In this document: piece after piece, positions 1-64,000 of the stretch
How positions within the stretch are numbered: the first letter of the stretch is position 1
Layout: each line of letters begins with the position of its first letter
From: an uncultured Gammaproteobacteria bacterium
GTDB lineage: Bacteria; Pseudomonadota; Gammaproteobacteria; JAADHQ01
Length of the DNA: 64,000 nucleotides
Assembly (NCBI GenBank): GCA_947258655.1
Contig: CAMYJD010000014.1
Location: 1 to 64,000 of the forward strand
Direction: 5' to 3'
The notes under the pieces: generated by a model
Seen by the model: only the letters and a program-made list of their open reading frames with translations
The model's database searches: none
What the model was told of the DNA's origin: nothing
Position numbers and translations under genes: made by a program

Positions 1-477
1 TTCTATACCTGGGTGAACCTGTTCAGCCTGCTGTTTCAGTTGTTTCTGGTGTCGAGGATCTTCAAATACTTCGGGGTCAGGGCCGCGCTGTTTATCTTGC
101 CGATTATCGCGCTGATCGGTTACGGCCTGATCGTGTTCCTGCCGATATTCAGTATTATTCGCCTGGTCAAGATCCTCGAAAACAGCGTTGATTATTCCAT
201 CCAGACGACCACGCGCCACGCACTGTTTCTGCCGGTAACAACCGCGGCAAAATACGAGGGCAAAACGGTCATCGATACGTTCTTCTGGAGGTTCGGTGAC
301 ATGATCCAGGCCGGCGTGATCTTTGCCGGCACGACCTGGATTGGCATGGAGGTGTATCAGTTCGCGCTGTTTAACATGCTGCTTGCATTTGTATGGATCT
401 GGGTTGTGCTCGGTATTACGCGTGAGCATAAAAAGTTACCTGATAATGACGTAACTGAAGCTTGTGTGCGTGGCTGA
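1..477 (+). CDS. C-terminal part of an Npt/TLC-like (ATP:ADP antiporter-type) membrane transporter, partial
   Basis: The frame is open from base 1, so the N-terminus lies outside the window; a GTG at 13 is internal. The visible 158 residues hold about four hydrophobic segments. They include a conserved-looking stretch with EN-SVDYSIQ-TTRHALFLP and a following FFWRFGDMIQAG, which resembles the core of bacterial MFS proteins related to ATP/ADP translocases. In that family these proteins exchange nucleotides or, in free-living bacteria, have unknown substrates. The protein ends in a short charged tail (REHKKLPDN). Assignment rests on motif recall only and a more distant MFS transporter is possible. 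No other gene can be linked to it in an operon here. Confidence 0.6.
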   Translation, partial: FYTWVNLFSLLFQLFLVSRIFKYFGVRAALFILPIIALIGYGLIVFLPIFSIIRLVKILENSVDYSIQTTTRHALFLPVTTAAKYEGKTVIDTFFWRFGDMIQAGVIFAGTTWIGMEVYQFALFNMLLAFVWIWVVLGITREHKKLPDNDVTEACVRG

Positions 478-779
478 GAAGTTTTAATTTGTCAGAAGCG
501 TCGGCTTGTATGAGTCCTTGCTCGATGTATCGAAACGATCCAGAGTAAGCATAAGCTGAATGGCTCTTTAGAACGTCAACTGGTTCGTTATGTACATTAT
601 CTTTTTGTTTTGCAAAACAGGTTTGAACGCTATTCTGGTAACCCAGCTTTTCTAAGATCATCTAAAAAAGCGTGTTTTAATGCAGGTTTCGCTATCGGAG
701 CAGTTTTTTCTGTACGAGAAATCGTTGCCGTTGGGCTCAGCATTTGTAGCTCATTGATTGTCCAATCTGCCTCATCTTG
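478..779. other. Intergenic region without a recognised gene
   Basis: Between the transporter stop and the repeat array I see no convincing coding sequence. Open frames exist on both strands (for example 416-661 on the minus strand) but they have no ribosome binding site and no recognisable protein. It may hold the remnant of a decayed gene. Confidence 0.4.
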
Positions 780-873
780 CCAAGAAAGGGGTCCAAGAAA
801 GGGGTCGGTGACCAAGAAAGGGGTCGGTGACAAATGCTAATCATTCGTATTACGATTTGTCACCGACCCCTTT
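780..873. repeat. Tandem 19-bp repeat ending in a 19-bp perfect inverted repeat (REP-like)
   Basis: The unit CCAAGAAAGGGGTCGGTGA starts at 793 and again at 812, and a truncated copy CCAAGAAAGGGGT starts at 780. The last copy runs into an inverted repeat: bases 817-835 are perfectly complementary to 855-873 with a 19-nt loop between. The right arm ends in a T-run just before the dinB stop, so it could also stop transcription of dinB. The form (GGGGTCGGTGACAAAT and its complement) resembles REP sequences mobilised by RAYT-type transposases; no such transposase is in the window. Confidence 0.75.
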
Positions 874-2109
874 TTAGATTGTTTGTCGATGACCATCCGG
901 CTTCCAGGCCGGGGCGATGACATTCGGCATCGAGGAGCGCTTGAGTAGGCGTGCCGGGGCCAGTGTGAATTCACCAAAGCGTTCGTTGACCTCGTCCATG
1001 ACCGCATTGATCTCTGCTTCGCTGTCATCATGGTGTGTGAACAGTTCCATTTGCTGTTTGTAAGGCGCCGGGTTTAATGCCGTGACCTGTACCTGCAGTA
1101 CCGCTTCACCGTGCCAGTGATTTTCGATCAGGAAACGGCACAGGCGGTAGATCTGACCACCATCATTGGCGGCCGTGGCCAGTTGCAGTTTTTCACCGAT
1201 CCAGCAGTGTTCGAGTCTGACGCCGACGTAATATTGCTTGCACTCCAGATCGTGCTTGCGCAGGCGTTTGCCGACCTTTTCACTCATGTGTTGCAGGTAG
1301 GTCAGGATGGTTTCCTTATCGCGTGTGCCAGGCGGGACAACCTTGCCGTGGCCGACGGATTTGGGCGGTGCCACGTCCATGTGGATCTGGTCAGGGTCCT
1401 GGCCCTGGCACATCAGCCAGATGCGTCGACCAAGGTTGCCGAAACGGCGCGCCAGTACGCTGATCGGTAGACGGCCGACATCGCCGCAGGTGTAGGCGCC
1501 GTGCTGGGCGAGGAAGGTGCCGATGCCATCGGCAATGCCACACAGTGCCGTGGTCGGTTCCTTTGCCAGGCGTTCACGCGCCTCCCACGGCGGGATGATG
1601 GTCAGGCCATTCGGCTTTTGTAGTTTGGCGGCGAACTTGGCCGTGGTCTTGTCACCGCTGATGCCTACCGAGCATAACAGCCCGGATGCTGCAAACACGC
1701 GCTGCTTGGTCATCTTGCCCATGCGCGCCGGTGTGCCATGCAGCTTCTGGCAGGGGGTCAGATCGAGAAAGGCCTCATCGACGGAAAACACCTCAATGTC
1801 CGGGCTGATGTCTTCGAGCGCGCGCATGATATTGGTCGATACGCGCGCGTAGGCCTCGGGTCTGGCCGGGCGCTGGATGATGGTGGGACATTGCTTGCGC
1901 GCCTCCTGGATGCGCATGCCGGTATAGATGCCCTGGGCCCTGGCCTCATAGGAGCAGGTGATGATACACGAGCCGACCTCGCCATTGGTCACAGCGACGG
2001 GTTTACCCCTGAGCTTGGGGAAATCCCGTTGCTCGACGGAAGCGAAGAAGGCGTTCATGTCCACGTGCAAAATAGCGCGTGGCCATTGTACTGGGCAGAA
2101 TGGGTCCAT
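874..2109 (-). CDS. dinB: DNA polymerase IV-like Y-family translesion polymerase
   Basis: The 411-residue protein is a Y-family polymerase that copies past DNA lesions. Motif I is DMNAFFASVE at residues 17-26, with metal-binding D17 and a Phe (F22) at the steric-gate position. The catalytic pair D111-E112 is in FSVDEAFLDLT. The palm, fingers and thumb region is followed by a little-finger-like domain containing GVRLEHC (about 295). The C-terminal end shows no obvious beta-clamp motif of the QLSLF type, although QMELF near residue 357 could serve. It is the last gene of a leftward SOS cassette with lexA. The start ATG at 2109 has no clear Shine-Dalgarno sequence. A UmuC- or ImuB-type name is less likely because the full active site is kept. 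Confidence 0.9.
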   Translation of the reverse strand: MDPFCPVQWPRAILHVDMNAFFASVEQRDFPKLRGKPVAVTNGEVGSCIITCSYEARAQGIYTGMRIQEARKQCPTIIQRPARPEAYARVSTNIMRALEDISPDIEVFSVDEAFLDLTPCQKLHGTPARMGKMTKQRVFAASGLLCSVGISGDKTTAKFAAKLQKPNGLTIIPPWEARERLAKEPTTALCGIADGIGTFLAQHGAYTCGDVGRLPISVLARRFGNLGRRIWLMCQGQDPDQIHMDVAPPKSVGHGKVVPPGTRDKETILTYLQHMSEKVGKRLRKHDLECKQYYVGVRLEHCWIGEKLQLATAANDGGQIYRLCRFLIENHWHGEAVLQVQVTALNPAPYKQQMELFTHHDDSEAEINAVMDEVNERFGEFTLAPARLLKRSSMPNVIAPAWKPDGHRQTI

Positions 2110-2175
2110 AACAGATACGGTTCAGTTTGTATGTCTTACAAAGAAAGTTAACGCCCCTGCTTGAACCGGGGCAAA

Positions 2176-2195
2176 GGGGTTATCGTGCTAACCCC
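2176..2195. other. Hairpin in the dinB leader
   Basis: GGGGTTA at 2176-2182 pairs with TAACCCC at 2189-2195 around a 6-nt loop. A weaker GCCCC/GGGGC pair lies between this and the dinB start. The 229-bp gap between the GxxExxY gene and dinB holds no gene I can recognise. The hairpins could attenuate or stabilise the dinB part of the message. Confidence 0.35.
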
Positions 2196-2338
2196 GGGTC
2201 GCTACCGCTCTTCCTTCGCATGGCGACATCTGGCCGTCCTGGCATGCCTCGCCCTGTCGGAGAGGCTCGGGTCTGTCAGGTCATGGATGGCTACGGACAG
2301 CCAGACCTGTCAGGCCGCTGCAGTAATCTACAACACGT

Positions 2339-2683
2339 TTATAATGAAACCGGGTAAGCCCCCTGGCGAATAAAGGTCGAATTGAAGTTCAGCAACAGTC
2401 CGCGTTTGAAGCGTAATTTACGCAGGCATGAACTCAGTTGCTTGCTGTGTCCCGCGGTAATGTGGTCAACACAGCGCAGGCCGAGTAACAGGCTGTTCTC
2501 CACCAGTACACTGGCGTTTTTATCCATTGCCTTGTGTTCGGCCTGGATGCCGCGTTTGCGCAGTTCATCCACCAGCGCGAACTGGTAGGCCGATTCCGGC
2601 AGGCCGGGGCCATAGGCCTGGCGTACATGGTAGGCCGCTGACATAATGCCTTTCATCAGATGCTGGTCAGTGCTTGTATTCAT
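2339..2683 (-). CDS. GxxExxY-family protein, probably decayed
   Basis: The 114-residue product aligns by eye with the GxxExxY family (PF13366, PD-(D/E)XK nuclease-like fold). It keeps the signature as GPGLPESAYQ near residues 25-34, followed by ALVDELRKRGIQ, and the C-terminal GLLLNFN. The middle of the family (usually a VVYDG-type strand and a YRIDLLVE-VIVELK segment) is shortened by roughly 15 residues. The catalytic Asp and the ELK motif are replaced by NASVLVENSLLLGLRCVD. The expected nuclease centre is therefore missing. Start at ATG 2683 is supported by GGAGAG 8 nt upstream; a longer frame begins at 2743. It sits between lexA and dinB in the same direction. Confidence 0.6.
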   Translation of the reverse strand: MNTSTDQHLMKGIMSAAYHVRQAYGPGLPESAYQFALVDELRKRGIQAEHKAMDKNASVLVENSLLLGLRCVDHITAGHSKQLSSCLRKLRFKRGLLLNFNSTFIRQGAYPVSL

Positions 2684-2807
2684 GTTTTCTCTCCTGGTCA
2701 TTGGTGTTACCACGGCGACAGTGAGCAAACGACGGGGCAACATGGCAACAAGCTGTCTCGTCTGTCTGCCGTGGTGAACCTGGCAGTGAATAGTGATCTA
2801 CTATTCG

Positions 2808-3416
2808 TTAGTTATATGAGCGCATCTGTGCAACCAGCACGCCCTGGATATGTACCCGATGCGCCTCGAAGGTCATCGGTCGCATGTCGCTGTTTTCCGG
2901 TATCAGTGTCACGGTACCATCCTGGTTATTGCGAAAGCGTTTTAATGTCGCTTCCTGCTGGTCGACCAGGGCGACGACAATCTCGCCATTACGCGCGGTT
3001 ATGCAACTTTCGATGACGACCATGTCGTCGGGGAGGATGCCGGCCTCAATCATCGATTCCCCCTGGACCTTCAGGACAAAACGCCCGGGACCCATAAAAA
3101 AGTCGGACAGGTTCAGTTCATCCTGGTCCGCAATGGCCTCGATGGGCAGGCCGGCGGCGATGCGTCCGAGCAGCGGCAATACCGCGGCGTTTTCGTCCTG
3201 TGCCTGTTCCTGGCCGGGTAATTGAATGCCGCGGTGACGGCCGGGGATCAGTTCGATCAACTCGGCCTTTGCCAGTGTCTGCACATAGCGGTGGACAACG
3301 CCCTTGGACTTGATGCCAAGGCCACTGGCTATTTCTTCCAGTAACGGGCCCTGGCGGTGTTCGCCAATGTAGTTACGAATAAAGTCATAGGTATCCTGTT
3401 CACGTCGGGACAGCAT
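2808..3416 (-). CDS. lexA: LexA-family SOS repressor (divergent paralogue type)
   Basis: This 202-residue protein has a winged helix-turn-helix (about 1-66) and an S24 peptidase domain. The self-cleavage site is A88-G89 in GRIAAGLP, the nucleophile is S121 in QGESM and the general base is K159 in EATLKRF, so RecA-stimulated autocleavage should work. The recognition helix (KSKGVVHRYVQTL) differs clearly from the enterobacterial RSPNAAEEHLKAL, which fits the different operator upstream. ATG 3416 is chosen over GTG 3425 because GAGG lies 8 nt before it. It leads a leftward set lexA, GxxExxY, dinB. It may be a second LexA of the genome rather than the main one; the window cannot tell. Confidence 0.9.
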   Translation of the reverse strand: MLSRREQDTYDFIRNYIGEHRQGPLLEEIASGLGIKSKGVVHRYVQTLAKAELIELIPGRHRGIQLPGQEQAQDENAAVLPLLGRIAAGLPIEAIADQDELNLSDFFMGPGRFVLKVQGESMIEAGILPDDMVVIESCITARNGEIVVALVDQQEATLKRFRNNQDGTVTLIPENSDMRPMTFEAHRVHIQGVLVAQMRSYN

Positions 3417-3433
3417 GTCGAGCACCTCGAAAA

Positions 3434-3483
3434 GTTCTCATAATGTTCTCATTGGTAAAAAGCATAGAGAACTTTTTGAGAAC
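3434..3483 (-). promoter_or_regulatory. Paired LexA operators of the GTTC-N7-GTTC type
   Basis: GTTC at 3434-3437 and 3445-3448 are separated by 7 nt. On the opposite strand a second copy is written as GAAC at 3469-3472 and 3480-3483, again separated by 7 nt. The longer words are GTTCTC-N5-GTTCTC and GAGAAC-N5-GAGAAC. They lie 18-67 nt upstream of the lexA ATG. GTTC-N7-GTTC is the LexA box established for alphaproteobacteria; the usual gamma box is CTGT-N8-ACAG, which I do not see here. Confidence 0.7.
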
Positions 3484-3629
3484 TTTCAAGGGCTGTTTTG
3501 AAATTCAGGTGATAAATTTTTAACTTATTGATATGTAGGATTAATATAATACCTCCGCCGGTGGCGGACAGGGTTGCGGCAGGGCAGGTATCGATAAGAA
3601 GTGAGCGTTAATCAGCCAATGCGGGGGCG

Positions 3630-3845
3630 TTAGCGGGATTGTGTGTCTATCGCGTCGCGTTGCTGCTGGTTGGCCTTGAGCAGCGTATCTTCAACGCCGC
3701 GCGCCTTATCCAGTGCATCAATCTGCCCCTGGAGCACAGTGCCGTCCAGGCTCTGCTTGCCCTCATTGTCGCCGCTGTTATCAGAGCAGGCAATGAGCAA
3801 CGTGGAACACAGTATCAATGTGAGCGGGTTTACGTGCTTGATCAT
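3630..3845 (-). CDS. Small lipoprotein of unknown function
   Basis: The 71-residue product has a short signal peptide (MIKHVNPLTLILCSTLLIAC) with a lipobox LIAC, so Cys20 should be lipidated. The mature part is about 50 residues, polar and acidic then glutamine-rich (KANQQQRDAIDTQSR), and probably helical. Asp at +2 after the Cys would favour retention in the inner membrane by the enterobacterial rule (C-S here, so outer membrane is more likely). It is 23 nt downstream of the PLA2-like gene on the same strand, so the two could be co-transcribed. Confidence 0.65.
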   Translation of the reverse strand: MIKHVNPLTLILCSTLLIACSDNSGDNEGKQSLDGTVLQGQIDALDKARGVEDTLLKANQQQRDAIDTQSR

Positions 3846-3868
3846 CAGTTTCTCCGTGTGTTGTGCTA

Positions 3869-4348
3869 TTAATATAGCAGCCCGGGCTGCGCGCGTTTGC
3901 CCGTGCCGGTCTCTGATTCGCGTAATGCCTTGCGTACCGCCTGTTTTTCGCTGTCATCAAGGGGTTTGTAGCCGCGCAGATAATCCCAGCCATAGCCCCA
4001 GCGGAACCCGGTGGGCCAGAATGGTGAACCCCCGATACGCACACCATTGAGCATCAATTCTGCAATGATCGGTTCGCCCAGGCGGGCGACACAATATTTT
4101 AACTGGCGGTCTGCATTCAGGCGCTGCTGCCAGGTGCCGCCCTGCCAATAGGCCTTGTCGTGGGCGATACAGCAGGGTAGCCACAGTTCGCGCTTGTTGC
4201 TAAGGCCGTCGGGGAACAGGCTGCAACCATCGCTGCTGAATGGGCGGATGTTACCGGCGGCATGCACGTCGCTGCCCAGCATGCAGGTGAGCAATAGCGG
4301 GTAGATGGGTAATTTTTGTCTGTTAAGGGCGGTGCTCATGCTATGCAT
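3869..4348 (-). CDS. Exported protein with a phospholipase A2-like CCxxHDxxY motif
   Basis: From the start at 4348 the product has about 159 residues with an N-terminal hydrophobic signal (PLLLTCMLGSDVHA). The mature part contains DGCSLFPDG and then CCIAHDKAYWQGG, which matches the Cys-His-Asp pattern of the secreted phospholipase A2 active site (Ca-binding loop plus catalytic His-Asp). The rest includes NADRQLKYCVARLG and a Trp/Gly-rich GFRWGYGWDYLRGY. I infer a periplasmic or surface PLA2-fold protein; hydrolase activity is not proven. Longer frames reach 4456 but would overlap the cmoA promoter and start on the other strand, so 4348 or 4339 is preferred. Confidence 0.55.
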   Translation of the reverse strand: MHSMSTALNRQKLPIYPLLLTCMLGSDVHAAGNIRPFSSDGCSLFPDGLSNKRELWLPCCIAHDKAYWQGGTWQQRLNADRQLKYCVARLGEPIIAELMLNGVRIGGSPFWPTGFRWGYGWDYLRGYKPLDDSEKQAVRKALRESETGTGKRAQPGLLY

Positions 4349-4416
4349 CAAGGGTGTTGTTTGTGCCTGCTGCCCGTCGGGGTTCTGTATGCCGGTACAG
4401 ATGTTATTATATACGT

Positions 4417-5157
4417 ATGAGCAAGCCGACACCACGCGACAATCTGTATTCGACACCGCAGGACATGATTGTGGATTTTGCCTTTGATGATGCCGTCGTC
4501 AAGGTCTTTCCCGATATGATCCGGCGTTCGGTGCCGGGATATGAAACGATTATTACGCTGACCGGATTGCTGGCAGAGCAATATGCGCAGCCGCGCAGTC
4601 GCTGCTATGACCTCGGTTGTTCGCTGGGGGCGACAACATTGTCGATGCGTCAGCGCATTGCGCCGGATTGTCGCATTATTGCAGTGGACAATTCACAGGC
4701 GATGATCGATTCGTGCCGGCAGCATATTATGGCCGATGCCGGCAAGGCGCAAGTGGAATTATGCTGTGCCAACATCCAGGATATTGCGATTGAAGATGCC
4801 TCAGTGGTGGTGCTGAATTTTACCTTGCAGTTTATCGATCCGGATGAAAGGTTGCAGGTATTGGAGAAGATCCACCAGGGCATGCGTCCGGGCGGGGCTC
4901 TGGTGCTGTCGGAGAAACTGGGTTTTGAAGACGACGCCGAGCAGGCATTGCAGGAATCCATGCAACTGGCGTTCAAGCGCGCCAATGGCTACAGTGACCT
5001 CGAGATCAGCCAGAAACGTAGCGCGCTGGAAAAGGTCCTGGTTCCCGATACCCTGCAACAGCATCAACAACGTCTTGCACAGGCCGGATTTGCAAGTTCA
5101 CATCTGTGGTTTCAGGCATTCAATTTTGCCTCCATTGTCGCTATCAGTCAGGCATGA
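4417..5157 (+). CDS. cmoA: Carboxy-S-adenosyl-L-methionine synthase CmoA
   Basis: CmoA converts S-adenosylmethionine and prephenate to carboxy-SAM, the donor for cmo5U34 modification of tRNA. The 246-residue protein has the family N-terminus (RDNLYSTPQDMIVDFAFDDAVVKVFPDMIRRS broken here by families' usual variation), a SAM-binding DLGCSLGATT near residue 62, VDNSQAMI near 90 and NFTLQFIDP near 130. ATG 4417 matches the usual start; an upstream extension to 4354 is not family-like. It is followed 16 nt later by cmoB, the standard operon order. Confidence 0.95.
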   Translation: MSKPTPRDNLYSTPQDMIVDFAFDDAVVKVFPDMIRRSVPGYETIITLTGLLAEQYAQPRSRCYDLGCSLGATTLSMRQRIAPDCRIIAVDNSQAMIDSCRQHIMADAGKAQVELCCANIQDIAIEDASVVVLNFTLQFIDPDERLQVLEKIHQGMRPGGALVLSEKLGFEDDAEQALQESMQLAFKRANGYSDLEISQKRSALEKVLVPDTLQQHQQRLAQAGFASSHLWFQAFNFASIVAISQA

Positions 5158-5173
5158 AAAAATAAAGTAATTG

Positions 5174-6163
5174 ATGTCCGATTTTAAAATAGATTTCGAT
5201 GATCTGTACCGGGCGATGATGGATGCCGGCCTGCAGGCATGGCTGGATATTCTGCCACAGCAGCTCCATCACGTGCTCTATGAACGCAGGCACGGTGACC
5301 TGCAACGCTGGCAACAGGCCGTTACCGGCTTGCCGCCGCTCAGACCCTCATCATATGACCTGGCGCATGGACGCGTGCGTATCGGCGAGTCCACGGATGT
5401 GGATGCCGACACACAGGCGGCGATCAAGCGTCAACTGTTGCAGCTGTCACCGTGGCGCAAGGGGCCGTATGAATTCTTCGGTGTGCATGTGGACACCGAG
5501 TGGCGCTCCGACTGGAAGTGGGAGCGTATCGCGGGACATATACAGTCATTGCAGGGGCGTAGTGTGCTCGATATCGGTGGCGGTAACGGCTACCATTGCT
5601 GGCGTATGCGCGCCGCGGGCGCCAGTTGCGTCATCAACGTCGATCCGTCGAAGCTGTTCATGATGCAGTATCAGGCTGTGCGTTATTACCTCGGCGATCT
5701 GGGCGTATACATGTTACCGCTGGGTATCGACGACGTACCTCGGGGACTGAAGGCGTTCGATACCGTGTTTTCGATGGGTGTATTGTATCACCGGCGCTCA
5801 CCGATCGACCATATACTGCATCTGCGTGAATGCCTGGGCCCCGGAGGGCAGCTGGTATTGGAGACGCTGGTCGTTGATGGCGATGAAAATACCGTGTTGG
5901 TGCCGGAGGAGCGTTATGCACAGATGAATAATGTCTGGTTTATTCCGTCCTGCCGCATGTTGTATCGCTGGTTAAGGCGTGCCGGCATGCAAGATATCCA
6001 TATCATCGATGTCAGTGCCACGACGACAGAAGAACAACGCGCAACCGAATGGATGCAGTTTCAATCACTCAGCGATTTTCTTGATCCGCTTAATCCACGG
6101 CAGACTATCGAGGGTTATCCCGCGCCTACGCGCGCCGTGATTACAGCAATCAACCCGGCTTGA
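5174..6163 (+). CDS. cmoB: tRNA U34 carboxymethyltransferase CmoB
   Basis: CmoB transfers the carboxymethyl group of carboxy-SAM to 5-hydroxyuridine 34 of tRNAs, giving 5-oxyacetyl uridine and wider codon reading. The 329-residue protein shows the family landmarks: KGPYEFFGVHVDTEWRSDWKW (about 95-115), the methyltransferase motif VLDIGGGNGYHCWRM (about 133-147), a GVLYHRRSP motif (about 200) and the C-terminal EGYPAPTRA. ATG 5174 is preferred over the overlapping TTG 5171. It follows cmoA directly. Confidence 0.95.
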   Translation: MSDFKIDFDDLYRAMMDAGLQAWLDILPQQLHHVLYERRHGDLQRWQQAVTGLPPLRPSSYDLAHGRVRIGESTDVDADTQAAIKRQLLQLSPWRKGPYEFFGVHVDTEWRSDWKWERIAGHIQSLQGRSVLDIGGGNGYHCWRMRAAGASCVINVDPSKLFMMQYQAVRYYLGDLGVYMLPLGIDDVPRGLKAFDTVFSMGVLYHRRSPIDHILHLRECLGPGGQLVLETLVVDGDENTVLVPEERYAQMNNVWFIPSCRMLYRWLRRAGMQDIHIIDVSATTTEEQRATEWMQFQSLSDFLDPLNPRQTIEGYPAPTRAVITAINPA

Positions 6164-6195
6164 TTGCGGCGCAGGCAAATGGGTCACGTCAAAGA

Positions 6196-6243
6196 ACGGG
6201 ACAGAGTAAATCCTGCATTGCAGAATGTTACTCCCGTCCCGAG
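6196..6243. repeat. Palindromic REP-like hairpin between convergent genes
   Basis: CGGGAC-AGAGTAA on the left (from about 6198) pairs with TTACTCCCGTCCCG on the right (from about 6229) with one bulge. The interior carries a second dyad CTGCATTGCAG. It lies between cmoB and the convergent small exported-protein gene, so it could act as a two-way terminator. Its form is like RAYT-associated REPs. Confidence 0.55.
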
Positions 6244-6262
6244 CGCAATAGAAAATCCGTTT

Positions 6263-6532
6263 TCAATAAACGCGATACCATTCTTCGGGGGTCCATTCAT
6301 GTTCTATGTCCTCGCCCCGAACAGTATTACCAGTGCGGTTTTCAGCCTGGCGCTTGAGCGGCTGTTCGCTGCCTTCCTCGAAGGCGGAAAACTCTTCTGG
6401 CACTTCGCTTGCTCCGATACTGGCTCCTTCATAGGTTTTTGCCGGGCCCTGATTGTCATGTTGATCAGTAGCGGCCCATGCGCCGAATGACGTACACGCA
6501 GCGAGTATAAAGATACAGAGTTGCTTGATCAT
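6263..6532 (-). CDS. Small exported protein of unknown function
   Basis: The 89-residue product has a clear signal peptide (MIKQLCIFILAACTSFGAWA, cleavage likely after AWA). The mature part is acidic and polar, rich in Glu (EVPEEFSAFEEGSEQ), and ends in EHEWTPEEWYRVY. No family is recognised. ATG 6532 is chosen because a perfect AGGAGG lies 6 nt upstream; an ATG at 6547 overlaps that site. It is convergent with cmoB. Confidence 0.6.
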   Translation of the reverse strand: MIKQLCIFILAACTSFGAWAATDQHDNQGPAKTYEGASIGASEVPEEFSAFEEGSEQPLKRQAENRTGNTVRGEDIEHEWTPEEWYRVY

Positions 6533-6956
6533 TTGTGGCCTCCTCATAGACAGGCTGTCAGACCATGAGTATTAGCCCTGGATCGTTCTGCGTTACATTC
6601 ATCTACCTTGATAAAAAAACAGTATTATCGATTGCGGAATCAATGCTGGGCGCGGCTCCGTACGACTGGCGCAACATAAACAGATGGCATGACAGGCTCA
6701 TGCAGGCAAGAAATGTACAATCGGAAGACGACCGTCTTCCTGTGTCAAGTGTAGAAGACGGTAGCAGTTCTTCAACCCGGTTTTTAATGCATAATAATGC
6801 TGCATATAATGAACATTAATCTGCTCAAACGGTGGCTTTGCATGAGCACAGCAGCGGGTGCAGGAATAAATGCCGCTGATTGTGCGTCTATATAATCAGG
6901 CAAGCAATATGGAAGTAACAATAACCAGCCGCTACGACAAGCTTAGAGGTGTTCTG
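6533..6956. other. Intergenic region with a small palindrome
   Basis: No confident gene. An open frame at 6565-6819 has no family signature and no strong start signal. GGAAGACG at 6723-6730 and CGTCTTCC at 6733-6740 form an 8-bp hairpin, and GAAGACGG recurs at 6754. The start region of the TPR gene with its AGAGGTG site occupies the right end. Confidence 0.4.
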
Positions 6957-7766
6957 ATGAATGTGTCCCGTGTTCCATTGTTCATGTCCCGATTATTGTT
7001 CACAGCTGTTGTGCTGAAAGTGGTCCTGACTATACCCGCTGCCAGTGCCGTCGAGATCAATAGCCGGGAGCAGGCCGATAAGCTGATTGCACAATACAGT
7101 GAGAAGATTGTACAAGAGCCCGATAATGCGCAGCTCTATGTCACGCGTGCCGACATCCGTTTCAAAGTGCATGATTTTGAACGTGCGGTAAAAGACTATA
7201 CACAGGCATTGAAGCTCGATAACAAGCTCGACCAGGCCTGGTTCGGGCGCGGCATGGCCCGGGGCAGAATGGGTCTGATCGATGAAGGTATCGCCGATAT
7301 GACGGTTTTCATTAAGCGTAATCCGCGCAGCTCGCTGGCCTATACCAAGCGCGGTGTGCGTTATTTATGGAAAGGCGATCGTGACAATGCCGGCAAGGAT
7401 CTGCGCAAGGCAATACAGCTGGACCCGCGCAATGCCGAGGCGCATGACGATCTGGGCGTGATACTGGCGCAGCAGGGTGACTACAAATCGGCCCTTGAGC
7501 ATTTTACAACAACAATCCGGCTGGACCCCAGTTACCAGAAGGCATATCACAATCAGGCCATGGCCCACTACGTGCTGGAACGGGATGCCGATGCGCTCGC
7601 GTCCGTGAATATTGCGTTGAAGCTCGATCCCGAATCGCGCAATTCAATGTTACTGAAAAGCGAGATATTAAATGCTATGGGACGCCAGGCCGAGGCCCGG
7701 CAGGTGCGTGACGATGCGATGTTTTTACCGGAAGGTAACTGGTCTGAACGCGCCCCGGTCAAGTGA
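6957..7766 (+). CDS. Exported tetratricopeptide-repeat protein
   Basis: From ATG 6957 (site GAGGTG just upstream) the product has 269 residues. Residues 1-33 look like a signal sequence ending in PAASAVE. Then come about six TPR units (for example AQLYVTRADIRFKVHDFERAV, DQAWFGRGMARGR, SLAYTKRGVRYLW, AEAHDDLGVILAQQGDY, QKAYHNQAMAHYV), each with the A/G/Y spacing of the fold. Such proteins act as periplasmic scaffolds. No partner can be named. An upstream start at 6870 would put a 29-residue hydrophilic leader before the signal and is less likely. Confidence 0.8.
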   Translation: MNVSRVPLFMSRLLFTAVVLKVVLTIPAASAVEINSREQADKLIAQYSEKIVQEPDNAQLYVTRADIRFKVHDFERAVKDYTQALKLDNKLDQAWFGRGMARGRMGLIDEGIADMTVFIKRNPRSSLAYTKRGVRYLWKGDRDNAGKDLRKAIQLDPRNAEAHDDLGVILAQQGDYKSALEHFTTTIRLDPSYQKAYHNQAMAHYVLERDADALASVNIALKLDPESRNSMLLKSEILNAMGRQAEARQVRDDAMFLPEGNWSERAPVK

Positions 7767-7918
7767 TAGTCATGCAACTATCTTATATTTATTAGAAAAA
7801 ATATGGTTGTGTTGTTTAAAACACAATAAATTCCTGCTGGCAATATAGCTCAGATTCATTATAATGATACTTGTTTAATCATGTATGCAGTTGTTGAGAT
7901 CTAATTACATGCGCAAGC

Positions 7919-7939
7919 AATAATAATAATAATAATAAT
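7919..7939 (+). repeat. (AAT)7 trinucleotide repeat
   Basis: Seven uninterrupted AAT units lie about 135 nt upstream of the diguanylate cyclase start, inside an AT-rich gap of about 300 bp (7767-8072) that has no gene. Further AT-rich sequence with AATAATA follows to about 7960. Copy-number slippage here could alter promoter spacing. Confidence 0.7.
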
Positions 7940-8072
7940 GATATAAAAAATATAATAATAGCCGTACGCCAGACAGCAGGAATGTCTTGCTGTACAACCT
8001 TAAGCAAACAGGTGATAAGAAAAACTGATGCGGGACTTCAGTGTGTATCCTTGTGCGTGAAAGGTAGAATTG

Positions 8073-9392
8073 GTGAAAACATATAACTCAAATACCCGGA
8101 TGATCATCTTTGCCGCGTTATTCATACTGGCCTCATTCAGTATGATTTCTTTCATTGGCATGTCGCAGATCCAGAAGACGAACGCGGAATTCGAACGTGT
8201 CATCAACGAGCATAATCTCCAGGCCGCACTGGTTACGAAAATGCGCGATGCTGCGCGCGAACGTATGATGGAGCTATGGCGGATTTCACTGACAACAGAT
8301 CCGTTTGCCCGGGAAGCATCCTATGAGGACTTTCTCGGTCATGCGACCGACTACATAGTAGCGCGCGATGCATTTTTGCAGACGGGGCTCAGTGATCAGG
8401 AGGTGATGTTGTCTGAAGAGTTGAATAAGGCAACCGCCAAGTCATCCGCCTATCACCGCAAGATTGCCGACCAGTTTATGCATGATGATCCCGTATCGCT
8501 TGCAGAAATGCTGAACAAGACCCTGCCGTCACAAAAGGAATCCCTGAGCGCCCTGAACAGGATCATTGATCTGCAGGCGCTGGAAAATCAGCAGGCCTTC
8601 AACAAGGCTACATATGAAGTAGAAAAAACGGTCAATCTGATGATTATCCTGACCGCGACGGCGGTATTTGTCGGTGTAATACTGACTTTGATTATTTTTC
8701 GCAATAATGCCGGTATGCGCCGGGCACTACAGCAAAGTAATGAACAATTGCTGCAGAGCAATCAAAACCTGGAAGCGCGCGTGGCCGAACGCACGCACCA
8801 GTTGTGGCAGGCCAATGCGAACCTGCAGCTACTGGCGCATTATGATGGCTTGACCGGACTTGCCAATCGCGCCTTATTGACTGAACAGATGGCGATTCTG
8901 TTGCATCAGGCGCACCGTGAGAGCAAGATGATGGCGCTGCTATTTCTTGATCTCGATGGTTTCAAACCGATAAATGATAAATTTGGTCATGATGCTGGCG
9001 ATCGTCTGTTAAAGGTTTTTGCCGAACGTATTTCGGGAAACATCAGAAGCAGCGACCTTGCGGCGCGAATAGGCGGGGATGAATTTGTCATCGTACTATC
9101 CGATATCCAGGAAAGCAAAGATGCCGAAGCCTTTGCCGGAATGATCAACGCAGCATTACATGAGCCGGTGCAACAGGACGGCCATGAGCTTGCCATTGGC
9201 GTCAGTATCGGCATCAGTGTATACCCGCATCATGGCGAGGAATCGGAAATGCTGATCAAGGCGGCCGACGTTGCGATGTATCAGGCCAAGCGAGACGGCA
9301 AAAACAAGTACAAGGTATTTGATATCGACATGCTGGAGGATGGAGAGGGGCCGCATATAATCAGGGAGGAGCAGCAGGTGTATAGTAATTAG
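8073..9392 (+). CDS. Membrane-bound diguanylate cyclase (GGDEF)
   Basis: The 439-residue protein makes cyclic di-GMP. A first membrane segment (about 10-30) and a second (about 188-209) enclose a periplasmic helical sensor of about 155 residues, of the four-helix-bundle kind. A short coiled coil (QQSNEQLLQSNQNLEARVAE) leads to the GGDEF domain from about 255. The active site is GGDEF at about 334-338, and RSSD five residues before it is a product-inhibition I-site. It ends with a short acidic tail. GTG 8073 follows an AAGG-type site; TTG 8070 is the alternative. No EAL domain is present. Confidence 0.9.
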   Translation: MKTYNSNTRMIIFAALFILASFSMISFIGMSQIQKTNAEFERVINEHNLQAALVTKMRDAARERMMELWRISLTTDPFAREASYEDFLGHATDYIVARDAFLQTGLSDQEVMLSEELNKATAKSSAYHRKIADQFMHDDPVSLAEMLNKTLPSQKESLSALNRIIDLQALENQQAFNKATYEVEKTVNLMIILTATAVFVGVILTLIIFRNNAGMRRALQQSNEQLLQSNQNLEARVAERTHQLWQANANLQLLAHYDGLTGLANRALLTEQMAILLHQAHRESKMMALLFLDLDGFKPINDKFGHDAGDRLLKVFAERISGNIRSSDLAARIGGDEFVIVLSDIQESKDAEAFAGMINAALHEPVQQDGHELAIGVSIGISVYPHHGEESEMLIKAADVAMYQAKRDGKNKYKVFDIDMLEDGEGPHIIREEQQVYSN

Positions 9393-9713
9393 GTTGTATA
9401 GAGCTTGTTGCAAGTAGACAGGAAATTCAATAAGGCCTGACAGTATCAATGCCTCATGCCTGTCGGGTGTGCATTAACTGAATGCAGATGCAGTATAGGG
9501 TGGCGATCCATTGTGGACCGTTGCAAATATCAGCAGCTATTACAGTTCACATGTTTTACTCATGTCATTGCAAGTAACAGGCCATCCTAAAACAACATAT
9601 TGACGTTCAGGTAGAAAAGGAATTAGGGCTTTTGTAATACGCTCTCGATTATTCGTACGCTGCAAAACGACGCGGCGCCGGTTAATTTGTCGTTAAACTA
9701 TCGGGAAAAGAAA
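9393..9713. other. Intergenic region before an AT-rich islet
   Basis: I see no gene here. A GTTAAAC word near 9692 resembles an integron core site but has no partner. The sequence turns AT-rich to the right, where two genes of different composition begin. Confidence 0.4.
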
Positions 9714-10418
9714 ATGAGAAGCTGGATACAGCAACCAGACCTGGCAAACTATGGGTTAATTCGAGGCATAAAAGAAGTTGTTAATAACGCTTTTGTACCA
9801 TTTGTTTTTACATGTATTCTTGGTGTATTGGTTTTATTATTACCTACAAATGCAGATAAGGTTTTAATTAAAGCAATTGAAGAATTTATGCAAACAGCCG
9901 GTTTTAAAATATTATTTATTTCAGGTCTATTTTTCTCTGGTCTTAGCCTGTTTTTTGCCAATACAAAATTCCTTAGTTCTTTTTTTCGTTGGTCGGCACA
10001 ATCATTGTCAGCTATTGGCTTCCAATTTACTGCGGTACTAGCAGGGGTTCTCGTTGGCATTGCATTTCCAGCTGCAATTGAAGCATGGAGTTACAAGCGT
10101 GGGCTATCATTTCTTATGCTTGGGCTTTGGGTGTTGGCAATTGAGTATGTCTGGTTCTCAATTGCGTATGTGTCTCATGAAAAATTCATACAAGAAGCAC
10201 ATAAAGCTATTGGTAATAAATCAAAGGAGTTCTCTTTAATTTTCGGAGCACTAATTATGAGCTTGGGTTTATATGCGCTTATTACTGTAGAGTGGCCTGA
10301 AATAAATAATAACTGCAATAATCAAAGTAAAGTGCAAAATATTAGTTCTAATAGTAAGTCAAGTTTGCGCATTAAAAACATGCGCTTATACATCCACTAT
10401 GCTGCGGCCATTTCTTAA
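9714..10418 (+). CDS. Multi-pass membrane protein of unknown function
   Basis: The 234-residue product has about five to six hydrophobic stretches (for example AFVPFVFTCILGVLVLLLP, ILFISGLFFSGLSLFF, FTAVLAGVLVGIAFP, SFLMLGLWVLAIEYVWF, LIFGALIMSLGLYALI). A polar Asn/Ser-rich tail follows (NNNCNNQSKVQNISSNSKSS). No family was recognised. ATG 9714 has GGGAAAAG just upstream. Codon use is AT-rich (many AAA, TTT, ATT) and differs from its neighbours, which suggests acquisition from elsewhere. The next gene starts 43 nt later on the same strand. Confidence 0.6.
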   Translation: MRSWIQQPDLANYGLIRGIKEVVNNAFVPFVFTCILGVLVLLLPTNADKVLIKAIEEFMQTAGFKILFISGLFFSGLSLFFANTKFLSSFFRWSAQSLSAIGFQFTAVLAGVLVGIAFPAAIEAWSYKRGLSFLMLGLWVLAIEYVWFSIAYVSHEKFIQEAHKAIGNKSKEFSLIFGALIMSLGLYALITVEWPEINNNCNNQSKVQNISSNSKSSLRIKNMRLYIHYAAAIS

Positions 10419-10461
10419 GGCGTAAGACTCAGAAAAAAGAACAAACAAGGAGAAGAATATA

Positions 10462-10947
10462 ATGAGAGCTATAAAATTAATATTAAGTATTCTGTTGTGT
10501 AGTAATTTCAATATTACATCTGCAGTTGAACTACCTCCCACTGTAAAATTAGAATCACTTTCGCCGCAATTGGCAAATAAAATTGTTGTCGCCGCAGTCC
10601 AGGAATGCACAAAAAGAGGTTATAAAGTTTCAGCGTCTGTAGTTGGTAGGGATGGTAATTTATTGGCATTTCTCCGCAATCCCTTATCAGGGCCTCATAC
10701 AATAAAAGTAAGCCAAAGAAAAGCATTTACATCGGCTTCACTGCAAGCACCAACCTCAACAATGAAATCACGTCAAGACCTCAATTATGCTCCGGGTATA
10801 TTGCTCATAGTTGGTGGTGTGCCCATTAGTGTTGGGGGTAAATTCTACGGTGGTGTTGCGGTTGCAGGTGCTGACCCGGATATTGATGAAAAGTGTGCAT
10901 TGTCAGGTGTAGATGCAGTAGTAGATGCATTGGAATTCGGAGAATAG
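10462..10947 (+). CDS. Exported GlcG/HbpS-family haem-binding-like protein
   Basis: The 161-residue product has a signal peptide (MRAIKLILSILLCSNFNITSA). The body is the GlcG/HbpS fold: LANKIVVAAVQECTKRGYKVSASVVGRDG, then RKAFTSASLQ, and a glycine-rich GGVPISVGGKFYGGVAVAGADP before DEKCALSGVDAV. Members bind haem or cobalamin-like ligands, or act next to glycolate and alcohol oxidation genes; the true ligand here is unknown. GGAGAAG precedes the ATG. Like its upstream neighbour it is AT-rich. It ends just before the first copy of the palindromic repeat that brackets katG. Confidence 0.8.
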   Translation: MRAIKLILSILLCSNFNITSAVELPPTVKLESLSPQLANKIVVAAVQECTKRGYKVSASVVGRDGNLLAFLRNPLSGPHTIKVSQRKAFTSASLQAPTSTMKSRQDLNYAPGILLIVGGVPISVGGKFYGGVAVAGADPDIDEKCALSGVDAVVDALEFGE

Positions 10948-10955
10948 GAAAAAAC

Positions 10956-11009
10956 GGGGTTCAGAGAACAATTGTTGTTAACATTAGAGAATATTGTTCT
11001 CTGATCCCC
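10956..11009. repeat. Palindromic repeat, copy 1 (left of katG)
   Basis: Bases 10956-10972 pair with 10993-11009 in 16 of 17 positions (arms read GGGGTTCAGAGAACAAT and ATTGTTCTCTGATCCCC). The right arm is followed by a pyrimidine and T run to about 11035, so it could end transcription of the HbpS-like gene. A second copy lies at 13680-13732. Confidence 0.75.
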
Positions 11010-11180
11010 CCTCTCTCTTTTTTTACCCCTTTTGTTTTACTGATTTCACTTGCCGGGTAATTGCTCACTTAAAAGTGTTTAAATAAGTCTGGCCAAGATC
11101 AATGGATTTAGAATTAATCTAATCTAAACTGGAGCTTAGGATATTCGCTCTGGGGCAGTTGAATCCTGTTCTTATCAATA

Positions 11181-11217
11181 ATAGGTATAACCAATCATAG
11201 CTAAAGGAATAAACGAT
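11181..11217 (+). promoter_or_regulatory. OxyR-like binding site before katG
   Basis: The four quarter sites ATAG (11181), CAAT (11192), AAAG (11203) and CGAT (11214) are each 7 nt apart. This matches the OxyR consensus ATAG-N7-CTAT-N7-ATAG-N7-CTAT in 13 of 16 bases. The internal T and A of the first half are also kept. It ends 91 nt before the katG ATG, a fitting place for peroxide-induced activation. Confidence 0.6.
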
Positions 11218-11296
11218 TTAACTAATTAATCAGCCTGACCAATACTTACATATGCCAGCCAACCAAGGTCGGTAACATATATCGAATCAATGATAA

Positions 11297-13465
<2,169 letters not shown>

Positions 13466-13479
13466 CTCCCGGCATACTT

Positions 13480-13509
13480 CCCCGCGCCGCCAATACTTGC
13501 GGCGTGGGG
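13480..13509 (+). terminator. Hairpin after katG
   Basis: CCCCGCGCCGC (13480-13490) pairs with GCGGCGTGGGG (13499-13509) around an 8-nt loop with one G-T wobble. There is no T-run behind it, so it is a stable 3' structure rather than a textbook intrinsic terminator. The remaining gap to 13835 has no convincing gene. Confidence 0.55.
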
Positions 13510-13679
13510 GTATACAAGTATCAGGAGCGACTGAGTAAATGAAAACATGCTCTTGGGCGCAAGAAGCACGGCGCCTACAACTTTGCATTAGAATGCATGA
13601 TAATTGCGTAATCACAACTTCTTGCATTCTCATTCATAGCAACCCAAAGCTCTCAGCCCAAATTAAAGCCAGAATAAAC

Positions 13680-13732
13680 GGGGTCAGAGAACAATTGTTG
13701 CTAATGTTGGAGAATATTGTTCTGTGCTTCCT
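13680..13732. repeat. Palindromic repeat, copy 2 (right of katG)
   Basis: This copy begins GGGGTCAGAGAACAATTG and shares most positions with copy 1 at 10956-11009, including GAGAATATTGTTCT. The right arm has drifted (CTGTGCTTCC instead of CTCTGATCCCC). Both copies have the same orientation and lie 2.7 kb apart on either side of katG. The 117-codon frame that runs through it (13539-13892) is probably not a gene. Confidence 0.7.
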
Positions 13733-13835
13733 TTTATTTAGAGGCCGAGAATCTATTGATCGGTTTATATGGGGCGTCGGGTGGGTTGCTTCAGTCCCGG
13801 TTTTATTTGGAACAGTTATCGATTCAGTAGCTAAG

Positions 13836-14213
13836 TCATGCGGCGCTAACAAACAACATCACGATGCAGGCCATTCCAGCAATAAATACTAGTGTGCGTA
13901 ATACGCCTTTATTAGCTATATAACTGAGCGCATGTGCGATACGAAGGACGACAAAGCTTATTGCCAGGCTGTCGATTGTGGACTGATTCACCTGTTGTAG
14001 ATGGGCTATGATCACAGCGGCAGCAAATGGGGCAGTGGCTTCGAGAGCATTGAGGTGCGCCCAGTACAATCGCTGATGCAATCCGCTAAAACTTTCCGCT
14101 GTGACGCGAGGCACCAGATTTTTCTCCAGCGTGATTCCGGGGATTCGTGCTGATAGACCCCATATATATGGTAAGGTCACAATAATTAATACACACCAGT
14201 AAGCAATAGTCAT
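13836..14213 (-). CDS. MAPEG-family membrane protein
   Basis: The 125-residue product has four predicted membrane helices and the MAPEG pattern (an N-terminal helix, then RVTAESFSGLHQRLYWAHLNALEATAPFAAAV with the conserved N-E pair, then RIAHALSYIAN). MAPEG proteins include microsomal-type glutathione transferases; bacterial ones are mostly uncharacterised. AAGGAG lies 6 nt before the ATG. It starts 18 nt after a soluble glutathione S-transferase gene, so both probably form one detoxification operon controlled from the HxlR intergenic region. Confidence 0.8.
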   Translation of the reverse strand: MTIAYWCVLIIVTLPYIWGLSARIPGITLEKNLVPRVTAESFSGLHQRLYWAHLNALEATAPFAAAVIIAHLQQVNQSTIDSLAISFVVLRIAHALSYIANKGVLRTLVFIAGMACIVMLFVSAA

Positions 14214-14231
14214 TCTTGTCTCCTTGGTTTG

Positions 14232-14834
14232 TTATTGGCAGGCGCGCTGGTAAGCCGGACGCTGTTGTAAACGCTCGGTGTACGCCTTCAGGCGTGGCTG
14301 ATCCTGGAGTTGTTCGGGTAACCACATCAGAGTCGAGCCGATCATGATGTCGGCGGTGGAGAATGATTCACCCAGCAGGTATTCCCGATTTTCCAATTGT
14401 TCATCCATCATAGCGATGATGTTTTTGTGGCGACTCATGCACCAGGGCACAATAGCTTGGATGCGTTGTTGTTCAGGCAGAATACGTCCGTGCAATAGCG
14501 CGTAATAGGCCGGGGGTTCGAGTGTGCCCGGTGCAAAGAACATCCATTGTTCATAGTGTTGTCTTTGCGGGTCATCAAGAGCCGGTGCCAGTTTCGGTTT
14601 GCTGACCTTGTCGCTAAGCCAATGACAGATGGCACCGGACTCGATCATGGTATTGCCATCTATTTCGATCGCCGGCACCGCACCCAGTGGGTGGATGTTA
14701 CGGTAGGCCTTGCTCTGACCTTCTCCATTGAATAAATCGATAGCCTCGAGTCTGTATTCAAGACCTAGCTCTTCCAATAGCCAGCGTGGGCGCAGGGCAC
14801 GGGTTTTAGGCGTGTAATATAGTGTGATATCCAT
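14232..14834 (-). CDS. Glutathione S-transferase
   Basis: The 200-residue protein has a thioredoxin-like N-terminal domain (ITLYYTPKTRALRPRWLLEELGLEY), a cis-Pro GAVPAIEIDG at about 51-60 and the glutathione-binding MIESGAICHWL near 63-73. The helical C-terminal domain contains GESFSTADIMIG (about 155-166). Such enzymes conjugate glutathione to electrophiles. Tyr or Thr near residue 6-9 could be the activating residue. It is the first gene of a leftward operon with MAPEG and is divergent from an HxlR regulator 104 nt away. Confidence 0.88.
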   Translation of the reverse strand: MDITLYYTPKTRALRPRWLLEELGLEYRLEAIDLFNGEGQSKAYRNIHPLGAVPAIEIDGNTMIESGAICHWLSDKVSKPKLAPALDDPQRQHYEQWMFFAPGTLEPPAYYALLHGRILPEQQRIQAIVPWCMSRHKNIIAMMDEQLENREYLLGESFSTADIMIGSTLMWLPEQLQDQPRLKAYTERLQQRPAYQRACQ

Positions 14835-14857
14835 CTCCAGGCTCCCTCTATTTACTA

Positions 14858-14874
14858 ACTTTTAATTTGCAAGT
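14858..14874. promoter_or_regulatory. Candidate HxlR operator 1
   Basis: ACTTTTAATTTGCAAGT is a dyad with ACTT and AAGT ends. It matches operator 2 in 15 of 17 bases. It lies 24 nt upstream of the GST start codon, where bound repressor would block that operon. Confidence 0.6.
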
Positions 14875-14894
14875 AACTCGAGTATAGGCTAGTG

Positions 14895-14911
14895 ACTTTA
14901 AATATGCAAGT
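14895..14911. promoter_or_regulatory. Candidate HxlR operator 2
   Basis: ACTTTAAATATGCAAGT is the second copy, 37 bp centre to centre from operator 1 and 28 nt before the regulator's own ATG. The position suggests autoregulation together with control of the divergent GST-MAPEG operon. Confidence 0.6.
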
Positions 14912-14938
14912 TAGGCTTATTGCTGCTAAACTGGTGAT

Positions 14939-15322
14939 ATGAAACAGGTTTCGACATCTCAAAAGGAAAGCCCGGACGTCTGTCGGCGTTCGATGTGCCC
15001 AATCAGTTGTACCCTGGATATCATCGGGGATAAGTGGACATTGTTACTGATGCGTGACCTGTTTATGGGTAAGCGCACCTATAGCGAATTTCAGCAATCA
15101 CCTGAAAAGATACCGAGTAATATCCTTGCCGAGCGGCTCAAGCGCCTGATGGCGCATGAGCTCATTGGCAGGGAGGCCTACCAGGAAAAGCCGGTGCGTT
15201 ATGCCTATCAGCTCACTGATCGAGGGCGTAGTCTATGGCCAGTGATGAAGGCCATTATGCAATGGGGAAATGAGCAGATCCCCGGGACTTACGACACAAC
15301 TGAATTTCGTGAGCGTGAGTGA
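14939..15322 (+). CDS. HxlR-family winged-helix regulator
   Basis: The 127-residue protein has the HxlR pattern: a redox-type Cys in MCPISCTLDIIGDKWTLLLMRDL (about 20-41), a helix-turn-helix FQQSPEKIPSNILAERLKRL (about 51-70) and a wing (EKPVRYAYQLTDRG). Several family members sense quinones or aldehydes through such cysteines. Cys positions 16, 21 and 26 are present. It is divergent from a GST-MAPEG operon and the intergenic space holds two near-identical dyads, so it is the likely repressor of that operon and of itself. Confidence 0.88.
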   Translation: MKQVSTSQKESPDVCRRSMCPISCTLDIIGDKWTLLLMRDLFMGKRTYSEFQQSPEKIPSNILAERLKRLMAHELIGREAYQEKPVRYAYQLTDRGRSLWPVMKAIMQWGNEQIPGTYDTTEFRERE

Positions 15323-15392
15323 TCATCTGAAAAAGATAAGGTCAGATTGAATTTCTTTTTTGTTACATGCACTGGCCAGATCAGGCCTGCAA

Positions 15393-16028
15393 TTATCTGT
15401 TACGTCCCGTCTGCATCCGTTCTATCAACATAGCATTGTCCTGTTTGTAGATGTCTTCAATGCTGATATAGCGTGTACCGGCTCTTATCGTTGCTGCAAG
15501 GATTGGATTGGGGCTGGCTACTTCGCCGCTGACGCGCCAGATAAATTCGGTGCAATACAGCGCCTGACGGCTGCCCAGATCGAAGTGCGGATCAAACGGT
15601 ATGTTGCTGTGTGCATAATGTACTGCAGTCGATGCCAGTTTGTGCTGCGCTGTCTTATCCAGTTTGAGGCGGTATACGGCCCAGTCCGTCGCATCGTTAA
15701 GGAATTCACTGAGCGGCTCGATAACGACACCGTTAAATCCCTTTGCGTCTTCATGTACTGAATGAACGACATGTGCCCGGTGTCGGTAATCAACGATAAT
15801 GCCGACGTGTGAAAAGCGTTTTTCTATCGTAGAGAAGTTGCGTGCGATGTCCGAAATAAAACCCTTGCCACGGCGTAGAATCAGGTCGCCTTGCTGGAAG
15901 GCAGCCGGTAACAGATGTGCACGCGTGCGCTCGGCGTATGCTGTATTGCTAGTCAGGCCCAATGCCAGCAATACGCAGCCGAGTGTCGATAAACGGACGT
16001 CTATTTTTTTTCTTCGTGGACTTTCCAA
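15393..16028 (-). CDS. YiiX/YebB-like papain-fold amidase (exported)
   Basis: The 211-residue product has a signal sequence (VLLALGLTSNTAYA) and then the permuted NlpC/P60 papain-like pattern. The catalytic His is in FSHVGIIVD (about 73), the Cys in ALYCTEFIW (about 158), and a motif GDLILRRG (about 47-54) starts the domain. Relatives hydrolyse peptide or lipid amide bonds; the substrate here is unknown. The frame begins with TTG at 16028 and overlaps the end of the upstream lipoprotein gene by 28 nt, so translation is probably coupled. Confidence 0.75.
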   Translation of the reverse strand: MESPRRKKIDVRLSTLGCVLLALGLTSNTAYAERTRAHLLPAAFQQGDLILRRGKGFISDIARNFSTIEKRFSHVGIIVDYRHRAHVVHSVHEDAKGFNGVVIEPLSEFLNDATDWAVYRLKLDKTAQHKLASTAVHYAHSNIPFDPHFDLGSRQALYCTEFIWRVSGEVASPNPILAATIRAGTRYISIEDIYKQDNAMLIERMQTGRNR

Positions 16029-16372
16029 TCACCATCAACCTTGACGAGATGCATTGTTTCTATTTTTCCGTCTTCCTTTTTACGGAACTTTACCGTGGCC
16101 TTGTCGCCGTCGACGTTTTCTTCTTCGAGGACAAACTTGAAATCCTTTTCCTGTTCCATATTGGCACCCATTGCCGCACCCATTTTACCCATCATCTCGA
16201 CCAGTTCACCGGTAGATGGTGATGCATATTGTTTGGCTTGGGTGAATTCTGCATGCGCCAGGTGGGTCATGAATTTCTCTGCAGTGTCTCCAGGGCCTGG
16301 ACTGCACGCCATTAGAAAGCAGGTGAGGGCGATAATGGTCAGGGATCGTAAGCCAGTGATTGTATTTGTCAT
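16001..16372 (-). CDS. DUF4878-like lipoprotein
   Basis: The 123-residue product has a signal peptide with lipobox LMAC (Cys23). The mature domain starts DTAEKFMTHLAHAEFTQAKQYAS, then carries a Met/Gly-rich EMMGKMGAAMGANME and a beta part with DKATVKFRKKEDGKIETMHLVKVDGDWKV. This is the NTF2-like DUF4878 pattern; function unknown. It sits between lgt and the papain-like hydrolase, all leftward; the gap to lgt is 111 nt. Confidence 0.75.
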   Translation of the reverse strand: MTNTITGLRSLTIIALTCFLMACSPGPGDTAEKFMTHLAHAEFTQAKQYASPSTGELVEMMGKMGAAMGANMEQEKDFKFVLEEENVDGDKATVKFRKKEDGKIETMHLVKVDGDWKVHEEKK

Positions 16373-16483
16373 TGTGAAATCCTTTAATTGTTATATTTTT
16401 GTTCGCGATGATTCATGATAGATGAAATTCATTCACAGCTACAGTGTTTCTGCCGGTTTATTGATTGCAGTATGACGGCCGGG

Positions 16484-17266
16484 TTAACTGCGAGATTTTC
16501 TCAGCATTAGCCATAAGCCAAATAAAATCAGCGGGATACTGAGCCATTGGCCGACACTGAGCTCCATCGTCTGCGCATACTGGGCCTGACGGATCTTGAA
16601 AAACTCGAGGAAAAACCGTGAGCTAAACAGCATGATCAGAAACAGGCCAAACAGGCGCCCGTCTTTCAGTGTTGTTGTCATGCTGCGGTATATGATCAGC
16701 ATGACAATAAATATCAGCAGATAGGTAAAGGACTCGTACAGCTGCACCGGATGCCGCGGCAGGCTGTCGAAACGCTCGAACACGACGCCACCGTTGACCG
16801 GCAGGCCGATGATTTCCGAATTGAAGAAATTGCCGATACGGATCAGTGCGCCACCGAGTGCTGCGGTCATGCAGAAGCGGTCCAGTATCCACAACGACGT
16901 CGGATGCCCCGGTTTGCGGGAGTACAGATAGACCGCGATAATGATGCCGAGGGTGCCGCCATGGCTGGCCAGCCCGCCTTTCCATATCATCAGTATTTCC
17001 AATGGATGCGACAGATAGTAAGCCGGATCATAAAAAAGGACATGACCCAGACGCGCGCCAATGATCGTGCCGGCCAGTACGTACAGGAACAGGCTGTCCA
17101 GTTCGGCAGTGTTACGCTGTTCACGCAGATATATCCAGCGCATAATCTGCAGGCCAATGATAAATGCCAGCGCAAACAACAGGCCGTACCAGTGAATGCT
17201 GACAGGGCCCAGTTCAATCAGTTGCGGGCTTGCGTTCCAGTGGAACAGCGCGTTTTCAGATTCCAA
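16484..17266 (-). CDS. lgt: Prolipoprotein diacylglyceryl transferase
   Basis: Lgt adds diacylglycerol from phosphatidylglycerol to the lipobox Cys of prolipoproteins in the inner membrane. The 260-residue protein has seven predicted helices and the family landmarks: IHWYGLLFALAF (about 24-35), GARLGHVLFYD (70-80), GGLASHGGTLG (about 95-105) and the signature RIGNFFNSEIIG (about 142-153) with the essential Arg and Asn. The start is TTG 17266 with AAGGAT upstream. A DUF4878 lipoprotein, a likely client, follows it. Confidence 0.95.
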   Translation of the reverse strand: MESENALFHWNASPQLIELGPVSIHWYGLLFALAFIIGLQIMRWIYLREQRNTAELDSLFLYVLAGTIIGARLGHVLFYDPAYYLSHPLEILMIWKGGLASHGGTLGIIIAVYLYSRKPGHPTSLWILDRFCMTAALGGALIRIGNFFNSEIIGLPVNGGVVFERFDSLPRHPVQLYESFTYLLIFIVMLIIYRSMTTTLKDGRLFGLFLIMLFSSRFFLEFFKIRQAQYAQTMELSVGQWLSIPLILFGLWLMLRKSRS

Positions 17267-17470
17267 TTCTTATCCTTTTTCCTGATATTGTATACTGGAG
17301 CAGATAATACAAGGAGTCGAGGGGCTGTGCCAGGCAAATAAGGCCGAATTACAACTGGCACGTGGAATATTGCACATTTTTTACTGTTATGGAATTAGTC
17401 GCTGGTAGTGAAGACTGCGCTGTATAGTTTTAGGTAAAGACAGTTTGTATCAGGAATCCCTGCAAGTGTT

Positions 17471-18055
17471 TTAGGTGTTGCGAGTCCATGCAAAATCCAT
17501 TTGTCGTGCCGTTTTTTCAGCAAGTTCCAGGCTATGTAATCTACTGACCAGATGCAGGCACATATCGATGCCGGCAGAAATACCGGCAGAACTTATTATA
17601 TTGCCCGCATCAACCCAGCGCACATTGTCAATTACATCAAGGTCGGGAAACTGGTTTTTCAGGTCAGGAATATCTTCCCAGTGAGTTGTCGCACTTTTGT
17701 TCTTTAGTATATTAGCTTTTGCCAGCAGAAAAGCGCCTGTGCAAACGCTGGCAACCAAGGTAGCTTGCCTTGACTGTTTTGCAATCCAGTTTATTACGCC
17801 AGGTTTTTCCATTTCTTGTTCGTGAACGCCGCCGACGATAATTAATACGTCAATAGCGGGGTGATTGTGGAAGCCGTACTGAGGATTGACGCTGTAGCCA
17901 GCTCTGGCGCTAATGGCATTGCCACTTTCGCTAACCAGGAATACTGTAAACGGTTTGTTTTCTTGGCAAACCCTGGAGGCTGTCGAAAAAACCTCAAACG
18001 GTCCCGAGAAGTCCAGCACCTCGGCCTGATCGTATATATAGATCCCAATATTCAT
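17471..18055 (-). CDS. DJ-1/PfpI-family protein (glutamine amidotransferase-like fold)
   Basis: The 194-residue single-domain protein has the GATase1-like fold. The nucleophile elbow is ASVCTGAFLLA (Cys at about 105), with an upstream Glu in the first strand region (FEVFSTA) and the HWEDIPDL motif. This resembles isonitrile hydratase or the sensor half of AraC-type regulators, but no DNA-binding domain follows. AAGGAAT precedes the ATG. A GNAT gene lies 63 nt upstream in the same direction. The substrate is unknown. Confidence 0.8.
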   Translation of the reverse strand: MNIGIYIYDQAEVLDFSGPFEVFSTASRVCQENKPFTVFLVSESGNAISARAGYSVNPQYGFHNHPAIDVLIIVGGVHEQEMEKPGVINWIAKQSRQATLVASVCTGAFLLAKANILKNKSATTHWEDIPDLKNQFPDLDVIDNVRWVDAGNIISSAGISAGIDMCLHLVSRLHSLELAEKTARQMDFAWTRNT

Positions 18056-18118
18056 ATATAAATATTCCTTTAATATGGTTTTTCAGGAAGTGGAGCAGGA
18101 GTGTCTCGTTAACATGCT

Positions 18119-18622
18119 TTATACGTTCTTCTCAAGATACTCAATGGTCAGGCGATCCGTTTTGGGTATGCCTGCATCGAGATGGACCGGGTAGGGTTCG
18201 ATATTTTCGCTGCGTACATACCCCCTGCGCTCGTAGTAGCAAATTAATTCGACACGCTGGGAAATGACCGCCATCACATATTTTGAGAGACCCAGATTCG
18301 TGGTCGCATATGCTTCGGCAGTTGCAAGGATCTGTGTGCCAATCCCCTTTCCCTGTGCACCCGGATGCACTGCAAATAATCCTATATATGCCTTGTCACT
18401 TTTCGGGTAAAGGCAGATACAAGAGCGTAAATCACCGTTTTCGGTATAAACAAGTAAATGTGACCGGGGATCTTCGATAGCATGCCTTATTGCTCTGGTC
18501 GACGTTCTTGCTCCATCGACGATATCAGCCTCCGTTGTCCAGCCCTTGTTTCCCCGATAGGCCAGATTCACCAGATCAAGTATGTCGTTGAGCTGATTTA
18601 TATTGGATAATTCCAGTTTCAC
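18119..18622 (-). CDS. GNAT-family N-acetyltransferase
   Basis: The 167-residue protein has the GNAT acetyl-CoA site as HPGAQGKGIGTQIL (about 86-99, the Q/RxxGxG/A motif) after strand KAYIGLFAV. The C-terminal part reads ELICYYERRGYVRSE, the usual YERxGF segment. The start is GTG 18622. The acceptor is unknown. It is upstream of the DJ-1/PfpI gene in the same direction. Confidence 0.85.
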   Translation of the reverse strand: MKLELSNINQLNDILDLVNLAYRGNKGWTTEADIVDGARTSTRAIRHAIEDPRSHLLVYTENGDLRSCICLYPKSDKAYIGLFAVHPGAQGKGIGTQILATAEAYATTNLGLSKYVMAVISQRVELICYYERRGYVRSENIEPYPVHLDAGIPKTDRLTIEYLEKNV

Positions 18623-18808
18623 AATGTTCTCAATCCAACGGCCAGGATCTCTTATGCAAATTAATAAAATTATATGTTGTCGGGTGCGATATTATTAATG
18701 AGGTGCGAGCCTCTGGTAGCAGGGCTAATTCTGCGGAGTTTGATGTAACGGGTCAAGCGAAATTCTAACATCAGGCCGGTTCAATTCAGTCTGTAACTCG
18801 ACAATATT

Positions 18809-18837
18809 TGACAGACGTCACAGTGCGGCATAGATTT
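18809..18837 (+). promoter_or_regulatory. Sigma70-type promoter upstream of the cardiolipin synthase-like gene
   Basis: An exact -35 box TTGACA (18809-18814) is followed after 17 nt by TAGATT (18832-18837), 4 of 6 to the -10 consensus. It lies about 105 nt before the ATG at 18943. The rest of the 18623-18942 gap holds no gene that I can recognise. Confidence 0.45.
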
Positions 18838-18942
18838 GTCTGTTGCACGCCGCTTATTTGGTTTATATTTGTTTGCATCAGACTCGATCGGGTGTTTATA
18901 GCATGCTTTGTATTGTATTTGTCATGGCGGATCTGAATCCGG

Positions 18943-20097
18943 ATGTTTGAGCGCTCCAGACATTACCGCTTCCCGTGGCGAAGCGCACAGCGTTTTCGCT
19001 TATTGATAGATGGTGATCAATTCTTTACTGCAATGCTGGAAAGCATCGATAGCGCCGAGCGGTTTATTTACCTGGAGATGTACCTGTTTGAATCCGGTAA
19101 GGTGGCCAGGCGATTTATCGATGCCCTGTTGGCCGCCAGCGCACGTGGCGTCAGGGTGTATTTGTTGCTCGATGACTATGGTTCGAGTGGCCTGGAAAAG
19201 TCAGACCGCCTCAGACTTGAAGACGGAAAAATTTCTTTATGTTTCTATAATCCGCTGCATTATGGCCGTCTGCGACGTAATCTGTTTCGCGATCATCGCA
19301 AGTTGCTGTTGATCGATGGCAAGATGGCCTATACGGGTGGCGCAGGAATAACGGATGAGTTTGATTGTCATGATGCTGCACAATCCTGTTGGCATGAAGC
19401 CATGATCAGTGTGCATGGCAGTTGCGCAAGTGACTGGCAGTCGCTATTTGAAGATAGCTGGAAGCGCTATGCCGATACCCTGGATAATCCGCACTATAAT
19501 TTCACTGCCATGGAAGAGGCAACAGCACAGGCAGGCCGTGTGGTCGAAAGCAGGTCAATAACCAACTCCGAGGTGATCCGTTCCTTTATTAAGCAAATAA
19601 GGGGTGCAAAAAAAGAAATTCGTCTGGCCAGTGCGTATTTTGTACCCTCCAGGAAAATACGCCGCGAACTATGCAGGCGCGCGGCACGAGGGGTTGATGT
19701 CAGGCTGCTATTGCCAGGGCCCCTTAGCGATCATCCCTGGGTAAGGCACATGGGCAGGCGTTATTATGACAGCCTGCTACGCAGAGGTGTGCGCATCTAT
19801 GAATATCAGCCACGCTTTATGCATATGAAAATACTGTTATGTGATCAGTGGGTCAGCATCGGATCGAGTAATATCGATCGCTGGAATTTCAGATGGAATC
19901 TGGAGGCCAACCAGGAAGTGGAGGACAGCGACTTTGCGGCGAGCGTACAACAGTTGTTCGCCAAGGACCTGGGCGATTCAGTCGAGATCGAACTTGATGA
20001 ATGGCGCAAGCGGCCGTTATGGGTGCGGTTGAATATGTGGTATTGGTCTAAAGTGGTCAGGGTGCTGACCTGGTTCAGCTTTAACCGTAAGGGATAG
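18943..20097 (+). CDS. Cardiolipin synthase-like phospholipase D family enzyme
   Basis: The 384-residue protein has two HKD motifs: H118-R-K120 to D125 in DHRKLLLID, and H294-M-K296 to D301 in HMKILLCD followed by GSSNID. Length and the lack of N-terminal membrane helices suit the ClsB type, which joins phosphatidylglycerol or phosphatidylethanolamine to make cardiolipin. Another phosphatidyltransferase role is possible. It is convergent with malQ and both stop codons fall in one hairpin. Confidence 0.88.
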   Translation: MFERSRHYRFPWRSAQRFRLLIDGDQFFTAMLESIDSAERFIYLEMYLFESGKVARRFIDALLAASARGVRVYLLLDDYGSSGLEKSDRLRLEDGKISLCFYNPLHYGRLRRNLFRDHRKLLLIDGKMAYTGGAGITDEFDCHDAAQSCWHEAMISVHGSCASDWQSLFEDSWKRYADTLDNPHYNFTAMEEATAQAGRVVESRSITNSEVIRSFIKQIRGAKKEIRLASAYFVPSRKIRRELCRRAARGVDVRLLLPGPLSDHPWVRHMGRRYYDSLLRRGVRIYEYQPRFMHMKILLCDQWVSIGSSNIDRWNFRWNLEANQEVEDSDFAASVQQLFAKDLGDSVEIELDEWRKRPLWVRLNMWYWSKVVRVLTWFSFNRKG

Positions 20098-20113
20098 CCC
20101 GCAATGCGGGCTA
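20095..20113. terminator. Hairpin formed by the two convergent stop codons
   Basis: TAGCCCGC (20095-20102) pairs perfectly with GCGGGCTA (20106-20113) around AAT. The left end is the TAG stop of the cls-like gene and the right end, read on the minus strand, is the TAG stop of malQ. It probably ends both messages. Confidence 0.6.
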
Positions 20114-21580
20114 GCGTTGGTACAGCGCAAGCATATCCCTGAGCTTTTGTGCGAGTCCGACAGGCAATTGTTCCCAGCTAAAACGCCACTGCCAGTTGCC
20201 TTCCTGGGTGCCGGGTGTATTCATGCGATGGCCATCTGCCAGTGAAAGGATGTCCTGCATGGGTATGATGCATAGGCGCGCAACCGAGCTTAATGCAGAC
20301 CTGATTAATGGCCACGGCATCGAATCGCGGCTGTTGCCGAGATACTCTTTAACCTTGTGTTGTTCATCATCATTGAGGGAGTCGAACCATGCCAGGCTGG
20401 TGTCATTATCATGGGTGCCCGTATAAACCACGCAGTTTTCCTCATGATGGTGTGGCAGGTAAGGATTGCTTGCGTCACCGGAGAATGCGAATTGCAGTAT
20501 CTTCATGCCGGGGATGTTGAACGCCTTGCGCAATTCATCCACTTCATGCGTGATAATGCCGAGATCCTCGGCGATGATAGGCAGGGGATTGAAACGCTCG
20601 TGCAATTTTTCCAGTAATTCCCGGCCAGGGGCGCGGATCCACTGGCCATTGATCGCAGTCACCTCATTGGCCGGGATTTCCCAGTAGGATTCAAACCCGC
20701 GGAAGTGGTCAATGCGGACAAGATCGAACAGTTCCAGTTGCGTATGCATGCGATTTATCCACCAGGTAAAGCCGTCGTCCTGCATTCTTTCCCAGTCGTA
20801 CAGAGGATTGCCCCAGCGCTGACCGGTCGCCGAGAAGTAGTCGGGCGGGACACCGGCGACGCTGATCGCGCGGCCGTGATTATCGATGCTGAAATATTCC
20901 CGGTGTGCCCAGACCTCGGCACTGTCATGAGCGACAAAGATCGGCATGTCGCCAAACACCTGTATATTATGTTTATGTGCATACTGTTTCAGTTCCAGCC
21001 ATTGCTGGAAAAAAACGAATTGTTCGAATTGTATGCGATCGATGTCTTTTTTCAGGCTCACGCGCGCGCGTTGTAAGGCCTTGCCGTCACGTTCGCGTAA
21101 TTCGTCCGGCCAGTGCATCCAGCCGGCATTGTTTTGCTGTATACGGATGGCTATAAACAGCGAATAATCGGACAGCCAATAGGATTCACGCTCAATGAAA
21201 TCGAGATAGCGGTGATAATAGTTATCCTTGATAGTGAGAAAATTGTTAAAGGCCTTGTCGATACATTCCAGGCGCAGCGGATCATTGATTTTGGTGTCCG
21301 GTGCAGCGCACGAGTCCAGCCAGCCGCGATCGATCAGCCAGTCCATGCTGATCAGGAGCGGATTGCCGGCATGGACAGACAGGCACTGATATGGAGAGCC
21401 GTCCTCATGTGTTGGCCCCAGTGGCAGCATTTGCCAGACACCGATGCCGGCGGAATGCAGGAATTCAATAAAACGATAGGCTTCATGGCCTATGTCACCA
21501 TGATCATTCGAGCCGGGCAGGGATGTCGGGTGTAACAATATGCCGGCGCGACGTTTGTCCAGTGCCTGGTACGTAGTCAT
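20111..21580 (-). CDS. malQ: 4-alpha-glucanotransferase (amylomaltase)
   Basis: MalQ (GH77) moves alpha-1,4-glucan segments between chains. The 489-residue protein starts with RRAGILLHPTSLPG and HGDIGHEAYRFIEFL. It carries GVPPDYFSATGQRWGNPLYDW (about 238-258), the nucleophile Asp in VRIDHFRGFESYWEIP (about 284-299), the acid Glu in IIAEDLGIIT (about 330-339) and YTGTHDNDT (about 380-388). It is the last gene of a leftward operon glgC, GH57, malQ and overlaps GH57 by 4 nt. It likely recycles oligosaccharides during glycogen turnover. Confidence 0.95.
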   Translation of the reverse strand: MTTYQALDKRRAGILLHPTSLPGSNDHGDIGHEAYRFIEFLHSAGIGVWQMLPLGPTHEDGSPYQCLSVHAGNPLLISMDWLIDRGWLDSCAAPDTKINDPLRLECIDKAFNNFLTIKDNYYHRYLDFIERESYWLSDYSLFIAIRIQQNNAGWMHWPDELRERDGKALQRARVSLKKDIDRIQFEQFVFFQQWLELKQYAHKHNIQVFGDMPIFVAHDSAEVWAHREYFSIDNHGRAISVAGVPPDYFSATGQRWGNPLYDWERMQDDGFTWWINRMHTQLELFDLVRIDHFRGFESYWEIPANEVTAINGQWIRAPGRELLEKLHERFNPLPIIAEDLGIITHEVDELRKAFNIPGMKILQFAFSGDASNPYLPHHHEENCVVYTGTHDNDTSLAWFDSLNDDEQHKVKEYLGNSRDSMPWPLIRSALSSVARLCIIPMQDILSLADGHRMNTPGTQEGNWQWRFSWEQLPVGLAQKLRDMLALYQR

Positions 21581-23277
21581 TGGCTAAGCTGCCCTGGTCG
21601 CATCACGCCACCCATGGCCGGCGCACCACTGCCATGGGTAAAGGTTTGTGATAGATAGTCTGGTGGCTCCTGGCCAATGATGGTATACAGGATCGACAGA
21701 TTGAGCCGGAACAGGTGTTCAAAATCGCTGACCGTATCTGCCGGGTTATAGTCACCAAACCACCAGAACCAGTCGGACCCCTCACAAACGGCCAGTTGCT
21801 GTTCCGCCTTGCTCAGACGGTCTCCCTGAATCCTGTGTTCGCTGACAGCGTGGTCGAATGCATGCTTGGCCTCGCTGAGCATATCCCAGGCGCGATTTTT
21901 ATCGCTGTCTCCGATCCACGTGGAAAAGGTGCCATAGACCCAGCTGCCGGCGACCAGCGTATCGAGGTGCGCAACCTGAGGTTGTTTGGCAAGATAATCA
22001 CGATAGGTTGTCAGGTTCAGTTTAGGGTGGGAGCCGATTTGCTGATACAGCGCATCGAGAAAATAGTAACCATTCTCAGGATAGTATTCCCAGGCATTTT
22101 CGCCATCGAGAATAATCGAAACAATACTGTCGGGATTATCCTGACAGGCGATGGCGATATTTTCCAGATGGTGGACCAGGTTGGCGACAGCATCGTCGCC
22201 ATGCCAGTTGGAATATTCGAAGCCGATCAGGTCGGACAGGCCGTCGTCGCGAAAAAAGCAGGCGAGCGGATTTTTATCGATCTGGTAGGCCTGATGGATA
22301 CACTGGATGTCTTCCGGGTCGGATTTATTGATACTGTTATGCAGGACATTGCCACCGCTGGCAGCCCAGGTAAAGCCGGCCTCATGTAACAGTTCCAGGG
22401 TGTCCATGCTGACGCTGCCTTCGGATGGCCAGCAACCGACGGGGATCGTGTCAAAGTGTTTCTGGAAGCTCTTGATGCCTTGTTGTATATGCCAATGTGA
22501 GCGGGTCTTGCCGTCGGGATAGTCCTCAAGTATTGGTAGCTGCACATCGGGCATCGCTTCTTTGGCACTGTCGATATCCAGTAACAGTGGCAAAATAGGG
22601 TGTGCATACGGTGACATGGCCAGTTCAACGCGCCCTTGCCGGGCCAGTTCGCGGTAGCGCGGGATAATCGAGCCCATCAATTCCCCAATGACGGTTAGCA
22701 GCGCATGGCGATCTGCCAGTGTATAGTTACTTTCCTTGTTAATGAGCTGGATGATCACAGGGTTACTGCGTCGCACAGTGGCTCCGGTCCAGCCAAGATG
22801 GTGCCAGACCAGCAGGTCGAAAAAATACTGGTCGCCAAGGTAGGTCAGCAGGTCTTCCTGTTTCAGGGCCGCACGGCCGATGTCCGCCAGACGTTGATAG
22901 GGTTCGAAATAATCTATGACGCGTTCATGGTTGGCACGCAGGCAATCGTGGATCAACTTGCTGCGATCTTCCCTGGTGACGGGCAAAACAGGCTCTGCAA
23001 GTACCGACAGCAGGGTGCATCTGATCGGTGTGCTGTGTTCCAGAAAGTCACTGATCTGTTTGGTATAGTCCTCGATCTGGTCGAGTAATACCGGGGCAAA
23101 ATTGACAATGGCACGGGCATTCTCGTTGTGTTCCAGATGTGCGGCCATGTCGACATAGTCCTTGATGCCATGAAGGTAGGTCCATGGCAACTGGTACTCA
23201 TCCGTACGCAGATCGCGATATTCTGGCTGATGCATATGCCACATCAACGCGACATTGAGTTTCGTGCTAGCGGACAT
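21577..23277 (-). CDS. Glycoside hydrolase family 57 protein (alpha-amylase/glucanotransferase-like)
   Basis: The 566-residue protein has the five GH57 regions in order: HMHQPEYRD (about 14-22), HHLGWTG (about 158), a [15 protein letters not shown] segment with the likely nucleophile Glu (about 273), and [15 protein letters not shown] with the likely acid Asp or Glu (about 373). GH57 enzymes include alpha-amylases, amylopullulanases and branching enzymes; cofactor-free retaining chemistry is known. No signal peptide is seen, so it should act on internal glycogen. It overlaps glgC by 11 nt and malQ by 4 nt. Confidence 0.9.
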
Positions 23278-24535
23278 GATGCAATTCCTGCCCCAACATT
23301 TCAGGCGTCACCAGAACGATACCGTTCGGGGACACATGAAAACGGGCCGCATCTTCCTCCCTGTTAACGCCGATAGTCATGTTGTCCGGTAATATGCAGC
23401 CCTTGTCGATGACAGCGCAGTGAATATTGCAGTTTTCACCAATATTGACATCGGGCAGGATAACGGAACTTTCGACAAGGCTGTGTGAATGTACGGTGAC
23501 ATTTGAGAACAGCAATGAATGTTTGATGACTGCACCTGAAATAATGCAGCCGCCCGAGACCATCGAGTCCACGGCCATACCGCGGCGGTCATCATCATCA
23601 AAGACAAATTTTGCCGGTGGTAATTGTTCCTGGTGTGTCCAAATGGGCCATTCCGTGTCGTACAGGTTCAGCTCCGGGGTCACGCCAATCAACTCGAGAT
23701 TGGCTTCCCAGAATGCGTCGACAGTCCCGACATCGCGCCAGAAGGCATGCCGGCTTGTTTTGGGGTCAAGAAAGGAATAGGCGTATACCTTGTACTTGTC
23801 GATCACCGATGGAATGACGTCGTGACCAAAGTCATGCGTTGAATTGTTATTATCGGCATCCTTGATCAGCTGTTCGAACAGGAAGTCACGATTGAAAATA
23901 TAAATACCCATCGACGCTAGCGCGGTATCGGGCTTGCCGGGCATGGGTTCCGGGTTTTCGGGTTTTTCGGAAAAACTGTGGATACGTCCATGTTCGTTGA
24001 CGCCGATAACACCGAAGGCCCGGGCCGTGTCCAGTGGTACTTCAATGCAGCCGATGGTCATATCTGCTTCTTTGTCTACATGAAAGGCCAGCATCGGGCC
24101 ATAGTCCATTTTATAGATATGGTCGCCGGCCAGGACCAGCACATACGAGGGATCATGGTTGCGCAGGATGTCGAGGTTCTGGTAGACGGCATCGGCCGTT
24201 CCCAGATACCAGGTTGTCTCTACGCGCTGTTGTGCCGGTAACAACTCGACGAACTCACCAAACTGGCCGCGCAGGTGCCCCCAGCCCTGTTGTATATGCA
24301 GGATCAGAGAATGTGCCTTGTACTGGGTGATGACGCCGATGCGACGGATGCCCGAATTGACGCAATTGGATAGCGGGAAGTCAATAATGCGGAATTTGCC
24401 TCCGAAGGGTACCGCCGGTTTGGCGCGCCAGTAGGTCAGTTGTCTGAGGCGCGAACCGCGTCCACCGGCCAGAATCAGGGCCATCGTATCGCGGGTCAAG
24501 AGACTGATAAAGCGTGGTTGTTGGTCCGGGTTCAT
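23267..24535 (-). CDS. glgC: Glucose-1-phosphate adenylyltransferase
   Basis: GlgC makes ADP-glucose, the committed step of glycogen synthesis. The 422-residue protein has the nucleotidyltransferase start [33 protein letters not shown] split over residues 15-48, [11 protein letters not shown] (about 105), the [10 protein letters not shown] metal site (about 128-137), the sugar-phosphate loop [13 protein letters not shown] and SEKPENP. The C-terminal half is a left-handed beta-helix ([22 protein letters not shown]). It leads a leftward operon and is divergent from glgB across 177 bp. Confidence 0.96.
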
Positions 24536-24712
24536 ACTGTTGTCTGTACTCCTGTAGGCTTGATTTGATCGTGGCGACCTTATATGAGTAAGATACTGGA
24601 TAATTCAGAAAGATAACAGAAGGATATCAAGATTTTTATCTGGCGCGTTTGTTGCAGGGTAATTGCTCATAAATAACTGCCAATTTGGAACGAAAATTCT
24701 TACAATAGCAAC

Positions 24713-26905
24713 ATGATGACAGAAAAAACAAAAAAGCCGATAAAAATACTCAGTGATGCCTTGTTGCGCCTGATGCACGCCCGACAGCATGACCCCTTTG
24801 CCGTATTGGGAAAGGTTAAAGATGGTGCGCAGGGTATTGTACGCGTGTTCGTTCCCGGTGCAGCTACGATCTGTATTGAGGATCAGAGCCGGCCGATGCT
24901 GCGCCTGGGCGACAGTGATTTTTTCGAGTGGCGTGGTGATACGGCAGAATTGCCGGCACATTACCGTGTGCTATGTATCGATGACCAGGGCCATGATTAC
25001 AGCTATATTGATCCCTATTCATTCATGCCGCAACTATCTGAATTTGACTTGCATCTGTTTGGTGAAGGTAAGCATTGGCATTTATATCAACACCTTGGCT
25101 CACATGTACGCGAAATAGACGGGATCAAGGGTGTGCTGTTCGCGACCTGGGCACCGAATGCGGAACGGGTCAGTGTGGTCGGGGATTTTAATCAATGGGA
25201 TGGACGCGTGCGCCCGATGCGCTCCTGCGGCGCCAGTGGTGTCTGGGAGCTGTTTATACCCGGGCTGGAAGCGGGCGAGTTGTATAAATATGAAATCCGC
25301 AACCGCGACACGGATGCGATCCTGCTGAAAACCGATCCGTATGCACAGCAATTTGAAATTCGGCCGGACACCGCATCCAAGGTTGTACATGAGCATGAAT
25401 ATGACTGGCAGGACCAGGCATGGCTGCAGCAACGTATCGGCAGGGACTGGTTGCATGAGCCGATGTCCGTTTACGAGGTCCACCTGGGTTCCTGGCAACG
25501 CGACCAGGATGGCGGTTTCCTTGGCTATAGGGAGCTGGCGCACCGTTTGGTCGATTACCTGTTGCCGCTGGGATTCAACTTTATTGAATTACTACCCATC
25601 ACCGAACATCCGCTGGATGCCTCGTGGGGATACCAGACCACAGGCTATTTTGCTCCGACGACGCGTTTTGGCGATCCCGATGATTTTCGCTATTTTATCG
25701 ATTATTTCCATACTCATGGTATTGGTGTAATCCTCGACTGGGTGCCGGCACATTTTCCCAAGGACGCGCATGCGCTGGCACGCTTTGACGGCAGCCCATT
25801 GTATGAGCATGAGGACCCGCGCCGTGGCGAGCACCGTGACTGGGGTACGCTGATTTACAATTACGGCCGCAACGAGGTCAGGAACTTCCTGTTATCCAGT
25901 GCGCTGTTCTGGCTGGAGGAATACCATATTGACGGACTGCGTGTCGATGCGGTCGCATCGATGCTATACCTGGATTATTCACGCGAACACGGTGACTGGA
26001 TACCGAATATATACGGTGGTAATGAAAACCTTGAGGCAATAGATTTTATCCGCGAGTTGAATAGCGCTACTCATGCGGAGCATCCGGGCACGATGGTCAT
26101 AGCCGAAGAATCGACGTCGTGGCCGCAGGTTACGCGTCCGGTCTGGCTTGGCGGACTGGGTTTCTCGATGAAATGGAATATGGGCTGGATGCATGATTCA
26201 TTGAAGTACATGCAACAGGATCCGGTATACCGTCATTATCATCATGATCAGCTGACCTTTGGCCTGTTATATGCCTTTACAGAGAATTTTATGCTGCCTT
26301 ATTCACATGATGAGGTTGTGCATGGAAAACGTTCTATGCTGTACAAGATGCCGGGCGATGAATGGCAGCGGTTTTCCAACCTGCGCCTGTTATACAGTTT
26401 TATGTTTACCTATCCGGGCAAAAAGTTATTGTTCATGGGCTGTGAGTTCGCTCAGGGCGATGAATGGAACCATGACAAGGCGCTTGACTGGTATGTTCTG
26501 GACTATGAATTGCATAAGGGCATGCAGCATCTGGTAGGCGATCTGAACAAGCTCTATTGCAATAACAGCGAGTTATACAAGTATGATTTTAACAACAGGG
26601 GTTTTGAATGGATTGATTGTCATGATGCTGCCCAGTCTGTGTTGAGTTATATACGCTGTGCGGATGATGGATGCATGCTGGTTGTTCTGAATTTTACCCC
26701 GGTGCCCAGAGAGAATTACAGAATCGGTGTGCCTGAATCCGGTTATTATCAGGAAGTCCTTAATTCGGATTCTGCCATCTATGGTGGCAGCAATATCGGT
26801 AACAGTGGCGGTGTTCAAAGCGAACCCGGTGAATGGATGAATCGTCAGCACTCGATCAATATCACGCTTCCGCCACTGGCGGCCATGGTTTTCAAGAAAG
26901 TCTGA
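24713..26905 (+). CDS. glgB: 1,4-alpha-glucan branching enzyme
   Basis: GlgB (GH13) cuts alpha-1,4 chains and rejoins them in alpha-1,6 linkage. The 730-residue length includes both N-terminal carbohydrate-binding modules (first from about 30, second with [13 protein letters not shown] near 155). Catalytic regions are [26 protein letters not shown] (nucleophile Asp near 407), IAEESTSWP (acid Glu near 460) and [13 protein letters not shown] (about 525). ATG 24713 and 24716 are alternative starts. glgA follows with a 1-nt overlap of stop and start. Confidence 0.97.
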
Positions 26906-28344
26906 TGATGCGCAAGGTGTTGTTTGCATCCAGCGAGGTGTTTCCGTTGGTGAAAACGGGGGGGCTTGCCGATGTGGCCGGCAGCCTGCCGGGAGCGATG
27001 TGTGCACTGCGCCAGGATGTGCGAATCATCCTGCCAGCCTATACCGAGGTGCTTGAGAACATCGGGCGTACACGTTGTATGGCCCGACTGGATATGCCGC
27101 AAGGCGAAGTCAGGATACTGATGGGCAGCCTGCCCGGCACCAGCGTCAAGGTATGGCTGGTTGATTATCCGCCTTTTTTTGCCCGTACCGGCAATCCTTA
27201 CATGGGGCCTGATGGCAATCCATGGCCCGACAATGCCGAGCGTTTTGATCTTTTCTGTCGCGTGATTGTCGAGATCGCGATGAAGCGCACGCAACTGAAA
27301 TGGAAGCCGGATCTTATTCATTGTAATGATTGGCAGACCGGCCTGGTGCCCGCGTTATTGTCGCTGGAAGAACAGGCGCCACCGACAGTTTTTACCATTC
27401 ATAATATGGCCTATCAGGGCCTGTTCTCGCATTCAAGCTTTGTCGCGCTCGGTTTGGCGGATGATCTGTGGTCACACGATGCGCTTGAATTCCACGATCA
27501 GTTATCTTTTATCAAAGGCGGGCTTGTGTATGCAGACAGAATTACGACGGTCAGCCCAACCTATGCCAGAGAGATCCAGACTGCCGAATTCGGTTACGGG
27601 CTCGAGGGTTTGCTTCAGCATCGTTCAAAATACCTGAGTGGCATATTAAATGGTATCGATACCGATGTCTGGAACACGGAAACCGATCCTCATATTATCG
27701 AGCCCTATAGTGTACGTAATGTCGAGTACAAGCAGTTGAATAAAAAAGCCTTGCAACAAAGTTTTGATCTGCGTAAATCCGATGTTCCACTGGCAGGCTT
27801 TATAGGCAGACTCGTATACCAGAAGGGCATTGATATTATTCTGCAGGCCATTGATGCTTTAGTGCAGCTGCCAATTCAACTGGTCTTTCTGGGGACAGGC
27901 GAGGAAGAATACGAGCAGTCATTATTGCATTTTGCCAGGAAGTATCCAGGGCGTGTGGCTGTAAATATCGGCTATAGTGAGTCACTGGCCCATCAGATCG
28001 AAGCCGGAGCAGACCTGTTTTTGATGCCATCACGGTTCGAGCCTTGCGGTCTGAACCAAATGTACAGTCTGCACTATGGCACCTTGCCTGTCGTACGTAA
28101 TGTGGGCGGGTTGGCGGATACCGTCGTTAATACCAATGCCGAGACGCTGGAAAGCGGGCAGGCCAACGGCTTCGTATTCAGCGGTGAACGGCCCGATGAT
28201 CTGGTGCAGTCCCTGCGTTACGCCGTCAAATTGTTCGACAACGATCTGGTCTGGAAAAAATTACAGATCACGGGCATGTGGCGGGACTTTTCCTGGGATC
28301 ATAGTGCGCGCGAATACATTAAACTATATGACCAGTTGGACTGA
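26905..28344 (+). CDS. glgA: Glycogen synthase
   Basis: GlgA (GT5) elongates glycogen from ADP-glucose. The 479-residue protein starts [20 protein letters not shown], with the KTGGLADV ADP-glucose motif at about 17-24. It continues with DLIHCNDWQTGL, TIHNMAYQG, a second domain AGFIGRLVYQKGID (about 300) and the catalytic EPCGLNQMYSLHYGTLPVVRNVGGLADTV region (about 377-405). The start overlaps the glgB stop (ATGA at 26905); ATG 26908 is equally possible. It completes the divergent glycogen cluster and converges with a small SAP-domain gene. Confidence 0.96.
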   Translation: MMRKVLFASSEVFPLVKTGGLADVAGSLPGAMCALRQDVRIILPAYTEVLENIGRTRCMARLDMPQGEVRILMGSLPGTSVKVWLVDYPPFFARTGNPYMGPDGNPWPDNAERFDLFCRVIVEIAMKRTQLKWKPDLIHCNDWQTGLVPALLSLEEQAPPTVFTIHNMAYQGLFSHSSFVALGLADDLWSHDALEFHDQLSFIKGGLVYADRITTVSPTYAREIQTAEFGYGLEGLLQHRSKYLSGILNGIDTDVWNTETDPHIIEPYSVRNVEYKQLNKKALQQSFDLRKSDVPLAGFIGRLVYQKGIDIILQAIDALVQLPIQLVFLGTGEEEYEQSLLHFARKYPGRVAVNIGYSESLAHQIEAGADLFLMPSRFEPCGLNQMYSLHYGTLPVVRNVGGLADTVVNTNAETLESGQANGFVFSGERPDDLVQSLRYAVKLFDNDLVWKKLQITGMWRDFSWDHSAREYIKLYDQLD

Positions 28345-28348
28345 ATCA

Positions 28349-28552
28349 TCAATCCGGTTTTTTCCTCGCAGATGTAAAGCAGTCATCACGCCACAGGCAA
28401 TTTAACTGGTCACAGTATTGGGACGTGGCTGTAGCAAAGCAGTCAAAGTTGCCTTCTTCGCGTTGAATAGCGTGAATCAGGTCGGCCTTGCGGGAACGGC
28501 CGGTTTTAAGGCCGTGGTTACGCGCGATCGTGCGAATTTCCGAAATATTCAT
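28349..28552 (-). CDS. Small SAP/Rho-N-like domain protein with a Cys motif
   Basis: The 67-residue protein has an N-terminal helix-extended-helix of the SAP or Rho N-terminal kind (MNISEIRTIARNHGLKTGRSRKADLIHAIQREEGN). A short C-terminal part follows with CFAT-x5-YC-x3-NCLWRDDC, four cysteines that could bind metal. Similar small proteins occur widely in gammaproteobacteria; their job is unknown but nucleic-acid binding is plausible. ATG 28552 has GGAGC 8 nt upstream. It is convergent with glgA, 4 nt apart. Confidence 0.75.
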   Translation of the reverse strand: MNISEIRTIARNHGLKTGRSRKADLIHAIQREEGNFDCFATATSQYCDQLNCLWRDDCFTSARKKPD

Positions 28553-28835
28553 GTGTTGCTCCATATACACACTGGTGGATTGTAATCGTCTTAAGATCCA
28601 TTGTTAGTTTATAGACCAATATTTATGATAATCCAGTTGTTGGAGATGAATGCGTATTGTATTTGTTATTTGTTATCTGACCCGATTCAGGATTTCTGCC
28701 ACAATATGTTTACGTTTGCAGGGATCCATCTAAAGTGATTAGTATAGTATTCTTGATCAGGCTGCAATTCAGTGCATGTAACCGGGTACGCAACGGCATG
28801 ATTAATCGTAATTTTAAACCAGCGGGGGAATGACA

Positions 28836-29744
28836 ATGCGAATGGCATTAATAGGTTTAGGTAAAATGGGTGCAAACATGGCTCGCCGCATGATGGACAA
28901 CGGTGTAGAAGTTGTCGGCTATAATCGCGCAACCGAAATCATCGATGAGCTGGCTGCTGAAGGCATGCTTCCCGCAGACTCGATGTTACATGCTGTGCAA
29001 CAGCTTCCGTCTCCAAGGATTGTGTGGCTAATGATCCCCAGTGGTGCTCCGACTGCTAATGCGCTCCAGGAGCTGGCACCGATGCTGGAGGCGGGGGATA
29101 TCGTCATTGATGGTGGTAATTCCAACTATCATGATAGTCAGCAGCATGGTGCGATGCTGGCCAGGCATGATATCGGTTTTATCGATGCCGGTACCTCGGG
29201 TGGAGTCTGGGGCCTGAAAAACGGATATTGCCTGATGGTTGGTGGTGAATCCGAGGTGGTTGCACAAATTGAGCCTATATTGAAGGCATTGGCGCCTGCC
29301 GCGGACAGGGGTTGGGCCCACGTTGGCCCGGTGGGTGCAGGGCACTTTACCAAGATGATCCATAATGGTATAGAGTACGGCATGATGCAGGCCTTTGCGG
29401 AAGGTTTTGCGTTACTGCGCGGCAAAGAGGAGTTTGACCTTGATATGGCACAAATATCGGAATTATGGCGCCATAGCTCGGTCGTGCGTAGCTGGTTGCT
29501 TGACCTGATGGCAGACTTCCTGTCCGAGGATCAGGAGCTCGCAGACATTGAACCGTTTGTGGCCGATTCCGGCGAAGGGCGCTGGACGGTAGTGGAGTCT
29601 GTCGACCAGGGTGTAGCCGCACCGGTCCTGGCGTTGGCCCTGCAAATGCGATTCAGCAGTCAGGATCAGCAGGGTTATGGCAATCGACTGTTATCTATGA
29701 TGCGCAATGCCTTTGGTGGTCATCTGGTCAAGGAAAAAGAATAA
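28836..29744 (+). CDS. gnd: 6-phosphogluconate dehydrogenase, decarboxylating (short GntZ/YqeC type)
   Basis: This enzyme oxidises 6-phosphogluconate to ribulose 5-phosphate. The 302-residue length is that of the short type rather than the 470-residue GndA type. It has the Rossmann motif MALIGLGKMGANMARRM at the start, GNSNYHDS (about 92), DAGTSGGVWGL (about 118-128), and the catalytic Lys in HFTKMIHNGIEYGMMQA (about 172). GGGGGA lies just before ATG 28836; ATG 28830 overlaps it. zwf follows 19 nt later, so both steps of the oxidative pentose phosphate path are co-expressed. Confidence 0.92.
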   Translation: MRMALIGLGKMGANMARRMMDNGVEVVGYNRATEIIDELAAEGMLPADSMLHAVQQLPSPRIVWLMIPSGAPTANALQELAPMLEAGDIVIDGGNSNYHDSQQHGAMLARHDIGFIDAGTSGGVWGLKNGYCLMVGGESEVVAQIEPILKALAPAADRGWAHVGPVGAGHFTKMIHNGIEYGMMQAFAEGFALLRGKEEFDLDMAQISELWRHSSVVRSWLLDLMADFLSEDQELADIEPFVADSGEGRWTVVESVDQGVAAPVLALALQMRFSSQDQQGYGNRLLSMMRNAFGGHLVKEKE

Positions 29745-29763
29745 AACTTAAGGGTGCTATAAT

Positions 29764-31245
29764 ATGACTGAGTCATGTACTTTTGTAATCTTCGGTGCAA
29801 CCGGCAACCTTGCCCGTAACAAGTTATTACCCGCGCTCTATCATTTGCAGGAGGCCAACAGATTACCTGACGGTATGACCATCGTAGGTATGGGGCGAAA
29901 GGATTATTCACGTGAGCAATGGCAGGCTTACGTCAGGGAGTCATTGCAATCCCGTGCACGCGGTTCGTTGAATGAAGAGGTGTTTGCACGGCTGGCAGAG
30001 CGCTTGTATTACCGCAGCGGCGATCTGCATGAACAGCAGACCTATGAAGAAATCGCTGAATTGTTGCAAGGCGATACGCAGTTCAGCCCAAATGTTCTTT
30101 TTTATCTATCCATACCACCGTCTGAATATGTGCGTGTAGGACATTCATTGAGCGCGGCCGGTCTGAACAGTGAGGAGCATGCATGGCGAAGACTGATTAT
30201 CGAGAAGCCATTTGGTTATGATTCCGAAAGCGCCGAGATCCTTGAGCAGGCATTGCACAGGAATTTCAAGGAAAGTCAGATATTCAGGATAGATCACTAC
30301 CTTGGCAAGAGTATGGTTCAAAATGTACTGGTTTTCCGCTTTGCCAATCTGATGCTGGAGCCGTTGTGGAACCGCAACTATATCGACCATATCCAGATAA
30401 CCCATTCAGAAAGCCAGGGAATCGAGGGGCGTGCAGGTTATTATGACGAGGCCGGTGCGCTGCGGGATATGTTGCAGAGTCATCTGCTACAGATGCTGAC
30501 ACTGGTAGCGATGGAGCCGCCACCAGGACTGGATGCAGAGTCTCTGCGTGATGAAAAGGTCAAGGTGCTTAAATCGATACGTCCTATCCCCAAGCATGCG
30601 GTGCATGCACATGCGTTTCGTGCCCAGTATGCCGCCGGTAATATCGATGGAGCCGCACTACCCGGTTATCTTGAGGAAGAGGGTGTCGCGCCGATGAGTA
30701 CGACAGAGACCTTTGCATCACTCAAACTGTATGTCGATAACTGGCGTTGGCGCAACGTGCCCTTTTATTTGCGTACTGGCAAGCGCATGGCACACAACAG
30801 TTCCTTGATCAGTATTCGCTTCAAGCACCCGCCACAACAATTGTTTCGCCAGTCTCAGATAGAACTGCTGAAGCCGAACTGGATTATGCTGGGGATACAG
30901 CCGCACGAATGCGTGCGCATGGAAATGCAGACCAAGAAAAGCGGCCTTGAGTTGCTGACCCAGACCACGCAGCTGGATGCCAGTTACTGTATGGCGTCAG
31001 ACATCAAGATCGATGCCTATGAGGGTCTGTTACTCGATGCCATCGAGGATGATCATTCACTGTTTCTGCGCTATGATGAAATCAAGTGGGCCTGGGAGGT
31101 CATGGATCCGGTGTTAAAGGTATGGTCAATGGAGCGCGACTATATCCATACCTACGCGGCCGGGACCTGGGGGCCACAAGAGGCCAACCGTATATTTGAC
31201 AGGGAAGACCAATACTGGCGCAATACCGTCGAAGAAGAATCCTGA
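29764..31245 (+). CDS. zwf: Glucose-6-phosphate 1-dehydrogenase
   Basis: Zwf oxidises glucose 6-phosphate to 6-phosphogluconolactone with NADP or NAD. The 493-residue protein begins with the dinucleotide fold [22 protein letters not shown], has [13 protein letters not shown] (about 143), and the catalytic signature [13 protein letters not shown] (about 176-188). It also contains [11 protein letters not shown] near 333. It is downstream of gnd by 19 nt; the missing middle enzyme, pgl, is at 35264-35989 on the other strand. Confidence 0.97.
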
Positions 31246-31508
31246 GATGCTCACAGTGTGCATAGCATGTGTGGATGGACGCCGGTATTGAGCTTTTAAG
31301 ACAGGAACGGGTGGTGAGAGCCGCAGGACTGCGCAAATAAAGTATAAAGTATAGTGAAATGGTCAACTTGGCGCCGTTCGTGTGCGCACACATATTGGCC
31401 TGACCAGTCACAAAAACTGTTGTTTAACCGGGTTAAAAGTGCTGCGCGCCAGTGGTAGTGCATGTTATATTAATATATTGAATCCGGTGAAGTCTCGATC
31501 CTGTCAGT

Positions 31509-31537
31509 CTGTCGCTGGTTTATCACTAAATTGTAAT
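31509..31537 (+). promoter_or_regulatory. Pho-box-like repeats before ppk
   Basis: Three 7-bp words in 11-bp phase, CTGTCGC (31509), TTATCAC (31520) and TTGTAAT (31531), each match the PhoB half-site (C/T)TGTCA(T/C) in about 6 of 7 positions. The array ends about 35 nt before the ppk ATG. The rest of the 31246-31571 gap shows no gene. Confidence 0.55.
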
Positions 31538-31571
31538 CTTTTCATGATATCTGTTGATTTTGATTCGAACC

Positions 31572-33674
31572 ATGTCACCTAAAATTGAACAAGCAAGTAT
31601 GCCAGAGAAAAGCAGCGTAGACCTGAAGGCTCCGGAGTTATACCTTAACCGTGAGTTGAGTCTGCTTGAATTTAACCGCCGTGTGCTTGAACAGGCATTG
31701 GAGGAGGAGACGCCACTACTGGAGCGTCTGCGTTTTTTGTGTATTTCCAGTACCAATCTGGATGAATTCTTTGAAATCCGCGTTTCCGGGCTCAAGCACA
31801 AGGCGGAAGCGGGTGTCGCCAACGTCAGCATCGATGGGCGCACTGCCCCGGAGGCGTTGAAGGAAATCCGGGCCAAGGCACTGGAGCTGGTCGATGAACA
31901 GTATCGTATATTAAATGATGTTTTGCTGCCGCAACTGGAACAGGAGAATATCCGCTTCATACGCCGCAGTGACTGGAACAAGGAACAGGCGGAATGGCTA
32001 TATCGCTATTTCCAGGAATCATTGCTGCCGGTGCTGACACCGATGGGACTGGACCCGGCGCATCCATTCCCGCGCATATTAAACAAGAGCCTTTCATTTA
32101 TCATATCCCTGGAAGGCAAGGATGCCTTCGGGCGTAGCTGCGATATGGCCGTCGTGCAGGCACCGCGATCGCTACCTCGCCTGATCAAGATCCCGGAATC
32201 GGTAAACGGTACCGGCAAGCAGGATTTTGTGTTTCTGTCGTCGATCATACATGCCTATGTCGATGAGCTGTTCTATGGCATGAAGGTCAAGGGTTCATTC
32301 CAGTTTCGTGTAACCAGAAACAGCGACCTGTTTGTCGATGAGGAAGAGGTAGATAATCTGTTGCGGGCAATGGAAGGTGAGCTGTTATCCAGGCGCTATG
32401 GGGAAATGGTCAGGCTCGAAATTGACAGCGACTGTCCCGATAGCGTGATCAACTTTCTGCACAAGAATTTCAATATCGAAGAGGATGACACCTACAAGGT
32501 CAATGGTCCGGTGAACCTGAACCGGCTGATGCAATTATGTGATCTGGAAGACAGGCCAGACTTGCGTTTCAAGCCATTCACACCGAGCAAGCCGGCCAAG
32601 TTTTCGGGCAGTAATATCTTTTCGGTGTTGCGTCGCCAGGACATCCTGTTATTACATCCGTTCGAATCCTTCGTTCCTGTCGTGGATTTCCTGCGTCGTG
32701 CGGCGTCCGATGAAAATGTGCTCGTGATCAAGCAGACCCTGTATCGTACAGGACCTAAATCCAGCATCGTCGATGCATTGGTCGATGCCGCACGTTCGGG
32801 TATAGAGGTGTCAGTTGTTATAGAGCTGCGCGCGCGTTTCGACGAAGCCGATAATATCGCCCTGGCCAATAGATTGCAGGAGGCGGGTGCCCATGTTGTC
32901 TATGGTGTTGTCGGTTACAAGACGCATGCAAAACTGGCGCTGGTTGTCCGCCGTGAAGGTAAGCTGCTGCGAAATTATGTGCATCTTGGAACCGGTAATT
33001 ATCATCCGGGCACAACGCGCTTCTATACTGACTATGGTCTGTTTACCAGTGATGCGCAGATTGGTGAGGATGTGCATAAGGTGTTCATGCAATTGACCAG
33101 CCTGGGCAAGGTATCCAAATTACACAAGTTACTGCAATCACCGTTTACACTGCATACGGCCATGTTGAAGAAGATCGACCGTGAAACCGAACATGCGCTC
33201 AAGGGTAAACCGGCACGGATCATGGCCAAGATGAATGCTTTGACCGAGGTAAAGATTATTCAGGCCCTTTACCGGGCATCCATGGCAGGTGTGAAAATTG
33301 ACCTTGTTGTACGTGGTGTCTGTTGTCTGCGTCCGGGTATCGAGGGGGTCTCCGAAAACATCAGTGTGCGCTCCATTATCGGCCGTTTTCTCGAACATAC
33401 GCGTGTGTTCTATTTTCAGAACGGGGACAATCCGGAGGTGTATTGTGCCAGTGCCGACTGGATGGAGCGAAATCTGTTGCAACGTGTCGAAGTCTGTTTC
33501 CCGGTGCAGACCAAGCGTATCAGTAACCTTATCACCAAGCACCTGCAATACTACCTGAAAGACAATACCCAGAGCTGGTTATTGATGGCGGATGGTAATT
33601 ACCGTCGTTTCACCGATGACAAACCTCCCTTCTGTGCGCAGATGCAATTACTCGAGGATCTGGCCAAGCATTGA
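31572..33674 (+). CDS. ppk1: Polyphosphate kinase 1
   Basis: PPK1 makes inorganic polyphosphate from ATP. The 700-residue protein starts with the family N domain (LYLNRELSLLEFNRRVLEQA and LRFLCISSTNLDEFFEIRVSGL). It has a head domain and then two PLD-like domains. The phosphorylated His region is KTHAKLALVVRREGK with YVHLGTGNYHPGT (about 450-470). A second catalytic segment is VCCLRPGIEGVSENI (about 583). ATG 31572 fits the family; TTG 31554 is an in-frame alternative. Pho-box-like repeats lie upstream. It converges with ppx, leaving 12 nt between them. Confidence 0.96.
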   Translation: MSPKIEQASMPEKSSVDLKAPELYLNRELSLLEFNRRVLEQALEEETPLLERLRFLCISSTNLDEFFEIRVSGLKHKAEAGVANVSIDGRTAPEALKEIRAKALELVDEQYRILNDVLLPQLEQENIRFIRRSDWNKEQAEWLYRYFQESLLPVLTPMGLDPAHPFPRILNKSLSFIISLEGKDAFGRSCDMAVVQAPRSLPRLIKIPESVNGTGKQDFVFLSSIIHAYVDELFYGMKVKGSFQFRVTRNSDLFVDEEEVDNLLRAMEGELLSRRYGEMVRLEIDSDCPDSVINFLHKNFNIEEDDTYKVNGPVNLNRLMQLCDLEDRPDLRFKPFTPSKPAKFSGSNIFSVLRRQDILLLHPFESFVPVVDFLRRAASDENVLVIKQTLYRTGPKSSIVDALVDAARSGIEVSVVIELRARFDEADNIALANRLQEAGAHVVYGVVGYKTHAKLALVVRREGKLLRNYVHLGTGNYHPGTTRFYTDYGLFTSDAQIGEDVHKVFMQLTSLGKVSKLHKLLQSPFTLHTAMLKKIDRETEHALKGKPARIMAKMNALTEVKIIQALYRASMAGVKIDLVVRGVCCLRPGIEGVSENISVRSIIGRFLEHTRVFYFQNGDNPEVYCASADWMERNLLQRVEVCFPVQTKRISNLITKHLQYYLKDNTQSWLLMADGNYRRFTDDKPPFCAQMQLLEDLAKH

Positions 33675-33686
33675 TCGCGCTACCAA

Positions 33687-35177
33687 TTAATTGATTGATA
33701 GCTGGTAGCCGGCCTTGTTCAGATAGTTGATTTCAGATTCAAGATCACTCTGCGTGAGTGGGTGTTGTTGTAGCCAGTCATCTTCAAAAGACAGGCGTAT
33801 GGATTTTTTCTCTGCCGATATGTGCGGTACTGGTGGCGGACTATCGGCGCGGCTCCTGTTCAGTAAAACAGACAGTCGCAGCAGGACAACCAGGCGTTTT
33901 CCCATTTTCCTGTTTATCGGATCAAAATCATCAAACAGCTCCATATGCAATGAGCGCCGGTGTAGTTGTATCAGGGCTGCAAGCAGCTTCTGGTCCTGTC
34001 TTGAGAAGCCCATCAGGTCGGCCTGTCCCACCATATAGGCGCCGTGTACATAATACTGGCTATGGGCGATGCACAGCCCCACTTCGTGCAGGCGCGCTGC
34101 CCACTGCAGATGTTTTTCTGCTTCTTCGATCTTGTCTTTATTACACCAGTCCTGACTGACTTGCCTGAACAGCTGCATGGCTACATGTTTAACGCGTTCA
34201 CTATGGGCGTGGTCTATAACAAAGCGTTGAGCAAAGGTTTCGACACTTTCCGAGCGCGAATCGTTGTTTTCATCACGGCCAACCAGGTCATAGAGAATGC
34301 CTTCACGCAGGGCACCATCGGAAACGGCCATTCTCTTGATGTCAAATGCCTCGAAAATGGCATTCAGTACAATGGCGCCGCCGATAATGACGGGTTTGCG
34401 TTCGGTTTTCAGGCCTTTTAGCGAGATGTCATTGATATTTCCGGCTTGCAGTATCTTGTCGAGAATGTTCGCGAGTGCCTTGCCGGTAATGCCGTAGTCG
34501 GTAAAACCCTCTTCGACGGCGATGCTACGCAGTGCACGTGCGGTACCGGAAGCCCCTATGGCATCCTCCCAGCCAAGCTTTTTATAGGCCTTGATATGGG
34601 GTTCCAGTTCCATCATCGCATGCATCCTGGCTTTATCGAGTTTTTTGCGATTGATGCTGCCGCTGGCAAAAAATTTCTTGGTCATGCTGACGCAGCCCAT
34701 GTAAAGACTCTCCATCATTATGGGCTGGTAGCGTTCGCCAATAATGATTTCGGTACTGCCGCCGCCGATGTCGATGACCAGACGTTGGCCTTTGTCGGTG
34801 TCGACATTATGGGACACACCTGAATAGATCAGGCGGGCTTCCTCCATGCCGGAGATAATTTCAATCGGGTGGCCAAGCAGGGCTTCGGCCTTGCGCATAA
34901 ACTCTGCGGAATTGCGTGCTTGCCGGAGCGTGTTGGTGCCAACGATGCGGACTACATCCGCATGCAGATGCCTGATTCTTTCGCCGAAGCGGGACAGGCA
35001 GTCGAGCGCTTTTTGCATGGCTTCGGGAGTGATATTCTTGTGCTCATCCAGTCCCGAGGCCAACCTGACCATTTCACGTATTTTATCGAGAATGATAATC
35101 TGTCCCGATTTATGCTGGCCGACAATCATATGAAAACTGTTCGAGCCCAGATCGATCGCTGCAAATATATTGTGCAT
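33687..35177 (-). CDS. ppx: Exopolyphosphatase (Ppx/GppA family)
   Basis: Ppx degrades polyphosphate from its ends; the related GppA acts on pppGpp. The 496-residue protein has the acetate/HSP70-like ATPase fold: FAAIDLGSNSFHMIVG at the start, GTNTLRQARN (about 94), a catalytic Glu in SGMEEARLIYSGV (about 118-126) and VIDIGGGSTEIIIG (about 143). The C-terminal HD-like domain reads HLQWAARLHEVGLCIAHSQYYVHGAY. It converges on ppk1, unlike the ppk-ppx operon of E. coli, and an inverted repeat GCTACCA/TGGTAGC spans the gap. Confidence 0.93.
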   Translation of the reverse strand: MHNIFAAIDLGSNSFHMIVGQHKSGQIIILDKIREMVRLASGLDEHKNITPEAMQKALDCLSRFGERIRHLHADVVRIVGTNTLRQARNSAEFMRKAEALLGHPIEIISGMEEARLIYSGVSHNVDTDKGQRLVIDIGGGSTEIIIGERYQPIMMESLYMGCVSMTKKFFASGSINRKKLDKARMHAMMELEPHIKAYKKLGWEDAIGASGTARALRSIAVEEGFTDYGITGKALANILDKILQAGNINDISLKGLKTERKPVIIGGAIVLNAIFEAFDIKRMAVSDGALREGILYDLVGRDENNDSRSESVETFAQRFVIDHAHSERVKHVAMQLFRQVSQDWCNKDKIEEAEKHLQWAARLHEVGLCIAHSQYYVHGAYMVGQADLMGFSRQDQKLLAALIQLHRRSLHMELFDDFDPINRKMGKRLVVLLRLSVLLNRSRADSPPPVPHISAEKKSIRLSFEDDWLQQHPLTQSDLESEINYLNKAGYQLSIN

Positions 35178-35263
35178 GTATTATCTGTCTACTTATACTT
35201 ATTTCTGCTCACTGTAACAGAAATCATGTTGTCTGTATCGGTCCTTGAATAACAATTATTCTG

Positions 35264-35989
35264 TTAGGTATCACTACTATGGGGGCAGGCATCCCGGTCC
35301 AGGTGCCAGATCAACTGTCCCTTCGGACGTACTCTCGTTAGCGGGTATACCTCCGGCTTATCACCCCTTAATATTTCCTCTACAATAGCCGCCTTGCCCT
35401 CGCCCTGTGCCAGAACAATGACACGTTTGCTACGATTAATGCAAGGATAGGTCAGGCTGATTCTCCATGCAGCAAGCTTGTCGACATAGACGGCGGCAAC
35501 ATCTTTCTGTTGTTCGCTCAGGATGTCAGTGCCGGGAAATAATGATGCGGTATGGCCGTCCGCACCCATACCCAGTAACACAAGATCCAGCGAGGGCGTG
35601 GCAGCTAGTTGCTGCTGGTATTTATCGGCGCAGTCCTGTGCCTGTGCGCAGTCTGTGGGGATCGGGTGAACGTTATCGGCGGGAACAGGTGCACGGTCAA
35701 ACAATGCCTGTTTCGCCATGGCATAATTACTGTCGCTATGGTCATGTGCTACCATGCGTTCATCACCGAAATAGAACTGGCAAGATTTCCAGGGCATTTG
35801 CTCTGCTAATGGCTGGCTGGACAATTGCTGGTAAAGGCGTTGTGGTGTGGAGCCGCCGGCCAGGGCAATGCTGAACAGACCACGTAATTTGACGCATTCG
35901 TTGGCATATTCGACAATATTCTGTGCACATTCCAGAAAAAGCCGGTCTGGATCTGGCGAGATAAGCAACTGGTCGGGTTTATAAGGCAT
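35264..35989 (-). CDS. pgl: 6-phosphogluconolactonase
   Basis: Pgl hydrolyses 6-phosphogluconolactone between Zwf and Gnd. The 241-residue protein has the glucosamine-6-phosphate isomerase-like fold with the DevB/Pgl landmarks ALAGGSTPQRLYQQL (about 42-56), FYFGDERMVAHDHSDSNY (about 72-89) and LLGMGADGHTASLFPG (about 136-151), including the catalytic His. The next gene downstream is ppx, 86 nt away. It is divergent from mpl across 134 bp. Confidence 0.94.
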   Translation of the reverse strand: MPYKPDQLLISPDPDRLFLECAQNIVEYANECVKLRGLFSIALAGGSTPQRLYQQLSSQPLAEQMPWKSCQFYFGDERMVAHDHSDSNYAMAKQALFDRAPVPADNVHPIPTDCAQAQDCADKYQQQLAATPSLDLVLLGMGADGHTASLFPGTDILSEQQKDVAAVYVDKLAAWRISLTYPCINRSKRVIVLAQGEGKAAIVEEILRGDKPEVYPLTRVRPKGQLIWHLDRDACPHSSDT

Positions 35990-36123
35990 GCAGTCAATGT
36001 CTCGTACTGGGATATTCAGCTTAACATAAACAAGGCTGTTGCCGTGGTCAAGCGTTTGCTATATTCGCGGCTTTCAGAGCAACAATAGCTTGCGAGTGAA
36101 AATTAATTTTAACCGGGTAATCA

Positions 36124-37491
36124 ATGCATATTCATATACTAGGTATTTGCGGTACGTTCATGGGCGGCGTCGCCCTGCTTGCAAGACAGGCCGGGCATCA
36201 GGTCAGTGGTTCCGACCTGAATGTTTACCCACCCATGAGTACACAGTTGCAGGAACAGGGTATAGAGCTGATGGAAGGCTATTCCCCGGACCATCTGCGC
36301 AGTAACCCGGACATGGTCGTGGTCGGTAACGTCATGAGTCGGGGGAATCCGCTGCTTGAAGCGGTGTTGAATAAGGGCCTGCCTTATACATCGGGCCCGC
36401 AATGGCTGCATGAATATGTTCTTGGGGAGCGTTGGGTACTGGCGGTTGCCGGTACGCACGGCAAGACATCAACCAGCAGTATGCTGGCGTGGATTCTGGA
36501 ATATGCCGGCATGCAGCCAGGATATCTGATCGGCGGCATACCGAGAAATTTTGGCCTGTCGGCACGTTTTGGCGAATCCCCTTTTTTTGTCGTCGAGGCG
36601 GACGAATACGATACCGCTTTTTTTGACAAGCGTTCAAAGTTTGTGCATTACCATCCGCGTACCCTGATTGCCAATAATCTTGAGTTTGATCATGCAGATA
36701 TATTCGACGACCTGAAGTCCATTCAACGTCAGTTTCATCACCTGCTGCGCACCGTCCCCGGTGAGGGAAAAATTATCTGCAATGGTGAAAGCGAAGCGCT
36801 GGACGAGGTATTAAAGATGGGTTGCTGGACGCCGATCGAACGCTTTTACAGTACGATCGATGCGGTGAGCGGTTGGCAGGCCCGCCATATCAGCGCAGAC
36901 GGCGCCAGTTTCGAAGTGTATTATGACAACAGCTTGCAGGGAACTTTAAACTGGAGTCAACTCGGCAGACACAATGTCAGTAATGCGCTGGCGGCGATAG
37001 CTGCAGCCCGACATGCCGGTGTACCGGTTGCGGTATCGTTACGCGCACTGACAGAGTATACCGGTGTCAAGCGCAGACTCGAGCTGCGTGCCGAGTACAA
37101 GGGCATACGCCTTTACGATGACTTTGCCCATCATCCAACCGCGATAGAGACAACCCTGGCAGGTATGCGTGGGCACGTAGGCGATAAGCGGATATGGGTA
37201 TTACTCGAGCCGCGTTCCAATACAATGCGTATGGGTATACATAAACAGCAGCTGGCTGCATCGCTTCGAAGTGCTGATAAGGTCTGTCTTTACCAGCCCG
37301 AGGACATGGAGTGGGACCTGGCCCAGGTGGCCAGTGAACTGGGTGACAGGGCTGGCGTCTATACAGATGCCGATGACATCGTCGAGACATTACGTCAACA
37401 GCTCAAACCGGGCGATCATGTTGTTGTTATGAGTAACGGCAGCTTTGCCGGTATCCACCTGAAACTTGAAAACATGTTGAAACTGCTATAG
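36124..37491 (+). CDS. mpl: Murein peptide ligase Mpl
   Basis: Mpl joins recycled L-Ala-gamma-D-Glu-meso-DAP tripeptide to UDP-MurNAc. The 455-residue protein is a Mur ligase: HIHILGICGTFMGGVALLA at the start, the ATP loop AGTHGKTSTSS (about 113-123), EADEYDTAFFDKRSKF (about 158-173), NNLEFDHADIF (about 188) and the C-terminal LYDDFAHHPTAIETT (about 335). The GTF rather than GTAMGG at the N-terminus is typical of Mpl. AmpD, which supplies this tripeptide path, is encoded at 61.9 kb. Confidence 0.96.
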   Translation: MHIHILGICGTFMGGVALLARQAGHQVSGSDLNVYPPMSTQLQEQGIELMEGYSPDHLRSNPDMVVVGNVMSRGNPLLEAVLNKGLPYTSGPQWLHEYVLGERWVLAVAGTHGKTSTSSMLAWILEYAGMQPGYLIGGIPRNFGLSARFGESPFFVVEADEYDTAFFDKRSKFVHYHPRTLIANNLEFDHADIFDDLKSIQRQFHHLLRTVPGEGKIICNGESEALDEVLKMGCWTPIERFYSTIDAVSGWQARHISADGASFEVYYDNSLQGTLNWSQLGRHNVSNALAAIAAARHAGVPVAVSLRALTEYTGVKRRLELRAEYKGIRLYDDFAHHPTAIETTLAGMRGHVGDKRIWVLLEPRSNTMRMGIHKQQLAASLRSADKVCLYQPEDMEWDLAQVASELGDRAGVYTDADDIVETLRQQLKPGDHVVVMSNGSFAGIHLKLENMLKLL

Positions 37492-37565
37492 TAAAGAGGG
37501 GTGGGATAATCACAAACATCCACGCATTATTGCCCGCTGGCATTAGCTGAAAGTAACTGAATACT

Positions 37566-38183
37566 ATGAAATACAAGCCCGCCAATATCTGTTTAGCCAT
37601 AACCGGTGCGTCAGGGATTCAATATGCGTTGCGCCTGTTGCAATGTCTGGTGGATGCACGAGAATCCGTTTATCTGCTGGTTTCTGCTCCGGCGCAAATT
37701 GTTGTCGACATGGAGACCGATTTGCAGTTACCGGCACGTCCGCGAGATATGCAGAAATATCTGACGTCACTGTATGGTGCAGACGATGATCAGATCCAGG
37801 TCTTTGGCAAGGAGGAGTGGACAGCACCGGTGGCCAGTGGCAGTGGAGCGCCCGAAGCCATGGTGGTATGCCCGTGCACTACCGGCACACTGTCTGCAAT
37901 AGCCTGTGGCAGCAGTAATAATCTGATCGAACGAGCTGCAGATGTCGTGTTAAAAGAGCGCAAAAAACTGATCCTGGTGCCACGGGAATCGCCGTTTTCA
38001 GAGATTCATCTGGAGAATATGTTGAAACTGGCTCGTATTGGCGCGATTATTATGCCACCGAACCCCGGATTTTATTATCAGCCGAAGAAGGTGCAGGATA
38101 TTATCGATTTTGTCGTTGCGCGCATTCTCGATCACCTGGGTGTGGAGCATCAATTATTACCACGCTGGGGTATCGACGAATAG
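37566..38183 (+). CDS. ubiX: Flavin prenyltransferase UbiX
   Basis: UbiX makes prenylated FMN, the cofactor of the UbiD decarboxylase in ubiquinone synthesis. The 205-residue flavoprotein has ICLAITGASGIQYALRLLQ (FMN-binding, about 8-26), VCPCTTGTLSAIACGSSNNLIERAADVVLKE split over about 100-130, LVPRESPFSEIHLENML (about 138) and ILDHLGVEH near the end. It follows mpl by 74 nt and precedes the LON-domain gene by 28 nt, probably one operon. Confidence 0.95.
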   Translation: MKYKPANICLAITGASGIQYALRLLQCLVDARESVYLLVSAPAQIVVDMETDLQLPARPRDMQKYLTSLYGADDDQIQVFGKEEWTAPVASGSGAPEAMVVCPCTTGTLSAIACGSSNNLIERAADVVLKERKKLILVPRESPFSEIHLENMLKLARIGAIIMPPNPGFYYQPKKVQDIIDFVVARILDHLGVEHQLLPRWGIDE

Positions 38184-38211
38184 ATCAATATATGTCCAGG
38201 CCCATGATGCG

Positions 38212-38799
38212 ATGAAGACTATCCAGCTGCCATTATTTCCGTTGCATACCGTGTTGTTCCCGGGTGGGCCGCTACCCCTGAGAATTTTTGAAACACGTTA
38301 TCTGGACATGGTCAGCCAGTGTCTGCGCAATGATAGTGGCTTTGGTGTGTGTATGATCAGGCATGGTCGGGAGGTGGGTGAGCCTGCCAGTACCGAAGAG
38401 ACGGGCGTGGTTGCGCGCATTACTGACTGGCATCAGCGCCACGATGGACTGCTCGGTATTACCGCGATAGGCCAACAAAGGTTCAGGATCGCTTCGGTGC
38501 GTGTGCAAGCCAATCAACTGGCAGTCGCCAAGGTGGAATTGCTGGGTAATGATTCGTCGATTGAATTACCGGACCGGTATTTGCCACTCGTCGATATGTT
38601 GATGCGTTTGATCGACTCTGCAGGGCATCATTATGCCAACCTGCCACGTCACTATGCCGATGCCAACTGGGTGTCATACCGGCTGGTGGAATTACTGCCG
38701 ATTGAGATGAAGCAGAAGCAGCTCTTTCTGGAAATGGAAGATCCTCTGGCAAGACTGGAAGAGCTCTACCAGATGCTGGAAGGGATGCAGGTTGTTTGA
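38212..38799 (+). CDS. LON substrate-binding-domain protein
   Basis: The 195-residue protein consists of the N-terminal LON (PUA-like) domain alone: IQLPLFPLHTVLFPGGPLPLRIFETRYLDMVSQCL at its start (given here as family pattern over about residues 3-37), FGVCMIRHGREVG and a helical C-terminal half (LPIEMKQKQLFLEMEDPLARLEELYQML). No ATPase or protease part is present. Such stand-alone proteins are common in proteobacteria and poorly understood. ATG 38212 is the family start; the open frame extends upstream inside ubiX without support. Confidence 0.88.
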   Translation: MKTIQLPLFPLHTVLFPGGPLPLRIFETRYLDMVSQCLRNDSGFGVCMIRHGREVGEPASTEETGVVARITDWHQRHDGLLGITAIGQQRFRIASVRVQANQLAVAKVELLGNDSSIELPDRYLPLVDMLMRLIDSAGHHYANLPRHYADANWVSYRLVELLPIEMKQKQLFLEMEDPLARLEELYQMLEGMQVV

Positions 38800-38810
38800 G
38801 TAACAACAGG

Positions 38811-39068
38811 GCATAGAGATGGGGGGTTGATTTATTCTTTAAATGAATGGTGCTTTGCTACCGATTTCCCCTCTCATAGTGCATAGCGATGCCACAGAAT
38901 CCCCCTCCTTGAAGGACGACTCCAGGGATGGAGTCGGTACGATCCCAGGGAAGGGATCGGTAGACTGCGTCCGGAACCTGCAGTCGAGAACGACGCCCGG
39001 AGCCAAAGTCGAGGGGGGAAATGGGTGGCATCTCTATGCGCTTTTATTTAGCTATGAATGATTTATTC
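38811..39068. other. Structured multi-hairpin element bounded by 10-bp direct repeats
   Basis: The direct repeat TGATTTATTC is at 38828-38837 and 39059-39068. Inside, 38881-38895 pairs with 39025-39039 in 14 of 15 positions, and CCCCCTC (38901-38907) pairs with GAGGGGG (39011-39017). This outer stem encloses at least three hairpins: CGACTCCA/TGGAGTCG (38917-38936, loop GGGA), CGATCCC/GGGATCG (38940-38959) and GACTGC/GCAGTC (38963-38985), with a weak fourth CGAC/GTCG (38991-39011). GCATAGAGATG at 38811-38821 is perfectly complementary to 39029-39039, so it competes with 38881-38891 for the same partner. The short frame through it is not a convincing gene. Confidence 0.65.
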
Positions 39069-41084
39069 CCTGGACTCGATCAACAGGATTTCCCCGTTCC
39101 AGCGCTTATGATCGATTGCATCGGCATCCCTGTAAGCAATGCTCAATTTTAGTTGTTTGAGTTGTTGGCGCAATAGTTTCGTCGGGCCAGTAAATTCCTG
39201 AATGGTTACCGGATAGTGGAACAGGTTCAGAAAAGACTTGGTCTGCATTATCGCGGCCTGGCCGATCCACACCGGTTTATCGTTCCAGGATGTATTCGTT
39301 GGCCAGAAGCGAATGACCGATAGTAGCTTACTGTCGCTGTCGTAATATGACATTGCCATGGTTTCATGTTTGCCTTTATGGACCTGAGGTAAAACAGGTC
39401 GTTCATTCAGCGGTGTCTGCTTGCTTAGCCATTTCATCGAGTTGGGTAATGTCAATTCAAGTGCCGGAATCCAGCCATGGGCCGTCAATGTTTTATTGAT
39501 ATCAACGATAGTATCATTCCATTGAATATTGAATGGGTAGCCTGAGGTGTCGGCCAAATCGTTCCTGTAGACAGGCAGTGTTTTCCAGTCTTGCTCAGGC
39601 CAGTTGGCAAAATGTAGCTTGGCTATGTCTACTTTGCTTGTATAACGCTGCCATTCACTTTCAAAGTTCAGTTGCCAATGCGATATCGCAGTAAACAGGA
39701 TTGCGGCCGTGGTTACCGCAAACAGCGGTCTGGCCGGTAAAGCAGCCGATGGATGGCGCCGGTAGGCGATGCCCAGCAGAGTTATCCAGATGAGGCCCAG
39801 TGTCAGGCCGCCAATGACATCGGATAACCAATGCGCACCCAGATACAGGCGTGATATGGCTATCAGGCTGATGATAATCCCGAAAACCACATAGACATGG
39901 ATGCGCTTGTCTGCACGAATTTCACGGCTAATGATGATCGAAAGAAAACCATACAGTAGCATTGCCATTGTGCTATGTGCACTGGGGAATGAGTAATGTG
40001 ATGCAAGCGGAAACAGGGAAGGGTCAGGCCTGGGTACTTGCAGGCTGATTTTCAGTACGCGTGTAAGGATCGCGCCAAAAATAATGGCTGCCCCCAAATG
40101 CAGTGCTGCCGGTATATTACGCTGGTACAGTAGCCATGCAAGCACTATGGCAGTAATGCCGCTAACCACGAACGTATCACCCAGCATGGTTATCCAGATC
40201 ATGAGCTGGTCCATCCATGGTGTGCGTAAACTCTGCATCAGTTCGTAGACACGCTGGTCTACTGTTATAGGCTGTCCCGCCAGGGAGCCAATGATAAAGA
40301 AGAAGCCGAGGCCGGATAGTATCAGGATCAGTGCAAAGAGTAACAGTGCCGGGGATTCGGGCTGGCGTGGATCGACCAATGCCTGGATGGATGGTCCGAT
40401 GATGCTGTGTCTGCGTGCCCACTGCAAGCTCTGACGGGAAATGGCATCGGCCCTGGGTTGGAGGTAGTGCAGTGTTCTGCGCAATAGCCAGCGAATGATT
40501 AACAAGGCGATGATGACCACGAAGATCAGCGCGACCAGCCTGATGGCAACTTCCGATGCCAGTTCCAGTGACGCGCCGAACACCATGCCTGGCAACAGGT
40601 AGGCGGGTGCCCATGCTATCGCAGACAGGACGTTGATAATCGTGAAGCGCATGGGCGACATGCCCATCATGCCGGCAATGGTCGGTATGACGGCACGAAC
40701 CGGACCAACGAAGCGTCCGAAGACGACACTCTTGCCGCCATGTTTACGAAAAAAATCCTCGCCGGTCTGGAATTGTGACTTGAAATAATAAAAAGGCCAG
40801 ATGTTTTTCAGCTGTTTCTGGTAACGGTAGCCAATCCAGAAGCTGATACCATCGCCGGCTATCGCACCGGCGATACACAGCAACATGGTCGTCGTGAAGT
40901 CGAGCAGGCCCAATGCTATCAAGGCGCCGAAGGAAACAAGCAATGCGGCCCCCGGCACCGGGATACCGATGAGTAGCATTGATTCCAGCATTGCGACTGT
41001 GAAGATAAATACCCCGGTCAGTACCGGGTACTGATTGATCCAGTCAACAAGCCAGGCAAGCTGTGGGTGGGTGATTTCTTCCAT
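39063..41084 (-). CDS. DedA-PAP2-LssY-like three-part membrane protein
   Basis: The 673-residue protein joins three parts. Residues 1-200 are a DedA/SNARE-associated domain (PVPGAALLVSFGALIA, GDGISFWIGYRYQ, FGRFVGPVRAVIPTIAGMMGMSPMRF), of the undecaprenyl-phosphate or phospholipid flippase family. Residues about 245-440 are a PAP2 phosphatase: KISLQVPRP, PSAHSTMAM and SRLYLGAHWLSDVIGG give the three active-site motifs. The last 200 residues after a further membrane helix resemble the LssY C-terminal domain. The set suggests lipid-phosphate dephosphorylation coupled to transport. Its TAA stop lies within the right direct repeat of the hairpin element. Confidence 0.85.
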   Translation of the reverse strand: MEEITHPQLAWLVDWINQYPVLTGVFIFTVAMLESMLLIGIPVPGAALLVSFGALIALGLLDFTTTMLLCIAGAIAGDGISFWIGYRYQKQLKNIWPFYYFKSQFQTGEDFFRKHGGKSVVFGRFVGPVRAVIPTIAGMMGMSPMRFTIINVLSAIAWAPAYLLPGMVFGASLELASEVAIRLVALIFVVIIALLIIRWLLRRTLHYLQPRADAISRQSLQWARRHSIIGPSIQALVDPRQPESPALLLFALILILSGLGFFFIIGSLAGQPITVDQRVYELMQSLRTPWMDQLMIWITMLGDTFVVSGITAIVLAWLLYQRNIPAALHLGAAIIFGAILTRVLKISLQVPRPDPSLFPLASHYSFPSAHSTMAMLLYGFLSIIISREIRADKRIHVYVVFGIIISLIAISRLYLGAHWLSDVIGGLTLGLIWITLLGIAYRRHPSAALPARPLFAVTTAAILFTAISHWQLNFESEWQRYTSKVDIAKLHFANWPEQDWKTLPVYRNDLADTSGYPFNIQWNDTIVDINKTLTAHGWIPALELTLPNSMKWLSKQTPLNERPVLPQVHKGKHETMAMSYYDSDSKLLSVIRFWPTNTSWNDKPVWIGQAAIMQTKSFLNLFHYPVTIQEFTGPTKLLRQQLKQLKLSIAYRDADAIDHKRWNGEILLIESRE

Positions 41085-41174
41085 GTGCGTTATTTTGCCG
41101 TTGAATCCATTGTTATTACCTGCTGCTTAGCTATCAATGAACATAAAACAGAAACGTGGATTGTCGCTGTGTGT

Positions 41175-42455
41175 CTACAATTGCCTGAACACTCTGCCGG
41201 CCGCATCGATCGTCTGCTGCAGGTCGTCATCGCTATGACTGGCCGAGACAAAACCGGCCTCGAATGCTGACGGGGCAAGGTATACACCTTCCTCGAGCAT
41301 GCCGTGGAAGAACAGCTTGAAACGATCCAGATTGCAATTGTTGACCTGGTAGAAGTTGCTGATATGTTCCTCCTCGCTGAAGAAGAATCCGAACATACCA
41401 CCCACGGTGTTGGCGCTGACCGGGATGCCGGCTACACGGGCCTGGTCGAGGATACCGTTGACCAGGGTCTGTGTTTTTGTTGTCAGATCACTATAGAATC
41501 CGTCGCGACTGATTAATTCCATGGTCTTCAGGCCGGCAGCCATGGCGACCGGATTGCCGGATAGGGTGCCCGCCTGGTAGATAGGGCCAAGCGGGGCGAT
41601 CTGTTCCATGATCTCGCGTTTACCGCCAAACGCGCCGACGGGCATGCCGCCGCCGATCACCTTGCCTAATGTCGTCAGGTCCGGTGTTACGTTGTAGTAT
41701 GCCTGCGCACCACCGCGGGCAACGCGAAATCCGGTCATGACCTCATCAAAGATGAGCACACTACCGTATTCATCACAGACCTCACGCAGGCCTTCGAGGA
41801 ACCCGGGTAAGGGTGGTATGCAATTCATATTGCCGGCGACCGGTTCGACGATAACACAGGCTATTTGCCCGCCGACATGGGCGAAGACTTCGCGCACCTC
41901 ATCGATATTATTGTATTGCACGGTAATGGTATGTTCGGCCAGCGCGACCGGTACCCCGGGCGATGTCGGCACACCCAGGGTCAGCGCCCCGGAGCCGGCC
42001 TTGACCAGCAGCGAATCGGAGTGGCCATGGTAACAGCCCTCAAACTTGATGATTTTGTCCCTGCCGCTAAAGCCACGTGCCAGCCTGATCGCACTCATGG
42101 TCGCCTCGGTGCCGGAGCTGACCATGCGTACCAGATCCATTGACGGCACCAGCTCACAGACCTTGTCGGCCATAGTGGTCTCGACGACGGTCGGCGCGCC
42201 AAAACTGAGTCCATTGGCAGCGGTCTCCTGTACGACCTGGATGACCTCCGGATGGGCATGGCCGACGATCATCGGTCCCCATGAGCCCACATAGTCGATA
42301 TAGCGCTTGTCACTTTCAGACCAGACATAGGCGCCTTGAGCACGCTTGAAGAAGATCGGCTCTCCACCAACACCTTTGAAGGCACGTACCGGTGAGTTGA
42401 CGCCGCCGGGGATGTGCTGTTGTGCCTGGGTGAATAATTCGTGCGAATGTGGCAT
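41175..42455 (-). CDS. hemL: Glutamate-1-semialdehyde 2,1-aminomutase
   Basis: HemL makes 5-aminolaevulinate in the C5 haem pathway. The 426-residue PLP enzyme starts [29 protein letters not shown], has [17 protein letters not shown] (about 140), FDEVMTGFR (about 240) and the PLP lysine in [19 protein letters not shown] (about 265). ATG 42455 is the family start; the open frame reaches 42512. It is divergent from a GNAT gene. Confidence 0.96.
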
Positions 42456-42529
42456 GCTCGGATCCTTATTGTTCAGGTTAATATTGGCGTACATTATAGT
42501 GTAAGCAGGCACGCGTAAGAAGAGGGTAG

Positions 42530-42985
42530 ATGCGTATCATCAATCTGGCGGATGCGACCGAGCATCTCGAAACATTGGCAAAATGGCATCATCGGCAATG
42601 GCAGGATCTGAATCCCGGACAGACCCTTGAGCAACGGATCCAGAAAATGCAGTGCTATCTGCAGGATGTCTTTGTTCCCAGTACCTATGTTGCCTGTAAT
42701 GATCATGTGCTGGGTTCTGCCGCGATCGTCGAATGTGATATGGACAGTCGTAAGGAATTGTCACCATGGCTGGCCAGCGTCTATGTGGACACTGCATATC
42801 GCCGCCAGGGGGTTGGTAGCCGTCTGCTTCAGCATGTCAGTGAACAGGCACGCCTGCACAGGATCAAGCGTTTGTATTTGTTTACCCCCGACCAGGTTGC
42901 GTTCTATCAACGCCTGGGCTGGCAGATATTGGAAGAAACCGAGTATCGTAATTGTATGGTCACGGTCATGTATCTTGACCTTTAA
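42530..42985 (+). CDS. GNAT-family N-acetyltransferase
   Basis: The 151-residue protein has the acetyl-CoA motif as [14 protein letters not shown] (about 87-100) following [11 protein letters not shown]. The C-terminal [20 protein letters not shown] is the usual FYxxxGW segment. The N-terminus ([24 protein letters not shown]) resembles a common subgroup of unknown acceptor. It stands alone between hemL and thiE. Confidence 0.85.
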
Positions 42986-43033
42986 TGGGCTGGCCAGCGA
43001 TTGAAAATATGCGTGGATAAAGCGTATTGACGA

Positions 43034-43669
43034 TTAATTTTCCTGGAACAATTGACTCAATTCCCGCGCACCGGCTTCGATGTCCGTTTGTGCGAATACG
43101 GCAGAAATAACCGCCAGCATATCGGCGCCAGCTGCTATCAGCTGTGCTGCGTTTGCGGGCGTGATACCGCCGATGGCAACAATCGGAATACGCAGTTGTG
43201 TTCTGGCAGCCGCAAGCATTTGCAGGTCAGCATGCACGGCATCGGGCTTTATACCTGACGGGTAAAAACTGCCAAAAGCGATATAGTCAGCACCTGCATC
43301 CTGCGCGGCAATGGCCAGGCCAATATCATTATAGCAGGATACGCCGATAATGCTGTCTGCTCCCAGTTGCGCGCGTGCGTCCTGAATTCCGGCATCGTCC
43401 TTGCCAAGATGAACGCCATCGGCATTGCAGTCACGCGCCAGGGCTATGTCGTCATTGACGATAAACCGGGTGTGCGTATCGTTGCACAGGTCACGCAGTT
43501 GACGCGCCTGCTGCATTCTTGATAGCGGGCTGGAGGTTTTGTCACGGTACTGGACAATACGACTGCCTCCGGCAATGGCTTGTGCTACCGCGGTAACTAG
43601 CTGTTCAGGCGGGCTCAGCTCCTCGTTCGTCAGAACATACAGGCCACGCAGGTGTTCACACTTGTGCAT
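43034..43669 (-). CDS. thiE: Thiamine-phosphate synthase
   Basis: ThiE joins the thiazole and pyrimidine halves of thiamine. The 211-residue TIM-barrel protein has GGSRIVQYRDK (about 35-45), RFIVNDDIALARDCNADGVHLGKDD (split over about 68-92), GVSCYN, DYIAFGSFYPSGIKPDA (about 129-145) and IVAIGGITPANAAQLIAAGADMLAVISAVF at the phosphate site. The ATG is chosen over the preceding TTG; no clear ribosome site is visible and translation is probably coupled to thiD, which ends only a few bases upstream. Confidence 0.94.
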   Translation of the reverse strand: MHKCEHLRGLYVLTNEELSPPEQLVTAVAQAIAGGSRIVQYRDKTSSPLSRMQQARQLRDLCNDTHTRFIVNDDIALARDCNADGVHLGKDDAGIQDARAQLGADSIIGVSCYNDIGLAIAAQDAGADYIAFGSFYPSGIKPDAVHADLQMLAAARTQLRIPIVAIGGITPANAAQLIAAGADMLAVISAVFAQTDIEAGARELSQLFQEN

Positions 43670-43678
43670 CAAAAAAAA

Positions 43679-44470
43679 TCAGTTGTTGGTGGCCCAGAAA
43701 ATACGATTGGGTATGTATTGTCCCTTGCCGATGCGATAGCCATGTTGCAGGCTTTGCCAGGTATATTCCTGCGCTTCATAGATGGCAGACAAGGGCTCGT
43801 TACCCTGTGCCAGCAATCCTGCGATACTGGAGGCCAGCGTGCAACCTGAGCCGTGATGTTCACCCTGTAGCCGAGGCCAGTGGAATTCTTCCAGCTTGCG
43901 GTTATTGGTATATAACGTATTACTGACTTTTTGGGTCGGTTCATGGGTGCCGGTGATCAGCACAAATTCGTTGCCATCATCGAGTAAAGACATTGCGCAG
44001 GCATCGAGCGTGTCGGCTTGAGGTGCAAGTTGGCGTGCCTCTCTGGAATTGGGAGTCAGGACCGTGGTCAGTGGCATCAAGAATTCCCGCAAGGCCGACT
44101 GAAGTTCGCGATTGGCGAGTGGCGTGTCGGCACCACTGGCCAGCACCGGATCCAGAATAACAGGAATATCGGACAGCTCAGACAAGACCTCATGTATGGT
44201 CTCGACGATTTCCGTACTGTCGATCAGTCCAATCTTGACCGCAGCGATCGGTATATCATCCAGTATTGTCCTGGCCTGATCCTTTAACAGCTCCGGGGCG
44301 ACGGTGATGGTACCCTTGACATCGCTGGTATCCTGGGTGGTCAAGGTTGTGATCAGGGGGCATGCATGGCAACCCTGGCTGGCAAGGGCCTCGATATCGG
44401 CCTGTATACCTGCCCCGCCGCTGGGGTCCAGACCGGAAAAGATCAGTACAGCCGGGATTCTCTGTGACAT
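43679..44470 (-). CDS. thiD: Hydroxymethylpyrimidine/phosphomethylpyrimidine kinase
   Basis: ThiD phosphorylates HMP and HMP-P for thiamine synthesis. The 263-residue ribokinase-fold protein has LIFSGLDPSGGAGIQADIEA (about 9-28), DPVLASGADTPL (about 105), LTPNSREARQL (about 137) and the anion hole with catalytic Asp region as LQGEHHGSGCTLASSIA (about 206-222). It forms a two-gene operon with thiE. I saw no TPP riboswitch in the 126 nt upstream, which are shared with the divergent rubredoxin gene. Confidence 0.93.
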   Translation of the reverse strand: MSQRIPAVLIFSGLDPSGGAGIQADIEALASQGCHACPLITTLTTQDTSDVKGTITVAPELLKDQARTILDDIPIAAVKIGLIDSTEIVETIHEVLSELSDIPVILDPVLASGADTPLANRELQSALREFLMPLTTVLTPNSREARQLAPQADTLDACAMSLLDDGNEFVLITGTHEPTQKVSNTLYTNNRKLEEFHWPRLQGEHHGSGCTLASSIAGLLAQGNEPLSAIYEAQEYTWQSLQHGYRIGKGQYIPNRIFWATNN

Positions 44471-44596
44471 AAAATAATTATAACATTAATATTACATAAG
44501 AAAGTGGTAATATTATCCTTGAAAGCGGTTTTTCTGCCGCCGGAAACATGTGACAATTTGGTTTAATGAAAGTTTTTCTCAACAGGATTGGTTAGT

Positions 44597-44761
44597 ATGA
44601 AAACATATATGTGCGTCATTTGCGGCTATATCTACGATGAGAGTAATGGCTTGCCGGAGGAAGGCTTTCCGCCCGGGACGCGTTGGGAAGATATTCCGCT
44701 TAACTGGGTTTGTCCCGAATGCGGTGCCAGTAAGGATGATTTCGAGATGATCGAGGTTTAG
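44597..44761 (+). CDS. Rubredoxin
   Basis: This 54-residue protein (too short for most gene filters) is a one-electron carrier. It has the two iron-binding knuckles CVICGY (Cys6 and Cys9) and CPECGA (Cys39 and Cys42), and the conserved aromatic/acidic middle ([28 protein letters not shown]). The sequence is full length for the family. It is divergent from thiD and alone on its strand. Partners such as alkane hydroxylase or rubredoxin reductase are not in the window. Confidence 0.96.
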
Positions 44762-44985
44762 TAGGCCATTGTCATCAGCGCGGGGTCATTATCCATCTTT
44801 TATATGCGGCAATTGCTGAATTATTCTATGCATCGCCCATATCGTTGTTGATTTTCCTGAAATTTATTTAATCCTCGCACGGGACAGGCGGCCATGCCCC
44901 GCTGTTGTTTACACTTGCGAAAAGTCCTGGAATATCGACTACACTTGAGTATGTGAATGGCGCGGATTACTGAAGAGAATATGTC

Positions 44986-45498
44986 ATGCCTTTACCTGCG
45001 GAATGGAGCCAGTTGCTGGCCAGTTCAGCAACAGAATATTGTGACCTGATCGAGCATCTCGATCGGGTGGATGGTGACTGGCTTGATAATCTGTCCGCAC
45101 TGCTGCCACGTATCCATGCGGCCGTGAGTGCCATTCCCACGCATGCTGTCGATTCCTGCCCGTGTGATTCGGAGATGGATATGGATCTGCGTTTTGAACT
45201 TTATACCCGCTTACGTAAGCTGCTCGGTGACCACGACGGTTATGTCCTGGATTTTGACAAGCCTGAGGAACTCGAGGATATGAGCGGCAGCCTGGCCGAT
45301 GATTTCACCGATATCTATTTCGAATTGAAAAAAGGTCTGGAGCTACTCAGCAGTGATCCGGATGCGTTAACGCGTGCTGTAGATGTCTGGTACGGAGGCT
45401 ATCTATGGCATTGGGGACAGCATCTTGTCGATGCCGAACGCCATCTCTATGACCTGCAGGTGCACCGCCGTCTTGGTGCCAATAGTTTGATTGTCTAG
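44986..45498 (+). CDS. DUF5063-like cytoplasmic protein
   Basis: The 170-residue acidic protein has no signal or membrane segment. It is mostly helical, with RLRKLLGDHDGYVLDFDKPEELEDM and then DDFTDIYFELKKGLELL, and ends in a WYGGYLWHWGQHLVDAERHLYDL segment. This order fits DUF5063 as I remember it; function unknown. It is preceded by an ATG in good context (GAAGAGAAT upstream). It converges with cpdA. Confidence 0.55.
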   Translation: MPLPAEWSQLLASSATEYCDLIEHLDRVDGDWLDNLSALLPRIHAAVSAIPTHAVDSCPCDSEMDMDLRFELYTRLRKLLGDHDGYVLDFDKPEELEDMSGSLADDFTDIYFELKKGLELLSSDPDALTRAVDVWYGGYLWHWGQHLVDAERHLYDLQVHRRLGANSLIV

Positions 45499-45518
45499 TG
45501 CTTATATTGTTGAATCAC

Positions 45519-46268
45519 TCACACCCAGACCACGGAGCTGTGCAATTCCCCGCTATCAGAGAGCGTTAACCAGCGATACCCTGGCCCCCTCTGTGTATCA
45601 ATGGCGAAGTCATCTGAGCCAGGCAGAAATTGCATACAGGTTGCTGGAGATGATATTAGCTGGATATGTTCGAGTTGATGAAAAAATTCCTGGTGTACAT
45701 GGCCCCATAGGATAGCCTTGACCTGCGGATAGTGGACAAGCATCTGCAGCAAACGCTCGCTGTTCTGTACCTGCATGGTATCCATCCACGCACTGCCCAC
45801 CGCGACCGGCTGATGATGCATACACACGAGTGTGTGCTGTTCCGGCCTGTCATCGAGACACTGTTGTAGTAGTGCAAATTGCGATTCTGCCAGGGCGCCG
45901 CCATCGCTGTTCTCTACCCTGGTGTCGAGCATGATAACCTGCCATGTATCGAGCAGGATCTGTTGGCGGGTACTGATCCATTTGCTTTCCAGAGTCTGCT
46001 CCATGAGCTCGGGAATGTCATGGTTGCCGGGCAGGACATAGACAGGTATTTGTAATGGTTCCAGTATGGCTCTTAGATTCACATAGCCCTGTGCCGTTTC
46101 ATCATGGGTCAGATCGCCGGTAATCAATATTAGTTCAGGTGTGTGCGCGCCGGCCTGTGCATGTGCCAGTACCTGCTGCAGGCTTTGCCGGCAGTTAATA
46201 CCCAGTAGGCGGAATTCAGGATCTGCATGCAGGTGAAGATCGGTTATATGCAATATGCGGGTGTGCAT
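45519..46268 (-). CDS. cpdA: 3',5'-cyclic-AMP phosphodiesterase CpdA-like
   Basis: The 249-residue protein is a class III cyclic nucleotide phosphodiesterase. The metallophosphatase motifs are ITDLHLHAD (8-16), ITGDLTHDET (about 49), PGNHDIPELM (about 80-89), CMHHQPVAVGSAWMD (about 148-162) and GHVHQEF (about 188-194). The GSAWMD segment is typical of CpdA. A terminator-like hairpin with a G-tract lies directly before the ATG, so it probably has its own promoter or is read through from the upstream small gene. Confidence 0.85.
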   Translation of the reverse strand: MHTRILHITDLHLHADPEFRLLGINCRQSLQQVLAHAQAGAHTPELILITGDLTHDETAQGYVNLRAILEPLQIPVYVLPGNHDIPELMEQTLESKWISTRQQILLDTWQVIMLDTRVENSDGGALAESQFALLQQCLDDRPEQHTLVCMHHQPVAVGSAWMDTMQVQNSERLLQMLVHYPQVKAILWGHVHQEFFHQLEHIQLISSPATCMQFLPGSDDFAIDTQRGPGYRWLTLSDSGELHSSVVWV

Positions 46269-46275
46269 GGATAAG

Positions 46276-46299
46276 AAAAGGGGGGGGATGTCCCCCCCT
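46276..46299 (-). terminator. Intrinsic terminator with a seven-pair G:C stem
   Basis: GGGGGGG (46281-46287) pairs with CCCCCCC (46292-46298). Read on the minus strand the stem is followed by CTTTTCTTAT, a U-rich tail. It ends the message of the small gene at 46307-46645 just before cpdA. Confidence 0.65.
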
Positions 46300-46306
46300 G
46301 TACTGA

Positions 46307-46645
46307 TTAATGCGGGGTTTTTATCTTGCCGACCTTCCAGAAATTAAAGTCGTTAAAGCCATAGGTCATGCCTTCCTGGTAATCCGAGCCATTGCAGGGC
46401 AGGGCTATACCTACTGTGCAAATGCTCTCCGTGACATGTGAGATCGGGTCGCCGTCATAGTGCGGCCGTACGGCTATACAATTGATGCATTTGCCCTCCA
46501 GATGAATCGCATCACTAGGCTTGAGGACATAATATTGACTGCCTTCTGGCCCGTGAACCAGAAATTGTCCTTCCAGTTTGACCGGATTGGGTCCTGCGTA
46601 GTTATCGAGATCATAGATTTCCAGCATGTGCACTTTATTCGTCAT
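46307..46645 (-). CDS. Conserved-looking cytoplasmic protein of unknown function
   Basis: The 112-residue product has no signal peptide or membrane segment. It contains KCINCIAVRPHYDGDP (about 51-66) and CTVGIALPCNG (about 77-87), so four Cys in two pairs could bind a metal or form a redox site. Tyr and Phe are frequent. GAGGTG lies 7 nt before the ATG, a good ribosome site. I do not recognise a family. It ends at a strong terminator before cpdA. Confidence 0.6.
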   Translation of the reverse strand: MTNKVHMLEIYDLDNYAGPNPVKLEGQFLVHGPEGSQYYVLKPSDAIHLEGKCINCIAVRPHYDGDPISHVTESICTVGIALPCNGSDYQEGMTYGFNDFNFWKVGKIKTPH

Positions 46646-46732
46646 GGCATCACCTCGTTGGAATGACTGCTGTAAATATCTCCATTCCTGACTCTAACGA
46701 GATATCACGAAGGTATCAAGTGTTGTCGTAAC

Positions 46733-48064
46733 TTACAGTAATTTATAGAAAATTTTTGACTTTCTATGCAGATTATAGAGATTTTTCCGTTTCACCGGCA
46801 GCGCTTTCATCTCAGCCTGGACAAATCCCTTTTCCTGAAACCAGTGTGCGGTTTGCGTGGTCAGTACGATTAATTTTTCCATACCCAGTGATTTGGCCTG
46901 TTTTTCGATATGCGCGAGCAGATGCTCACCGCGGCCGCTGTCCTGGTATTGCGGATGTACGGCCAGGCAGGCGAGCTCGGCAACACGTTCCTTGTGGTAA
47001 GGATGCATTGCTGCGCAACCGATGATCATGCCCTCACGCTCGATGACACAATACTCGTCTATTTCGACTTCCAATAGCTCACGTGAACGTTTTACCAGTA
47101 CACCTTTCTCCTCGAGTGGTTTCAATAACTCGATAATTCCACCGACATCATCTATCGTCGCCGTGCGTAATGCCTCGATGGTCTCGGCAGTTATCAACGT
47201 GCCCACGCCATCGCGGGTAAACAGTTCCTGTAACAATGCGCTTTCGGTCTTGCGCTGGATCAGATGGGCCCTGCGCACACCGAAACGGCATGCATGTACG
47301 GCGCTGCGCAGATGAGTACGGATTTCATCCGCTAATTTACGTTTGCTATCGAGCAGGCGGTCGGCCTCGGCAGGAGATAGTTCACGTATTAACTGGCGCT
47401 TGCTGTCGAGCAGGTTGTTGCCCTCGAGCAGGAAAATCAGCTTATCGGCCTGCAGTTCTATCGCCGTTGATGTCGCCACATCCTCTGCGCTGAGATTAAA
47501 CACCTCGCCCGTTGGAGAATAGCCCGACGGTGACAGCAGAACGATATCACCGTGATCCAGGCGGTCCCTGATCGCATCGATATCTAGGCGTCTGACTTCG
47601 CCGGTGTGTTGAAAATCGACACCATCACGTACACCTAAAGGTTGGGCGGTGACAAAGTTGCCCGAGGCAACACGTATATGCGCGCCGGCCATGGGTGTAT
47701 TGGCGACACCCATCGACAACAGGGATTCAATTTCAACCCGGATACTGCCGACGGCCTCCTTGACACATTCCAGAGCCTTGCCGTCAGTGATACGCAGACC
47801 ATTCTTATAGACAGTATCTATTTGTTCACGCTTGAGGCGTTTCTCTATTTGCGGACGCGCACCATGTACCAGCAGCAGGCGAATTCCCAGGCTGTTAAGA
47901 ATGGCGATATCATGGATCAGGGTGTCGAAGTGCTTGTCGAGGACCGCATCGCCGGTGAACATCAGCACAAAGGTGCGCCCCCGATGGGCGTTGACATAGG
48001 GCGAGGCAGCGCGAAACCAGTTAACAAATTCCAGCACCTGATCACTGTCGTTAGATTTGTTCAA
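46733..48064 (-). CDS. argA: N-acetylglutamate synthase (amino-acid N-acetyltransferase)
   Basis: ArgA makes N-acetylglutamate, the first step of arginine synthesis. The 443-residue protein has the non-catalytic amino-acid kinase-like domain (HRGRTFVLMFTGDAVL, LLVHGARPQIEKRL, SPSGYSPTGEVFNL) that carries the arginine site, then a GNAT domain with CLAVHPQYQDSGRGEHLLAHIE (about 385-406). The product ends near the family C-terminus (LPVKRKNLYN). The start is TTG 48064 with AAGGAC very close; GTG 48037 is the alternative. It is divergent from ilvD across 242 bp. Confidence 0.93.
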   Translation of the reverse strand: MNKSNDSDQVLEFVNWFRAASPYVNAHRGRTFVLMFTGDAVLDKHFDTLIHDIAILNSLGIRLLLVHGARPQIEKRLKREQIDTVYKNGLRITDGKALECVKEAVGSIRVEIESLLSMGVANTPMAGAHIRVASGNFVTAQPLGVRDGVDFQHTGEVRRLDIDAIRDRLDHGDIVLLSPSGYSPTGEVFNLSAEDVATSTAIELQADKLIFLLEGNNLLDSKRQLIRELSPAEADRLLDSKRKLADEIRTHLRSAVHACRFGVRRAHLIQRKTESALLQELFTRDGVGTLITAETIEALRTATIDDVGGIIELLKPLEEKGVLVKRSRELLEVEIDEYCVIEREGMIIGCAAMHPYHKERVAELACLAVHPQYQDSGRGEHLLAHIEKQAKSLGMEKLIVLTTQTAHWFQEKGFVQAEMKALPVKRKNLYNLHRKSKIFYKLL

Positions 48065-48306
48065 TGTCCTTACTCAATCTGTGTATTGGGGTCAAGTTAA
48101 CGTTTTAGGCTGCTATTTTCAACGTAAACTGGCCCTCAATGCAACGTTGATCGTATCAAACGGGCGGCTTTGTGCATTTTAAATCGATTCAGGGCAAGCA
48201 CAAGCGGTCATGAAAGATGTTTCCACAGCAAATGTGTGCGACCAGGCCCGGCGCCGAAAAATCTGTTAGAATCGGGCCAGTTATTATTTGCTGACAGAGG
48301 TCACCA

Positions 48307-50080
48307 ATGCCTGAATATCGATCAAGAACCACCACGCATGGGAGAAATATGGCGGGTGCGCGTTCCTTATGGCGTGCCACCGGCATGAAAGACGAGGACT
48401 TTGACAAACCCATTATCGCTATTGCCAATTCCTTTACCCAGTTCGTGCCCGGCCATGTGCACCTGAAAGACCTCGGCCAGCTGGTTGCACGAGAAATAGA
48501 AAAAGCCGGTGGCGTGGCCAAGGAATTCAACACCATTGCGGTTGATGACGGTATCGCCATGGGGCATGGCGGCATGCTCTATTCATTGCCCTCGCGCGAG
48601 CTAATTACCGATGCCGTCGAGTATATGGTCAATGCCCATTGTGCCGATGCTCTGGTGTGTATCTCTAATTGTGACAAGATTACACCGGGAATGCTGAATG
48701 CCGCGATGCGCCTGAATATCCCCGCCGTGTTCGTTTCCGGTGGGCCGATGGAATCGGGCAAGAGTATTATTCATGGCAAGGAAGTTCATCTGGATCTGGT
48801 TGATGCGATGGTATCGGCCGCCGATGATAGCGTCAGTGATGAAGATGTATTGACCATGGAACGCTCGGCCTGTCCTACCTGTGGCTCCTGTTCCGGTATG
48901 TTTACGGCCAATTCCATGAACTGTCTGACCGAGGCGCTTGGCCTGTCACTGCCGGGTAATGGCAGCACGCTGGCGACACACGCCGATCGTGAACGCCTGT
49001 TTCTCGAGGCCGGGCGTCTGATTGTTGCCAATGCCAAACGCTATTATGAACAGGATGATGCCTCGGTATTGCCGCGCTCGGTAGCGACGTTCGCCGCATT
49101 TGAAAACGCGATGTCACTGGATATCGCGATGGGCGGCTCAACCAATACCATCCTGCATTTACTCGCTGCGGCCCAGGAAGGCGAAGTACCTTTTACAATG
49201 GACGATATCGACCGTCTGTCACGCAAGGTGCCCAATCTTTGCAAGGTCGCACCTTCCACGCAGAAATATCATATGGAAGATGTGCACCGCGCCGGCGGTG
49301 TCATGGCGATCCTGGGTGAGCTAGATCGCGCCGGTCTGCTGCACACCGATGTAGCGACTATTCATAAATGTGCCGACACAGACCGCGTTCAGCCAGAACA
49401 AGCGCTGGCCATCGCTGGATGTCGACCGCGAACAGGGTTGCATTCGTGATATTGGCCATGCCTATAGCAAGGATGGTGGGCTTGCAGTGCTGTATGGCAA
49501 TATCGCCGAAGACGGCTGTGTGGTCAAAACGGCCGGCGTAGACGAAGGTATACTGGTGTTCTCGGGGCCCGCGCGTATATTTGAAAGTCAGGATGCTGCG
49601 GTCGAGGCCATTCTGGCGGAGCGTATCAACGAAGGTGACGTCGTGTTAATCCGTTACGAAGGCCCGCGTGGTGGCCCGGGTATGCAGGAGATGCTGTATC
49701 CGACCAGTTACCTTAAATCAAAAGGGCTGGGCAAGGCCTGTGCGCTGGTGACCGACGGGCGTTTTTCCGGGGGTACATCCGGTCTGTCGATAGGCCATGC
49801 CTCGCCGGAAGCCGCTGAAGGTGGGGCCATCGGCCTGGTCGAGGAGGGTGACCTGATCGAGATCGATATCCCCAGGCGCACGATCCGGGTTGCGCTCACA
49901 GATGCCGAGCTCGACCAGCGCCGTCAGCAGATGGAGGCCAGGGGAGTACAGGCATGGCAGCCACTCGAGCGCCAGCGTCAGGTGTCGGCTGCATTGCAGG
50001 CCTATGCGGCGATGACGACATCGGCGGCACGTGGTGCGGTGCGGGATGTGGGGCAACTGCAGGGAAAAGATAAAAGATAA
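48307..50080 (+). pseudogene. ilvD: Dihydroxy-acid dehydratase, broken by an internal deletion and frame change
   Basis: IlvD dehydrates dihydroxy-acids for valine and isoleucine. The first frame (48307 to about 49357) starts [20 protein letters not shown] and holds the cluster ligands [12 protein letters not shown] and [11 protein letters not shown]. It reads normally to [16 protein letters not shown] and then turns to nonsense, stopping at 49449. A second frame, shifted by +1 and readable from 49370, resumes at [19 protein letters not shown] and continues to [12 protein letters not shown] at 50080. About 30 family residues (the segment with FRAGPAG) are missing between. Either a true deletion or an assembly fault; the rest of both halves is well conserved. 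Confidence 0.88.
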
Positions 50081-50084
50081 AAGA

Positions 50085-50203
50085 GTAAAGGGAAGGTGCA
50101 ACCGGAGGTTGCAAATTTATTACAGCATGGAGTAGCGAAATATGACCGGCACAGCCGGTCCACGATCCCTTTGCCCTTGTATCTTTGCACTTTCCTCTGC
50201 CTT
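50085..50203. other. Structured intergenic segment between ilvD and phoB
   Basis: Two hairpins lie in tandem: TGCAACC/GGTTGCA (50097-50113) and GACCGGC/GCCGGTC (50144-50160). Flanking GGAAGGTGCAA and TTGCACTTTCC are partly complementary and could close an outer stem. The word CCTTGTATCTTT at 50175-50186 recurs at 58965-58976 after phoU, followed in both places by TCTGCCT within about 15 nt. It may end ilvD transcription. Confidence 0.45.
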
Positions 50204-50232
50204 TTGTAATATAGATGTAATAATTCTATTTT
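50204..50232 (+). promoter_or_regulatory. Pho-box-like repeats before phoB
   Basis: TTGTAAT (50204-50210) and ATGTAAT (50215-50221) are in 11-bp phase, with a weak third unit CTATTTT (50226). They resemble the PhoB half-site TTGTCAT and match the TTGTAAT unit seen before ppk. The phoB ATG is 49 nt downstream, so autoregulation is likely. TATATA near 50232 could be the -10. Confidence 0.55.
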
Positions 50233-50269
50233 ATATATGACATGTGCTTAACAATTGAATGGCGATGTT

Positions 50270-50965
50270 ATGTCTGAAGAAAAACAGATCCTTATCGTAG
50301 ACGACGAGCCTGCCATCCTCGATATGGTTGAATTTGCGCTGAAACGCACCGGTTTCAGATTAGTGCTGGCCGAAGACTCCATGCAGGCAATGAGTTGTAT
50401 AGCCGAATCGAAACCGGACCTGGTCCTGCTTGATTGGATGCTGCCGGATATCAGCGGCGTAGATCTTGCCCGCCGACTGAAACGCGATGATCTAAGCAAG
50501 TCTATTCCTATTATTATGCTGACCGCACGCGCGGATGAGGGTGATAAGTTACGCGGCTTTGAGGTCGGTGTTGATGATTATGTGACCAAGCCATTTTCAA
50601 CCCGGGAGCTGATAGCACGTATCAATGCGGTCTTGCGCCGAGTGGAAACCCATCAGGATGATTCCAGTATTACAATGCGTGGGCTGGAACTGGATCCGAC
50701 GACCCATCGGGTTGGCTTTGAGGGTGAAAAGGTCAGTCTGGGGCCGACAGAATTTCGTCTGCTACATTTCTTCATGACCCATCCGGAGCGAGTTTATAGC
50801 CGTGAACAATTGCTCGACAGGGTCTGGGGTCAGAATGTTTATATTGAGGAACGTACCGTTGATGTTCACATTCGACGGCTGAGAAAAGAGCTGTCCACGC
50901 ATGGGTGCGACAAAATGATACAAACAGTGCGCGGTGCCGGCTACCGTTTTTCCAGACAGACCTGA
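50270..50965 (+). CDS. phoB: Phosphate regulon response regulator PhoB
   Basis: PhoB binds Pho boxes when phosphorylated by PhoR under phosphate starvation. The 231-residue protein has a receiver domain with the acidic pair D11-D12, the phosphoacceptor D55 in LLDWMLPD and the conserved Lys in VTKPFSTREL (about 105). The C-terminal OmpR-type winged helix reads LGPTEFRLLHFFMTHPERVYSREQLLDRVWG (over about 160-190) and RTVDVHIRRLRKEL. ATG 50270 is preferred to 50255. phoR follows after 156 nt. Confidence 0.95.
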   Translation: MSEEKQILIVDDEPAILDMVEFALKRTGFRLVLAEDSMQAMSCIAESKPDLVLLDWMLPDISGVDLARRLKRDDLSKSIPIIMLTARADEGDKLRGFEVGVDDYVTKPFSTRELIARINAVLRRVETHQDDSSITMRGLELDPTTHRVGFEGEKVSLGPTEFRLLHFFMTHPERVYSREQLLDRVWGQNVYIEERTVDVHIRRLRKELSTHGCDKMIQTVRGAGYRFSRQT

Positions 50966-51121
50966 CAACGTGCCTGGGGCTTATGCCGAATCGCTCTTTC
51001 GTTGGAAAACCAGGGTAAATATACATAATGATATTAGCGGCATTGTTGGATTGACACGCAATTGTGATAAAACAGTGCTATCCTGCATGTACCGACTTGG
51101 GTGAATTTTTAAGGTTAAATA

Positions 51122-52420
51122 GTGAGAAATTCCTGGTCAAGTGAGGTATGGCGATTAGTGGGACTACTGGTCCTGGGGCTGTTGATCGGCCTCGTGACCG
51201 GCCAGGTTTCATGGGCATTGTTTGTCATTACAGCAGTATACCTCGTCTGGCATTTACACAACCTGTACAAACTGGATCAGTGGTTACAGGGTAAACGTGC
51301 CGGTATCCCTGATACCATTGAGGGTGCGTGGGCCAATGTTTACTACCATCTAAATCGCTTGCAACAACGAAATCGCCGACGCAAGAAAAAACTGGCCTCG
51401 ATGGTCAATCGTTTTCGGGAGTCGACCAATGCGCTTCCAGACGCGGCCGTGGTCCTGGATGTGCATGGCAATATCGAGAACTGGAACATGTCAGCAGCAA
51501 GCTTGCTCAATCTGCGTAAACAGGATGCGCACCAACCTATAACCAACCTGATCAGGCACCCGGACTTCATCCAGTATCTCAATCGCAATGACTTTTCCAG
51601 TAGTCTGCAGATGCCTTCGTCTTTTCAGGAGGGTGTATACCTGTCGATCAGGATTGTTCCTTACGGAAACAAGCAGCGTTTGTTGATGGTGCGCGATATC
51701 ACCCGCCTGCACAAACTTGAGCAGATGCGTCAGGACTTTATTGCCAATGTATCGCACGAATTACGTACACCATTAACCGTTATCCTGGGCTATCTTGAGA
51801 GTATGCTGGAGGAAGAAGAAGGCTGGGTGAAGGAGAATGAGGGAAGTATCAAGGCGATGCTGCAACAGTCCATGCGCATGCAGAATATAGTTACAGACCT
51901 GTTGCTGTTGTCACGTCTTGAAACAGAAGGGAGTACGTACAAAAAACAGAATGTCGATGTCCCGGCCATGCTGAAAATGATCAAGGAGGACGGTGAGGTC
52001 CTGAGTAATGGTCGTCATACGCTCCAGATTGATACTGATCCGGAGTTATGGTTACGCGCAAGTGGCGAAGAGCTGATCAGTGTATTTTCCAATCTGATCT
52101 ATAATGCCGTTAAATATACACCTGAAGGCGGGCATATCTATATTCGCTGGTTTGCGGACGAACAAGGTGCGCATTTTGAGGTGGAGGATACGGGTGTGGG
52201 TATAGCTCCACAGCACATACCTCGGTTGACAGAGCGTTTCTACCGCGTTGATGTCGGACGCTCACGGGCAACAGGTGGTACGGGTCTCGGACTGGCTATC
52301 GTCAAGCATGTGCTGGGACGTCATAGCGCAGTACTGGAAATTGACAGCGAGATCGATAAAGGCAGCACCTTTCGTTGCGTCTTCCCCACAAATCTAATCC
52401 TTGAACGAGAAGTCGCCTGA
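51122..52420 (+). CDS. phoR: Phosphate regulon sensor kinase PhoR
   Basis: PhoR phosphorylates PhoB when phosphate is scarce. The 432-residue protein has a double hydrophobic N-terminus (LVGLLVLGLLIGLVTGQVSWALFVITAVYLVW over about 12-43), a basic linker, a PAS domain (ALPDAAVVLDVHGNIENWN from about 103), the phosphoacceptor His in NVSHELRTPL (about 213) and the ATPase boxes NLIYNAVKYTPEGG, DTGVGIAPQHI and GGTGLGLAIVKHVL. The start is GTG 51122. It has no large periplasmic domain, as in the PhoR family. Confidence 0.94.
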   Translation: MRNSWSSEVWRLVGLLVLGLLIGLVTGQVSWALFVITAVYLVWHLHNLYKLDQWLQGKRAGIPDTIEGAWANVYYHLNRLQQRNRRRKKKLASMVNRFRESTNALPDAAVVLDVHGNIENWNMSAASLLNLRKQDAHQPITNLIRHPDFIQYLNRNDFSSSLQMPSSFQEGVYLSIRIVPYGNKQRLLMVRDITRLHKLEQMRQDFIANVSHELRTPLTVILGYLESMLEEEEGWVKENEGSIKAMLQQSMRMQNIVTDLLLLSRLETEGSTYKKQNVDVPAMLKMIKEDGEVLSNGRHTLQIDTDPELWLRASGEELISVFSNLIYNAVKYTPEGGHIYIRWFADEQGAHFEVEDTGVGIAPQHIPRLTERFYRVDVGRSRATGGTGLGLAIVKHVLGRHSAVLEIDSEIDKGSTFRCVFPTNLILEREVA

Positions 52421-52523
52421 AATCAGGATTAACGATCTCCATTCCTGTTAGTTCACCGGTCCCTGTTCTTCTCTCCGCAGTATAAATCACAAGATTCCTG
52501 TTTCGAATATCATCATATTTTTA

Positions 52524-52563
52524 TTGTAATAAATTGTTCAATAAAATTTAGTCTGATTGTCAT
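52524..52563 (+). promoter_or_regulatory. Weak Pho-box-like words before the plcP-like gene
   Basis: TTGTAAT (52524) and an exact TTGTCAT (52557) are 33 nt apart, three 11-bp turns, but the two units between them are poor. The gene start is 48 nt after the second word. It is suggestive only. Confidence 0.3.
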
Positions 52564-52610
52564 ATTTGGTTTTTATATTTAGCCGAACTCATGCATGGGA
52601 GGAGGATGTT

Positions 52611-53429
52611 ATGGCTTCGGTACATCAAATGCGTCCACTGCGCTATCGTTCGATCTGGCTTTCAGATATACACCTCGGTTATCGTGGCTGTAAAGCCGAT
52701 TATCTGCTTGACTTTCTACGCTCTACCGAATGCGAGAATCTCTATCTCGTAGGCGATATTATCGATGTCTGGGCAATGAAACGCAGGGGTCTGTATTGGC
52801 CGCAGGCACATAATAACGTTATCAGAACCGTACTGGGTAAGGCCAAGCATGGCACCAAAGTAGTGTACATACCGGGTAATCACGATGAAATGTTTCGTGA
52901 TTATGATGGCCAGGTATTGGGGAATGTTGAAATCCATATGGACTATATACATGAGACGGCCGATGGTCGACGTTTGTTAATGTTGCACGGTGACGAATTT
53001 GATAGTGTCATTCGGTGTAGCCGTTTGATCGGCTATCTTGGCGACACAGCCTATGATTTTTTATTATATCTCAATCGCTGGGTCAATATGGCACGGCGCA
53101 AACTGGGTTTTCCATACTGGTCCATTTCCGCCTACCTGAAGCACAAGGTGAAAAATGCTGTTAATGTCATCAGTAATTTTGAAAAAGCGGTCGCCCATGA
53201 AGCCAATAGACGTAATGTCGATGGCCTTGTTTGTGGTCATATTCATCACGCGGAAATCAGAATGATCGATGATGTCCTGTACTGCAATGATGGCGACTGG
53301 GTCGAGAGCTGTACCGCGATGGTTGAACATCAGGACGGGAGTCTGGAAATCCTGCATTGGTCTGACCAGACGCATTCAATGAAAAGTCACCCCTCTGTTG
53401 AAGGTGAAGTCAGCAAGAAGATTGCATGA
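52611..53429 (+). CDS. PlcP-type phospholipid phosphodiesterase (LpxH/UDP-2,3-diacylglucosamine diphosphatase superfamily)
   Basis: The 272-residue metallophosphatase has LSDIHLGYRGCKADYLLDFL (about 17-36), LVGDIIDVW (about 46), IPGNHDEMFRDY (about 85-96), MLHGDEFDSV (about 124) and VCGHIHHAE (about 205). LpxH has GNRD where this has GNHD, and the YDFLLYLNRWVNMARRKLGFPYWS stretch and NDGDWVESCTAMVE end are those of the PlcP group (COG2908). PlcP removes phospholipid head groups under phosphate starvation. The next gene is a glycosyltransferase 4 nt away and phoBR is just upstream, which fits lipid remodelling. GGAGGAGG precedes the ATG. Confidence 0.75.
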   Translation: MASVHQMRPLRYRSIWLSDIHLGYRGCKADYLLDFLRSTECENLYLVGDIIDVWAMKRRGLYWPQAHNNVIRTVLGKAKHGTKVVYIPGNHDEMFRDYDGQVLGNVEIHMDYIHETADGRRLLMLHGDEFDSVIRCSRLIGYLGDTAYDFLLYLNRWVNMARRKLGFPYWSISAYLKHKVKNAVNVISNFEKAVAHEANRRNVDGLVCGHIHHAEIRMIDDVLYCNDGDWVESCTAMVEHQDGSLEILHWSDQTHSMKSHPSVEGEVSKKIA

Positions 53430-53433
53430 TTGC

Positions 53434-54429
53434 ATGAAGATTGCTATTGCTACAGACGCCTGGTACCCACAGACCAATGGTGTAGTCACGACACTCAGTA
53501 CAACCGCCAAGACGCTGGAGGAACTTGGCCATGAAGTGTTAATGCTGACACCGGAGCCATTTAAGTCGATTCCACTGCCCACCTACAAAAGTATCCGTCT
53601 GGCTTTACTTCCTGGTCGGCACACAGACAAGACGCTTGAGCAATACCAGCCCGATGCGGTGCACATTGCGACCGAGGGTCCGATTGGCTTTGCAGTCCGC
53701 AGTTACTGCATTCGCAAGGGTATCCCGTTTACGACCTCATATCATACGCAATTCCCACAGTATGTCAGGATGCGCGCACCAATTCCCGTGAGCTGGTCAT
53801 ATGCGTTTCTCAGATGGTTTCATTCGCGTGCTGTAAGGACCATGGTCCCGAGTGAGTCTCAGCGCAAGGAGCTGGAACGCTGGAATTTCAATAATGTCAG
53901 AATATGGTCAAGGGGTGTGAATACGTCCCTGTTTAGACCTAGTGAGAGCAAGCAGCTGCTGGATAGCGGGCCAATATTCATGTATGCGGGCAGGGTGGCC
54001 GTCGAGAAAAATCTTGATGCTTTTCTGAAGCTGGATTTGCCAGGGAAAAAATATATCGTCGGAGACGGTCCTGATATGGACATGCTGAAGGCGAGGTACA
54101 CCGAGGCAGTGTTTACCGGTTTCAAGTATGGTGAGGAGCTGACAGATTTATTGTCCTGCGCTGATGTGTTCGTATTTCCCAGTCGCACTGATACGTTCGG
54201 CCTGGTTATGCTGGAGGCCATGGCCTGCGGTGTTCCGGTCGCTGCTTACCCTGTTACAGGTCCTATCGATGTAATAAAGCAGGGTGTAACCGGGGTGATG
54301 CAGGACAACCTCGGCGAAGCAGTGTTGCAGGCACTCAAACTGGACAGAAAGGATGCGCGTGAATATGCGCTCAGGCATACCTGGATGGATTGTACCCGTC
54401 AGTTTGTTGAGAATCTGGAGCCTGTCTAG
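53434..54429 (+). CDS. GT4 glycosyltransferase, likely glycolipid synthesis (Agt-like)
   Basis: The 331-residue protein is a GT-B enzyme: IAIATDAWYPQTNGVVTTLSTT at the start, HIATEGPIGFAVRSYC (about 77), TSYHTQFPQYV, the second domain FMYAGRVAVEKNLDAFL (about 182) and SRTDTFGLVMLEAMACGVPVAAYPVTGP with the catalytic EX7E-like pair (about 250-276). It begins 4 nt after the plcP-like gene and is surely co-expressed. In marine bacteria such a pair replaces phospholipid by glucosyl or glucuronosyl diacylglycerol. The sugar donor and acceptor are inferred from context only. Confidence 0.75.
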   Translation: MKIAIATDAWYPQTNGVVTTLSTTAKTLEELGHEVLMLTPEPFKSIPLPTYKSIRLALLPGRHTDKTLEQYQPDAVHIATEGPIGFAVRSYCIRKGIPFTTSYHTQFPQYVRMRAPIPVSWSYAFLRWFHSRAVRTMVPSESQRKELERWNFNNVRIWSRGVNTSLFRPSESKQLLDSGPIFMYAGRVAVEKNLDAFLKLDLPGKKYIVGDGPDMDMLKARYTEAVFTGFKYGEELTDLLSCADVFVFPSRTDTFGLVMLEAMACGVPVAAYPVTGPIDVIKQGVTGVMQDNLGEAVLQALKLDRKDAREYALRHTWMDCTRQFVENLEPV

Positions 54430-54515
54430 GCTGTCTGTGTGCGGCCTTGACGGGTATCGATATCAAGATCGTGGTGGTGAAGGATACGCATGCCTGATAT
54501 CAGTTCGTGCCGCTG

Positions 54516-55727
54516 CTAATTCTGAGCCCCGAGTTTTGATTTTTGTACAGCTTTTTTCTCAACGACAGGCGCTTTGGTGGCGATGATATTGCAGTAGAGG
54601 TTCTGCATTCTGTCTGCCATGACATCTGCAGACCACTGTTGTGCAGCTTCCCTCGCCTGTGCGCCAAGGCTTTTTCGTTGCAGGTCATTGGATAACAGGC
54701 GGGTTACCTTGCACGCAAATTTGACTTCGTCATCCTCTGCTATCAGCGCACCTGGATTGTCCTGTAATATATCTTTAGTTCCCATTATCGCCGTGGAGAT
54801 GACCGGGATGCCGAGTGCCATTGCTTCCAGTAATACCAGTCCCTGGGTTTCAGTGCGCGACGAGAATACAAAAACGTCAGCACTGCAGTAACAGTCATAT
54901 AACTCGGCTTTCCGGTCGAGATAGCCGATAAACATAATATTATTCTCGAGGCCCAGGTTAATGGCCAGCCGTTGTAAATGCCGCTTTGCAGGTCCATCGC
55001 CGGCAATGATCAACAATATATCAGGTATATCCTGCCAGACGTGGGTCAGCATTCTAATTAAGAAATCGATATTCTTTTCATGCGCGATCCTGCTGACATT
55101 GACCAGTACGGGCCGGTCTGCGTCTATGTTGTATTTACGTCTGAAGCTGGCGCCATCTCCCTGCCCGAATGCCTCGACTTCTATCCCGGTAGGTAATATC
55201 GTTGTGTTTGTTTTTACACCGTAATTGTGCAGCACCTGCTGCATCGCAGTCGACGGGACGATAACATGATCCACCTTATTGCATTGGCGCACACTGACTT
55301 TACGAGCCAGGGCCTTGAGCCAGTTTTTTGGCAACAAGGGGATATAGTTATAAAGGTATTCCTCGAAAAATGTGTGATAGGTTTCAATACTGGGAATGCA
55401 CAGTTCGCGTGACAGGCGCAGCCCAAGATAATGTGCAACGAAGGGCGTGTGTATATGGATAATATCAAAATCCCTTTGTTTTAATGTTGCTGTCAGTTTA
55501 CGTATTTGACCGGCATGCATGAGTCTGTCTTCGGGATCAAATATCACCCGCATTGAAGGAATACGAATGATATCCTGACCGTCACTCTGTGTTGACACCT
55601 TGTAGTCAGGTACCAGTAGGACAATTTCGTGACCGGCCTGTATCAACCGTTTTCTGAATGTATGGATGGATGTAGAGACACCATTTATTCGGGGAAAAAA
55701 AACATCGGAAATCATCAGTATACGCAT
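54516..55727 (-). CDS. GT4 glycosyltransferase, diacylglycerol glycosyltransferase-like
   Basis: The 403-residue GT-B protein starts MRILMISDVFFPRINGVST, has HIHTPFVAHYLGLRLSREL (about 95-113), ETYHTFFEEYLYNYIPL (about 119), the second domain LVNVSRIAHEKNIDFLIRML (about 209) and SSRTETQGLVLLEAMALGIPVIST with the EX7E pattern (about 294-317). The Lys/Ala-rich tail is unusual. The N-terminal pattern resembles bacterial alpha-monoglucosyldiacylglycerol synthases. It converges on the Agt-like gene and is divergent from the porin, so it may add a second sugar in the same glycolipid path, or serve a separate polysaccharide. Confidence 0.72.
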   Translation of the reverse strand: MRILMISDVFFPRINGVSTSIHTFRKRLIQAGHEIVLLVPDYKVSTQSDGQDIIRIPSMRVIFDPEDRLMHAGQIRKLTATLKQRDFDIIHIHTPFVAHYLGLRLSRELCIPSIETYHTFFEEYLYNYIPLLPKNWLKALARKVSVRQCNKVDHVIVPSTAMQQVLHNYGVKTNTTILPTGIEVEAFGQGDGASFRRKYNIDADRPVLVNVSRIAHEKNIDFLIRMLTHVWQDIPDILLIIAGDGPAKRHLQRLAINLGLENNIMFIGYLDRKAELYDCYCSADVFVFSSRTETQGLVLLEAMALGIPVISTAIMGTKDILQDNPGALIAEDDEVKFACKVTRLLSNDLQRKSLGAQAREAAQQWSADVMADRMQNLYCNIIATKAPVVEKKAVQKSKLGAQN

Positions 55728-56036
55728 AGATGTGCCCCAGAGTGCATAACAATCATAAAAGTCTCTCGCGATAATATGTCGGTTTTATGACAATTAGATT
55801 ATGTTTGCATGACAGCGGGGGTGTCTGTTGTAAGCCTGGCAATTTCGTTCAATGGCACTGTTGCCGGGCTCGCAGCTAATCATCATCCGCCTGCTATGTG
55901 ATTACCTAAACTTGCAGCATATGTAGCGAGCTCAATTCAGTTATTGCGAACATTAACCCGAGAACAGCACTGTTAATGAACTGGTTTGATCATTACTCGC
56001 ATTGCATGCATGTTGTACAGCAGCAACATTGTATGG

Positions 56037-56080
56037 ATTTAATATTACGTTAATATAAATGTAACATAAGTTTAATATTT
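56037..56080 (+). promoter_or_regulatory. Four tandem 11-bp Pho-box-like repeats before the porin
   Basis: The units are ATTTAATATTA (56037), CGTTAATATAA (56048), ATGTAACATAA (56059) and GTTTAATATTT (56070). They share the pattern NNNTAA(T/C)AT in strict 11-bp phase, the spacing of PhoB half-sites. A -10-like TATTCT lies about 7 nt beyond the array, and the porin ATG is 87 nt downstream. The 55728-56036 part of the gap shows no gene. Confidence 0.6.
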
Positions 56081-56166
56081 CATGACTATTCTCGTTAGCT
56101 CAATTTATTGAGCCGGCATGAATTTCCTTATGGCCGGTATTTCATAACTAGTCTGAGGAGACATTC

Positions 56167-57237
56167 ATGAAAAAAAATATGATAGCTGCAGCAGTTGCGA
56201 CGGCACTGGTACTACCTGTTTGCGCAAATGCGGCCAAGGTTGCGGGTGATGCACTGGAGATCTACGGCAAGATACACGTATCGGTCGATGCCAGCGACAG
56301 GGATATCACGGGTACTGATGATACTCAGGACATCAGTGTTTCCAGTAACTCAAGCCGTCTGGGCTTCAAGGGCAAACACAAAATGGGTGATAGTGGTTTG
56401 TCTGCCGTGTATCAGCTTGAACAGGAAGTCAGTATTGGCTCCGGCAGTGCTAATACCTTTACAACCCGTAATTCATTTGTTGGTCTGAAAGGCTCGTTTG
56501 GACGTGTTATCGCCGGTAAGTACGATACCCCGTTCAAGACGGTCGGTGGTAAGTGGAGTGTCATGGGTGATTCGGTTGCCGAGCGTCGTTCCATCCTCGG
56601 TGCCAAATCCAGTGGTGGTAACACAATGAATCAGCGTGGTGAAAACGCGTTGATGTGGGATCATAAGTTCGGTGATCTGAAAGCCATGGTCATGTACTCA
56701 GCGGATGCGTCCGATGATGATGAAAATGTAGTCGATACCAAGGGCGATACCCTGACAAGTATCGGCGTGCTGTATAAGAGCAAGAATTCACCCCTCTACT
56801 TTGGTGCCGCTTATGAAGACTGGGATAAGCTGAAAGGAAACGAGACTGATGGTTATCGTGTCATGCTCGGTTACACCGCAGGGTTTGGCAAGGTTGGCTT
56901 TATTTACGAGGATATCTCCAGTAAAGATGCCGCGCTCGAGCGCTCGGTCTATGGTGTAAACGGTCTGTTCAAATTAGGCAATGGACTGGATTTGCGTGGT
57001 GAGGTGCTGATAGCGGATGACTCCAATGCCGGACCCGATACAGGTGCAACTCGCTTTGGACTTGGGCTGTTCAAAAAGTATGATAAGCAGACCCAGCTGT
57101 ATGCGGCCTATGGACAGACGGATAACGATGCCAATGCCAAATATCAGGGTGTTGATGGTGGTCACGGAGACGAAGTCAAGACAGAAAATGGCGGTACTCC
57201 GAGTTCCTTCTCTGTGGGTATAGTCTACAAGTTCTAA
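56167..57237 (+). CDS. Gram-negative general porin (Porin_4 type)
   Basis: The 356-residue outer-membrane protein has a signal peptide (MKKNMIAAAVATALVLPVCANA) and then the porin start DALEIYGKIHVSVDAS, SSRLGFKGKHKMGDSGLSAVYQLEQEV, a loop-3-like SFGRVIAGKYDTPFKTVGG (about 115-133) and a C-terminal aromatic end FSVGIVYKF, the signal for BamA insertion. GGAGAC precedes the ATG. Tandem Pho-box-like repeats upstream and phoU downstream suggest it is a PhoE-like porin for anion uptake in phosphate starvation. Selectivity is not visible from sequence. Confidence 0.88.
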   Translation: MKKNMIAAAVATALVLPVCANAAKVAGDALEIYGKIHVSVDASDRDITGTDDTQDISVSSNSSRLGFKGKHKMGDSGLSAVYQLEQEVSIGSGSANTFTTRNSFVGLKGSFGRVIAGKYDTPFKTVGGKWSVMGDSVAERRSILGAKSSGGNTMNQRGENALMWDHKFGDLKAMVMYSADASDDDENVVDTKGDTLTSIGVLYKSKNSPLYFGAAYEDWDKLKGNETDGYRVMLGYTAGFGKVGFIYEDISSKDAALERSVYGVNGLFKLGNGLDLRGEVLIADDSNAGPDTGATRFGLGLFKKYDKQTQLYAAYGQTDNDANAKYQGVDGGHGDEVKTENGGTPSSFSVGIVYKF

Positions 57238-57272
57238 GTTATATCTAAAAGTTCAAAGTAATTTCTTGTTTT

Positions 57273-57311
57273 GGGCAGAGCATCATGGATGGTGTTCTGC
57301 CTCATTTTTTA
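57273..57311 (+). terminator. Intrinsic terminator after the porin
   Basis: GGCAGA (57274) pairs with TCTGCC (57296), extended inwards by CATCAT with ATGGTG through a G-T pair, giving about 13 pairs and a GG loop. It is followed by TCATTTTTT. Confidence 0.85.
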
Positions 57312-58071
57312 TATCAATAGGCTGGGATATTCTGGTGTACATATTTTTATAATCAAGATTTGAATTCAAATGACCATGCTTTCAGCGGCTAACTAAGCTC
57401 TGGTGATCTCAGTCCTTGATGCGGGCGTGGATATAGCTGTCACCAGTAAGATGCAATAGAACTTCACGCTGAAGGATTGTATGATCCGCTGCCTGGTTCC
57501 CGGGAGTATTCAATGCAGTCATGCCTAGGTCTGTTTCATATAGCCTGATTGTGTCTTTTCTCGACGGGATCCCGTTGTCAAAGACAGGCGTTGTTTCGAT
57601 TCGTTGCATACAGTTTCATTCGTCACATGCAGGGCGCTGACAGCGATATGTCCGTTAAATTCGTACATTACTGCCTACGACAGCGTCAGCAACGAATGCC
57701 TATACGTTAATGCGCGACAGATATTAGTTTCGTGACAATGTGTAAGATCAAGATTGCTAGTAATTCGTGCAGTTCCTGTGTCCAGCAAGAGCAGGATATG
57801 ATGTTTATTTTATATTAAAAATCTTCAGATTTGCCATGCACTACGGATCGGATTCAGGCGTTGAAAACTTCAGAAGCAGAGATTTTAGCTGAAATAAGGC
57901 TGCACTATAGCTATACTTGTAAATAATTAAAGGCATGACTGAAATTATTGATGGGGTCTTTTATATCCGGGTGGTCGGTCTATGGAAGCATCAATAAGAT
58001 AATAGCTAATGCGGATATGAAACAGACACGGAAAAATATCAGCGCACGTTACGGTAAGAGAGGGTGAACTA
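57312..58071. other. Long gap before phoU without a confident gene
   Basis: About 760 bp without a recognised gene. A 66-codon frame on the minus strand (57409-57609, product beginning MQRIETTPVFDNG) looks protein-like but lacks a ribosome site, so it is left open. No pst genes, RNA gene or clear Pho box was seen. The phoU promoter must lie at the right end. Confidence 0.4.
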
Positions 58072-58788
58072 GTGGAAAAGAGCGACATTGGGCATCATAT
58101 TTCACAGCAATATAACGAGGAACTGGAAGATTTACGCAATCGCGTTCTGGCTATGGGAGGTATGGTCGAAAAACAGATTGCCGATGCAGTAGAGGCACTG
58201 GCAGAAGGTGATGTCGAACTGGCGGACCATGTAATTACATCTGATTACGAGGTTAATGCTATGGAAGTGAGTATCGATGAGGAGTGTACGTTGATACTCG
58301 CCCGCCGCCAACCCGCTGCCAGCGATTTACGCCTGATTGTCGCTGTGATCAAGACGATCACTGACCTCGAGCGCATCGGTGACCAGGCAGAAAAAGTAGC
58401 ACATATGGCCTTGCGTCTGGCCAATGCGGAGCGCCCGAAAAACAACTATCATGAAATTCTGAACATGGGGAGGCATGTCAAGGAGATGCTGCATAGTGCG
58501 CTTGATGCATTTGCACGACTCGATATTGATGCTGCGGTCCAGGTGGCTCACGAGGACATAATTGTCGATAATCAGTATGAAGCAATCATGCGCCAACGCA
58601 TTACCCATATGATGGAAGATCCGCGTTCGATAGCACGCTCTCTGGACGTGATGTGGTCTGCGCGGGCACTGGAACGCATCGGTGATCATTCAAGAAATAT
58701 TAGTGAGTACGTCATTTATCTGGTCAGGGGAAAGGATGTCCGTCATATTAGTCTGAAGAAAATGGAAGAGGCTGTAAAACAGGATTGA
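58072..58788 (+). CDS. phoU: Phosphate signalling protein PhoU
   Basis: PhoU links the Pst transporter to PhoR and keeps the Pho regulon off in phosphate excess. The 238-residue all-helical protein has two PhoU domains: first QYNEELEDLRNRVLAMGGMVEKQIADAVEAL with EVNAMEVSIDEECTLILARRQPAASDLR (to about 90), DLERIGDQAEKVAHMAL (about 101), and a second with RSIARSLDVMWSARALERIGDHSRNISEYVIYLV. The E/D-rich metal motifs are kept. The start is GTG 58072. Here phoU is separate from any pst gene. A perfect terminator follows. Confidence 0.94.
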   Translation: MEKSDIGHHISQQYNEELEDLRNRVLAMGGMVEKQIADAVEALAEGDVELADHVITSDYEVNAMEVSIDEECTLILARRQPAASDLRLIVAVIKTITDLERIGDQAEKVAHMALRLANAERPKNNYHEILNMGRHVKEMLHSALDAFARLDIDAAVQVAHEDIIVDNQYEAIMRQRITHMMEDPRSIARSLDVMWSARALERIGDHSRNISEYVIYLVRGKDVRHISLKKMEEAVKQD

Positions 58789-58930
58789 CAGACCTGTCAG
58801 TTCGCAAAGAATGTCTCGTTTTATTCCGCCATTGCAACAGCGTCGTGACAGTCTGTTTCGGGTCAGGGAAAGCAGATATTGCCATCTTTTAGTAGAGTAC
58901 ATATTTACCGATGTCGCGGAAATTGGCGCA

Positions 58931-58958
58931 AAAAAGACAGGCCCGGACCTGTCTTTTT
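58931..58958. terminator. Bidirectional intrinsic terminator after phoU
   Basis: AAAAAGACAGG (58931-58941) pairs perfectly with CCTGTCTTTTT (58948-58958) around CCCGGA. The A- and T-tracts serve both phoU and the convergent SH3-domain gene. The repeat word CCTTGTATCTTT follows at 58965. Confidence 0.88.
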
Positions 58959-58995
58959 CTTTATCCTTGTATCTTTTATCTTGAATCTGCCTATA

Positions 58996-59664
58996 TTACA
59001 AATCGCCCCAGCTGGATTTCTTTTTCCAGCGAATGCGGGTCAGCAGGATACCGAAGATCATACTGGCAACGACAACCAGTGCACCCACCATGAACCAGTC
59101 GCGATTGCTACGGTCCTGCAAGCTGGCATTTTCCTGTTGCAGGAACTGGATCTCGCGATCATTTTCGGCCATCTGTTTTTTCAGGCGCTGGTTTTCGCTG
59201 GACATCTGGATAGCATTCGCTGAAATTTGCTTGATGCGCGCCAGCTCCCTGGAGAGTTTTACGTTTTGGTCGTTCAGTTTTTTGCGTTCGGTTTCGAGCT
59301 CACGTTTTTGCTTGGAGACTATATTGAGCTCATCACCGGCCTTGCCCGACGTTTGCTCGGCTTTGGCCAGTCTGGTCTCGGCGCGTGAAAGCCGCGCGCG
59401 TGCGGAAGGTAAATCCATCAGGTAGCGGGTCAGGATCCAGCCTTCCTTGCCAGATGGCGTGCGCACACGTGTATAACCAGTCTTGGGATCGTCCTCAAGC
59501 ACCTCCAGCGCAGTACCACTAGGAAGCATACGCACGATTTCGTTCTGGGTGCTCTTGCCGGATCTAAGCGTCACCTGGAAGACATCGGTCACATAACGGG
59601 TTTTAGCAGATGCAATATTTATGGATAAAAATATTAATATACTGATATTGATAATATATTTCAC
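58996..59664 (-). CDS. SH3-domain/coiled-coil membrane protein (TIGR04211 type)
   Basis: The 222-residue product has a signal peptide (IINISILIFLSINIASA), a bacterial SH3 domain (about 22-85: VTLRSGKSTQNEIVRMLPSGTALEVLEDD and SGKEGWILTRYL), a coiled coil of about 100 residues rich in Glu, Lys and Gln, and a C-terminal membrane helix (DWFMVGALVVVASMIFGILLTRI) with a basic end. This is the TIGR04211 or YgiM layout. Its periplasmic SH3 could touch peptidoglycan. The start is GTG 59664. It is convergent with phoU. Confidence 0.85.
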   Translation of the reverse strand: MKYIINISILIFLSINIASAKTRYVTDVFQVTLRSGKSTQNEIVRMLPSGTALEVLEDDPKTGYTRVRTPSGKEGWILTRYLMDLPSARARLSRAETRLAKAEQTSGKAGDELNIVSKQKRELETERKKLNDQNVKLSRELARIKQISANAIQMSSENQRLKKQMAENDREIQFLQQENASLQDRSNRDWFMVGALVVVASMIFGILLTRIRWKKKSSWGDL

Positions 59665-60154
59665 GTCTCGGGTCCTGTATTCTCAATATTATTAAGTATG
59701 TCAGGACTGCCATCTTTGTTGATGACCGTCAGACACACCTGGTAGCAGACATGACTTATGCCCGTTTCCCTAATCCTGTATTGTGCCATGCCTGTCGTTA
59801 CCAGGGAAACTACCGATTATATTAATTATCTGTGCCCGATCGATATGGCGCAGCTGCAATGGATTCAATGTGAATAGTGGAGTCCGCGAATATTGACAAG
59901 TATTTTCAGGGTATTTGCCATACTTTCAGTAGAAATACGACCGATAGTCGGTTTTGTGGGACCGAATAGGCAAAATTGGCCGTTCATAGCTGTGAAGTGT
60001 ATGGATCTGTTCTAGAATTATATGTATGCCGCTGATGTCAGTGGCAAACTCGGTGATGGCTTCATACGAATGGACGCTGCTATTTGGGGGCATAGCGCCG
60101 CTATGCATAATTAAGTTTAAGTTTCTGGAATATAGATAATATTTTGAGGTTTAG
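59665..60154. other. Intergenic region with a small hairpin
   Basis: No gene recognised in 490 bp. GCATAGC (60090-60096) and GCTATGC (60100-60106) form a 7-bp hairpin about 50 nt before the YbaK-HDOD start and could affect its translation. A TTGACA word at 59893 has no well-spaced -10. Confidence 0.4.
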
Positions 60155-61525
60155 ATGTCCTACCCACCGGTATTGAAGCGTTTTCTACGCGAAAAAGGCG
60201 TTAAATATGAGTTTATCAAGCACTCAGGGGATCTAACAGCCTTCGAGGCAGCCCTGGACCTGGGTATCGCTGCTGAGCGGGTGGTACGCGCGACTTTACT
60301 CAGAGACCATAACGGCATGTTGATGGTTATCTATCCGGTGAGTCGAAAACTGAAGCTGGATGAACTGAATGCGCGTCTTAAACGTAAATACACGATACTG
60401 AATGCGAAGGGAATCTATGTACCGTTGGCAGCGGTATATCATGTCGACGCCATTGTTGATGATACCTTGCTGGGGCACGAGCCTGTGTATATGATCTTCG
60501 ACGAGCAGACCCTGTGCCGTGTGCCCGGTTCCGATTTCCAGGTCCTCCAGGGTACTGCTGTCTGGTATAACAGCGTGTTCGAGCGCAAGGAGGCCGCGAC
60601 TGCAACAGACTCCCTGATTATGAAAAAGGTGCAGCCGGTTATTGATGTAGTTGAGGTCGCCAATCGGCGTGAATATATAAAGGACAGGGTCCTGGGCCTG
60701 ACCGAGATCCCGGCCATGCCGCGGATCGCCCAGGAGGTGTTGCAACTGGCAGGCAATCCCTATGCCAATGCGACCGACCTGTCCGCGATTATCGAACAGG
60801 ACCCGGGCCTGTCTGCACAATTATTGCGTTATGCGCGTTCGCCTTTCTATGGTTATCGTGGAGAAATACAGTCAGTTGCAGATGCAATTTCGCGCGTGCT
60901 CGGTTTTGATATGGTCATGGATATGGCACTGGGCATATCCATGGGCAAGGCCTTCAAGAATCCCGCCGATGGCCCGTTAGGGCTGAATGCATTCTGGCGT
61001 CATGCCACATATTCGGCAGCGCTGATGCAGAAACTGGGTAATGCGGTGACGACACTGCACCGCCCGCGTCCCGGTATGGCATACCTCGCCGGTTTGTTGC
61101 ATAACATGGGTATCCTGTTGCTCGGGCACCTGTTCCGTAAAGAGTTCAATATGCTGTCAAAGGCATTGAAGGATAATCCAGAAACCGAGTTGATTGAGCT
61201 GGAATTGCAGGTGCTGGGCGTCACCCATACCGAGCTTGGCGTATGGTTGATGGAGGCCTGGAATCTGCCGAGCGAACTGATTATTGCCGTCAGGGAGCAT
61301 CATAATCCTGATTATCGTGACACCCATGCGGTGTATCCAAACCTGATTCTGATCGCCAATCGCCTGCTCAGCCCCTTGGCTATGGGTGATGAAATCAGCG
61401 ATGCTCTGCCGGAGCATATCCTCCAGGAACTGGGGCTGAGTAACGACAGTGTCATTGAAATTTTCGATATGATTATCGAAAACAGGGAAGGTCTGGATTA
61501 CATGGCGCTGCAAATGGCCGCATGA
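60155..61525 (+). CDS. YbaK-like aminoacyl-tRNA deacylase domain fused to HDOD domain
   Basis: The 456-residue protein has two parts. Residues 1-155 resemble the YbaK/ProX editing fold (FIKHSGDLTAFEAALDLGIAAERVVRATLLRD, with a Lys-type MVIYPVSRKLKLDELNARL). Residues about 180-456 are an HDOD domain (LTEIPAMPRIAQEVLQLAGNPYANATDLSAIIEQDPGLSAQLLRYARSPFYG over about 190-240, AISRVLGFDMVMDMALGISMGKAF, AGLLHNMGILLLG, AVREHHNPDY). HDOD proteins take part in signalling; the first half may sense aminoacyl-tRNA or have lost editing. No partner gene is obvious. Confidence 0.82.
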   Translation: MSYPPVLKRFLREKGVKYEFIKHSGDLTAFEAALDLGIAAERVVRATLLRDHNGMLMVIYPVSRKLKLDELNARLKRKYTILNAKGIYVPLAAVYHVDAIVDDTLLGHEPVYMIFDEQTLCRVPGSDFQVLQGTAVWYNSVFERKEAATATDSLIMKKVQPVIDVVEVANRREYIKDRVLGLTEIPAMPRIAQEVLQLAGNPYANATDLSAIIEQDPGLSAQLLRYARSPFYGYRGEIQSVADAISRVLGFDMVMDMALGISMGKAFKNPADGPLGLNAFWRHATYSAALMQKLGNAVTTLHRPRPGMAYLAGLLHNMGILLLGHLFRKEFNMLSKALKDNPETELIELELQVLGVTHTELGVWLMEAWNLPSELIIAVREHHNPDYRDTHAVYPNLILIANRLLSPLAMGDEISDALPEHILQELGLSNDSVIEIFDMIIENREGLDYMALQMAA

Positions 61526-61587
61526 TTTTCCGCAGACTGCCTGTTTAAGGTAAACTGGAGCGCATCTTCGTCCGAAATGCGTTTTTT

Positions 61588-61932
61588 ATGCCCAATTTTG
61601 AACAACTGAATGCACATGATTTTCATCATGTACTTGAAGAACAGCGTGGTGTAAGCCTGGTGTTTTTTACCCACGCGCTGTGCGCCTCCTGCCGTGCGTG
61701 GAAAAAATTATTGCAGACTTACATACAGGAACGACCCGATATCAGGGTTTTTGAGGTCAATGCCGAAACCGAGATGGCGCTGACCAATGAATTCGAGGTA
61801 TTTCATCTGCCGTCCCTGTTTGTGTACAGCGATGGCAGTTATCACGCGCCATTGCAGTGTCAGGCCAGCATCGAGGCCCTGGACAATGCCATCGCCAGCC
61901 TGTTGCATAATCCTGCCACTGACATGCCATGA
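61588..61932 (+). CDS. Thioredoxin-like protein with a CASC motif
   Basis: The 114-residue protein has the thioredoxin fold: SLVFFTHALCASCRAWKKLL with a CASC active site (Cys32 and Cys35 region) instead of CGPC, VFEVNAETEMALTNEFEVFHLPSLFVYSDG with the cis-Pro, and a final helix. No signal peptide is seen. Its stop overlaps the ampD start (ATGA at 61929), so it is translated with the ampD operon. A link to peptidoglycan recycling is possible but unproven. Confidence 0.82.
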   Translation: MPNFEQLNAHDFHHVLEEQRGVSLVFFTHALCASCRAWKKLLQTYIQERPDIRVFEVNAETEMALTNEFEVFHLPSLFVYSDGSYHAPLQCQASIEALDNAIASLLHNPATDMP

Positions 61933-62513
61933 AGCTGAATAAAGCGACAGGGCTGCTGGAATCCGTGCGCTATGTTCCGTCCCCGAATTGTGATGCGCGG
62001 CCGCTTGCAGAGTCCATCAGTCTGATCGTGGTGCATGGCATCAGCCTGCCTCCGGGTGAGTATGGCGGCCCGTGGATAGATGACCTGTTTGTGAACCGTC
62101 TCGATGCAAATGCACACCCGTATTTCTCTGAAATTGCCGAGCTGCGGGTATCGAGCCATTTTCTCATTCGTAGAGACGGTGAAATCACGCAGTATGTACC
62201 GGTCAATATGCGTGCCTGGCATGCAGGCGAGTCCTGTTTTAACGGGCGTTCGGCCTGTAATGATTTTTCTGTCGGCATCGAACTGGAAGGCGAAGATACC
62301 GTCCCTTATGAACTCGTCCAATATGAGCGCCTGCTTGAACTGATTGAACTACTGATGCAGGCCTATCCGACCATAGCAGCAGATTGTATTGTCGGTCATG
62401 CCGATATTGCCCCGGGTCGAAAAGCCGATCCCGGGCCTGCATTCGATTGGTCGTACCTGCGAAAAAAACTCGCCACAAGGCTTGCATCTTCACGGGATGT
62501 CGATAACACTTAG
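61929..62513 (+). CDS. ampD: 1,6-anhydro-N-acetylmuramyl-L-alanine amidase AmpD
   Basis: AmpD cuts the peptide from anhydro-muropeptides in the cytoplasm. The 194-residue protein has the amidase_2 zinc site: H in IVVHGISLPPGEYGG (about 36), HFLIRRDGEITQYV, the H in RAWHAGESCFNGR (about 97) and C-terminal VGHADIAPGRKADPGPAFDW with the remaining ligands (about 155-175). It lies in an operon with a thioredoxin-like gene and ampE. Mpl at 36 kb reuses the tripeptide it releases. Confidence 0.96.
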   Translation: MKLNKATGLLESVRYVPSPNCDARPLAESISLIVVHGISLPPGEYGGPWIDDLFVNRLDANAHPYFSEIAELRVSSHFLIRRDGEITQYVPVNMRAWHAGESCFNGRSACNDFSVGIELEGEDTVPYELVQYERLLELIELLMQAYPTIAADCIVGHADIAPGRKADPGPAFDWSYLRKKLATRLASSRDVDNT

Positions 62514-62519
62514 CCCATT

Positions 62520-63410
62520 ATGTTAATGATTAGTATCGTCTTTTGTCTTGCCCTGGAACTGTTTACGACACGTCTGGATCGTTATCGCAGCTATCATTGG
62601 GCAGATTCCTATGCGAATTTTATCAACAGATTATACCGTGGCAGTCCGTTGTGGAACGGACCCTGGGGTCTTGTATCGGTATTGCTGCTGCCCTTGTTGC
62701 TGGTTGCGTTCGTGCAATCACTGCTCAACGGTGTCTGGCTCGGCCTGTTTGAACTGATTTTCAGTGCCTTGATGTTATTCTATTGCTTGCGCTTTCAACG
62801 ACTGGATGAAGACGTTGATGCGGTATCGGCCGCACTGGAGCACGGCGATCATGAACGCGCCGGGCAACTGGCAGGCAAGATACTGGATACGCAACCCGAC
62901 TCCGAACAGGACATGGTGCAGCAGGTATGCACCGCATTGCTGGTCAATGTTAATGAGCGTTTGTTTGCGGTCATAGTATGGTTCGCTCTACTGGGGCCAT
63001 TGGGTGCACTGATGTACCGGTTGAGCTGGTATTACAGTGAACAGTCGGCCATGAGCGATTCCGGTTTCCGCGCGGCGAGCCATCAACTGCATGCGATACT
63101 GAACTGGTTGCCGGCCAGATTGCTGGTTATTGCCTATGCCGTTGTCGGCAGCTTTGAAGATGCACTGCATGGCTGGCGTCAGGCCTATCACGATGCGCCG
63201 GATGATATGGAAGCAATGAATCAGGCGATTATCGCAAGTGCGGGAGGTAATGCGATGCATATCGACCGTTATATCCGCGCCGATACCAGCGTCGGTGAGG
63301 TCGAGCTGGAAATCGAGGCCATGCATGCGAGCCACGATCTGGTATTCAGATCCATGCTCGCCTGGGGTTTTGTCATAGCCATTCTAACCGTGGCAGGTTG
63401 GGTTTCCTGA
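62520..63410 (+). CDS. ampE: AmpE-like inner-membrane protein
   Basis: The 296-residue protein has about four to five membrane helices, an N-terminal LALELFTTRLDRYRSYHWADSY segment, and a cytoplasmic part with VNERLFAVIVWFALLGPLGALMYRLSWY, FRAASHQLHAILNWLPARLLVIAYAVVGSF and a C-terminal helix. This matches AmpE, long linked with ampD; it is a CobD/AmpE-family protein of uncertain role in muropeptide sensing. It starts 6 nt after ampD. Confidence 0.92.
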   Translation: MLMISIVFCLALELFTTRLDRYRSYHWADSYANFINRLYRGSPLWNGPWGLVSVLLLPLLLVAFVQSLLNGVWLGLFELIFSALMLFYCLRFQRLDEDVDAVSAALEHGDHERAGQLAGKILDTQPDSEQDMVQQVCTALLVNVNERLFAVIVWFALLGPLGALMYRLSWYYSEQSAMSDSGFRAASHQLHAILNWLPARLLVIAYAVVGSFEDALHGWRQAYHDAPDDMEAMNQAIIASAGGNAMHIDRYIRADTSVGEVELEIEAMHASHDLVFRSMLAWGFVIAILTVAGWVS

Positions 63411-63430
63411 TGACAGGTGCCTGAGGGCTT

Positions 63431-64000
63431 ATGCGTATTGGAATCGATCTGGGTGGAACCAAGACCGAGATCATGGCATTGGCAGATGATGGCGAAGTCC
63501 TGATCCGGCGGCGCGTACAAACCCCGGCAGGTGATTATCAGGGCTCCATACGTACCATTGTCGATCTTGTACAGGGCGTGGAGCATGAACTGGGCATGCA
63601 TGCCAGTGTCGGCGTGGCGACGCCGGGGGCCATATCGCCCGCAAGTGGTCTGATCAAAAATGCCAATTCCGTTTGCCTGAATGGCAGGCCGCTCGATCGT
63701 GATCTGGCCGACGCGCTCGGCAGGGAAATACGCCTGGCCAATGACGCCGACTGTTTTACGTTGTCCGAGGCCGTCGACGGCGCAGCAGCAGGGGCAGGCA
63801 GCGTATTCGGTGTTATTATCGGTACTGGCACCGGTGGTGGTATCGTCATTCATGGCCAACTCCTCAGTGGCCCCAATGCGATAGCTGGTGAATGGGGGCA
63901 TAATCCATTGCCATGGCCAAGCGCCGCAGAAAGTCCGGGGCATCAATGCTATTGTGGTTTGCGCGGCTGTATCGAAACCTTTCTGTCTGGTCCCGGCCTT
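63431..64000 (+). CDS. ROK-family sugar kinase, partial
   Basis: The frame starts at ATG 63431 and is still open at the window end (190 codons). It has MRIGIDLGGTKTEIMAL (ATP site), GVATPGAISPASGLIKNANS, the catalytic Asp in LANDADCFTLSEA (about 101) and FGVIIGTGTGGGIVIHG. The ROK zinc motif GHQCYCGLRGCIETF (about 173-187) is present. This is typical of fructokinase or N-acetylglucosamine kinase (NagK/Mak). With ampD upstream, phosphorylation of recycled GlcNAc is possible, but the sugar cannot be read. Confidence 0.9.
   Translation, partial: MRIGIDLGGTKTEIMALADDGEVLIRRRVQTPAGDYQGSIRTIVDLVQGVEHELGMHASVGVATPGAISPASGLIKNANSVCLNGRPLDRDLADALGREIRLANDADCFTLSEAVDGAAAGAGSVFGVIIGTGTGGGIVIHGQLLSGPNAIAGEWGHNPLPWPSAAESPGHQCYCGLRGCIETFLSGPGL

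Follow-up and report, generated by a model that had tools for sequence, protein, structure and literature searches.

The hairpins at positions 38917 to 39012 of the window, the whole 64,000-nt stretch of DNA that was analyzed, are best read as a 48-nt non-autonomous double-hairpin mobile element nested within a second copy of itself, a reading that is probably right. The size of the unit, its nesting, filled as well as empty forms, the A^G target, covarying stems with constant loops, dispersal, and in-frame copies within genes are seen directly in the sequences; transport by a Y1 transposase and binding of CsrA are proposals. The core is exactly 96 nt long and consists of two copies of a unit made of hairpin A (23 nt, loop ANGGAN) and hairpin B (25 nt, loop NNGGA), arranged in the order A1[A2 B2]B1. 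When the region was compared by BLAST with its own genome, about 50 segments came back, spread over different parts of the query; the region is therefore a mosaic, namely a nest of several repeat families, and the two TGATTTATTC words on either side of the hairpins do not mark its ends. With these own-genome segments, relatives in many families and both filled and empty sites, the first-pass annotation of the region as a mobile structured repeat proved right in kind, and its interpretation as a whole is partly supported. The element is filed among the very small non-autonomous hairpin elements. No earlier description of a 48-nt nested double-hairpin element or of mobile CsrA-site repeats was found in the open-access literature searched.

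The 48-nt unit, its nesting and its target

All features are given on the plus strand. Hairpin A1 (CGACTCCAGGGATGGAGTCGGTA, 38917 to 38939), with a loop of the ANGGAN form, is followed by the inner unit, composed of hairpin A2 (CGATCCCAGGGAAGGGATCGGTA, 38940 to 38962) as its first half and hairpin B2 (GACTGCGTCCGGAACCTGCAGTCGA, 38963 to 38987) as its second, and then by hairpin B1 (GAACGACGCCCGGAGCCAAAGTCGA, 38988 to 39012), the second half of the outer unit. The hairpins noticed at first, counted as at least three, are real, and their number is four. In the same genome the outer pair A1B1 occurs alone (L013 and L017), as does the inner pair A2B2 (L014). Deletion of the inner 48 nt from the window left 67/72 ungapped identity to L013, and deletion of all 96 nt left an uninterrupted palindrome, as at the empty site L019. 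The element is also missing from the syntenic gap of G003, which speaks for the mobile reading. This host palindrome, present uninterrupted as CCCCCTCCTTGAAGGAGGGGG at L019 and L021 of the same genome, is split in the window into a left half (CCCCCTCCTTGAAGGA, 38901 to 38916), ending in the target A at 38916, and a right half (GGGGGG, 39013 to 39018), which by comparison with L019 begins with the target G at 39013.

In arrays parsed from all fetched loci, 52 of the 71 distinct contiguous arrays were balanced (AB, AABB, and AAABBB), and 19 were unbalanced, mostly through a diverged B. The length of AB was 48 nt in 33/37 cases and that of AABB 96 nt in 10/11, and nested AABB arrays were counted 11 times versus 2 for tandem ABAB. 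In an array at L053 (G128:C9), three pieces were left halves of B and five were right halves (GGAGCAGTTACCGA, five times), a pattern that suggests slippage on top of insertion.

Insertions were located at A^G with no target duplication: the base at -1 was A in 48/52 and the base at +1 was G in 46/52, neither being preset by the parser, and some of these copies sit in a common host repeat and so do not count as independent. The wider target context was often GGA^G or GGTA^G. Units were found inside other repeat families, namely, at GTCATTGCGAGGA^G (L035 and L040), in GTCATTCCGGG...GCGGA^GACCCGGAATCC repeats (L031, G025, and G172), and in CCTCAGGGA^GAGGG-type palindromes, with CGTC-REP-like GTCATTCC...GGAATCC palindromes as frequent hosts. 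Units were also found inside B hairpins, at GGAGCA^GTTGCC in L114 and at ACGCA^GGAGC in L162. Many copies ride within other repeats (G616, G012, and G025/G172), and therefore not all copies are independent insertions. In genomes G616 (L181, L191, L195, L199, L203, and L206) and G012 (L033 and L042) the units lie within larger repeats, which in G616 have the ends GTAACTGTTCAG...CTGAATAGTTAC; several of the G616 copies have common flanks, and the units were thus amplified as passengers.

According to the proposed mechanism, the element would insert precisely between A and G, adding 48 nt and duplicating no target. Its own A/B junction (GGTA^GA) and its B hairpin would then serve as targets, so that copies would enter copies and build balanced arrays. 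In the window, the first unit would have entered the loop of the C/G palindrome (GAAGGA^GGGGGG), which by then lay within a larger inverted repeat, and the second unit would then have entered the first.

Distribution across genomes and genes

A 15-base pattern for hairpin A was found in 36/369 gammaproteobacterial genomes, with at most 28 occurrences per genome, while a reversed control gave 1 match. Genomes with one hit only, such as G153, G169, G504, and G636, seem to match by chance or through coding sequence, and the matches in G451 (GATGCCAGGGATGGCATC) are part of a different repeat with no following B. In the phylum sample outside the class the A pattern recurs in one family (f207), and no match was found in viral contigs. 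The named hosts include Methylobacter, Sedimenticola, Acidiferrobacteraceae, Ca. Spongiihabitans, and a Nitrospira MAG. The arrays on contigs of the latter (MohnsGC08_bin011; L123, L135, and L148) are genuine unit arrays, and they may reflect cross-phylum transfer or mis-binning. The strings of CC-loop-GG hairpins that the first-pass annotation placed in other gammaproteobacteria do exist.

In-frame copies were identified in grpE products, at the C termini of ornithine carbamoyltransferase (argF) and FliH, in the tail of an S41/PDZ protease (ctp), in a LysM-M23 linker, and in an IS256-type transposase, so that the element also gives proteins, among them products of housekeeping genes, 16-residue insertions. 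In the IS256/Mutator-type transposase open reading frame (L078, G313:C110), the 48-nt unit at 1500 to 1547 is in frame and adds 16 residues (TTPWMEEVGRRRKPKP). When intact copies of this transposase were sought in relatives to serve as the empty site, the copies that turned up were all partial and diverged, and the evidence for that site is therefore its frame and exact length. In Ca. Spongiihabitans thiooxidans (L151, L141, and L129), GrpE, the S41 protease, and a large protein carry in-frame arrays, which sit in linkers or tails and give the recurring peptide DDPRDGGGTTP...ELSLEQKSRATQDAKA. A coding meaning of the array was rejected: more than one reading frame is used (D-S-R-D-G-G-G in most genes, T-P-W-M-E-E-V in L078) and intergenic copies occur, and the peptide is therefore a by-product.

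Stem covariation, movement and competing readings

Covariation in hairpin A was analyzed in 72 distinct sequences, 70 of them gathered without a stem requirement. In the 4-bp stem, 94.1% of cells were paired, compared to 69.2% with re-dealt partners and 37 to 57% when slid by 1 to 3 columns, and 56 double changes were observed versus 12.2 expected; the search pattern for many loci contained CC...GG, so that their two inner A pairs were preset and the two outer ones free. Since the loop was part of the search pattern, its conservation was checked in units taken only for abutting a known unit, and ANGGAN was kept in 37/38 distinct units of this kind. Each B hairpin carries NNGGA as a loop of 5 nt on a closing stem that is usually 2 bp long, with a short bulge on the 3′ side and an outer stem that varies; the B hairpins formed 5.6 pairs compared to 3.6 with the arms swapped. 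The stems thus covary strongly, and the loops are fixed. Compensatory drift of the stems together with constant loops indicates that the folded single strand is what matters.

The element could conceivably move as folded single-stranded DNA by means of a trans-acting Y1 (HUH) transposase, an idea that stays somewhat short of even odds. The pattern resembles IS200/IS605-type Y1 transposition in that insertion is exact and duplicates nothing, a hairpin stands at each end, and a folded strand is recognized. Set against the insertion of such elements 3′ of a short fixed target, the units have a left A in 48/52, but the fixed target is only about 1 to 3 nt. A GTAG foot is formed by GGTA of hairpin A and the following G of hairpin B (unit positions 20 to 24), a result partly preset because the pattern used to fetch most loci included GGTA. 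Y1_Tnp was present in 34/36 carriers versus 207/333 other genomes (P = 3e-5, ignoring genome size and phylogeny), and it gave no hit in G101 or in G240, a 99% complete carrier with 4 matches to the unit pattern. No A or B hairpins flanked Y1_Tnp genes at any of 30 loci (90 kb) in carrier genomes. RAYT genes as hairpin carriers were rejected, as these 30 Y1 loci have GGGGTCAG-type repeats instead of A or B. RAYT-like genes at L082, L083, L093, L104, and L106 are flanked by repeated GGGGTCAG(A/G)-type words, not by REP hairpins. Lagging-strand orientation showed no bias, with positive local GC skew at 33/60 arrays, a weak measure on short contigs. A reverse-transcriptase route was rejected, RVT_1 being absent from the element's own genome and not associated with carriers (17/36 versus 119/333 others, P = 0.2). 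Movement of the element within a strain was not observed.

The strongest competing reading, possible but somewhat doubtful, is that the arrays are kept since their RNA binds or titrates CsrA/RsmA, the hairpins A and B forming a two-site ligand of one CsrA dimer and mobility being secondary; the arrays would then be dispersed CsrB/RsmZ-like decoys or CsrA-responsive mRNA 3′ ends. The preferred sites of CsrA/RsmE are ANGGAN hexaloops on short AC/GU-closed stems, and the protein can span pairs of sites spaced 10 to 63 nt, with an optimum above 18 (PMC7652899), and RsmN binds the 5-nt GGA loop of RsmY (PMC3791407). Hairpin A, an RsmE-type ANGGAN hexaloop on a C-G-closed 4-bp stem, resembles CsrA SELEX ligands (PMC7652899), and the 5-nt GGA loop of hairpin B is comparable to the RsmN-bound RsmY-1 hairpin (PMC3791407), but the B loops lack the conserved A of ANGGA; hairpin A thus conforms to the CsrA ligand rule and hairpin B matches only its GGA core. 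The GGA-to-GGA spacing from A to B is 21 to 22 nt, within the bridging range. The GGA strand was co-directional with the left neighbor gene in 24/35 cases (24:11, P = 0.04) and sense in 10/13 genes (10:3 intragenic, P = 0.09), a modest bias. The csrA gene was found in all 30 high-quality carrier genomes, as is expected in this class, but it was looked for in carriers only and does not discriminate. Against the reading, copies differ in place and number from one relative to another, as expected of selfish DNA, a transposase acting on single-stranded DNA might just as well read the loops, and the Rfam models for CsrB/RsmX/Y/Z, like TwoAYGGAY, had no match in the window at the gathering score and no relevant one at E ≤ 5.

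Because both hairpins expose GGA loops, transcribed copies of the mobile element may, as a prediction from sequence, bind CsrA dimers. Both functions would be joined in a selfish 48-nt element that is a mobile two-site CsrA ligand, its fold recognized twice, at the single-stranded DNA stage by a trans-acting transposase and at the RNA stage by CsrA/RsmA. Such an element would seed CsrA-binding sites in 3′ regions, intergenic gaps, and genes across Gammaproteobacteria and build decoy arrays by self-insertion; this combination is speculative and rather unlikely. If the GGA hairpins do bind CsrA, a global regulon could gain or lose binding sites by transposition. Two units were located within about 1.2 kb of csrA on the same contig (G301:C13, unit at 88538 and csrA at 89171; G313:C110, unit at 1983 and csrA at 3161), compared to about 0.1 expected by chance in a rough estimate. 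In G012, sub-threshold TwoAYGGAY matches at L042 (903 to 966, 39.7 bits) and L033 (787 to 850, 37.9 bits), versus a threshold of 43 bits, lie several hundred nt from AB arrays, within about 0.7 kb.

Growth of the arrays by replication slippage or hairpin-hairpin recombination, without insertion, is improbable. Tandem ABAB arrays exist (L039 and L047) and five B half-units are repeated at L053, but the order A1[A2B2]B1, with distinct inner and outer pairs that occur independently, cannot arise by tandem duplication, and exact 48-nt insertions were found in genes and in other repeats. For the tandem arrays, slippage may still hold.

The array in the window is embedded in older repeats within a gap between a plus-strand LON-like gene (ending at 38799) and a minus-strand DedA/PAP2 gene (39063 to 41084), both named from a reading of their translations alone. 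Reading of own-genome copies separated the layers into an outer inverted repeat, an AT-rich repeat of about 37 nt, the C/G palindrome, and the hairpin array. The inverted-repeat scan returned I1 (38878 to 38905 with 39015 to 39042) and I2 (38802 to 38821 with 39029 to 39048), and the scan and folding recovered both stems of the first-pass annotation, outer and C/G-rich, as well as its inner hairpins. Its single nested element is a stack of repeats, with the hairpins real and the unit much smaller. The left arm of the outermost inverted repeat (AACAACAGGGCATAGAGATG, 38802 to 38821), which includes the upstream word noticed initially, is 85% complementary to 39029 to 39048 in I2, and the ends of this repeat, AACAGTGCATAGAGATG...CATCTCTATGCACTGTT, recur in other own-genome copies (L019 and L006). 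A second left arm (AGTGCATAGCGATGCCAC, 38878 to 38895) is partnered with 39025 to 39042 in I1 and in the RNA and DNA folds, and the right arm (GTGGCATCTCTATGCGCTTTTATT, 39025 to 39048) is common to I1 and I2. A copy of the separate AT-rich hairpin repeat (TTGATTTATTCTTTAAATGAATGGTGCTTTG, 38827 to 38857) includes the left TGATTTATTC; further copies, with other flanks, are present at L010 (GCTTGATTTATTCTCTAAATGAATGGCCCTTTG), L006 (4 copies), and L024 (in tandem). At L024 (own genome C5:171019-171177) this repeat (CCGCTTATTTATTCTTTAAAAGAATGGCCTTTTAGG) is tandem; it is also dispersed and occurs within the outer inverted-repeat family.

It is very improbable that the element acts as a local regulatory RNA whose two folds exclude each other and control the convergent neighbor genes. 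The region folds far better than its shuffles, as the suggested folding check revealed, with an RNA minimum free energy of -116.6 kcal/mol compared to -86.4 ± 4.8 (z = -6.2, 0/200 shuffles equal) and z = -6.2 for the DNA fold as well. An alternative partner for the outer stem also exists: the upstream word at 38811 to 38821 (GCATAGAGATG) can pair with CATCTCTATGC (39029 to 39039), in competition with 38880 to 38891. However, the two exclusive folds arise because two left inverted-repeat copies compete for one right copy, such repeated left units are also present at the unrelated loci L016 and L006, the element is not conserved at the syntenic site of G003, and nothing shows a switch. No Rfam model matched the window at its gathering score, and E ≤ 5 yielded only a chance lncRNA match.

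Least credible of all is a composite MITE, that is, one mobile repeat bounded by TGATTTATTC target duplications with the hairpins as its interior: the 10-bp direct repeat exists, with exactly 2 occurrences across the entire window (38828 to 38837 and 39059 to 39068), and the genome has further copies of the outer inverted repeat, but the left word belongs to the different 37-nt repeat family and lies within the outer inverted repeat, the right word is gene sequence beyond the element, running across the stop codon at the 3′ end of the DedA/PAP2 gene, both the element and the word are missing from the G003 syntenic gap, the core is also found free of the shell (L014, L035, and L078), and the unit has neither the terminal inverted repeats nor the target-site duplication of classical MITEs. 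For the first three of these reasons TGATTTATTC was rejected as a target duplication, and a role as the footprint of an insertion is not supported.

Comparison with known systems

The movement of elements shorter than 50 nt is a long-standing puzzle, posed by REPs, cyanobacterial small repeats, and mitochondrial GC clusters. The 48-nt family is a clean case: its size is fixed, its target is two bases long and is not duplicated, its nesting follows a countable grammar in which the order of insertion is recorded, and its compensatory stem changes point to the folded form as what gets recognized. Cyanobacterial small dispersed repeats, fungal mitochondrial double-hairpin elements, and yeast mitochondrial GC clusters such as GC42 are likewise tens of nucleotides long, hairpin forming, mobile, and able to merge into composites, and no carrier enzyme is known for them. 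The likeness is one of kind only, hosts and sequences being different. As far as searched, no description of a balanced nesting grammar was found for the small repeats, the mitochondrial elements, or the GC clusters. In the yeast mitochondrial GC cluster GC42, an AG target-site duplication occurs (PMC4478555), in contrast to the 48-nt unit, which has none.

TwoAYGGAY (RF01731), predicted to bind CsrA (PMC4333381), and CsrB/RsmX/Y/Z share paired GGA-loop hairpins with the unit, but each is a fixed sRNA locus and not a dispersed mobile unit. Rickettsia palindromic elements are tolerated in frame within protein genes, and RPE-4 and RPE-6 are classed as CGTC repeats (PMC3733652); the 48-nt unit resembles them as an in-frame palindromic repeat and differs in sequence and size. 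The CGTC REPs themselves are proteobacterial palindromic repeats without a known dedicated transposase (PMC3733652), and the units differ from them in lacking the CGTC tag, the AT-starting 8- to 9-bp stem, and the CCA tail.

A further close comparison is with REP/REPIN systems mobilized by RAYT (Y1, IS200/IS605-like) and with GTAG REPs (PMC3733652 and PMC3116915). The 48-nt unit differs in consisting of two unlike hairpins in direct order, not of inverted REPs, and so does not form the long hairpin of two inverted REPs that makes a REPIN; it is also exactly 48 nt long, inserts into itself, and has fixed GGA loops, and no unit-flanked RAYT gene was found. It is like these systems in being short non-autonomous hairpin DNA with compensatory stem changes and without coding capacity, in having carriers in which Y1 genes are common, and, as in GTAG REPs, in the GTAG word that stands at the foot of hairpin B.
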